From positions 1 to 46,588 of the forward strand of contig CAMFOZ010000002.1 of assembly GCA_945971245.1 (NCBI GenBank): a stretch of DNA of 46,588 nt. The letters are read 5' to 3'. This stretch comes from an uncultured Lactobacillus sp. (GTDB lineage Bacteria; Bacillota; Bacilli; Lactobacillales; Lactobacillaceae). Shown here piece by piece: positions 1 to 46,588 of the stretch. Each line of letters starts with the position of its first letter. Position 1 is the first letter of the stretch. The translations under genes and the position numbers were made by a program. The notes under the pieces were generated by a model. That model searched no databases. It was not told the DNA's origin and was given only the letters and a program-made list of their open reading frames with translations.

Positions 1-43
1 ACCTAAGCCTTCGTCGGCAGCGTCAGATGTGTATAAGAGACAG
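1..43 (+). other. Illumina Nextera i5 adapter carry-over (index CTAAGCCT followed by TCGTCGGCAGCGTCAGATGTGTATAAGAGACAG)
   Basis: Positions 11-43 match the Nextera read-1 transposase adapter exactly. Positions 3-10 match a known i5 index (S508/N508). Positions 1-2 'ac' fit the end of the P5 primer. Confidence 0.97.
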
Positions 44-73
44 ATAATAGAGCATGTGTCACATTAGCGCTTG

Positions 74-102
74 TTGACATCTACTCCCTAACGTTGTAAA
101 TT
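74..102 (+). promoter_or_regulatory. Putative sigma-A promoter (TTGACA-N17-TAAATT) for the YczE/YitT-like gene
   Basis: Perfect -35, weak -10, 17-nt spacing, upstream of the CDS at 168. Confidence 0.45.
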
Positions 103-167
103 ACCATTCGTAATGTGAGTGAAAGAATTCACGAATTGAGAGAGAGATAAGAGAAGGAGTGTTTTTT

Positions 168-908
168 ATGGATGAAGAAATTCCAGTCCATGGTCAAGTC
201 GCTAAGCGGACCATTTCGCTTACGGCCAGCTGGGCATTCTTTGCATTTTCAATTGTTATTAACTCAATGGGAAACGTGCTTACCCTGGTAACTAGTTCCC
301 ATATTCATCCCCAATTCCTGGGGTCTGCTTACTGGACCGCTGCGGAAAATAACCTGGGGATTGCCGTCCTTGGTAACCGGCCAACGACCCTGTTCTGGGC
401 CTTCATGGTTCTGGGGATGTTAACCTCAGTCTTAAACGCCATCCTGATGCATAAGTGGGACTGGCGGCGGATCGGTGGTAACTTCATCTTCATGTTGCCA
501 TTCTCCCTGTTCATTCAGTGGTTCTCAAACATCTTCAATCGGATCATGCCTGATGCCACGACCTTACCAATGATCATCCTTTACGTATTGATCAACTTCC
601 TTGGGGTGGCCTTCATTGGGACTGCCATTTCCATCTACCAGCGGGCCAACCTGGTTCTGCACCCGGCCGATGACCTCTTCCAGATCATTCGTTTCCGGTA
701 CTGCCACGGTAACGCTACGGTAGCGATGTGGGCTTCTTACATTCCACCGACGATCATGGCCATCATTGCGGCGATCATCCAGGGCGGAATCTACAACTTC
801 GGTCTGGGGACCCTGTTTGCCTTAGCATTCCAGGGTGCCATCACCGGATGGGCTGACCTCCACATCTTCCCACACCTTAAGCACCAAGCTTTGGATGTTG
901 GTAACTAA
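168..908 (+). CDS. YczE/YitT-like integral membrane protein
   Basis: Multi-TM ORF; GAAGGAG RBS at about 153-159 supports the ATG at 168 rather than the GTG at 159. Confidence 0.65.
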   Translation: MDEEIPVHGQVAKRTISLTASWAFFAFSIVINSMGNVLTLVTSSHIHPQFLGSAYWTAAENNLGIAVLGNRPTTLFWAFMVLGMLTSVLNAILMHKWDWRRIGGNFIFMLPFSLFIQWFSNIFNRIMPDATTLPMIILYVLINFLGVAFIGTAISIYQRANLVLHPADDLFQIIRFRYCHGNATVAMWASYIPPTIMAIIAAIIQGGIYNFGLGTLFALAFQGAITGWADLHIFPHLKHQALDVGN

Positions 909-1022
909 TTCCTATATAGCTATATACAGCAGCTCGTTAGCGCGGGCTGCTTTTTTCGTATCCTGACCAAGAACTTGTTATAATGAGGCTGCTAATAAAT
1001 GACAGAAAGGATGGTTCAACCA

Positions 1023-1514
1023 ATGGCAACAGATAGCCAAAAGTCAGGGGCCGAACAACGGATCGAAAACGCGATCTATGGAACCCCCAAGATTAAGCCT
1101 GATGAACAGCGTAAGTACCTGGGAACCTTCCGGGAACGCGTCTGCCTCACCATCAGTGTCAAAGAGCTGCACGAACAAGATTGGCAGCCCGCACTGGTTG
1201 CCGAACTCAAGCGGGGCATCGGTAACCTGGTTTTTCTTAATGGTAACCTCCCCCACGAGGATATCCACCCCTACCTGCTGGCCACCAACCAACACGGGGG
1301 AATCTTTACTATGAAGACCGACCCTGAATTTCGGACCAATCCGGAGGCCTTGGCCGTGGTGGTCGCTGCTAAGACCGGGGTCTACCAATCGCCAGTCGAC
1401 GTTGAGAAGCGCTACCCCCAGTTTAAAGACACTCCAGAGCCAACACCCAAACCGACAGATAGCGAAAAGCGCGGCTTCTTCTACCGCCTCTTCCATCAAA
1501 AGGGGGAAGAATGA
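1023..1514 (+). CDS. YueI family protein (DUF1694)
   Basis: 'AIYGTPKIKPDEQRKYLGTFRERV..' YueI-like N-terminus; overlaps the rarA start. Confidence 0.7.
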   Translation: MATDSQKSGAEQRIENAIYGTPKIKPDEQRKYLGTFRERVCLTISVKELHEQDWQPALVAELKRGIGNLVFLNGNLPHEDIHPYLLATNQHGGIFTMKTDPEFRTNPEALAVVVAAKTGVYQSPVDVEKRYPQFKDTPEPTPKPTDSEKRGFFYRLFHQKGEE

Positions 1515-2818
1515 TGCAACAACCCCTTGCCTATCGAATGCGGCCCCGCACCCTTGATGAGGTCGTCGGCCAACAGCACCTTGTTGGTCCCGGTAAGATC
1601 ATCAACCGGATGGTCAAGGCCAAGATGCTCTCCTCGATGATCCTCTATGGTCCGCCGGGTACTGGCAAGACCAGTATTGCCAGTGCCATTGCCGGCTCAA
1701 CCAAGTACGCCTTTCGTAAACTAAACGCCGCCACGGACTCCAAGAAGGACTTACAGATCGTAGCGGAAGAGACCAAGATGAGTGGCACGGTGATTCTCCT
1801 GCTCGATGAAATTCATCGCCTGGACAAGAGTAAGCAGGACTTCCTGCTTCCCCACCTGGAAAGCGGTCGAATCGTCCTGATCGGGGCTACCACCGAGAAT
1901 CCCTACATCAGCATCAACCCCGCCATCCGGAGCCGGACGCAGATCTTCCCCGTCCACCCACTGACCAGCGATGACATCAAAATTGCCATCGAGCGGGCCC
2001 TCAAGGATCAAGAGCGTGGTCTCGGCAAGCTCCCAATTGAGTTAGCACCAGAGGCCGAAGAGCAGCTAGCCACCGCCACTAACGGCGACCTACGCAGTGC
2101 TCTCAACGGTCTAGAACTAGCTGCTAAATCAACCGATCCGGGTGATGACGGTAAGATCCACCTAACGCTGCCGATTATTGAAGAGAGTGTCCAAAAGAAG
2201 GCCCTGGGCGCTGACAAGGACGGTGACGCCCACTATGACGTCATCTCCGCTTTTCAGAAGTCCATTCGTGGCTCTGACACCGATGCTGCCCTCCACTACC
2301 TCGCCCGTCTGGTTGAAGCCGGAGACCTGTCAAGCATTGCCCGCCGGCTGATGGTGATCGCCTATGAGGACATCGGCCTCGCCAACATGCCAGCGGCGCA
2401 GCGGGCAGTGACGGCTGTTCAAGCGGCGGAACGAATCGGTTTCCCCGAAGCACGAATCCCACTGGCTGATGCGGTAATCGAACTCTGTCTCTCACCCAAG
2501 TCCAATTCCGGGATCACCGCGATCGACGCCGCCATTGCCCAGGTCAAGCAGGGCGGCTTTGGGGATGTTCCTGACCACCTCAAGGACGCTCATTATAAAG
2601 GTGCCGCTAAGCTGGGCCACGGGACCGACTACGACTTCCCCCACGACCATCCCCAGGACTGGGTGGCTCAGCAGTATCTCCCCGACCGGATCAAGGACGC
2701 CCAGTACTTCCACCCTAAGCAGAATGGACACTTTGAGCAGGCCTTAAACCGCCAGTACTGGCAGCTCCGGCGGGCCCAGCACCAGGCCTTGCATGGTCGC
2801 CATCATCCAGGGAAATAA
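1511..2818 (+). CDS. rarA: Replication-associated recombination protein A (AAA ATPase, RarA/MgsA)
   Basis: 'RPRTLDEVVGQQHLVGPG', Walker A 'GPPGTGKTS', Walker B 'LLLDEIHR'. Confidence 0.95.
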   Translation: MMQQPLAYRMRPRTLDEVVGQQHLVGPGKIINRMVKAKMLSSMILYGPPGTGKTSIASAIAGSTKYAFRKLNAATDSKKDLQIVAEETKMSGTVILLLDEIHRLDKSKQDFLLPHLESGRIVLIGATTENPYISINPAIRSRTQIFPVHPLTSDDIKIAIERALKDQERGLGKLPIELAPEAEEQLATATNGDLRSALNGLELAAKSTDPGDDGKIHLTLPIIEESVQKKALGADKDGDAHYDVISAFQKSIRGSDTDAALHYLARLVEAGDLSSIARRLMVIAYEDIGLANMPAAQRAVTAVQAAERIGFPEARIPLADAVIELCLSPKSNSGITAIDAAIAQVKQGGFGDVPDHLKDAHYKGAAKLGHGTDYDFPHDHPQDWVAQQYLPDRIKDAQYFHPKQNGHFEQALNRQYWQLRRAQHQALHGRHHPGK

Positions 2819-2859
2819 TTGCCTAATTGACTAAAAGATGCTAACATAATAATTGAAAA

Positions 2860-3046
2860 TTCTGTAGTGTACGCGTTGTCTAAACGCAGGTTTGCCTTAC
2901 AGTCTTTTTACTTTGGGACTAGTGCAGTGTCCTTTTTACAACATGCCTTTTCACTTGGTAGTTGGCGATTGGGCGGCCGTGTCCCACCTGTCTTAAACGC
3001 AGGTCAACACTGAATGACAATTAACGGCACCAACGGAGTTTTTCAT
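2860..3046 (+). ncRNA. ssrS: Probable 6S RNA (SsrS)
   Basis: Non-coding region of about 185 nt directly downstream of rarA. Ends can pair (ctgtagtgt with caccaacgg), and an intrinsic terminator follows. Confidence 0.65.
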
Positions 3047-3047
3047 G

Positions 3048-3086
3048 GCGCGGTGATGATTTGATTTGTCACCGCGCTATTTTTTA
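3048..3086 (+). terminator. Intrinsic terminator
   Basis: GCGCGGTGA...TCACCGCGC stem followed by a T-rich tract. Confidence 0.85.
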
Positions 3087-3106
3087 TATCAAAGGAATGA
3101 ATACTG

Positions 3107-3400
3107 ATGATCTTATCAATCTTTGTGACCCTCTTCGCCCTAATTGCGCTCTTCGAAGGGGTCTACTTTCTTACTCATCTGGGCAAGCCCTTCTTGATCT
3201 TTGACCCCGTCAAGAGCTCCTTCGTCCACCGGCAGCTTCAAATCTGGGGTGTCATAATGACCGTCCTCGGCATTGTTACCCTAATTTCAGCCTGGACCAA
3301 CAGTATCGCCTTCATCGTCATCATGGTGGTGTTAGGCTGCATCTTAGAGACCCAGATGGCCTTCTCAGTCACTAGTGAATTTCGTGCAAAGAATCGCTGA
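3107..3400 (+). CDS. Small hypothetical membrane protein
   Basis: 97 aa, hydrophobic segments. Confidence 0.6.
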   Translation: MILSIFVTLFALIALFEGVYFLTHLGKPFLIFDPVKSSFVHRQLQIWGVIMTVLGIVTLISAWTNSIAFIVIMVVLGCILETQMAFSVTSEFRAKNR

Positions 3401-3465
3401 CTTTGCTTTACGCCTATTCTGCGAAAAGTGTATAATAAGGTAAAAGATTATGAGGAGGCACTAAT

Positions 3466-3954
3466 ATGGCACAAGAATATAAACACATTTTGGTTCCAGT
3501 TGATGGATCTGCAGAAGCCGAATTAGCCTTTAAGAAGGCGGTCGCCGTTACTAAGCGGAACGGTGAAGATGCTGAACTGCGTCTGCTTCACGTTGTCGAC
3601 ACGCGGGCATTCCAAAACATCTCCAGTTTTGATACCTCAATGGTTGAGCAGGTCACCGACACTGCCAAGAAGACCCTCGACAAGTACGTTGATTACGCCA
3701 AGAAGAACGGTGTCCAAAAGGTCAGTTACTCCATCGAATATGGGGCACCTAAGACCATTATCGCCCGGGACGTTCCAAAGGAAATGAACGCCGACCTGAT
3801 TATGATTGGGGCTACTGGTTTGAACGCGGTTGAACGGATCTTAATCGGTTCCGTTACCGAATATGTCACCCGGATGGCAATCTGTGATGTCTTAGTTGTT
3901 CGGACCGACCTCGACAACAAGCCAATCGAAAATTCAAAGAACAAGAAGAAGTAA
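3466..3954 (+). CDS. Universal stress protein, UspA family
   Basis: 'YKHILVPVDGSAEAELAFKKAV' and 'DLIMIGATGLNAVERILIGSVTEYV'. Confidence 0.93.
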   Translation: MAQEYKHILVPVDGSAEAELAFKKAVAVTKRNGEDAELRLLHVVDTRAFQNISSFDTSMVEQVTDTAKKTLDKYVDYAKKNGVQKVSYSIEYGAPKTIIARDVPKEMNADLIMIGATGLNAVERILIGSVTEYVTRMAICDVLVVRTDLDNKPIENSKNKKK

Positions 3955-3973
3955 TAAAAGCTTCGTTATTCAA

Positions 3974-4018
3974 AAATATCCCGTAATTTGTAAAATACGA
4001 ATTACGAGATATTTTTTA
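3974..4018 (+). terminator. Terminator after the usp gene
   Basis: AAATATCcCGTAATT...AATTACGaGATATTTTTT hairpin. Confidence 0.8.
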
Positions 4019-4081
4019 TTTTAAAACCAAAGAGGACCATGCCTACCTCATCAGTAAACATGATCCTAAATAATTGCTATT

Positions 4082-4924
4082 TTATTGCAGCTTAGCCAGC
4101 TCGGTCTCGATGTCTTCTTCCATCAAGGTACCATGACGGGCAATACTGAGGCTCTTAGCGATCTCAAGTGCCTGCTTGGCATCCGCCTGTTGATCCTTAG
4201 CAATGTAGCAGCGCCCAAGGCACAGGTACAGCTCATCCAACAGGAACAGAGAATCATGCTCACGGCACATCTTAATCCCCCGGTTGACCATCTCAATAGC
4301 ACTGTCTGGATCACCTAATTCCAGGTACAGGTTAGCGATTTGGTCATTGATCGATGCCCACTGGTGCAAGCTCCCGATCAATTTCTTATTGTCAATCAAC
4401 TTAACTGACCGGTTAGTCAAGCGGATCGCCCGCTCACGGTCGTTACGCTTCAGGTAAGCCATCGCCATTCCGGCCGTTGTCATGGCCAGGTAGATGTTGG
4501 CACTGGTTGTCGCAAATTGAGTTAAGACTAATTCAAAATTAAAGATGGCATCGTCAATCTGGTCGTTTTCGACCTGGACCATTCCCAACAGGTAGTAGTA
4601 GCGTTGCTTATCAAAGTCACTATCCAGTTGTTTTACCTTGACTGAATCAAGCAGCTGCTCTGCCTTATCGTATTCATGCGCCGTCAGCAAGTCAATAACC
4701 TGATTAAAGGTATCGTTTACTCCACTGACTTCGTTTTCAACGATCCGATCTGACGAAATATTTAACCGCTCACAAATTGCAGTCAAGATGTCCATCTTTG
4801 GTAGTCGGTTTTGCTTTTCCATCAAGCTAATCGTCGCTTGAGTACAGATGCCCTCGGCTAATGCGGTTTGCGACAAGCCCCTCTTGCGGCGAATTTGTTT
4901 TAAAACGTCTCCACGGAGTTTCAT
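4082..4924 (-). CDS. XRE-family HTH regulator with TPR-like C-terminal region (RRNPP-like architecture)
   Basis: N-terminal HTH 'LKQIRRKRGLSQTALAEGICTQATISLMEK' followed by helical repeats. Confidence 0.8.
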   Translation of the reverse strand: MKLRGDVLKQIRRKRGLSQTALAEGICTQATISLMEKQNRLPKMDILTAICERLNISSDRIVENEVSGVNDTFNQVIDLLTAHEYDKAEQLLDSVKVKQLDSDFDKQRYYYLLGMVQVENDQIDDAIFNFELVLTQFATTSANIYLAMTTAGMAMAYLKRNDRERAIRLTNRSVKLIDNKKLIGSLHQWASINDQIANLYLELGDPDSAIEMVNRGIKMCREHDSLFLLDELYLCLGRCYIAKDQQADAKQALEIAKSLSIARHGTLMEEDIETELAKLQ

Positions 4925-4997
4925 TGGTTATCATCCTCAAATAAATTATCTCTCTCAGGTTACTTAAGACAACAAAGTACTAATTACTTTCTACGCG

Positions 4998-5019
4998 TAT
5001 TATAACACTTGTTATAATA
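4998..5019. promoter_or_regulatory. Perfect inverted repeat TATTATAAC-ACTT-GTTATAATA
   Basis: 9-bp arms, 4-nt spacer; contains TATAAT-like hexamers on both strands upstream of the XRE regulator. Confidence 0.6.
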
Positions 5020-5172
5020 TTTATACCAGCAATTAGCACTTTCCTGCTACTTTCGCCTGTGTTATTATTTACCCATTACCGGATTTATTTTTACTTTAAA
5101 AATAAAAATGGGCAATAACACTAATTATCTTAGCATCACCACTCATTTTTAACAATATCTTTCAAAAAAATT

Positions 5173-6306
5173 TTAATTGAATTTCTTCTTACCGACGCGC
5201 TCCGTTCCAAGTTCCTTGAAGTCGTAGGTAATCTGACTGTTACGTTTGAACTCTTCCAGCCCCAATTCAATCAGACGGTCAATCAACTCAGAATAGCTGA
5301 TCCCTGATACTTCCCACATCTGTGGATAGAGACTGATGTTGGTAAAGCCAGGCAAGGTGTTTGGTTCGCCCAAGTATGGGACGTTGTTTTCGTCCACCAG
5401 GAAGTCGATCCGTGCCATCCCCTTCATGCCGAGGGCCTTGTAAGCCTTCAGTGCCATATCGGTGATCTCATCGGTCAAGTACTGTGGCAACTTAACTGGC
5501 AGCTCAAAGACCACCCCACTGGCGTCCACAAACTTATTTTCATAGTCGTAGAATGGGTCATCAGCAGGAACTCGCACTGCTCCCAGCTTAGAAGCGATTG
5601 GGTGCTCATTACCAAGAATGGAAATTTCAACTTCCTGTGGATTGGCAACCCCTTGCTCCGCCAGGACCTTGAAGTCATACTTAAAGGCATCATCTAAGGC
5701 TGCTTCGTACTCATCAGCGTTAGTAACCCGGTGGATTCCAACTGAAGAGCCTTGTTTGGCTGGCTTGATGAAGACCAGGTCACCAAGCTTTTCTTCAATC
5801 TTACCCCATGAGTAGTCGGCCCGGTTTTCCGGCGTTAGCAGGACGTATGGCGTATTTCTAATCCCGGCCTCAGTCAGAATCTTCTTGGTCAGGTCCTTAT
5901 CGAAGGCCATCGCACTTGCCGCAATATTGGAACCCACGTATGGCTTGTTCAACAGCTTAAATAAGCCTTGAATCGTCCCGTCTTCCCCGAGATTACCATG
6001 AATAACCGGGTAGAAGAAGTCAATCGTCTTCAACTCGTTTAAAGCCATGATCGGTGCCAATGGTTGGGTAAGGTCCATGTTAGCGTAAGCGTCCTTAACC
6101 ACGACGTCTTCTGGTTCACCATCAAAGATCCGTTGAGAATACTCATTATTTAACAGGATCCCGTCCTTGGTAAACATAAACAGGCTCACATCATACTTAT
6201 CCTTGTTAAGGGCGTCATAGATATTGTGGGCCGAGCGCTTAGAAACGTCGTGTTCAGAGGAGTTTCCACCGAAGAGCAGCGCAATCCGTAACTTCTTAGA
6301 CATTTG
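5173..6306 (-). CDS. ddl: D-alanine--D-alanine/D-lactate ligase
   Basis: 'RIALLFGGNSSEHDVSKRSA', 'KPAKQGSSVGI', 'FLVDENNVPYLGEPNTLPGFT'. Start refined from the ORF-track position at 6315 to the internal Met (MSKKLRIALL). Confidence 0.95.
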   Translation of the reverse strand, partial: QMSKKLRIALLFGGNSSEHDVSKRSAHNIYDALNKDKYDVSLFMFTKDGILLNNEYSQRIFDGEPEDVVVKDAYANMDLTQPLAPIMALNELKTIDFFYPVIHGNLGEDGTIQGLFKLLNKPYVGSNIAASAMAFDKDLTKKILTEAGIRNTPYVLLTPENRADYSWGKIEEKLGDLVFIKPAKQGSSVGIHRVTNADEYEAALDDAFKYDFKVLAEQGVANPQEVEISILGNEHPIASKLGAVRVPADDPFYDYENKFVDASGVVFELPVKLPQYLTDEITDMALKAYKALGMKGMARIDFLVDENNVPYLGEPNTLPGFTNISLYPQMWEVSGISYSELIDRLIELGLEEFKRNSQITYDFKELGTERVGKKKFN

Positions 6307-6394
6307 AAATACCACCTTACATATATATTTTATTTAATCCGCTATTCCTAGAATCTTAAGTATAACATGATTAGTCGATGCCGCCAATGGCCCA

Positions 6395-6432
6395 AAATAA
6401 AAAAGCAACCACCAAATGGCAGTTGCTTTACT
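6395..6432 (-). terminator. Terminator after the gcvH-like gene
   Basis: AAAGCAAC...GTTGCTTT hairpin with flanking A/T tract. Confidence 0.7.
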
Positions 6433-6437
6433 TTTTA

Positions 6438-6737
6438 TTACTTAACTTCGACGATCCAGTTTTCTGCTTCGTCGTCGGAACTCAAGCCGGCTGGGTCATC
6501 AACAACCTTGTCATTGACCGCCACAATGGTTCCTGCTACAGGGCTGTCCAGGTCAGTAACGGCCTTTTCGGCTTCGACAGAAACAAACTTGCCACCATCT
6601 TCAAGGGTCGTTCCCTTGGCAGGAACATCGATGAAGCTGATCTTACCCAGGTCATCACGGCCCTGATCATTCAGGCCTACCCGAGTGTTACCGTTGTCGA
6701 GCTTCTTAGTCCAAAAGTAGTTGTTTTTTGCAGCCAT
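6438..6737 (-). CDS. GcvH-like lipoyl-carrier protein
   Basis: Lipoyl-lysine context 'SVEAEKAVTDLDSPVAGTIVAVN'. Confidence 0.85.
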   Translation of the reverse strand: MAAKNNYFWTKKLDNGNTRVGLNDQGRDDLGKISFIDVPAKGTTLEDGGKFVSVEAEKAVTDLDSPVAGTIVAVNDKVVDDPAGLSSDDEAENWIVEVK

Positions 6738-6751
6738 ATCTATATACCCCA

Positions 6752-7945
6752 CTATCTAAACTCTTTTTTGTTGCTAAACATGTAAGAATGATGATGGTAA
6801 CGCATCGACATTACCATCCCTATCCCGATCAGGTTACCAATTAAAGAAGAACCCCCGGCGCTAATGAACGGAAGCGGGATCCCTGTCAACGGCAGCAATC
6901 CGATGTTCATTCCAATGTTTTCAAAAACGTGGAAAAGGATCATCATAATGACCCCGGTTGAGATGTAGGCATAAAATTCATTCTTAGTATCAAATGTAAC
7001 ACGAATCATCAGATAAATTAAGAGTAAATAGATCAAAATGAGGAGAACCCCACCGATAAAGCCGAAGTTCTCGCCAATTACGGAGAAAATCATATCTGAT
7101 TCCCGCACAGGTACATAGACCTTTGAGTTGTTAAACCCGGTCCCGGCAATTCCACCGGAACCAACTGCTTTGATACTCTGCCATAGCTGGTAACCCTGGT
7201 TAGTCGTATCCTGCTCTGGGTGCAACCAGGTGTCAACCCGGTCGAACTGGTAGGCCTGAAAGCCAACGTGCTCCAGGATCCGCCGCCCAACCGATGAAGT
7301 AACCATGGCCAGGGCCGAGCCACCAACAACTGCTAATACAGTCGCTGCTGGAGCGATGATCCGCCAGGTAACCCCGGAAACCAGGACCATCCCACAGAAG
7401 ATGGCAAAGAACACCAGAGATGTCCCGAAGTCATTTTGGAAGTGCAGTGAGACTAGAATTGGCAACAGCCAGAGGAACATTGTCCCAATCAACCGCCAGT
7501 CAGACTGAACGGTATGAACACTGTACCGGTTATTATGGGTAGTAATCACCCGGCCCATCATCAAGATATAAGCCGGTTTCATAATTTCCGAAGGCTGGAA
7601 GGTAAACGGCCCAATGGCAAACCAGCTCTTCGCCCCGGTACTTGCATAGTACGATCGACTATAGAAGACCAGGATGGCAAACATGAGGAAGAGGCTCAGC
7701 CAATAAACAATTGGCGCAATCTTCCACAGTTGCTCCGAGTCAAACTGCATGATCACCACGATCAGAATTGTCCCAATCGCGTACCATACCAGCTGGGTAA
7801 TTACCTGACGGGCCACACTAGTCGGTTGGCGGTCATGAACAGCCGCCACGTAAATGGAGGCTAACCCAATCAACGCCAGCAGGAGGACACAGAAAATAAT
7901 CCCCCAGTCAATCCGACTTTCTTCATCACTTTGCGAACGTTGCAT
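6752..7945 (-). CDS. rodA: SEDS family peptidoglycan glycosyltransferase RodA
   Basis: 'GAKSWFAIGPFTFQPSEIMK' and 'GIPLPFISAGGSSL'. Confidence 0.93.
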   Translation of the reverse strand: MQRSQSDEESRIDWGIIFCVLLLALIGLASIYVAAVHDRQPTSVARQVITQLVWYAIGTILIVVIMQFDSEQLWKIAPIVYWLSLFLMFAILVFYSRSYYASTGAKSWFAIGPFTFQPSEIMKPAYILMMGRVITTHNNRYSVHTVQSDWRLIGTMFLWLLPILVSLHFQNDFGTSLVFFAIFCGMVLVSGVTWRIIAPAATVLAVVGGSALAMVTSSVGRRILEHVGFQAYQFDRVDTWLHPEQDTTNQGYQLWQSIKAVGSGGIAGTGFNNSKVYVPVRESDMIFSVIGENFGFIGGVLLILIYLLLIYLMIRVTFDTKNEFYAYISTGVIMMILFHVFENIGMNIGLLPLTGIPLPFISAGGSSLIGNLIGIGMVMSMRYHHHSYMFSNKKEFR

Positions 7946-7991
7946 TACCTAACTCCTTTACTCAATTATTTTCAAAGAGAACGGTACCGCA

Positions 7992-8216
7992 TTAGTGCTG
8001 GTGCAGGTGGTACTGCTGGAGAACCATCTCCAGGCCTTCTTCTTGCGAATGAACAAAGAATTCGCTCTGATCCGCTGTCAGAAGAGCCTTGAAGCGATCA
8101 TTATCCGTTACCACTTCACCAATCAGCCGTTCACCAATAAAGATCTGCTGAACCGGTTGATTTTGCCGTTCAATATCCTTAACACTTACTTCAATCTTTT
8201 TGTCTTTTTTAGCCAC
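7992..8216 (-). CDS. DUF2969 family protein
   Basis: Small charged protein in the rodA-yidD-mbl cluster. Confidence 0.6.
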   Translation of the reverse strand: MAKKDKKIEVSVKDIERQNQPVQQIFIGERLIGEVVTDNDRFKALLTADQSEFFVHSQEEGLEMVLQQYHLHQH

Positions 8217-8231
8217 AATTTCACCTTTTAC

Positions 8232-8468
8232 TTAGTATTTGCGTCGAAACGTAAAATGGTCAGGTACTGGGTCATAACCCCCACGCACAAACGGTTGGCA
8301 ACGCAGAATCCGGGCAATTCCCAGCAGGATTCCCTTCATCCCAAAACGTTCTAAGGATTCGAGCATGTACTGGGAACAACTAGGATAATAACGACAGACC
8401 CGAATCTGCCGTCGTGCCGAAATCGTTCGTTGGTACCACCGCACCATTTTGCATAATACCTGAACCAT
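8232..8468 (-). CDS. yidD: Membrane protein insertion efficiency factor YidD
   Basis: '[33 protein letters not shown]'. Confidence 0.93.
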
Positions 8469-8473
8469 CGATG

Positions 8474-9466
8474 TTACTTCTTCTTATCAGTCTTTTGCAT
8501 CCGTTCCAGCATCTCACCGGCACCCTTAGCAACATTGTCCAGTGGGCTCTGGGATACTACAACCGGCACCTTCAGACGATCGCTGAAGAGCTTATCAATT
8601 CCCTTCAACAGGGCCGTCCCACCGGTCAACATAATTCCCCGGTCAATAATATCACTGGCCAGCTCTGGTGGTACAGTTTCCAAAACATTGATCGTAGCCG
8701 TCAGAATCTGTTCCAAGGTATCGTGGATAGCCTCTTCGATTTCGTTTTCGTTAACAGTAATCTGCTTAGGCATTCCACTAGCTACGTCTCGACCACGAAC
8801 GTCCATCTCAGCTGGTTTTTCAACCTTGAGGGCTGTCCCGATCTTCATCTTAATATTTTCAGCGGTGTGTTCACCGATAACCAGGCCATGCTTGTCCTTG
8901 ATGTAAGCAGCAATATCGTTGTTAAGCTTATCACCAGCCATCCGAATTGACCGACTGGAGACAATGTCACCAAGGGAAAGGATGGCGATGTCACTGGTAC
9001 CCCCACCCATGTCAATGACCATGCTACCGCGTGGCTTGAAGATGTCGAGACCGGCACCAATTGCTGCTACCTTTGGCTCGTACTCCAAGTAAACCTTGCC
9101 ACCACCGGATTGTTCAGCCGCCTGAATGATGGCCTTACGTTCGATCTCGGTAATGTTGGTTGGTGCACAGATCATGATGTTTGGCTTAGACATGAAGCCC
9201 TTGACGCTCAATTTACCAATGAAGTAGGCCAACATCTCTTCTGTAACGTCGAAGTCTGAGATGACCCCATTCTTCAATGGCCGAATTGCCCGAATGTTAC
9301 TTGGTGTCCGTCCGACCATCCGGTAGGCCTCAGACCCAACCGCCAAAATCTTGTTGGTTTGGGTGTCAACCGCAACAACGGAAGGTTCGTTCAGGACAAT
9401 TCCCTTGCCTTGAACATAGATCAGCACGTTGGCTGTTCCTAAATCAATACCAATATCTTGTGCCAT
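8474..9466 (-). CDS. mbl: MreB/Mbl rod-shape actin homologue
   Basis: '[31 protein letters not shown]'; '[11 protein letters not shown]'. Confidence 0.92.
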
Positions 9467-9548
9467 TATTTACTGCTCCTTCTCGAGAAAGATTTTATTT
9501 TAGTTAATATCGTTCGTATTATACCATAATATCGCCCAAAGCTGCGGG

Positions 9549-10865
9549 CTAGTCATGGTTAGTTTCGTTAGTTGGGTGGCCTGGTGATAGCTTAAACTTA
9601 TCGGCAATGTTGATCCGATCAATCTGAGCGCCCAGTGCCCGGAGCTTCTGTTGGAAGTGATAGTAACCACGATCAATCTCACCGACATTGCGAACCTGAG
9701 TAATTCCCTCTGCGGCCAGGCCAGCCAAGACGAGGGCTGCACCAGCACGTAGGTCAGAAGCCGTTACCTCTGCCCCGCTAAACTTGGTTGGTCCATCTAA
9801 GACCGCTACCGGACCACTGATCTGGAACTTGGCGTTCATCCGCCGCAACTCCTCTAGGTGCATGAAGCGTTTCTCAAAGATCCGCTCATCCAGGGTGCTG
9901 ACCCCGTTAGCCAGTAATTGGAGTACCGAGATCTGGGGCTGCAAATCAGTCGGAAAACCAGGATACGGCATCGTCTTGATATTCGTCGGGAGGAGGACCG
10001 CTGTTCCCAGGACCCGGATTCCATCATCCTGCCGCACAACAGTTACCCCCATCTCCTCTAGTTTGGCGATCAGGGAAGCATTATGTTCAGCAATCGTATC
10101 GGCTACCACGACATCACCGTTGGTAATTGCAGCGGCAATCATGAAGGTCCCTGCTTCGATGCGGTCCGGCATCAACTGATACTCACACCCATGGAGGAAG
10201 TTCACCCCCTGGATGCGAATCACTGTGGTTCCGGCACCGTGGACCCGGGCGCCCATCTTGTTGAGGAAGTTAGCTAATTCGATGATTTCCGGTTCCCGGG
10301 CAGCGTTCTCGATCGTTGTGATCCCACTTGCCCGCGTTGCCGCCATCATCAGGTCTTCAGTTGCACCGACACTTGGAAAATCAAGGTAGATCCGGGCACC
10401 CGTCAACTGGTCGGCCTGGGCTACAATGTAACCGTCACGCTGGTCAACTTGGGCCCCCAGTGCCGTCAGTCCCTTAATATGAAGATCGATAGGCCGTGAA
10501 CCAATTGCACAGCCCCCTGGCAAAGCCACTTTAGCATAGCCAGTCCGGGCTAACAGCGGCCCCATTACCAGCAGAGAAGCCCGCATCTCATCAACATATT
10601 CAAACGGGGCTTCGTTAGCCACCGGCTTCTGGGTATCCAGCAGCAGTTCATGTTTCTCCTGATCAAAAACTACGGCAACGTTGAGGAATTGCAGAAGACG
10701 GTTCATCGTGATGATGTCCAATAGTGACGGTACATTGGTTAGGCGAAAGCTGCCCACGGTTGCCAGCAGACTGGCAGCTTGAATCGGCAATGCCGCGTTT
10801 TTTGAACCTTCAATATGAACACGGCCGGTTAAGCGCCGTCCGCCCTTAATCACCATTTTTTCCAT
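9549..10865 (-). CDS. murA: UDP-N-acetylglucosamine 1-carboxyvinyltransferase
   Basis: '[15 protein letters not shown]', '[15 protein letters not shown]', 'GFPTDLQPQ'. Confidence 0.94.
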
Positions 10866-10882
10866 CGTTTACTCCCCAATCC

Positions 10883-11152
10883 CTAGCGAACTAGATACAC
10901 CAAGTTGCTGATTGCACTAATGATATTCAAGAAAAAGCTCGCACATAGGTAGCCAGTTGCCGTCGCCGTTAAGACAATCGCTAATGGCAGTGTCCGGGGC
11001 GGCCGCTTGAAGAAGCGCTCGATGTGAAAGCCTTGAATCGCATTAAAGGCCAACCACACAAATAGTAGCTGGACCACAATCTCAATTAGTGCGTGAATCC
11101 CTGTCAGTTCCAAGCATGTAAGCCTCCTAACAAAACGTTTGTATTTTATCAT
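10883..11152 (-). CDS. DUF1146 family membrane protein (YwzB-like)
   Basis: Small two-TM protein between atpC and murA, the usual Firmicutes context. Confidence 0.7.
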   Translation of the reverse strand: MIKYKRFVRRLTCLELTGIHALIEIVVQLLFVWLAFNAIQGFHIERFFKRPPRTLPLAIVLTATATGYLCASFFLNIISAISNLVYLVR

Positions 11153-11269
11153 ACCATAGTCGAATGATCCGTAATATTAAGAAAGCTTAACTTAATCAAA
11201 ATAATTGGATCCTTCTTTCATCAATTATAAGAGCATTCTTTTCGTTATCAACTGCAAAGAACAGATAAA

Positions 11270-11338
11270 CAACAAAGGGATTGCTAACACGTTTCCGTGT
11301 CGCAATCCCTTATGTCACGAAACTCGTCAGACGAGTTC
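11270..11338 (-). terminator. atp operon tandem-hairpin terminator
   Basis: ACTCGTctgACGAGT, then AAGGGATTGC..ACACG..CGTGT..GCAATCCCTT followed by TTTGTTGTTT (minus strand). Confidence 0.85.
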
Positions 11339-11339
11339 T

Positions 11340-11768
11340 TTATTTCTTGTTGAGCTTAGAAGTGTTCAGACGGTTAATAGCCCGCTTGAGGTGCACTTCA
11401 GCCCGTGCCAAGTCATCTTGATTATGTTCACGCTTGGCCTTTTCGATTTGTGATTCTGACCGCTTCTTAGCTGCCTCAGCCCGCTGAACATCAATTTCCT
11501 CGGGCATTTCAGCACTATCGGCAGCGATCAGCGCCTGGTGGCCATCGAATTGGATGATTCCACCGTTAACGGCGGCAACTTCAGCGGTTCCTTCATCGTG
11601 CTTGATCCGCACGGTGCTGATCTCCAGCGCAGCAACCAATGGCACGTGATTAGCCATGATCCCCATCTGACCACCAGCAGTGTTCATGATGACCATCGTG
11701 GCATTATCATTGTCGTAAACAGTGCCGTCAGGGGTAATAATCGTGACCTTAAATTTACTGTCAGCCAT
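11340..11768 (-). CDS. atpC: ATP synthase epsilon subunit
   Basis: 'FKVTIITPDGTVYDND'; operon position. Confidence 0.95.
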   Translation of the reverse strand: MADSKFKVTIITPDGTVYDNDNATMVIMNTAGGQMGIMANHVPLVAALEISTVRIKHDEGTAEVAAVNGGIIQFDGHQALIAADSAEMPEEIDVQRAEAAKKRSESQIEKAKREHNQDDLARAEVHLKRAINRLNTSKLNKK

Positions 11769-11781
11769 AAATTATCCCCTC

Positions 11782-14192
<2,411 letters not shown>

Positions 14193-14227
14193 TAAATCTC
14201 ACCGTCCTTTCGACTAACTATCATTAA

Positions 14228-16323
<2,096 letters not shown>

Positions 16324-16334
<11 letters not shown>

Positions 16335-16842
16335 GTTCTACCAACCCTTCGATATAGGAATCGATCAATTCTTTTTGATCGTCCGCCTTTAATTCTTTTT
16401 GGATGAGTTTGGAAGCAATCTCAATAGATAAGTTTGCAACGTCATCCTTCGCACCATTCAGCGCATCGCGACGTGCTTGATCCGCATCCTGTTGTGCTTG
16501 TTGTTTGAGGGCTTGAGCATCATTTTGTGCTGCCTCAACAATTTGTGCTCGTTGTGTTTCAGCCGACTTCTTGGCATTGCTTACAATGTCTGCAGCTTCT
16601 TGACGTGAATTTTGCAGTTCGGCTTGACGCTTAGCAGCCATCTTTTCGGCATTTTCCCGTGACCGCGCCGCGTTGTCGATATCACTGGCAATCTTGTCTG
16701 CCCGCTTCTTCATCATGTCAGTAACTGGTCCCCATGCGAAGTGCTTGACCAGCAGCATCAGAATAATGAACGTAACGATGTAGAATACAAGGTCCCCGAT
16801 GTATAAACTGTTCGATTCAGCTAACACACTGTTCACAAACAT
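16324..16842 (-). CDS. atpF: ATP synthase b subunit
   Basis: N-terminal TM plus long charged helix; operon position. Confidence 0.94.
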
Positions 16843-16888
16843 CTATTGACACCTCCTTGTCGTACAAAATCAAATCGTGATTAAATAA

Positions 16889-17128
<240 letters not shown>

Positions 17129-17131
17129 TTA

Positions 17132-17839
17132 TTATTCGGAAATCTTCCGAGAAATATAAACCGTCGTTAATGTTACAAAGACATATGCCTGAATCGAACC
17201 GATAAATACGGAGAACCCTTGCCATGCTAGTTCCAAAAATAGTCCTGGAATAATAGTTAGGATTCCATGTGAGAATGCCATATTAGCAATCAAACTCATT
17301 AAAAGTTCACCGGCAAAAATGTTACCAAAAATACGGAGACCAAGAGTTAAGAAGTTAGCAAAGTCTTCGATAATGTTAACAGGAAGCATTAAAGTAAATG
17401 GTTTAGTGTATCCTTTCAAGTATCCACCAAGGCCATTATGTGCTACTCCAGCAGCGAATGCTAATACCATTACCATTAAAGAAAGTGTTAACGTAACAAC
17501 TGGATCTGCCGTTGGACTTCTAAGCACTTCAGCTCCGTTCCAATGGAATTGGAAAATTAAACCGAATTGGTTTGCAAAGAAAATGAAAACAAACAAAACA
17601 AAGGCAAAGAAACTATAGTGCCCTTGTTCGGATGCTGGCATCTGACTTCGCACAATTCCATTAGTAAAGTCAACTAGCCACTCAAATACATTTTGTGCAC
17701 CAGTAGGCTTCATTTGGATCTTTCGTGACATCCCGTAAAGAGTGAAGAACACGATTGCGTAGATAATCAGTCCAGAAACAATGTTCGTAGTATTGAACGT
17801 GAGTCCGAAAAGCTTAAAAGTTAAAGCATCACCGCCCAT
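17132..17839 (-). CDS. atpB: ATP synthase a subunit
   Basis: '[17 protein letters not shown]'; first gene of the operon. Confidence 0.96.
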
Positions 17840-17934
17840 TCATATTCCACCTCTTTCCTTATAACAATAATTTGGCTTGTAAGTTGGTTAAAAGTCGCTC
17901 TGAAAGAACTAGTTAGCCCAAGTTACGTCTAGTA

Positions 17935-17963
17935 ATATATCATTATTTAAGGGAAAATTCAAA
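17935..17963 (-). promoter_or_regulatory. Candidate atp operon promoter (TTGAAT-N17-TATATT)
   Basis: Near-consensus hexamers with 17-bp spacing about 95 bp upstream of atpB. Confidence 0.55.
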
Positions 17964-18072
17964 AAAATATTAAATCTCGCTAAGGGAGACAAGTGCCGTC
18001 GCCCCAAGCCTCATCGAGTTTTTCGCCTTAAACGACAATTACAGCAATGTGTCGATTAGAAAACACTAAGAA

Positions 18073-19350
18073 TTAGTGATGACGTTCACTAAATGCTTTT
18101 TGCGGAAGAATCAGGTTCAAAATGATCCCTAAAACCGCTGCCACTGCTAAACCAGAGAACTGGTACTTCCCCAGCTGGAGGTAGGCGTTCCCGATTCCAA
18201 TTACCAGGATAACCGAGGAAATCATCAAGTTACGCTTGGCATTGAAATCAATCTGGTTTTCGATCATTACCCGAAGACCACTTGAGGCAATGACCCCGAA
18301 GAGCAGGAAGGAAATTCCCCCGATTACCGGTGATGGGATAGTCTCAATCAGGGCACTCAGTTTACCGATGAAACTGAAGAAGACCGCAAAGAGTGCCGCA
18401 CCCGCAATCACGTAGACGGAATGTACCCGGGTGATTGCTAGGACACCAATGTTTTCACCATAACTGGTTACTGGTGGGCCACCGACGAACCCGGCAATAA
18501 TGGAAGCCGTCCCGTCACCGGCTAGGGTATGGTTCAGGCCGGGGTCTTTAAAGTAATTGCGCTCTGTCAGTTCATTCAGCACCATGATGTGGCCGAGGTG
18601 CTCAGTCATTGTGACGAAGGCAATCGGCGCCATGCTGAGGATCGCACCCCAATACAGTTGCGGATGGTAGGTAACAAATGGAATCTGGAAGTCCGGCAGG
18701 CTGAACCAGTGCGCCCGCATCACCGGGGTAAAGTCCACGATCCCGAACAGGCAGGCGATCAGGTAACCAAAGACAATCCCCATCAAGATCGGGATCAATC
18801 CCAAGAAGCCCTTAAAATACATATTAAAGGCAATCGTGAGGATCATCGTCAGCATTGCTACTGCAAAGAACTTCAGGTCATAGTGGCCCGTCACCGAATT
18901 AATCGTGGCATCCTTAGCCGCCGTTCCGGCCAGGGAAAGCCCAATTACCACAACAATCGGCCCAACCACAATTGGCGGGAGGACCTTATCAATCCAGGCC
19001 GATCCAATCTGGCTGACAATCAACGCCACAATTAGGTAAACACAGCCAACCGCAATAGTCCCCTGGGCAATTCCCGGATAGCCAGTTGACTTCATCAAAG
19101 CCATCATTGGAACAACAAACGAGAAACTCGATCCCATATAAGCAGGGATCTTATGCTTCGTAATCAACAGGTAAATCAGGGTTCCGACACCGGAACTAAA
19201 CAAGGCAATGCCGGGGTTTAAGCCGACCAGAATTGGAACCAGCACGGTTGACCCAAACATCGAAAACATGTGTTGCAAAGAAAGGCCAACCCACTGACCT
19301 GGACTGGGTTTCTCATCAACATCGAGCACAACATCTCGACGGTGTGCCAT
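18073..19350 (-). CDS. Uracil permease, NCS2 family
   Basis: 'SPGQWVGLSLQHMFSMFGSTVLVPILVGLNPGIALFSSG'; PyrR-type leader upstream. Confidence 0.93.
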   Translation of the reverse strand: MAHRRDVVLDVDEKPSPGQWVGLSLQHMFSMFGSTVLVPILVGLNPGIALFSSGVGTLIYLLITKHKIPAYMGSSFSFVVPMMALMKSTGYPGIAQGTIAVGCVYLIVALIVSQIGSAWIDKVLPPIVVGPIVVVIGLSLAGTAAKDATINSVTGHYDLKFFAVAMLTMILTIAFNMYFKGFLGLIPILMGIVFGYLIACLFGIVDFTPVMRAHWFSLPDFQIPFVTYHPQLYWGAILSMAPIAFVTMTEHLGHIMVLNELTERNYFKDPGLNHTLAGDGTASIIAGFVGGPPVTSYGENIGVLAITRVHSVYVIAGAALFAVFFSFIGKLSALIETIPSPVIGGISFLLFGVIASSGLRVMIENQIDFNAKRNLMISSVILVIGIGNAYLQLGKYQFSGLAVAAVLGIILNLILPQKAFSERHH

Positions 19351-19362
19351 GATATCCCTCCT

Positions 19363-19412
19363 AAAATAAAAGCAACCTCAGGATACCGTTACCCCGAAGT
19401 TGCTTTTATTTA
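19363..19412 (-). terminator. Attenuator terminator in the uracil permease leader
   Basis: AAATAAAAGCAAC...GTTGCTTTTATTTT hairpin. Confidence 0.85.
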
Positions 19413-19448
19413 GACCGACTTACTTAATCTGTCAGATCCATCATTATT

Positions 19449-19484
19449 TCGCACCTTGAGGGCCTCACGGGACCCGATTAAAGG
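19449..19484 (-). promoter_or_regulatory. PyrR-binding loop
   Basis: Minus strand CTTTAATCGGGTCCCGTGAGGCCCTCAAGG resembles the PyrR consensus (CUUUAA..GUCC.G.GAGGC). Confidence 0.85.
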
Positions 19485-19493
19485 TTTCCTTCT

Positions 19494-20282
19494 TTAATTA
19501 TTTTTATCATAGTTGCTTTCATCATGCCTGTCAACCAGTTGAGCACGACGTTTGGTCATCACCCAGGCCGTCATTGGCACGGTGATCAGGACCCCGATGA
19601 AGGAAATCAGGATCTCCAGCATCTCGGCCACGAAGATCTTGTTATTCATGATCGTTCCCAGGGAGTAGTGAAGCCCCGCAAACCAGATGAAGAGGGCCAG
19701 AAAACCACCGAAGACCCCGAAAAACAGGGTGTTGAAGGTGGTTCCAATGATCTGGCGGCCAATTGCCATCCCGCTCTTAATCAACCGGGAGTTCTCAATA
19801 GTCGGATGATTTTCCAAAACCTCGGTCAGACCCGATGAAATCGCCATGGCGGCTTCGGCAATTGCCCCCAGGGTACTCAAGGAGGTCACCGTCACGGCCA
19901 CCTTCAGATAGCTGATCCCGATCAGGATCGACATCCCCTCGAGATCGTCGCTATCCTCCGTGCCAAATCCTTGGACCTGGGCCCAATGTTCGATCAATAT
20001 AATGAAAACAACCAGAATTGCCATGACAATCAGTGACGAGTAAAAGGCCGTCACGGTAGTCCGCAGGTCGTCCTCACCCATGAAGATAGTGATGGCTAGA
20101 ATAGTAACCCCCGTGACCACCGTCACAAAGAGCGGCGGCACATGGAAGGCAATCAAGACCATGGCAAAGTATAGAAAGCCGAAGTTAAGCAGGAGGCTGA
20201 GAAAGGCCGACCAGCCCTGCTTGCCACCGACCAAGATCATCAACACCATCAGGACCAATCCCAGTGCAGTAATTGTAGTCAT
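19494..20282 (-). CDS. YibE/F family membrane protein
   Basis: Multi-TM 262 aa; 'GTTFNTLFFGVFGGFLALFIW'; paired with a second YibE/F-like gene. Confidence 0.8.
   Translation of the reverse strand: MTTITALGLVLMVLMILVGGKQGWSAFLSLLLNFGFLYFAMVLIAFHVPPLFVTVVTGVTILAITIFMGEDDLRTTVTAFYSSLIVMAILVVFIILIEHWAQVQGFGTEDSDDLEGMSILIGISYLKVAVTVTSLSTLGAIAEAAMAISSGLTEVLENHPTIENSRLIKSGMAIGRQIIGTTFNTLFFGVFGGFLALFIWFAGLHYSLGTIMNNKIFVAEMLEILISFIGVLITVPMTAWVMTKRRAQLVDRHDESNYDKNN
19506..19534 (-). promoter_or_regulatory. Sigma-A promoter TTGACA-N17-TATGAT for the uracil permease transcript
   Basis: Perfect -35 and 5/6 -10 with 17-bp spacing, located inside the 3' end of the yibE/F-like CDS. Confidence 0.75.
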
Positions 20283-21448
20283 TTTGTCCGCCTCCCCAAT
20301 AGCATTGCACCAAACGCACTAACCAGGGGCACCGCCAGGACAATCCCGATCCCACTGACCAGACTCTGGACCGTCCCCAGGCTCATGTTCATGGCGAAGG
20401 TATACCCCCAGGAGTTGTCGTTCTTGATGTAGAGCAGGCTGGAGGTGAAGGTGTCGGCCATGAAGATCAGGAAAAGGACGTTGATCAATGGTCCCATGAT
20501 CGACTTACCGACGTTCCGTCCTGACATGAACAGCTGCCGAGGAGTGACCGTGGGCTCCAACTGCTTGAGCTCAAAGAGGGTGGCAATGATGTCACTGGAT
20601 TCATCCATCACCGCCCCCAGCGACCCCAGCAGTGTCTCGGCCAGGAAAAGTGGCCGGGGAACTTGGGTGACGTACTGCATTGACTCGTAGTAGATCCCGC
20701 GCTCGTGCGTCCAGGAGAAGACCAGCAGGCTAACCCCCAAGGCAGCAAAGGTCCCGATCACGGTAGCGCTGAACGTTGCCAGCATCTTCTTGCTCGGGCC
20801 CAGTACCAAAAGCAGGCTGATAAAGGCAAAAATAATGGTAAGGACACTGAAAATTGCCATGATGTGCTCACCGTTATTATGCAGATCTAGCTCCACGGCC
20901 AGGATGAAGAGCAGGGCATTTACAACCACGCTGGTCAGCGCCCAGCCCCCGGCCTTCCCCATCGTCACCAAGAGCAGGAAGATAACCAACCAGGCCACCA
21001 GGACCAGCACGGTGTCACGCTTATAACCATTGATATTGGCTGTTAGCTGCTTACCATGACGACGAACCTGACTCAGGAAAACCTGGTTGCCAACCCGGTA
21101 ACGTTGATCCATGGGCCGCGAATCACTATAGGTGTTGGAAAGCTGCACCCGTTGCCCACGGTAGCGGCCATTCATCATGACGGCCGTGATCTGCTGGTCG
21201 TACTGGTGGTCAACATTTTGAAACTGGTCACTGGTGCGCCGGGGATGGCCCACGGGTGTTACCTTGACCACCTTAGCGATTGGTCGCCGGTAAAAACGCT
21301 GGTTATTCATTGTAAAGGCCACGCTAACGAGACCGAGGATGAGCAAGCCCGCCAGCAGCCACCGTTTCGCACGCAGCCAAGATAAATCTAACAATTTTGA
21401 CATTCCCTTATAAATTAGTCGTTGCCATTCTACTATCTTTTGGGCCAA
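20279..21448 (-). CDS. YibE/F family membrane protein
   Basis: 'ETLLGSLGAVMDESSDIIATLFEL' and 'GRNVGKSIMGPLINVLFL' YibE/F-type segments; 4-bp overlap with the next gene. Confidence 0.85.
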   Translation of the reverse strand: MAQKIVEWQRLIYKGMSKLLDLSWLRAKRWLLAGLLILGLVSVAFTMNNQRFYRRPIAKVVKVTPVGHPRRTSDQFQNVDHQYDQQITAVMMNGRYRGQRVQLSNTYSDSRPMDQRYRVGNQVFLSQVRRHGKQLTANINGYKRDTVLVLVAWLVIFLLLVTMGKAGGWALTSVVVNALLFILAVELDLHNNGEHIMAIFSVLTIIFAFISLLLVLGPSKKMLATFSATVIGTFAALGVSLLVFSWTHERGIYYESMQYVTQVPRPLFLAETLLGSLGAVMDESSDIIATLFELKQLEPTVTPRQLFMSGRNVGKSIMGPLINVLFLIFMADTFTSSLLYIKNDNSWGYTFAMNMSLGTVQSLVSGIGIVLAVPLVSAFGAMLLGRRTK

Positions 21449-21449
21449 A

Positions 21450-21496
21450 TAAAAAAGTGTTTACGAAAATCTTATGGTCTTCGTAAACACTTTTGA
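21450..21496. terminator. Terminator between upp and the yibE/F pair
   Basis: AAAAGTGTTTACGAA/TTCGTAAACACTTTT perfect 15-bp stem. Confidence 0.85.
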
Positions 21497-21506
21497 TTAT
21501 TAGTAA

Positions 21507-22142
21507 CTACTTAGTACCGAAGAGCCGGTCACCAGCGTCACCCAAACCAGGAACGATGTAGCCGTCTTTGTTCAGGTGATCATCAAGGCCCGCAGCGTAA
21601 AGATCAACGTCTGGGTAGGCTTCCCGAACGGCCTTAACACCCTCTGGGGCAGCTACCAGGCAGGCGAACTTCATGTTCTTCTCTTGGCAACCCCGCTTCT
21701 TCAAGGCTTCGATAGCCATCATTGCTGAACCACCGGTGGCTAACATTGGGTCCACGATGAACAGTTGCCGCTCTGTAATGTCGTTTGGCAGTTTGACGAA
21801 GTACTCGTGGGGCTTCAACGTCTCTTCGTCACGGTACATCCCGATGAAACCGATCTTGGCAGCCGGAATCAAGTCGGTCATCCCATCAACCATCCCTAAA
21901 CCAGCACGCAGGATTGGGATAATGGCAACCTTCTTACCAGCCAGTTCCTTCTGTGTTGTCTTAGCGATTGGGGTTTCAATCTCGACATCCTTGAGTGGCA
22001 TATCACGAGCGACCTCGTATGCCATCAGCGTTGAGATTTCCTTAACCGTTTCCCGGAAGAACTTGGTACCAACGTTCTTATCCCGAATCATTGTTAACTT
22101 GTGCTGAATCAGTGGGTGATCAATAACTTCAAACTTGCCCAT
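21507..22142 (-). CDS. upp: Uracil phosphoribosyltransferase
   Basis: '[15 protein letters not shown]'; '[13 protein letters not shown]'. Confidence 0.97.
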
Positions 22143-22180
22143 GCCTAATACACTCCTTTGAATTTCTTCTCCATTCTACC

Positions 22181-22222
22181 AAAAAAAATGAGAAGTGACA
22201 AAACATCTTTGTCCAGCTTCTC
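22181..22222 (-). terminator. Terminator after the Sua5-family gene
   Basis: GAGAAGctGGACAAA...TTTTGTCacTTCTCATTTTTTTT (minus strand). Confidence 0.85.
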
Positions 22223-22252
22223 ACAACTATTGAAATTGTTAATTTACCGCGT

Positions 22253-23281
22253 TTACTTAGTCGCCGCAGCGTCAAAATGAACCCCGCCGGCAGACTTGTT
22301 AAGCCGGTTCATGTAAGCACCACCGAGTCCCTGTGCCGGGAAGGCCTGGGTGACGATCGCCTTGACATTTGGCTGGTCGTCAAACTGCCGCAAGCCATCA
22401 AACAGTCGGGCACTGGCGTCCTTAACACCCGTCCCCAGTGAGAATTGGACCGCGTTCATCGGTAGCGTAGCCTGCTGGAGGATCCGCTCTTCAGCCATCA
22501 TTCCAACATCAAAGGGTTGCTGTTGGATCCACTTGACCACGTCCCCCCAGTCGGTCCCCTCGTCCACGATGTATACCTGGGCGTTAGGAGCATAGTGCTT
22601 GTACTTCATCCCCGGGGCCTTCGGGGTTTCATTCTTGCCGACCTTGTGGTGGTTAACATCGATTGAGCCAATAACGGATTCGATATCCTTCTTGGTGACT
22701 GCACCTGGCCGCAGAATTACTGGTTGATCCGTGGACATATCCAGAACCGTAGATTCGACACCGACCCGGGTTGGCCCGTTATCCAGGATTCCCGCAATCT
22801 TGCCATGTAAATCATGGTAGACGTGCTGGGCCGTGGTTGGGCTTGGCTTACCAGACGTGTTGGCTGATGGTCCCACCATCGGTACTCCCGCCTTGGCGAT
22901 CAGGTCAAGGGTGGGTTGACAGTCAGGAAAACGGAAGGCCACCGTCTTCAGCCCTCCGGTAACTGTCTTGGAAAGTACGTGCTTCTTAATCTTCAAGATG
23001 ATCGTCAGTGAACCCGGCCAAAAAGCCTTCATTAACTTACGAGCATCGTCGGGGATCTCCGCCGCGTACTTTTCCACCATTGCCACCGAATTAACGTGGA
23101 CAATCAATGGGTTATCGCTCGGCCGTCCCTTGGCCAGGTAGACGTTCTTAACGGCATCCTCATTCGTTGCGTCAGCCCCGAGGCCGTAGACCGTCTCGGT
23201 CGGGAACGCCACCAGCTCGCCCCGCTTGATGGCGGCAGCGGCCTGATCAATTTCACTTAATTGAAAAATCTTGGTATCCAT
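22253..23281 (-). CDS. L-threonylcarbamoyladenylate synthase (Sua5/YwlC/YrdC)
   Basis: 'GELVAFPTETVYGLGADA', 'KGRPSDNPLIVHV', plus C-terminal Sua5 domain. Confidence 0.93.
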   Translation of the reverse strand: MDTKIFQLSEIDQAAAAIKRGELVAFPTETVYGLGADATNEDAVKNVYLAKGRPSDNPLIVHVNSVAMVEKYAAEIPDDARKLMKAFWPGSLTIILKIKKHVLSKTVTGGLKTVAFRFPDCQPTLDLIAKAGVPMVGPSANTSGKPSPTTAQHVYHDLHGKIAGILDNGPTRVGVESTVLDMSTDQPVILRPGAVTKKDIESVIGSIDVNHHKVGKNETPKAPGMKYKHYAPNAQVYIVDEGTDWGDVVKWIQQQPFDVGMMAEERILQQATLPMNAVQFSLGTGVKDASARLFDGLRQFDDQPNVKAIVTQAFPAQGLGGAYMNRLNKSAGGVHFDAAATK

Positions 23282-23286
23282 TCTCG

Positions 23287-24153
23287 CTAATTTCCTCCTG
23301 CGCCTGAAAAGTCCCATACATGTATCATCCTCATCTTATCAGCCACATCATGGCGTTTCTCAATCTTTGCTTGGCGGTCACACCGGTGAAGCAGGGTTTG
23401 GATTGACTTCTCCTGGTCAAAACCGGTCTCGCCGAACAGCTGGCCAGCTGCCGTCAGATGGGCCCCCGCCTGGGTGAAAAGCCGGTGATAGAAGCCCAGT
23501 CCGGCCTCATCAGCGAACAGGGCTAAAGACGGCTCATACTCCAGCACCGCTTCATCCATTATGCCGGTTGCTGCTGGATCAATATAAGGCGGGTTAGTCA
23601 CAATCACGTCAAAGTGCTGCCCAGCCAACCCATCAAAAAGATTGCTCTTCACTATTGGCAGATCTAGGTCAAAGTGGTGGGCATTTTGACGGGCAACCTT
23701 TAGGGCGTCCGGTGAAACATCACTCAGGGTCACCTGCCACTGGGGACGCTCCAGGGCCAGGGTAATCCCAATCACCCCGCTCCCGGTTCCCAGATCCAAA
23801 ACCTTCAGCGGCTGATCTGGCAACTCAGCTAATACCCAATCCACTAGCTCGGCCGTTTCCGCCTCCGGAATCAGCACCGCTGGCGTGACGGTGAAGGTGC
23901 GGCCATAGAACGGCGCCTTCCCGGCAATGTATTGGGCCGGTTCATGCTTTAGCAGGCGCTCAATGGCCTGGTGAAACCACTCCTGCTCGTCTGCCGGCAT
24001 CCGATCACGATTATGCAACAGCAAGTGAGTGGCGTCCCAGTCGTGCCGCATCTGCAGCAAGAACTGCGGCGCCCCTGGATCGACGTCTGTTCCAGCAAGT
24101 TGCGTCTGTGCCCAGCGCTGCGCCATAAAGTAGTTCTGGATATTACTATTCAT
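23287..24153 (-). CDS. prmC: Release factor glutamine methyltransferase
   Basis: 'VTNPPYID' (NPPY) and '[16 protein letters not shown]'; adjacent to prfA. Confidence 0.94.
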
Positions 24154-25236
24154 TCCGCAGCTGTTCCAGCTTCTTCGTCTGGTCGGCAACAATCAGAGCT
24201 TCAATGATCTCATCCAGATCACCAGCCATGATCTTATCCAACTTATTCAGGGTCAGACCAATCCGGTGGTCCGTAACCCGGTTTTGTGGATAATTGTAGG
24301 TCCGGATCCGCTCAGAACGGTCCCCGGTACCGATCGCATCCTTCCGCTTCTGATCGTAAGCGCTCTGTTCCTTTTGCTGGTAGTAGTCGTAGACCCGGGA
24401 CTTCAGAATCCGCATGGCCTTAGCCCGGTTCTGTTGCTGTGACCGCTCATCCTGCATGGCAACCACAATTCCAGTTGGCAGGTGAGTCATCCGCACCGCT
24501 GAGGAAGTCTTGTTAACGTGCTGACCACCGGCACCACTAGAACGATAGACATCGACCCGGATATCCTTGGGATCCAATTCCACGTCGACATCCTCGGCCT
24601 CTGGCATTACCCCGACTGTCGCCGTTGAGGTGTGAACCCGGCCAGCAGATTCGGTAACCGGGACCCGCTGAACCCGGTGCGCACCGTTTTCAAACTTCAA
24701 CTTGGAGTAGACCTTATCCCCGGTGATCATCAGGGCGATTTCCTTGAAGCCCCCGACTTCAGTTTCGTTCTTATCAACCACTTCAACCTTCCAGCCTTGC
24801 CGTTCAGCATAGTGAAGGTACATGTTATAAAGGTCGGCGGCAAAGAGGCTGGCCTCATCACCACCAGCGGCCCCACGGATTTCCATGATGATGTTCTTGT
24901 CATCATTAGGGTCCTTCGGGATCAGCAGGACCTCAAGCTCTTTCTCCAGCTTAGCCTGCTTTTCCTTAGCGTCACTCAACTCGTCCTTGGTCATCGCAGT
25001 CAAGTCCGGGTCATCGATTTCCCGCAGCATTTCTTCGTCATCACTGATGGTCTGGGTGACCTTCTTGTACTCATCATACTTCTCAACCGTTTCCCGCAGG
25101 CTCCCTTCTTCCTTGGAGAGCTTCATGAAACGTTGGGAGTCAGCGATCACGGCTGGATCACTGATTAATTCATTCAACTCGTCGTAACGGTCCGCTACCG
25201 CCTGCAACTTATCGAAAATGTCCTTCATTTCCATAG
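24146..25236 (-). CDS. prfA: Peptide chain release factor 1
   Basis: GGQ motif '[18 protein letters not shown]'; AGGAGG RBS upstream of the ATG at 25236. Confidence 0.96.
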
Positions 25237-25239
25237 AAA

Positions 25240-25827
25240 TTATTCCTCCTGTCCTTGGTCTAACAATGGGTGGAAGTAGTGTTTGCGGCAAACGGGATAG
25301 TACGATTCGTTCCCGCCAATCTGAACCTGTTCACCCTCGTAGACCGGTTTACCATCGTGAATACGCAGGTTCATTGTCGCCTTGTGAGGGCAGAACCAAC
25401 AGATGGTCTTCATCTCTTCGATCTTATCAGCATAGATCAATAGGTACTTGGAGCCCTCAAACAGCTCGTTCTTGAAGTCGTTCTTCAAGCCAAACGTCAT
25501 CACCGGAATATTGAGTTCATCCACGATCTTGATCAGTTGCAGAACGTGGTGCTTCTTCAAAAACTGGGCTTCGTCGATCAGCACACAGTATACCTGGTGG
25601 TCAATGTTTTTGACATACTCGTAGATGTCAGTGTCATCCATGACCGGGGTCACCCGCCGTTTCAGGCCGATGCGGCTAGCGATTACGCCTTGGCCTGACC
25701 GGTTATCAACACCACTGGTCATTAACACCACCGGCTTGCCCTGCTCCTCGTAGTTATGGGCAACTTTCAGGATATCGATTGATTTACCCGAGTTCATCGC
25801 CCCGTACTTAAAAAATAGCTGTGCCAA
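25240..25827 (-). CDS. tdk: Thymidine kinase
   Basis: '[15 protein letters not shown]' P-loop, 'LIDEAQFL', Cys-rich C-terminus. Confidence 0.95.
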
Positions 25828-26006
25828 GCTGAACGCTCCTTTTTATAATAGTACCCTTCATTATATCTAAAATCCGGATGCTTTTAAATACTAACCATCC
25901 CCACCACTGGTACCGACCAAAGTATTTAGCCGAATAACTTTCTTTTTACCCCCATAAAGCTTAAAATTAAACGGTATTTAATCTCACAAAGAAAGGAATT
26001 GTCTCG

Positions 26007-27347
26007 ATGTCAATTCGAAGTTCATTTGCTGAGTTTGCCGGCCGGTCAAGCTACTGGTTCCTCCATACTTTCATGCATGGTGGAAGCTCGCTGCCTGGTA
26101 AGCTCACCCTTAAGCTCGATCCCAATATTCTGCAGTCTTTCAGTAAGAAGTACGACCTGGTCATCGTCACTGGGACTAATGGTAAGACCCTCACCACTGC
26201 ACTGAGTGTCCGGGTCCTGCGGGAAAAGTACGACCAAGTGCTCACCAACCCCACTGGTTCCAACATGGAACAGGGAATCGTGACGACCTTCATCACGGCC
26301 CCGCGTGCCAAGAAAAAAGGGCTGGCGGTGCTGGAAGTCGACGAGGCTAACGTGCCAATCGTCTGCCGTTACATCACCCCGAAGGCCTTTGTCTTCACCA
26401 ATATCTTCCGGGACCAGATGGACCGTTACGGGGAGATCTACACGACCTACAACAAGATTCTCCGCGGGGTCAAGCTGGCACCTAAGGCCACGATCATTGC
26501 CAATGGGGACGAACAGCTCTTCCACAGTAAGGACCTGCCGAACCCCATCATCTATTATGGCTTCAACCATGAACACCACGAAGCCTTCAACGCACCAGCC
26601 AACACCGATGGCCTGCTCTGCCCAAAGTGCCAGCACATCCTGCAATACCACATGCGGACCTACGCTGGCCTGGGGGACTACTTCTGCCCTCACTGTGGCT
26701 TCAAGCGGCCTGAATTGACCTACAGCGTCACCAAGATCGATAAACTGACCCCGACGAACTCGACCTTCGAGATCGATGGCCACCAGTACACGATCGGGAT
26801 CGGGGGCCTCTACAATATCTACAATGCCCTGGCCGCCTACTCGCTAGGCCGTTTCATGGGCGTGGCGCCTGAACAGATCAAGCACGCCTTTGAATCCGAT
26901 GAACGGGTCTTTGGTCGCCAGGAAATCATCAACGTCGACGGCAAGCAGGTTACGATCATCCTGGTCAAGAACCCGGTTGGCCTCAACCAAGTCCTCGATA
27001 TGATCGAAACCGATCCTAAGCCATTCAGCTTTGCCTTCCTGCTCAACGCCAATTACGCCGACGGGATTGACACCAGCTGGATCTGGGACGGCGACTTCGA
27101 AAAGCTGGCCCGTCACCAGATTCCTCAGTACATGACCGGTGGTGAACGCTACAAGGACATCACTACCCGGCTGACGATGGCTGGGATCGATAATGTTTGG
27201 CACGAACCGGACCTTACCAAGGTGATCGACAAGATCAAGCAGATGCCAACTGAACATGTTTATATTCTGGCAACCTACACGGCCATGCTCCAGCTGCGAA
27301 AGCTCCTGGCCGAAAAGGAATACATTAAGAAAGGTGGAATGGACTAA
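26007..27347 (+). CDS. murT: Lipid II isoglutaminyl synthase subunit MurT
   Basis: Mur-ligase 'VTGTNGKTLTT' and Cys4 ribbon 'CPKCQ...CPHCG'. Confidence 0.93.
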   Translation: MSIRSSFAEFAGRSSYWFLHTFMHGGSSLPGKLTLKLDPNILQSFSKKYDLVIVTGTNGKTLTTALSVRVLREKYDQVLTNPTGSNMEQGIVTTFITAPRAKKKGLAVLEVDEANVPIVCRYITPKAFVFTNIFRDQMDRYGEIYTTYNKILRGVKLAPKATIIANGDEQLFHSKDLPNPIIYYGFNHEHHEAFNAPANTDGLLCPKCQHILQYHMRTYAGLGDYFCPHCGFKRPELTYSVTKIDKLTPTNSTFEIDGHQYTIGIGGLYNIYNALAAYSLGRFMGVAPEQIKHAFESDERVFGRQEIINVDGKQVTIILVKNPVGLNQVLDMIETDPKPFSFAFLLNANYADGIDTSWIWDGDFEKLARHQIPQYMTGGERYKDITTRLTMAGIDNVWHEPDLTKVIDKIKQMPTEHVYILATYTAMLQLRKLLAEKEYIKKGGMD

Positions 27348-28054
27348 TGGCAAAGTATCATCTTCGGCTCGCCCACCTCTATGGTGACCTGCTGAACACC
27401 TATAGTGATGTCGGTAACATCATTGCCCTGCGCTACTACGCCAAGCAGATGGACGCGGACATCAGTGTTAAGGTCATCAGTATTGATAACCAGTTTAACC
27501 CCGATGATTTCGACCTGGCCCTCTTCGGTGGTGGTCAGGACTACGAACAACTTGTCGTTTCCCGCGACCTTCCTAACAAGAAAGCCGGGATTGATAAGTT
27601 CATCAACGACAATAAGCCGCTGCTGGCAATCTGTGGGGGCTACCAACTGTTAGGCCACTACTATATTGGCGCCAACGGAGAGAAGATTCCTGGCCTAGGT
27701 ATTCTTGACCACTACACGCTCAGCCAGGATAACAACCGGTTCATCGGTGATATCACCATCAAGAATCCCGAAACCGGTCAGGAGTACCACGGTTTTGAAA
27801 ACCACAACGGGCGGACCTTCATCGGTAAGGGTGAAAAGCCACTGGGAATGGTTGTTAAGGGCCACGGTAATAATGGCGAGGACCATACCGAGGGCGCTAT
27901 TTACAAATCCACCTACTGCTCTTACTTCCACGGCCCAATTCTGACCCGGAATGGTGAGATCGCTAAGACCCTTCTCTTGCGGGCCCTTAAGAATAAGTAC
28001 CCGGATGTCGACTTCAGCCGTCAGGAAGCCCTGAAGATTAAGCCAACCTTTTAA
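27347..28054 (+). CDS. gatD: Lipid II isoglutaminyl synthase glutaminase subunit GatD
   Basis: Glutaminase nucleophile 'LAICGGYQLLG'; start overlaps the murT stop. Confidence 0.93.
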   Translation: MAKYHLRLAHLYGDLLNTYSDVGNIIALRYYAKQMDADISVKVISIDNQFNPDDFDLALFGGGQDYEQLVVSRDLPNKKAGIDKFINDNKPLLAICGGYQLLGHYYIGANGEKIPGLGILDHYTLSQDNNRFIGDITIKNPETGQEYHGFENHNGRTFIGKGEKPLGMVVKGHGNNGEDHTEGAIYKSTYCSYFHGPILTRNGEIAKTLLLRALKNKYPDVDFSRQEALKIKPTF

Positions 28055-28064
28055 GGAGAAACCT

Positions 28065-28364
28065 GTGAATTCGCTACTGCTTTTAGGATTGACGATCACC
28101 TTCCTGATAGAGAGTCTCTACGAAATGTACCAATACCTATCACTCAGGTTTATTACAAAATATGCTCCGCAATTTGATGGTCACCACAACTTACCAAGAA
28201 CATTACAAGTCGAGCAGGCTTGGAACTGGCTATCTTGGCTCCTTTTCCTGCTCCTCATTATCCTGCCCCAACGCTATTCGATCCTGCTGATCAGTATCCT
28301 CACTACGATCGAGACAGTGTTGGTCTTCAGGGTCAGTTACCTCAGATACCAAATTACCCGTTAA
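28065..28364 (+). CDS. Small hypothetical membrane protein
   Basis: 99 aa, about 3 hydrophobic segments; 11 bp downstream of gatD. Confidence 0.55.
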   Translation: MNSLLLLGLTITFLIESLYEMYQYLSLRFITKYAPQFDGHHNLPRTLQVEQAWNWLSWLLFLLLIILPQRYSILLISILTTIETVLVFRVSYLRYQITR

Positions 28365-28369
28365 TAGCA

Positions 28370-28412
28370 AAAAGACTAGCTTGAAGTTTACCAACTCTAA
28401 GCTAGCCTTTTT
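28370..28412 (+). terminator. Terminator of the murT-gatD operon
   Basis: AAGaCTAGCTT...AAGCTAGcCTTTTT. Confidence 0.8.
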
Positions 28413-28425
28413 CTATTCTCCCTAA

Positions 28426-28470
28426 AAAATAAGGTGATCAGATGCATTCAGCACCTAATCACCTTATTTT
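28426..28470 (-). terminator. Terminator of the arcD-like gene (convergent)
   Basis: AAAATAAGGTGAT...ATCACCTTATTTT perfect 13-bp stem. Confidence 0.8.
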
Positions 28471-28496
28471 ATTCGCATTTAATTTTACCTGCTTAA

Positions 28497-29918
28497 TTAG
28501 CTAATGGCGATCGTGCCGTTAGCAACAAGCCAGATGGCAACAACGGATAATACAAGAATCAAGGTCATAACCCACTTTTCAGCAGCAGACATCTTGTGGT
28601 TGTTTTCCTTGCATGCCAGGTAGTAAATGTAGAAACCAGGAATGAAACTGATGGAAACCAGCAGAACCTCTTGCCAACCAGCTAAGAACATGCATGCAAG
28701 CATGAAGGCAGCGGAGAGAAGTCCGATGGTGTATTGTCCCCATTCACCGTGTTCCCGACTGTACTTCATTTGGTAAAGACCAACGAAGAGGTAGGAGAAC
28801 AGGATAGCTGCGGCACAAAGGGAGTAAGCAAATTCGTAAGCCTTTTGCGTGAACAGCAGTGAGAACAGGAAGATCGTCTGCAATACACCAGTGATCATCA
28901 GAGAAGCAGTTGGGGCATTCTTGGCGTTGGTGTTACCCCAGAGCTTTGGCATTGCCTTATCTTCGGCAACCAGCATCGTCGTTTCGGCTGGCAGCATGGT
29001 CCATGACAACCAGGAAACAATGGTGGAGATGATCAGACCAACATTAATCAGGATAGAACCCCAGTTACCAACAGTCATTTGAAGGACGTGACCAATAGCA
29101 GGTTGACCCATTCCGGCTAATTGAGCACGAGTCAGAACACCGTAAGGCAGAACAGAAATCAGAACGTAAGCTAATACCAAGAGGCCGTAACTAATCAGGG
29201 TAGCTTGTTGAGCATCAGACCGGGACTTAGCACGGTGGCCCATAACAGAGGCACCTTCAACCCCGATAAATACCCAGATCAGCGTCATCAGAGTACCCTT
29301 CATCTGGCTCCAAACAGAACCAGTGGTCGTACCCTTAGATGCGTTGTTGGCAACGCGACCCCAGAAGTCGGCAGTGAACATGCCGCCCTTGAAGCTGACG
29401 ATCATGATGATGATGAAGATAATCAGTGGCAGAACCTTGCAGATCGTCCCAATCATGTTAACGAATGAAGCTGTTTCAACACCATTGTTAACCAGAATAG
29501 TCAATAACCAGCAGAAAATAATAGCTACAATGATTGACGGAACGTTCTGACCACCTTTGAAGACTGGGAAGAAAGTCCCCAGTGAAGCCATCAGCATCGT
29601 GGCAAAGGCAATGTTACCCAACCATGCTGATAACCAGTAGGACCAACCAGAGATGAACTCACCCATTGGTCCGAAGCCAGCGCCGGCATAAGAGAAAATC
29701 CCGGCTTCAAGATCTGGCCGCTTTTCAGACAAGTTGTTCAGTGAAAGAACTAACATCAAGAAACCTAAACCTGCAAAGATCCAGGCTAGAATGGCTGGAC
29801 CTGGTGCAGCGGCAGCTGAGACATCACTAGTAATACCAAATATCCCAGTACCAATACATGAACTAACAATTAGGGCTATTAATTCGCCCTTACCGATACC
29901 TTTTTTCTCAGTATCCAT
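28497..29918 (-). CDS. arcD: Arginine/ornithine antiporter-like APC family permease
   Basis: APC N-terminus 'IGKGELIALIVSSCIGTGIFGI'; next to argR and arcA. Confidence 0.75.
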   Translation of the reverse strand: MDTEKKGIGKGELIALIVSSCIGTGIFGITSDVSAAAAPGPAILAWIFAGLGFLMLVLSLNNLSEKRPDLEAGIFSYAGAGFGPMGEFISGWSYWLSAWLGNIAFATMLMASLGTFFPVFKGGQNVPSIIVAIIFCWLLTILVNNGVETASFVNMIGTICKVLPLIIFIIIMIVSFKGGMFTADFWGRVANNASKGTTTGSVWSQMKGTLMTLIWVFIGVEGASVMGHRAKSRSDAQQATLISYGLLVLAYVLISVLPYGVLTRAQLAGMGQPAIGHVLQMTVGNWGSILINVGLIISTIVSWLSWTMLPAETTMLVAEDKAMPKLWGNTNAKNAPTASLMITGVLQTIFLFSLLFTQKAYEFAYSLCAAAILFSYLFVGLYQMKYSREHGEWGQYTIGLLSAAFMLACMFLAGWQEVLLVSISFIPGFYIYYLACKENNHKMSAAEKWVMTLILVLSVVAIWLVANGTIAIS

Positions 29919-29934
29919 TTATATCCCCTCGTTT

Positions 29935-30405
29935 CTACACAATGCGTGTGTTAATGTGCTTCGTAATCAGATTATAGACCAGCTTGGCATCCGCATTATC
30001 CTTGCTAATAATAATCAGGGTGTCATTTCCCGCGATTGTTCCGACAACTTCTGGAATATCAAGCTCATCGAACATTCCCGCCAATATTGTCGCGTAGCTC
30101 GAGTTCAGTGCCGTCTTAACAACATTTAAGAACTGCACCGTCTCGATCGTCCGAACGTTATCATGAATTCCCTGATAAAGCCGGTTAAAATCGTGTTCAG
30201 GCGCCAAGTGCAACTGAACATAGTAAGTATGGCCCTTACCATCGTTGGCTTTGACAATATTAAGCGCATGAATGTCACGAGAAATGGTCGCCTGGGTTGT
30301 CTCAACTCCGGCCTCTGTAAGGAGTTGTAACAACTCATCCTGGGTCTCAATCTTACGATCATTAACTAGTTGCTCAATAAATTTCCGTCTCGCTTTTCGA
30401 TCCAT
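29935..30405 (-). CDS. argR: ArgR-family arginine regulator
   Basis: 'ETQDELLQLLTEAGVETTQATISRDIHAL' and 'EVVGTIAGNDTLIIISKD'. Confidence 0.93.
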   Translation of the reverse strand: MDRKARRKFIEQLVNDRKIETQDELLQLLTEAGVETTQATISRDIHALNIVKANDGKGHTYYVQLHLAPEHDFNRLYQGIHDNVRTIETVQFLNVVKTALNSSYATILAGMFDELDIPEVVGTIAGNDTLIIISKDNADAKLVYNLITKHINTRIV

Positions 30406-30446
30406 TCGCGGTCCCTCTCAATAAAGTGGTTACACCTAAATAATAC

Positions 30447-30518
30447 TAGAAAAAGCAGCAAAATTATACCCTTCCTCCGTGATTGTCTAAGAGTTAAGCG
30501 GATAATATTTGCTGCTTT
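30447..30518 (-). terminator. Long-loop terminator after arcA
   Basis: AAAGCAGCAAA...TTTGCTGCTTT stem, then T-tract on the minus strand; loop of about 45 nt. Confidence 0.55.
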
Positions 30519-30531
30519 CATTTAGTTAAAA

Positions 30532-31770
30532 TTACTTCTTAAGATCTTCACGAACAAGTGGGCAGGACATGCACCGTGGACCACCACGACCACGGGATAA
30601 TTCACTTGACCGAACCTCATGAACGAGAATTCCGTGCTTACGCAGCAAATCATTTGATACATAGTTCCGGTCATAAGTTACAACTTCACCTGGAGCAATT
30701 GTCAAGGTGTTGGAACCATCATTCCATTGTTCACGTGGAGCAACAATTGGGTCACCATTACCAGTTGGGATAAGGTCGATTTCAGGTTCGTCCAGAGCTT
30801 CTTCCAGAACGTGCTGTAAGTCAGTCCGGTGCTTGATTTCGATCTCGCCGTCCTTACCTGGGTGAAGGATGTAAGTGTCAACCTTACCGTTTTCATCCAA
30901 GATTTGTGGGTGAACAGTGAACTGGTTGTAGTTGATCATTGTGAAGACGGTGTCAAGGTGCATCATAGCGTGGTTATGTGGAATGTGAATAGCAATAACC
31001 GTGTCGTAGTTGGAGTCCTTGAAGAGGTTCCGTGCGATGTCCATGATGGCATCTGCTGACGTCCGTTGTGAAATACCGATGGCGAATACGTGGTCGCTAA
31101 GTACCAATTCGTCCCCACCTTCGATACGGGTGTCGTGGTAACGATCACGCCATACATGTACACCCTTGTTTGCGAAACGTGGGTTGTACTTGATGATGTA
31201 TTCAGTGAAGAGAGATTCACGTTGACGAGCCTTGAAGGTCATGTGGTTGATGGTAATACCGTCACCAATGGAAGCTTGTGGGTCACGAGTGAAGTAGGCG
31301 TTTGGCATTGGATCCATGAAGAATGGGTAGTCCTTGTCTTCAGCCATTTCAGCAAGTGAAACAAACTTAACATCGATCTCGTCCTTACGAACACCGGCGA
31401 TGATCTTGTCAACCATTGCTTGGGTATCCATGCTAAGCAAGTATTCCTTCAATGCGTCGTGGACAGCACCAGCTGCGTAGCCAGATTCGGCCAGCATTTG
31501 TTCAAGGAACTTGTCCTTAACTTGACTGTCTTGCAGAGCTTCTGCGGCTAACTTGGCGAAGTATAATACCTCAATTCCTTGTTTACGCAGTGTGTCGGCA
31601 AAGTAATCGTGTTCTTCCTGTGCAATTGGCAGGTATGGAATGTCATCGACAAGCATCCGGTGAAGGATGTCAGGGTAAACGTTTTCGATTTCGTGCCCTG
31701 GTCGGTGAAGCATAACTGTCTTCAGCTTTCCAATTTCAGATGTTACATGAATTGGGCTTTGCATATACAA
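30532..31770 (-). CDS. arcA: Arginine deiminase
   Basis: '[18 protein letters not shown]', '[21 protein letters not shown]', '[16 protein letters not shown]'. Confidence 0.97.
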
Positions 31771-31806
31771 TCACTCCTTTTAGAGATTCACTTGATTACG
31801 TAATAT

Positions 31807-31849
31807 ATAATAGCACGAATGTAACCGTTGTCAAATGCCCATTTGACAA
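31807..31849 (-). promoter_or_regulatory. arcA promoter with perfect palindrome TTGTCAAAT-GCCC-ATTTGACAA over the -35
   Basis: TTGACA (31829-31834) and TATTAT (31807-31812), 16-bp spacing; palindrome at 31828-31849. Confidence 0.7.
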
Positions 31850-31985
31850 TATTTTGTGTAGTTATGCATCCGGATGTATCAATTTAAATTGGCTCTCTTA
31901 TTTTATGCACCGTGCCGGTCGCAATTGCATATTTTGCGTCTGCCATATGCATGAAAGTTGAATAATAATTTCACAAACTTTTTAT

Positions 31986-32999
31986 TTAGTCTTTTTCCCG
32001 CAGGTAAGTGGCGTAGATTTGATCACGTTGATCAAGGTATTTTTGGTTATGAGCGGTTGGGTGGACCCGGTTTGATAGAAAGATAAAGCCCTGGTCAGTC
32101 TGCCGGTCAAGGATCATCCAGGTCCCGGTAAAGCCGGTGTGGCTGATTAAAAGGTGTCCATCATGCCGGTCATGCAGTAGCTTCCAGCCTAAGGAACGAC
32201 TATGGGGTCCCGGAATCAGGGTCTGATCCTTAAACATTGCATCAAGCAGCTCATTACTAAATAAGCCCCCTAAGTTATTCTCAATTAGCCGGCGACCGAA
32301 AATTACCAGATCGCTTAGGCTAGCAAACAGCCCAGCACAGCCGCAGTGCTCGCCCAAAATGTAACCCTTGGGATCATGAACCTGCCCGCGGATCAAACCT
32401 CTGCCGGCCTGAATTTCTGTCGGAACGGCAGTTGCCGGATCCGGATGGAAGGTGGCATCAGTCATGCCCAGCGGCTTCAACACGCGTTGGCTAATCACCT
32501 CCTGAACCGGTTGCTTGCAGAGGCGTTCGATGATCCAGCCGAGGTATAGGTAGTTCACATCGGCATAACAGATTTGGCGGTTCAGGGTACTATTAACCGT
32601 TTGCTGGGTGAGGAAGGCCGCTTTTAGCTGGTCGGCTGGCAGCTCATTACGGTGGGGAATGTAGCCGCAAATTCCCGAAGTATGAGTCAGAAGATTACGA
32701 ATTGTCGGCCGGTCGTCAGCAAATTCTGGCAGGTACTTTTGAACGGGATCATCCAAGTGTAGCTCCCCCTCTTGGATGAGCATCGCAATCACGGGCACCG
32801 TGCCGACGACCTTGGTCAAGGAAGCCAGGTCAAAGCGCATCCCCGGCCGTAATTTCTCTCGTGTTGGCTCCAGCTGGGCCCAACCACGAGTGGCTGTCCA
32901 TTCCCGCTTCCCGTCGAAGATCATGTAGGTCATCCCCGGAACGATTCCCTCATCAACCATTGCATTCAATTGATTAATTGTTTCTTGATATTGTTCCAT
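31986..32999 (-). CDS. Serine hydrolase, beta-lactamase class C family
   Basis: 'FDLASLTKVVGT' (SxxK), 'YADVNYLYLG' (YxN), C-terminal 'LLISHTGFTGT'. Confidence 0.88.
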   Translation of the reverse strand: MEQYQETINQLNAMVDEGIVPGMTYMIFDGKREWTATRGWAQLEPTREKLRPGMRFDLASLTKVVGTVPVIAMLIQEGELHLDDPVQKYLPEFADDRPTIRNLLTHTSGICGYIPHRNELPADQLKAAFLTQQTVNSTLNRQICYADVNYLYLGWIIERLCKQPVQEVISQRVLKPLGMTDATFHPDPATAVPTEIQAGRGLIRGQVHDPKGYILGEHCGCAGLFASLSDLVIFGRRLIENNLGGLFSNELLDAMFKDQTLIPGPHSRSLGWKLLHDRHDGHLLISHTGFTGTWMILDRQTDQGFIFLSNRVHPTAHNQKYLDQRDQIYATYLREKD

Positions 33000-33071
33000 C
33001 TCTCAAGCTCCTTTAAAATATTTTCCTCATTCTATAACCTGTCACCAGAAAATGGTAGTTTCCGGCAAAAG

Positions 33072-33099
33072 AAAAAAGCCGCCCAAATGGACGACTTAT
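33072..33099 (-). terminator. Terminator of the ABC transporter operon
   Basis: AAGtCGtCC..GGgCGgCTTTTTT (minus strand). Confidence 0.6.
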
Positions 33100-33104
33100 C
33101 TATT

Positions 33105-34943
33105 TTAAATTGTTTGGCCCATGAACTGACTATTATACAGGTCAGCGTAGAAACCGTTGGCCTTCATCAACTGGTCATGGTTCCCGGTCTCGATGATGTG
33201 ACCATGGTTAACCACAATAATCTGCTCGGCATTTCGAATGGTCGATAGCCGGTGGGCAACCACGAAGCTTGTCCGCCCCCTCTGAAGGGCATTCATAGCG
33301 TTTTGAATCAGTGCTTCAGTCCGGGTATCAACCGAGCTGGTGGCCTCATCGAGAATGAGAATCTCCGGATTAGCCAGGAACGCCCGGGCAATCGTCAGTA
33401 ACTGCCGCTGACCCTGGGAAATGTTGGAAGCTGACTCGTTCAGGACCGTCTGATAACCATCCGGTAGCTCCCGAATGAAGCTGTCGGCATAGGCCATCTT
33501 GGCTGCCTGATAGACTTCCTCATCGCTTGCGTCTTCCCGGCCAAAGCGGATGTTATCCATGATCGTACCGGTAAACAACCAAGTATCCTGAAGCACCATC
33601 CCGATATGCTGCCGCAGGTCATGACGGGTCATTGAACGGGTATCATGGCCATCAAGGTAGATGTGGCCACCCTGAATTTCATAGAAGCGTTCCAGCAGAT
33701 TGATGATGGTAGTCTTCCCGGCCCCGGTTGGCCCGACAATCGCCACCATATGCCCAGCTGGCGCCTGCAGATTGAAGTCTTCGATCAACGGTTCACTTGG
33801 TTGGTAGCTAAATTGAACATGCTGAAATTCGATCTTTGGCACCGGCTTAGTGGTTAATGGGTGATCTGGTACCAGGTCTTCACTCATCTCTGGTTCATCA
33901 AGGACAGCAAAGATTCGTTCCGCCGATGCGACCGTCTGTTGAATAGTACTACTCAGGTTAGCGATCTGAGTAATTGGCTGTGAGAACTGGTTGGTGTACT
34001 GGAGAAAGGCCTGGACATTACCTAACGTAATCTGGCCGTGGATGACCTGAATGGCCCCCACAACGGCCACCATTAGATAACCAAGGTTCCGGATGAAGTT
34101 CATCAATGGGAAGATCAGGATAGAGAAGAACTGAGCCTTCCAGGCTGCCCGGTAGTAATTATGGTTTTTTTCGGCAAACTGCCGTTCCTCATCTTCCTCC
34201 TTATTGAAGGTCCGGACAATCGTGTGCCCGGCATAGGTTTCCTCAACCTGACCGTTGATCTTCCCCAGTTCAGCCTGCTGACGGCTGAAGAGGCGCTGGG
34301 CCGTTGGGGCCACGAAAGCTACCACCGCCAGGCTCAGCGGAATGGTGATCAAGGCCACCAGGGTCAGTTTCCAACTAATCGTAATCATCAGGATCAGCAC
34401 CCCAACGAAGGTGATCACACTGGTGATGATCTGGATGAAACTCTGCTGGAGAGTACCGGCAATGTTATCCATATCGTTGACCATCCGACTCATGATATCA
34501 CCATTGCTGTGGGTATCGTAGAAGCTGACAGGGACCCGCCCCATCTTCTCTTCTAGGTCTTGCCGCAGATTATAAACTACCCGCTGCGAGATCCGGGTCA
34601 TAATGATCTGCTGGGCAAAACTAAAGAGCCCTGAGAAAACATACAGCAGGATGACCGTCACTCCGATGATCATGATCCGGTGAAAGTCAATCGGCAGGGT
34701 CGTCAAATGGTGCCCGGCCTTAATCGCCGTGTAGCCCTTCATCACCCCATTATAGATAATCGTCGTTGCTTCCCCCAGGATCTTCGGGGCGATAATTGAA
34801 AGGATGACTGAAACAATTGCCAGGAAGATTGAGAAAATTACACCCGCCTTCCATGGCCGTAAGTAATCAATCAGTCGCTTGGTAGTCGGCCAAAAGTGTT
34901 TAGCCTTCCTAGTCTTGGCTGGTGCGTTCCGCACGTTCCTCAT
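33105..34943 (-). CDS. ABC exporter (fused TM + ATPase), multidrug type
   Basis: Walker A 'GPTGAGKTT', signature 'ISQGQRQLL', 'LILDEATSSVD'. Confidence 0.93.
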   Translation of the reverse strand: MRNVRNAPAKTRKAKHFWPTTKRLIDYLRPWKAGVIFSIFLAIVSVILSIIAPKILGEATTIIYNGVMKGYTAIKAGHHLTTLPIDFHRIMIIGVTVILLYVFSGLFSFAQQIIMTRISQRVVYNLRQDLEEKMGRVPVSFYDTHSNGDIMSRMVNDMDNIAGTLQQSFIQIITSVITFVGVLILMITISWKLTLVALITIPLSLAVVAFVAPTAQRLFSRQQAELGKINGQVEETYAGHTIVRTFNKEEDEERQFAEKNHNYYRAAWKAQFFSILIFPLMNFIRNLGYLMVAVVGAIQVIHGQITLGNVQAFLQYTNQFSQPITQIANLSSTIQQTVASAERIFAVLDEPEMSEDLVPDHPLTTKPVPKIEFQHVQFSYQPSEPLIEDFNLQAPAGHMVAIVGPTGAGKTTIINLLERFYEIQGGHIYLDGHDTRSMTRHDLRQHIGMVLQDTWLFTGTIMDNIRFGREDASDEEVYQAAKMAYADSFIRELPDGYQTVLNESASNISQGQRQLLTIARAFLANPEILILDEATSSVDTRTEALIQNAMNALQRGRTSFVVAHRLSTIRNAEQIIVVNHGHIIETGNHDQLMKANGFYADLYNSQFMGQTI

Positions 34944-36669
34944 CCCCCTTCTGAATCTGTGAGTTAACGATCTGCTGGTAGGTCTTGTTGTGAGCCTTCA
35001 GCTCAGCGTGGGTACCCTGACCGACAACCTTTCCATCATCCAAGACGATGATCAGGTCTGCATCAGCAACCGTGGAAACCCGCTGGGCCACGATTACCGT
35101 CACGGCCTGCTGGACCTGCTTATCCTGACGCAGGGCCATCCGCAGCTCGGCATCCGTCTTGAAGTCCAGGGCTGAGAAGGAATCATCAAAGATGTAGATG
35201 GAAGCCGGCTTGATAATTGTCCGGGCAATCGCCAACCGCTGCCGTTGACCACCAGAGAAGTTACTCCCGTTCTGTTCAACCACGGCATCAAGTCCTCCAG
35301 CTTCCTTCACGAAATCAGCGGCCTGGGCAATCTCCAAAGCGCGCCACATCTGATCATCGGTAGCCTGCGGATTACCAAACTGCAGGTTGGACCGAATCGT
35401 CCCGGTGAAGAGGACCGCCTTCTGCTGAGTAATTGAGATCACCTGGTGAAGGTCATGTTGGCTGAGTTGTTCGATCGGTTGCCCATCGACCTCAATCTTC
35501 CCACTCTCAATATTGAAAAGCCGCGGGATGAGGTTGACCAGGGTGGATTTCCCAGCCCCGGTTCCCCCGATGATCGCCAGGGTCTGGCCGGCCTTGACCT
35601 TAAAATTAAGGTCCTGGAGGGCTAATTTTTCGGCGCCATCATAACGGAAATCAACGTGGTCAAAGCTTAGTGATGCTGGATGAGCTGGGTCAATCTTGAC
35701 CTGCTGATCCACCGGCCGGTCGGCAACACTGATTGGCATATCCAGAACAGCGTTTACCCGGCTAGCTGAAGCTGAGGCCCGTGGTACAAACACGAAGACC
35801 ATCGACAGCATCATGAAACTGATCATGATCTGGGTAGCGTAGGTCATGAAGGCGATCAGGTTCCCCACCTGCATCGTCATGTTGGCAATCAGGTGACTAC
35901 CTAACAGGATAATGCCGACGTTCGTCAGACTAAGGATCAACGTCATCACCGGGAAGAGGAAGGAGACCAGGGTAAAGGCCTTAATCCCGGTCTGGGTGTA
36001 GTCTTCGTTTGCGGCCTTGAACCGGTCCTGCTCACGCCGCTCCTGACGAAAGGCCCGGATGACTCGGACACCGGTCAAGCCTTCACGAAAGACCAGGTTG
36101 ATCTTATCCGTCTTCTTCTGGATGCTCTTAAACAGCGGGACCGCAAAGTACATCACGATCACTACAACTACTGCCAAAATCGGCAGACTGATCAGGAATA
36201 CCCGCGTCAGTCGTGGCTCCCGAATGTAGGCCAGCACACAGGCCGCCACCAGCATGATCGGTGATTGGAGCATCATTCGTAGTACCTGAACCATCACGTT
36301 TTGAATCTGCACGATATCGTTGGTTGACCGGGTGATCAGCGAGGAGTCACCAAAGGCGTTAACCTCCTTGCTAGAGAAACGCAGCACCTTACTAAAAATT
36401 TGACGCCGCAGCTTCTCCCCGACCTGCATAGACTGGGTGGCTGCAAAGTAGACGTTGCCACCCGCAGCGATTAGACCGATGGCCGCTACCAGGAGCATTA
36501 AGCCACCTTCACGCCAGATGAAGTGCATGTTTTGCTGCATGATCCCTTTATCAACTAGATCGGACGTAATCGTCGGCAAGTAGAGATCACAGGCAACCTG
36601 AATCAATAGGAAAATCACCGCCAGGGTAGTTGCCCACCAAACCAAGTTTTTCTTGGCTATCTTAATCAC
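34909..36669 (-). CDS. ABC exporter (fused TM + ATPase), multidrug type
   Basis: Walker A 'GGTGAGKST', signature 'FSGGQRQRL', degenerate 'YIFDDSFSALD'. Confidence 0.93.
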   Translation of the reverse strand: MIKIAKKNLVWWATTLAVIFLLIQVACDLYLPTITSDLVDKGIMQQNMHFIWREGGLMLLVAAIGLIAAGGNVYFAATQSMQVGEKLRRQIFSKVLRFSSKEVNAFGDSSLITRSTNDIVQIQNVMVQVLRMMLQSPIMLVAACVLAYIREPRLTRVFLISLPILAVVVVIVMYFAVPLFKSIQKKTDKINLVFREGLTGVRVIRAFRQERREQDRFKAANEDYTQTGIKAFTLVSFLFPVMTLILSLTNVGIILLGSHLIANMTMQVGNLIAFMTYATQIMISFMMLSMVFVFVPRASASASRVNAVLDMPISVADRPVDQQVKIDPAHPASLSFDHVDFRYDGAEKLALQDLNFKVKAGQTLAIIGGTGAGKSTLVNLIPRLFNIESGKIEVDGQPIEQLSQHDLHQVISITQQKAVLFTGTIRSNLQFGNPQATDDQMWRALEIAQAADFVKEAGGLDAVVEQNGSNFSGGQRQRLAIARTIIKPASIYIFDDSFSALDFKTDAELRMALRQDKQVQQAVTVIVAQRVSTVADADLIIVLDDGKVVGQGTHAELKAHNKTYQQIVNSQIQKGDEERAERTSQD

Positions 36670-37142
36670 TTATCTTCATCCCTTTCCTTGTTTTTCAATG
36701 CCTCACCATAGTATTTGTGGAGTTGGGTTTGCATCTTGGCGACCACCCGGATAAACTGCTCCCGTTCCTGGGGAGTAACATCACTGAGCAGACGGTCGGC
36801 GAAGGCAATCCGGTGCTTATCTAGCTGAACGTGAAAACGACGTCCCTGCTCGGTTAGGTAAACTCTGATCATCCGGCGATCCCGTTCATCACGCCGTCGC
36901 ACCACATACCGGTTGCGTTCCAAACGCTCTAGGACCTCGGTCAATGATCCCGGCTTGATTTGTGCTAAGCCAGCCAGTTCGCGCTGGGTGCACCCCTCGT
37001 GGCGAGCGATCAGCTCAATGATCCGCCCTTGGCCCCGAAAGTTGGACGGCAAAGCGGAATAATGGATGGTGTTGTTGATATCCTTAACCAGACCTGCCAG
37101 CCGTTTAAAGAATTCCTCATCGGTGACCACCACGTTTATCAC
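36666..37142 (-). CDS. MarR family transcriptional regulator
   Basis: wHTH 'CTQRELAGLAQIKPGSLTEVLERLERNRYVVRRRDERDRRMIRVYLT'; heads the ABC operon. Confidence 0.92.
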   Translation of the reverse strand: MINVVVTDEEFFKRLAGLVKDINNTIHYSALPSNFRGQGRIIELIARHEGCTQRELAGLAQIKPGSLTEVLERLERNRYVVRRRDERDRRMIRVYLTEQGRRFHVQLDKHRIAFADRLLSDVTPQEREQFIRVVAKMQTQLHKYYGEALKNKERDEDK

Positions 37143-37207
37143 TCCTTATAGAATAGTTAGGTACATAACGATTGATTATTCTACTACACGCCATCCAAAA
37201 TTTAAAC

Positions 37208-37370
37208 CAAAAAGGGACTGTGACTTAATCCGCTATATAGATCAAAGGTCAACAGCGCGGTACACAAATGGCCTCAAACATTCGGGGAACCGAACACTTG
37301 AGGCCTATCTGTACTCGCGAGGGGGTGAAGGCGAAGTCAGAAACGACTTCTGTTCCACTCCCTCTTCATA
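37208..37370. repeat. Structured intergenic element with two strong hairpins; candidate dispersed repeat or ncRNA
   Basis: GGCCTCAA-aca-TTCGG-ggaa-CCGAA-cac-TTGAGGCC at 37270-37305; GAGGGGGTG..GAAGTC-agaaac-GACTTC..CACTCCCTC at 37319-37364. Confidence 0.5.
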
Positions 37371-37371
37371 T

Positions 37372-38241
37372 TTATTCTGTTTGATCAGAGATGGTACCAC
37401 CGCCACTGTAAGTGGGTTGACTTGGGGTCGTGCTTGGACGAGAGCCGCCACCGTTGCCACCACCATAGGTTGGCCGCCGGTAGCCGCCACCGCCACCACC
37501 GTTATTTCCTTGGTAACTGTTACCAGCACTGGTATTTGCACTACCACTGCCACCACCAGCATTATTACTATTAGCAGTATTGTTATTACTACCATTACTG
37601 CTATTGCTACTGCTGCTGGAGCTATGCGATGATGAGCTGCTCGTTGCATGTGAACTGCTGCTGGAAGACTGACTTGAGCTGCTGGAAGTACTGCTCTCAG
37701 AGGAGCTTGATTCCGTGTACTCTTCAACCTTAAGGTGTTTAACAACCTTTTTCTTACCACGAGTAGCTACAATGTCATAGGTCCCCGGGGTATCAAAGGT
37801 CATCTGCTTGGTAACAACTGCATCTCCTGAGCTAGCTTTAAAGGTCTCAAAGACTTCGCCGCTTCGGTGCCCCTTAACGACAACCTTTGTTTTTGGCGAA
37901 ATCAAAAACTTAACCTTAGCAGTACCGTTTTCATTCAAACGAACCTTCTTCTTAAAGTTAACCGTGACTTCAACATCCTCAGTCGATTCACTAGTCTCCT
38001 TAACTGGTTTACTAACCTTAGCTGGCTTAGAAGAAGCCTCACGCCGAGAAGCAAAGGACTGGACTCCAATCCCCACTAAGCTTCCCACCAGGATTATTGC
38101 CATCAACCAGTTTAAGAATACCCGGCCGCCACTAACAAAGTGGTTTCCCCGTCTGAGGTTCCGGACTTGTCGAATATATTGGATGATTAGAATAACTGCG
38201 GCAACTACCGCTAAAATAATTAAGAGATTTTTGATTCGCAT
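37372..38241 (-). CDS. Membrane-anchored protein with Ser-rich and Asn/Gly-rich C-terminal tail
   Basis: Two N-terminal TM segments, Ig/PKD-like middle, poly-Ser, then N/G-rich low-complexity tail. Confidence 0.7.
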   Translation of the reverse strand: MRIKNLLIILAVVAAVILIIQYIRQVRNLRRGNHFVSGGRVFLNWLMAIILVGSLVGIGVQSFASRREASSKPAKVSKPVKETSESTEDVEVTVNFKKKVRLNENGTAKVKFLISPKTKVVVKGHRSGEVFETFKASSGDAVVTKQMTFDTPGTYDIVATRGKKKVVKHLKVEEYTESSSSESSTSSSSSQSSSSSSHATSSSSSHSSSSSSNSSNGSNNNTANSNNAGGGSGSANTSAGNSYQGNNGGGGGGYRRPTYGGGNGGGSRPSTTPSQPTYSGGGTISDQTE

Positions 38242-38348
38242 AATTAAAACACCATAAACTTCATTTCTTCGTTTAAGACCAAATACAGAAATATTCTAAC
38301 ATGAATTAAGATAATTTTAAGTATTTTTCAAAAAATTACAAAACAAAA

Positions 38349-38383
38349 AATGAGTTCTAAGATGCACATCTTAGAACTCATAA
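38349..38383 (-). terminator. Terminator after tRNA-Glu
   Basis: ATGAGTTCTAAGAT-gcac-ATCTTAGAACTCAT followed by T-run (minus strand). Confidence 0.88.
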
Positions 38384-38388
38384 ACAAG

Positions 38389-38461
38389 TCACCCGCACGG
38401 GGATCGAACCCGTAACTCCGCCTTGAGAGGGCGACGTCTTAACCAATTTGACCAGCGGGCA
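38389..38461 (-). tRNA. tRNA-Glu, anticodon CTC
   Basis: 73-nt cloverleaf: anticodon stem TCGCC/GGCGG, loop CTCTCAA, T-arm ACGGG-TTCGATC-CCCGT. Confidence 0.88.
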
Positions 38462-38538
38462 ATGTCATGTAACGTACAAGAAGAATTATACGTTATCCCA
38501 CCATTACTGTCAATCCTCTTTTTTATTTTCTTACAATC

Positions 38539-38868
38539 TTACTCGTAAGACAACTCCAAGAGGTAGGCCCGTTTAGCTGGCAGGTGGGAAGTCGTCACCC
38601 AGACATCATGATAGATTGGCTGCTTACTGTTAGTCATGGCAAAGTAGTCATCTAACAGGTCTTCATTCTTCGCCACAAAATCATTAGAGAGCCGGTTAAC
38701 CATCAACGATAAGTCCGGGAAATAAAAGTTCGCGTCCGCAATCTTCAGTTGATCATCAATTGCAATCATAATCGTGTTGGTGTAACGGGCCTTTTGCATC
38801 ATAATCAGTTCGGGGTGCCGCTTAATCTTCGTCAAAACATAATAAATCGAATCAGAATTACTTGCCAT
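38539..38868 (-). CDS. Hypothetical protein
   Basis: AAGGAG RBS upstream of the ATG at 38868 (MASNSDSIYYVL). Confidence 0.6.
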   Translation of the reverse strand: MASNSDSIYYVLTKIKRHPELIMMQKARYTNTIMIAIDDQLKIADANFYFPDLSLMVNRLSNDFVAKNEDLLDDYFAMTNSKQPIYHDVWVTTSHLPAKRAYLLELSYE

Positions 38869-38922
38869 TTCTCTTTTTCTCCTTGTTTCAACCACCATTG
38901 TAACAAAAGTGCGAACTTAAAA

Positions 38923-38964
38923 CAAAAAAGCCGCAACCCAATAAAATAATTGGATTGCGACTTA
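38923..38964 (-). terminator. Terminator after tRNA-Gln
   Basis: AAGtCGCAAtCCAAT...ATTGGGTTGCGgCTTTTTT. Confidence 0.8.
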
Positions 38965-38970
38965 TCAGGA

Positions 38971-39041
38971 TTGGGAATACTGGGTTCGAACCAGTGATCC
39001 AGGATTCAGAGTCCTGCGCCTTACCGCTTGGCCAATTCCCA
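38971..39041 (-). tRNA. tRNA-Gln, anticodon CTG
   Basis: 71-nt cloverleaf: acceptor TGGGAAT/ATTCCCA, anticodon stem CAGGA/TCCTG with loop CTCTGAA, T-loop TTCGAAC. Confidence 0.92.
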
Positions 39042-39089
39042 ATGACGTTGCTTCATACAACAGTCATTACTATACAGAATAATCCAGAA

Positions 39090-39578
39090 TTAGTCAACCC
39101 TTTTTGCTAATTCTTTTTTTAATTTCTTTTTTTGTGCTAAAATCCGGTCCTTGGTCACCGCCGAAATTACTGCTGTATCCGCCCCAGTACACCAGTGATC
39201 AATATCAGCCCGAATCTGCTTCTGTGATTCTGCATCATAGTCATGGTGCAAGTAATTATAGTTAGCCGTACTACTCTGGTGCCGCCAGATATCCGCCATA
39301 ATAAACTGGCTCCGGGTCCGTTGGAGGTCCACCGGGGTATCTTCAGCCGCAATCGCCACTACATCGTCTACCTTAGCTGTCGCAATCGGCGGTAGTGGCT
39401 CACCGCTGGGCAGGTATGGTGCAACTGGCACATTGATCAACGCCCCGCGCATTACTTCCTGCCAATTCTTTCTGGTCGCCAATCGGTGCTCCAGACCTGG
39501 TTCAACATCATTTGCTACCAGATAATCACGTTGCTCGCCCCAACTCAGCATAACGTGAACTTTGAAAACATGTGCCAT
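39090..39578 (-). CDS. Hypothetical protein
   Basis: Start refined to MAHVFKVHVML; no family recognised. Confidence 0.55.
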   Translation of the reverse strand: MAHVFKVHVMLSWGEQRDYLVANDVEPGLEHRLATRKNWQEVMRGALINVPVAPYLPSGEPLPPIATAKVDDVVAIAAEDTPVDLQRTRSQFIMADIWRHQSSTANYNYLHHDYDAESQKQIRADIDHWCTGADTAVISAVTKDRILAQKKKLKKELAKRVD

Positions 39579-39746
39579 TTTACTCACTCCCCTATCTTTA
39601 TTATATATTTTACCGCACGCCCCCTGCCTTGTGAATTGTTTCATAATCAATTCGCCAAATCATAATTAAATCACCACGTAATCATCATTTTTATGGACAA
39701 TAATGGGACAATATAATAAACTCTCTGTTATTAGGAGGTGGTCAGA

Positions 39747-40493
39747 ATCCGCAGACGCCTATTTTTACCATTAATCTACCTGCTGATTTTCGGTGTCCTT
39801 ATCTGGTCTTACCAGAATAGCCCGCTGTTTCAGCAGTATACCAACGTCGCCATCCATGATGCCCAAGTTCTAACCTACAATGGGCTTAATCGCCTGACAG
39901 GGAAAAAGCCGGCTGAGTCAACACAACAAGTTGATCCAAGTCACGCTAACGCAACGACGGGCTCCCGCTGGCCACGCCCCACGGCAACGGTCTACGTCGA
40001 CCTCAGTAACCCGGTTCTTCGCAACGCTGCAGAATCGGCGATCAGTCAGTGGAACCGTACCGGGGCCTTTACTTTCCAGCAAATCAACGATAAATCCAAG
40101 GCCAATATTACCATTACGGCCATTAATGAAAACAGTGATAATGCCGCCGGGTTGACTAATTCCACAACCAATGCCATGACCGGTTATCTTACCCACGCTG
40201 ACGTCCAACTCAATGCCGGTTACCTTCTTGATCCCAGCTACGGTTACTCACAGCAACGAGTGATCAATACTGCTGAGCACGAGTTAGGCCACGCTATTGG
40301 GCTTCAACACAACAATGGCACCTCGGTCATGCAACCAGCCGGTTCCTTCTACACAATCCAACCAGCCGACGTCAACGCCGTTAAGAAGCTGTACTCACAG
40401 TCACCAACGACCGGTGAAAGCAACAGTAGCAGTAGTCAACAACAATCACCTGTCCATGCTAAAAAGCTGTCCACCTCGTTATCAACGAAGTGA
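39747..40493 (+). CDS. Membrane-anchored matrixin-type zinc metalloprotease
   Basis: 'AEHELGHAIGLQHNNGTSVM' (HExxHxxGxxH plus Met-turn); N-terminal TM. Start ambiguous: GTG 39738 or ATC 39747. Confidence 0.8.
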   Translation: MRRRLFLPLIYLLIFGVLIWSYQNSPLFQQYTNVAIHDAQVLTYNGLNRLTGKKPAESTQQVDPSHANATTGSRWPRPTATVYVDLSNPVLRNAAESAISQWNRTGAFTFQQINDKSKANITITAINENSDNAAGLTNSTTNAMTGYLTHADVQLNAGYLLDPSYGYSQQRVINTAEHELGHAIGLQHNNGTSVMQPAGSFYTIQPADVNAVKKLYSQSPTTGESNSSSSQQQSPVHAKKLSTSLSTK

Positions 40494-40508
40494 ACAGCTT
40501 CTTTTTTA
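40461..40508. terminator. Terminator between the convergent matrixin and DMT transporter genes
   Basis: AAGCTGTcCAC...GTGaACAGCTT followed by TTTTTT. Confidence 0.8.
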
Positions 40509-41426
40509 TTGAATCTCACTACCCTTATGACGGATCGGAATTCGAATATTGATGGCCAGGACGGCAACGATAACCAGGATTGAGCCAATAATGTCGGCCC
40601 CCGTCATGTGCAGGTTAAAGAGTAAGACCGACCCAATCGTCGCTGCTAACGGCTCAAAAGCATCCATCAGGCTAAAGGTGGTGGCATCAATGTATTTGAG
40701 TGAGTTATTGGCTAACTGGAACGGGATCAGGGTCCCAATTATCAAGATTCCCAACCAGCAAACCCAGACGGTAAGGGTGTTAGGAATATGAGGCTGACCG
40801 GGATGAATGGCTAGCAGGGCCAGCCCGGCAAAGAGGAGTCCCCAGCCAGTTACCACCATCGACGGTACCCGGTTAGTCCGGAGCATCTGTTGCGGAATCA
40901 AGGTGTTGGTTGCCACCCCGATTGCCGCCACAATTCCCCAAAAGAGGACTAACGGTGTTACCGCCAAGTGGTTTAGCCGGCCATGCGTAGCAATGATGAA
41001 GACCCCAATAAAGGCAATGATGGCACTGATGATTTCAATCCGGCGTGGCGGGATGTGACGAAAGGCTGCCAGGTAGGCGATGATGAAGAAAGGTCCCACA
41101 AACTGCAGCACCGTCGCAATCGAGGCGTTTCCGTATTGTACCGCCATGAAGTAGCCAAACTGAACCGGTACTAGGCCAAAGAACCCATAGGCAAAGATCA
41201 CCCAGGCATCGTGCAGGTTATGAAAGATCTGTAATGGGTGATCACCCTTAAACTGACTGATGATTAATAGGATCACCCCGGCTGAGATCATCCGGGTCTG
41301 CGTCAACCACATTGAGGTGATGCTGGAGCTCACGTTAAAGAGGGCCTTAGCAAATAAGCCCGAAATCCCCCAAAAAGTACAGGCCACAATAATCATGACC
41401 GTCCCCAAGACTTTTTTATTTGTCAT
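40506..41426 (-). CDS. EamA/DMT family transporter
   Basis: 10-TM pattern; 'LMDAFEPLAATIGSVLLF'. Confidence 0.88.
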   Translation of the reverse strand: MTNKKVLGTVMIIVACTFWGISGLFAKALFNVSSSITSMWLTQTRMISAGVILLIISQFKGDHPLQIFHNLHDAWVIFAYGFFGLVPVQFGYFMAVQYGNASIATVLQFVGPFFIIAYLAAFRHIPPRRIEIISAIIAFIGVFIIATHGRLNHLAVTPLVLFWGIVAAIGVATNTLIPQQMLRTNRVPSMVVTGWGLLFAGLALLAIHPGQPHIPNTLTVWVCWLGILIIGTLIPFQLANNSLKYIDATTFSLMDAFEPLAATIGSVLLFNLHMTGADIIGSILVIVAVLAINIRIPIRHKGSEIQ

Positions 41427-41483
41427 AACATTCCACTTTCCAATCTAAAATTTCCACAAGTGCCATTCTAACACACTTTAAAC

Positions 41484-41528
41484 CAAAAAAGATGGCAATG
41501 AATCTATCCAATCCATTGCCATCCTTTA
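41484..41528 (-). terminator. Terminator after arcC
   Basis: GGATGGCAATGGAT...GATTcATTGCCATCTTTTTT (minus strand). Confidence 0.8.
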
Positions 41529-41537
41529 TATATTTAG

Positions 41538-42470
41538 TTAGTTGTCACGGATAACCGTACCAACCTTACCAGCCAGAGCATCGTCAAGGCCGTTGAGTGA
41601 AGTAATGATTGCTTCACGCTCAGGGTGACCTTCAACGAATGACAGGCAGGCTTCGATCTTAGGCAGCATGCTTCCGGCAGCAAACTGCTTTTCGTCCATG
41701 TACTTGTGGGCTTCATCGATCGTCAGAGTCTTCAGAGCCTTTTCATCTGGCTTACCGTAGTTTACGTAAACGTAATCTACCGCCGTCAGGATGATCAGCT
41801 TATCGGCACTGATTTGATCAGCCAAAAGGGCACTTGAACGGTCCTTGTCGATAACGGCAGGAACGCCTTGGAGGCCGTCGTCAGTCATGATGACTGGGAC
41901 ACCACCGCCACCACCAGCGATAACTAGGTCACCGGATTCAATCAGCGTGTTGATACTGTTGAGTTCCATGATCTTCTTCGGCAGTGGTGAAGGAACAACT
42001 TGACGGTAACCCCGTCCAGCGTCTTCCTTAAAGGTGTAACCCTTTTCCTTCTCGATCTGCTCAGCTTGTTCCTTCGTGTAGAAGTCACCAACTGGCTTGG
42101 ATGGATTATCGAATGCTGGGTCTTGTGGATCAACAGCGATTTGCGTAACAATCGTTGCCACATTCTTGTTCATCCAACGCTTGTGCAGTTCGTTTTGCAG
42201 ACTTTGTTGTAAGTGGTAACCAATGTAACCTTGGCTCATGGCACCACATTCTGGGAATGGGAAGGCAGCGGTCTTACCATTTTCAGCAGCAAAGTTCATA
42301 CCCAGGTTAATTGCACCAACCTGTGGACCGTTACCGTGACTGATAACAACTTGGTTACCAGCATCGATCAGACCGATCAGTGAGGAAGCAGTGTTCTTAA
42401 CCAGCTTTAATTGCTCTTCAGGTGACTTACCAAGGGCGTTACCACCTAAGGCAACAACTACTTTAGCCAT
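41538..42470 (-). CDS. arcC: Carbamate kinase
   Basis: '[16 protein letters not shown]', '[16 protein letters not shown]', 'AGGGGGVPV'. Confidence 0.97.
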
Positions 42471-42488
42471 GTAGCAGTCCTCCCTTGA

Positions 42489-43496
42489 TTAGCCTTGTTC
42501 ACCTAAGGTTGCAACCATAACAGCCTTGATGGTGTGCATCCGGTTTTCAGCTTCACGGAAGACAACGGAGTGCTTGCTTTCGAAGACTTCGTCAGTAACT
42601 TCCATTTCCTTAAGACCAAACTTCTTGTAGATTTCCTTACCAACTTCAGTATCAAGGTTGTGGAATGCAGGCAGGCAGTGTTCGAAGAGAACGTTAGGGT
42701 TCTCAGTAGCCTTCATAACATCCATCGTTACTTGGTAAGGCTTAAGCAGGTTGATCCGCTTTTCCCACATGTCGTCGGATTCACCCATTGATACCCAAAC
42801 ATCGGCGTAGATAACATCCATGCCCTTAACGCCTTCCTTAACATCGTTAGAAACAACGATCTTGGCGCCAGTTTCCTTGGCAATTGCGTTAGCCTTGTCA
42901 AGAACTTCCTTAGTTGGGTTCAATTCCTTAGGAGTTACAACGTGGTATTCCATCCCCATAACGGCAGCACCGAGCATCAGGGCGTTAGAAACGTTGTCTT
43001 GACCATCACCAACGAAGGCAAACTTGATGTCTTCGTAAGGCTTCTTCAATACTTCGTGAGCAGTTAAGAAGTCAGCCAGAACTTGAGTTGGGTGGTCTTC
43101 GTCAGTCAGACCGTTCCAAACTGGAACACCTGAGTACTTAGCAAGGGTTTCAACGTTACGTTGTGAGAAACCACGGTATTCGATACCATCGAACATACCA
43201 CCAAGAACACGAGCAGTATCCTTAACAGATTCCTTGTGACCAATGTGTGAGCCTGAAGGACCTAAGTAGGTTACGTGAGCACCTTCGTCCTTAGCACCAA
43301 CTTCGAATGAGCAACGAGTACGAGTTGAGCTCTTTTCGAAGATCAAAGCGATGTTCTTACCTTCAAGGTTCTTAGCTTCAGTACCAGCGTACTTAGCCTT
43401 CTTCAGATCTTCGGCTAAGTTAAGCATGTATTCCATTTCACGCTTGTTGAAGTCTGAAAGAGTTAAGAAACTACGATTACGTAAATTAAAAGCCAT
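42489..43496 (-). CDS. arcB: Ornithine carbamoyltransferase (catabolic)
   Basis: '[14 protein letters not shown]', '[17 protein letters not shown]', '[10 protein letters not shown]'. Start set by AGGAGG at about 43503-43508. Confidence 0.96.
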
Positions 43497-43623
43497 AATT
43501 AATTCCTCCTTGGTTATTACAGTTACTATCATACCGGTATACTTCAAGAAGCTTCGCATAACATCGCAAAAATGCAAAAGAAAATTTTCTTTTTTTGGCT
43601 CCTCGAGGCCCATTATAACATCA

Positions 43624-43686
43624 ATGAAAGCGGACCCACACTTTTTATAAAACAAATCCCCTCTTTAAGGGAAAAATCGCTTTCAA
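43624..43686. promoter_or_regulatory. Inverted TGAAAGCG/CGCTTTCA half-sites, cre-like, upstream of arcB
   Basis: TGAAAGCG at 43624-43631 and CGCTTTCA at 43679-43686 resemble CcpA cre half-sites. Confidence 0.35.
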
Positions 43687-43785
43687 TAAATTATATCATT
43701 GTGCAAAGACGCACAGGGGTATAGAATATTGCTGAGTTTCAAAGAACTTCATCTTTCTTCATTAAATACAAGGGAGTCCTGACCC

Positions 43786-44625
43786 GTGAACTTTTATATT
43801 GTTAACGATAACGACAATTCCACAGAACTACTAAAAGATATTATTGAAAACGACTTCAACAATTCAATCGTTGGTACCACCAACAGCTCTCAGCAAGCCT
43901 ATGATGATGCCATGCGGCTCAGTATTGATATCATGTTTGTTAACCTTGCCATGCCGCGCATCGATGGCATCGAACTGGTCCGTCGTATCCAGGACAGTCG
44001 TCACTACCCGCACTTCATCATGATGGCTCCGGCAATTGACCCCGCCACGCGAACCCGGGCCTACAAGAATGGAATTGACTTCTTTTTGGAAAAGCCATTA
44101 AACATCGCTGAAGTCAAAACGGTCATTAAGCTGGCTAGCCAGAACATCGATATGTCCAAGCGCCTGTTGCAGATTCTGGATCTGGTTAGCGGGGCAGCCA
44201 CCAACAGCAACACGGTTTCGATTAGTTATAAGGAGAAACAAAAGGAAAACGCCAAGTCCATCCTCCGCTTTCTCGGTATCACTGCCGGTAACGGGGGCCA
44301 GGAGATCATCAGTATCGTCAACATGATGATTGAGCGGGAACTCGACTTTGAAGAAATCAACTTTGAGGAAAGCTATCATTGCGATAAGCATGGTAAGAAG
44401 ATCATCTTCCAGCGGGTCCGGCGTGATATCCGGGCGGGACTAACTAACCTCGCCCACATGTGCATCGACTATCCGGAAAATGACATCATTCTGGAATACG
44501 CCAATAACTTGTATGAATATAAAAACGTCCATAACGAGATCGCTTACCTCCAGGGTCAACGTCAAACGGGTGGCCAAGTATCAATCAAGCACTTCTTCAA
44601 TGGATTGATCCAGGAAAGTAATTAA
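43786..44625 (+). CDS. Orphan response regulator, YcbB/GlnL-like, atypical receiver
   Basis: CheY-like receiver followed by YcbB-type C-terminal domain; phosphoacceptor Asp replaced by Asn53. Confidence 0.8.
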   Translation: MNFYIVNDNDNSTELLKDIIENDFNNSIVGTTNSSQQAYDDAMRLSIDIMFVNLAMPRIDGIELVRRIQDSRHYPHFIMMAPAIDPATRTRAYKNGIDFFLEKPLNIAEVKTVIKLASQNIDMSKRLLQILDLVSGAATNSNTVSISYKEKQKENAKSILRFLGITAGNGGQEIISIVNMMIERELDFEEINFEESYHCDKHGKKIIFQRVRRDIRAGLTNLAHMCIDYPENDIILEYANNLYEYKNVHNEIAYLQGQRQTGGQVSIKHFFNGLIQESN

Positions 44626-44631
44626 AGTAAG

Positions 44632-44672
44632 AAACGGGAAGCTGACGACTAAATCAGCTTCCCGTTTTCTAT
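44632..44672. terminator. Terminator after the response regulator
   Basis: AAACGGGAAGCTGA-cgactaaa-TCAGCTTCCCGTTT. Confidence 0.88.
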
Positions 44673-44678
44673 TATTAA

Positions 44679-44912
44679 CTATTTCCCGTATCGCCACAGT
44701 TGCCACGTCAGGTAAAGCCAGAGGCCCATGAGGAAGATGACGTAGGCTGCGGCAAGCCAGATAACGTACTGCAAGAAGGCCCAGCCAATAAGCGCCTTCA
44801 CAATCCAGAGGCAGATCACTAAAACGATCCAGACAGCCAGGCGGTTCTGGGTACGTTCAAGGCTAGTACGTAAACGTTCTTGCAATGCCCTCACCTCATC
44901 AAAAAGAGCCAT
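44679..44912 (-). CDS. Small hypothetical membrane protein
   Basis: 77 aa, hydrophobic segments. Confidence 0.55.
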   Translation of the reverse strand: MALFDEVRALQERLRTSLERTQNRLAVWIVLVICLWIVKALIGWAFLQYVIWLAAAYVIFLMGLWLYLTWQLWRYGK

Positions 44913-44943
44913 CAGCCCATAACAGCTAACAGCTCACAATGTT

Positions 44944-46302
44944 TTACTTATTTTCGTCCATCTCGGCACGCAGCTTCTTACCGACTTCTTCGTAACCGGG
45001 CTTGCCCAGCAGGCCAAACATGTTGACCTTGTAGGCTTCGACACCCGGTTGGTTGAATGGGTTGATCCCGTTCAGGTAACCGGAAATGCCCATGGCCACT
45101 TCAAAGAAGTAGATCAGGTAACCGAGCGTGTACTCGTTTTCTTCTGGAATGTGGACGGTCATTACTGGAACCCCACCAGCCGTGTGAGCTGCCACAACGG
45201 CTTCGTAAGCCTTAGTGTTGGCGAAGTCCATTGTCTTACCTTCCAGGTACTTCAGGCCATCCAAATTGTCGTCCTCGCTTGGAATCTCGACATCGTAGTT
45301 TGGCTTGTCCAGCTTAACAACGGTTTCCATCAAGAAACGCCGGCCCTCTTGGATGTATTGACCCAGGGAGTGCAGGTCGGTGGTGAAGTTAGCGCTGGAT
45401 GGGTAAATACCCTTGTGATCCTTCCCTTCGGACTCACCAGCTAATTGCTTCCACCATTCGGCAAACATCCGCATGTTTGGTTCGTAGTTTTCTAGCAGTT
45501 CGGTTTCGTAGCCCTTCCGGTAGAGAATGTTCCGGTAAGCAGCGTATTGGTAGGCCTCGTTCTTGGTCAGGTCGGGATCAACGAAGTCCTTTTCGGCTTG
45601 GGCAGCCCCGGCCATCAATTGGTCGATGTCAGCACCAGAAGCGGCGATTGGCAGGAGACCAACTGGGCACAGGACAGAGTAACGACCACCAACACCATCT
45701 GGAATGACGAAGGATTCGTAGCCATTGGCATCAGCTTCGGTCTTCAGAGCACCCTTAGCCTTGTCAGTCGTCGCGTAGATCCGCTTGTTAGCCTCAGCCA
45801 AACCGTACTTTTCAATCAGCTTCTTCTTGAAGATCCGAAAGGCAATGGATGGTTCCGTGGTCGTCCCAGACTTGGAAACAACATTGACGGAGAAGTCCTT
45901 GTCCCCGATCAACTGTAGCAGGTCGTGAACGTAGGTGGAGCTCAGGGAGTTACCGGCAAAGATCACCAGTGGATACTTACGATCCTTGGCACTCTGCGCC
46001 TGGTAGAAGGTGTTGTGCAGGAAGTCGATTGCCATCTGGGCGCCCAGGTAGGAACCCCCGATCCCGATAACGACCAGGATGTCGGAGTCGGACTGAATCT
46101 TCTTGGCGGCCGCCTTGATCCGGGCAAACTCATCCTTGTCGTATTCCGTTGGCAGGTGGAGCCAGTCACGGAAGTCCGCTCCAGCACCAGTGCCGTTACG
46201 AAGTTCGTCGTCCGCGGCATTGACCATTGCCTGCATCTCGCCTAATTCGTTGTCATTAACGAATTGCTTTAAGCCTTGTTTATCTAATGAAACATGCGCC
46301 AT
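44944..46302 (-). CDS. pgi: Glucose-6-phosphate isomerase
   Basis: '[19 protein letters not shown]', '[18 protein letters not shown]'. Confidence 0.97.
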
Positions 46303-46403
46303 ATCAAATAACTTCTTTCTTTGTTATATTAGCTAAATTCCAAATACAATTAAATGATAGCGAATTCACCTGGTGGTTGCAATCAAAATTCAACAGATAA
46401 TAA

Positions 46404-46444
46404 AAAAGTTCAGAACGACATCTTACGATCCGTTCTGAACTTTT
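46404..46444. terminator. Hairpin terminator
   Basis: AAAAGTTCAGAACG...CGTTCTGAACTTTT perfect 14-bp stem. Confidence 0.75.
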
Positions 46445-46464
46445 AATTTCGGTTCTATGATATT

Positions 46465-46504
46465 CGGTAAGGATAAGATGATTTCTTATCTTTACCGTTT
46501 TTTT
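46465..46504 (+). terminator. Hairpin terminator
   Basis: CGGTAAgGATAAGA-tgatt-TCTTATCtTTACCG followed by TTTTTTT. Confidence 0.75.
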
Positions 46505-46536
46505 GTTGTTTGCTATACCATTGATTTAAAAAGAAA

Positions 46537-46588
46537 GGCTCTTTGTCAATCGGTAAGGATGAAGAGATTTTTGAGAACTAGACTAAGC
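46537..46588. mobile_element. Possible terminus of an ISL3-family insertion sequence (truncated by contig end)
   Basis: GGCTCTTTGTCAAT... resembles ISL3-family terminal inverted repeats; the contig ends 52 bp later. Confidence 0.4.

Follow-up and report, generated by a model that had tools for sequence, protein, structure and literature searches.

A YcbB-type regulator with a degenerate receiver and no adjacent kinase, divergent from arcB-arcC in an uncultured Lactobacillus: a predicted phosphorylation-independent descendant of a two-component system

The DNA analyzed here, referred to as the window, is a stretch of 46,588 nt (contig CAMFOZ010000002.1 of assembly GCA_945971245.1) from an uncultured Lactobacillus sp., in which the gene of a response regulator-like protein lies divergent from arcB-arcC (Table 1). 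The neighbors of the regulator are arcB-arcC and not glutamine genes, and no cognate kinase of the YcbA/GlnK type was found in its operon at this locus, confirming the absence of an adjacent histidine kinase noted in a preliminary description of the sequence. The intergenic region also contains a small hairpin followed by a T-rich stretch (43657-43673, minus strand), which is partly conserved in the nearest relatives and terminator-like by consensus, and a cre-like sequence, TGAAAGCGGACCCA (43625..43638, plus strand; TGTAAGCGGAAACA in the L. reuteri group), which, by its consensus, is a possible CcpA site.

Table 1. Coordinates of the regulator gene, its predicted targets and the associated sequence elements in the window
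Feature	Position	Strand	Remarks
arcC, carbamate kinase, predicted target	41538..42470	-	NCBIfam TIGR00746; downstream of arcB
arcB, ornithine carbamoyltransferase (OTC), predicted target	42489..43496	-	NCBIfam PRK04284
TATGAT, candidate -10 of arcB	43528..43533	-	By eye; just downstream of array; conserved in alignment
Predicted operator at arcB promoter	43543..43566	+	Degenerate TTCA-TTCG-ATCG, 9/12
TATAGAAT, candidate -10 of regulator gene	43720..43727	+	By eye; just upstream of the 43738-43761 array
Predicted operator, putative autoregulation site	43738..43761	+	Perfect TTCA-N6-TTCA-N6-TTCA; between the regulator's -10-like box and start
Kinase-less pseudo-receiver and YcbB-domain regulator	43786..44625	+	ORF, GTG start, 279 aa
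Receiver domain PF00072, degenerate	43795..44127	+	DD1=N7, DD2=D8, D=N53, T=A81, K=K103
Codons of Asn7-Asp8, DD metal-binding pair	43804..43809	+	First acid lost
AAC, Asn53, phosphoacceptor position	43942..43944	+	Within FVNLAMPRIDG
GCT, Ala81, Thr/Ser switch position	44026..44028	+	
AAG, Lys103 (in EKPL), kept	44092..44094	+	Next residue, Pro104, does not vary in any row
YcbB output domain PF08664, all-helical	44251..44607	+	Q209-R210-x-R212-R213 same in kinase-paired and kinase-less rows

Both parts of a YcbB/GlnL-type architecture exceed the curated Pfam cut-offs in the window protein, the receiver domain scoring 63.0 bits against a cut-off of 30.2 (residues 4-114) and the YcbB domain 102.7 bits against 27.4 (residues 156-274). 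In AlphaFold models the N-terminal part adopts the (beta-alpha)5 receiver fold, with pLDDT mostly 83-92 over residues 1-120 and matches to many receiver structures, and the output domain is confidently all-helical (pLDDT 93), the pTM of the two-domain model being only 0.48. For the output domain, Foldseek returned no PDB match at E<=0.001 and the profile search none below 0.05; the DNA-binding fold of the YcbB domain thus appears unsolved, and its mode of binding DNA is one that we infer. EutV/ANTAR, the top full-length structural match, was set aside as probably receiver-driven, since EutV is absent from the best 50 output-domain matches. Parsimony on the tree described below assigns zero changes to Q209, R210, R212 and R213 in both kinase-less and kinase-paired groups, which fits a conserved DNA target that these residues may putatively contact.

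The residues first read from the sequence, Asn53 at the phosphoacceptor position, the VNDND pocket (Asn7-Asp8-Asn9-Asp10) and the lysine of EKPL, were all recovered in the alignment, but the accompanying account of the degeneracy, sound for Asn53 and the acidic pocket, had missed the loss at Ala81. Instead of an intact DD-D-T/S-K set, the window protein has lost three of the five catalytic positions (DD1, D and T/S), keeping Asp8 and Lys103. It is recognized as a receiver and lacks at least one of the five catalytic residues, which places it within the definition of a pseudo-receiver (PMC12632262); it is also an aspartate-less receiver, which the proteins of L. pontis, L. kribbianus and L. reuteri are not. 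Asn53 is neither a sequencing error nor a strain variant, since Asn is found at this codon in three genomes across a dS of about 1: the protein of genome G043 is identical to that of the window and that of G048 98% identical, both with Asn53 (receivers of the window and G048: dS about 1.2, dN 0.018). The preliminary description treated Asn53 as the key feature and, by its own standard, close orthologs with Asp at this position count against that view; the nearest named ortholog, from L. pontis (94% identical), has Asp53, as do those of L. kribbianus and G044 (86-88%). Since these Asp53 relatives have also lost DD-pair residues and carry Ala at the T position, Asn53 is, as judged from the alignment, a single step within a wider decay of the active site.

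The ancestry of the regulator was surveyed by a scan of named genomes combined with an analysis of flanking genes. A YcbA-type kinase gene precedes the orthologous regulator in Levilactobacillus, Secundilactobacillus, Paucilactobacillus, Bombilactobacillus and Periweissella, where both genes run divergently from arcB, usually in the arrangement arcB-arcC-yfcC. Limosilactobacillus, Pediococcus, L. jensenii and L. psittaci have no kinase gene at this place, and there it is the regulator that lies next to arcB and divergent from it, often at an arcB-arcC-arcA-arcD locus. The position divergent from arcB is kept wherever the locus shows, the exceptions in the kinase-less group being loci at contig ends and one extra copy in L. 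frumenti. This second, fast-evolving copy (L100) is a kinase-less YcbB regulator lying beside YfcC-HK-RR, with Asn53 and with Lys replaced by Glu. At another locus (L066; G014:C1:402000-421500) the arcB neighborhood is duplicated, and one regulator copy carries an internal stop, its open frame being without the N-terminal part.

The DD-D-S-K residues are intact in 22 of 22 kinase-paired regulators and in 10 Limosilactobacillus paralogs that have their own kinase and lie next to a YfcC-like antiporter gene, and in nearly all kinase-less orthologs degeneracy extends across the entire active site. Among additional loci, the site is intact in six with a paired kinase (L148-L153) and degenerate in seven (L141-L147) for which the short stretch examined showed no kinase. 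In a tree built with the active-site columns left out, the kinase-less sequences form one clade with 100/100 support; by parsimony, the five catalytic columns underwent 41 changes in kinase-less and 0 in kinase-paired sequences (tree lengths, 7.8 against 3.1 + 1.9), compared with means of 5.8 and 3.4 changes, respectively, in the other receiver columns. Taking losses as irreversible, the tree requires at least three separate losses of Asp53 within the kinase-less clade. Because this clade has a single origin, only one event speaks for kinase loss as the first step, and the clade may instead have begun with a duplication that left the kinase out. Nor are all kinase-less regulators phosphorylation-dead: Asp53 is kept in the sister species of the window lineage, and in the L. 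mucosae group, also kinase-less, all five residues are intact.

Selection on the receiver has remained strong: where dS is unsaturated, dN/dS is 0.01-0.03, a level just as low as that of the output domain, which rules out a pseudogene. When relative rates were compared by structural element, the DD, D and T loops were fast in kinase-less and slow in paired sequences, and the alpha1-beta2 loop (residues 22-26) was invariant in 18 kinase-less sequences and among the fastest elements in paired ones. This shift of constraint is a lead only, given the large number of elements compared and the small size of the subtree in branch length; the alpha1-beta2-alpha2 surface has also been singled out in a review (PMC12632262).

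In the aligned arcB-regulator intergenic regions, TTCA units recur with a 10-bp period. With up to 2 mismatches allowed in TTCA-N6-TTCA-N6-TTCA, we counted 40 arrays in 16 non-redundant kinase-less intergenic regions (mean of 200 dinucleotide shuffles, 1.85; maximum, 8), where periods other than 10 gave 0-9 matches, and 14 arrays in 12 kinase-paired ones (shuffle mean, 0.42; maximum, 3), so that chance AT-rich repeats are ruled out by both the shuffles and the period scan. An array is present in 28/29 kinase-less and 21/22 kinase-paired intergenic regions, the 22nd holding one once the stretch is extended. In nearly all paired species it begins 43-45 bp from the arcB start, and in most kinase-less species with an arcB-side array the distance is 46-51 bp; a conserved -10-like box adjoins it. 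In the group of Pediococcus, L. ingluviei, L. gorillae and L. jensenii, it is mainly the regulator-side array that is recognizable. Perfect matches number only two in the whole genome of the window. At arcB the window's array is degenerate, yet its position matches that of the 10-12/12 arrays of relatives. The candidate -10 boxes are placed by alignment only, because a consensus promoter scan gave no more matches than shuffles and did not call the arcB TATGAT. In paired species the first unit overlaps a cre-like sequence, units 2 and 3 being clear of it, so CcpA could account for part of the motif. Conserved divergent placement together with a conserved, predicted repeat operator supports the earlier suggestion that arcB-arcC is the natural target.

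A cluster of arcA, an ArgR-family gene and a gene for an arcD-like amino acid antiporter lies about 10 kb from arcB-arcC (28497-31770, minus strand). Membership of arcA-argR-arcD in the same predicted regulon was rejected, since ten arcA promoters showed no TTCA array beyond scattered 10/12 matches. With its own ArgR-like gene and without the array, the arcA cluster appears, from sequence, to be regulated separately from arcB-arcC, the two halves of the arginine deiminase (ADI) pathway forming two operons.

We consider it likely, with a probability of roughly 0.7, that the protein is a two-component regulator turned phosphorylation-independent, which is predicted to act on arcB-arcC and on itself; the domain matches and the degenerate active site support the pseudo-receiver on a YcbB/GlnL-type output domain proposed earlier. 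With ancestry, active-site decay, strong purifying selection and operator conservation established computationally, the regulator probably works in a different way from phosphate control, because the sensor and most of the phosphate site have been lost and yet the target, the DNA sites and the selection have been kept. The probable course of events is as follows: (i) the ancestor was the response regulator of an arcB-linked system of a YcbA-type kinase and a YcbB-type regulator; (ii) the regulator was left without its kinase before the kinase-less clade radiated; (iii) the phosphorylation chemistry, then unselected, decayed repeatedly, leaving the window species without DD1, D and T; and (iv) the protein retained its (beta-alpha)5 fold and output domain, and the gene its divergent position next to arcB and the TTCA-N6 direct-repeat operator. 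The unphosphorylated protein would bind the TTCA arrays of 10-bp period, most likely activating arcB-arcC, as the location of the arcB array in the -35 region suggests, and would repress its own gene, as suggested by the array just after its -10-like box. Its activity would be set by its amount, a partner or a ligand, and not by aspartyl phosphate. A more specific version is tentative and on balance doubtful, namely, that the regulator was converted in place to a one-component system, the constraint having moved to an alpha1-beta2-alpha2 face that binds an arginine-pathway metabolite or protein and so sets arcB-arcC through the old operator.

Several other lines of reasoning lead to different outcomes. 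A search for a cognate kinase elsewhere in the genome did find one of the YcbA type, on contig C6 (G000, L078:1-4004), where a YfcC-like antiporter gene is divergent from the kinase and a YcbB regulator with an intact active site, but this kinase is paired with its own canonical regulator. It could still control the window regulator by non-phosphorylating contact, or the regulator and its canonical paralog could form mixed dimers or compete for sites; the promoter of the paralog carries a closely similar period-10 array, TTCAAAAATAATCAGATATCATCA, so that sites may be shared. Such cross-talk is unlikely given that the kinase occurs in only 11 of 54 genomes of the genus, that the regulator persists in the L. 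reuteri, L. mucosae and L. ingluviei groups although they lack this kinase, the L. reuteri group having no kinase of the YcbA type at all, and that the loops of the receiver active site are the fastest-evolving part. In genome G051 the canonical paralog regulator matches in two pieces about 1 kb apart and looks interrupted (L081; G051:C111:332700-334549), and the kinase-less regulator is intact, on a contig matching L. vaginalis DSM 5837.

Carbamoyl phosphate is able to phosphorylate receivers and, as it is made by ArcB and used by ArcC, a regulator phosphorylated by it would sense ADI flux. Direct phosphorylation by a small donor of this kind in the species that keep Asp53, with even that lost in the window lineage, would account for the intact DD-D-S-K of the L. 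mucosae group without an adjacent kinase and for the retention of Asp53 in the L. reuteri and L. pontis groups. We nevertheless regard it as very improbable, since L. reuteri and L. pontis lack DD2 and Ser/Thr, residues that help to bind the metal and to contact the phosphoryl group, and Asn53 excludes direct phosphorylation of the window protein. The repeated loss of all five catalytic residues could also mean that the receiver is a decaying relic, the output domain alone mattering and the regulator being constitutive and signal-free; the low dN/dS of the receiver and the shift of constraint to the alpha1-beta2 loop make this highly unlikely. Phosphorylation-independent control of arcB-arcC by a regulator whose receiver is still under selection is the reading that we prefer.

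The ADI pathway helps such bacteria survive acid. Pseudo-receivers and orphan atypical response regulators are already known, and how bacterial pseudo-receivers switch on and off is an open question (PMC12632262). One family at one promoter here comprises intact kinase-paired members, the intact kinase-less L. mucosae group, the half-decayed L. reuteri and L. pontis groups and the groups of L. ingluviei, Pediococcus and L. jensenii, in which decay is complete, with the predicted operator in common, and this graded series makes the step from phosphate to other control directly testable in lactobacilli that are harmless and cultivable.

The window regulator resembles GlnK-GlnL of Bacillus subtilis and other YcbB-type regulators in its PF00072 and PF08664 architecture and in a direct-repeat operator of 10-bp period, the GlnL box being TTTTGT-N4-TTTTGT, but it has no kinase in its operon, a degenerate site and TTCA as the operator unit, and it lies beside arcB-arcC instead of genes for glutaminase or glutamine transport. 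With the arcB-linked YcbAB-type systems of the five genera it shares the orthologous family, the divergent arcB and a TTCA array at about 44 bp from the start of arcB, and it differs from them in that they have the kinase and all five residues; our literature search, with subscription journals mostly outside it, gave no publication describing a system of the YcbAB type at arcB. ArgR-type control, described for Lactococcus (PMC6586332), concerns the same pathway, and the window has an ArgR-like gene between arcA and arcD, but ArgR binds DNA as a one-component regulator and has no receiver. Comparable in predicted mode of action are the atypical response regulators ChxR, HP1043, GlnR and RitR, which likewise miss one or more catalytic residues, are orphans, as are 18 of the 20 described in a review that makes no mention of YcbB, GlnL or lactobacilli (PMC12632262), and bind DNA without phosphate, as is predicted here; the window regulator is set apart from them by its YcbB output domain and by having, at the same promoter, a kinase-paired relative that can be traced.
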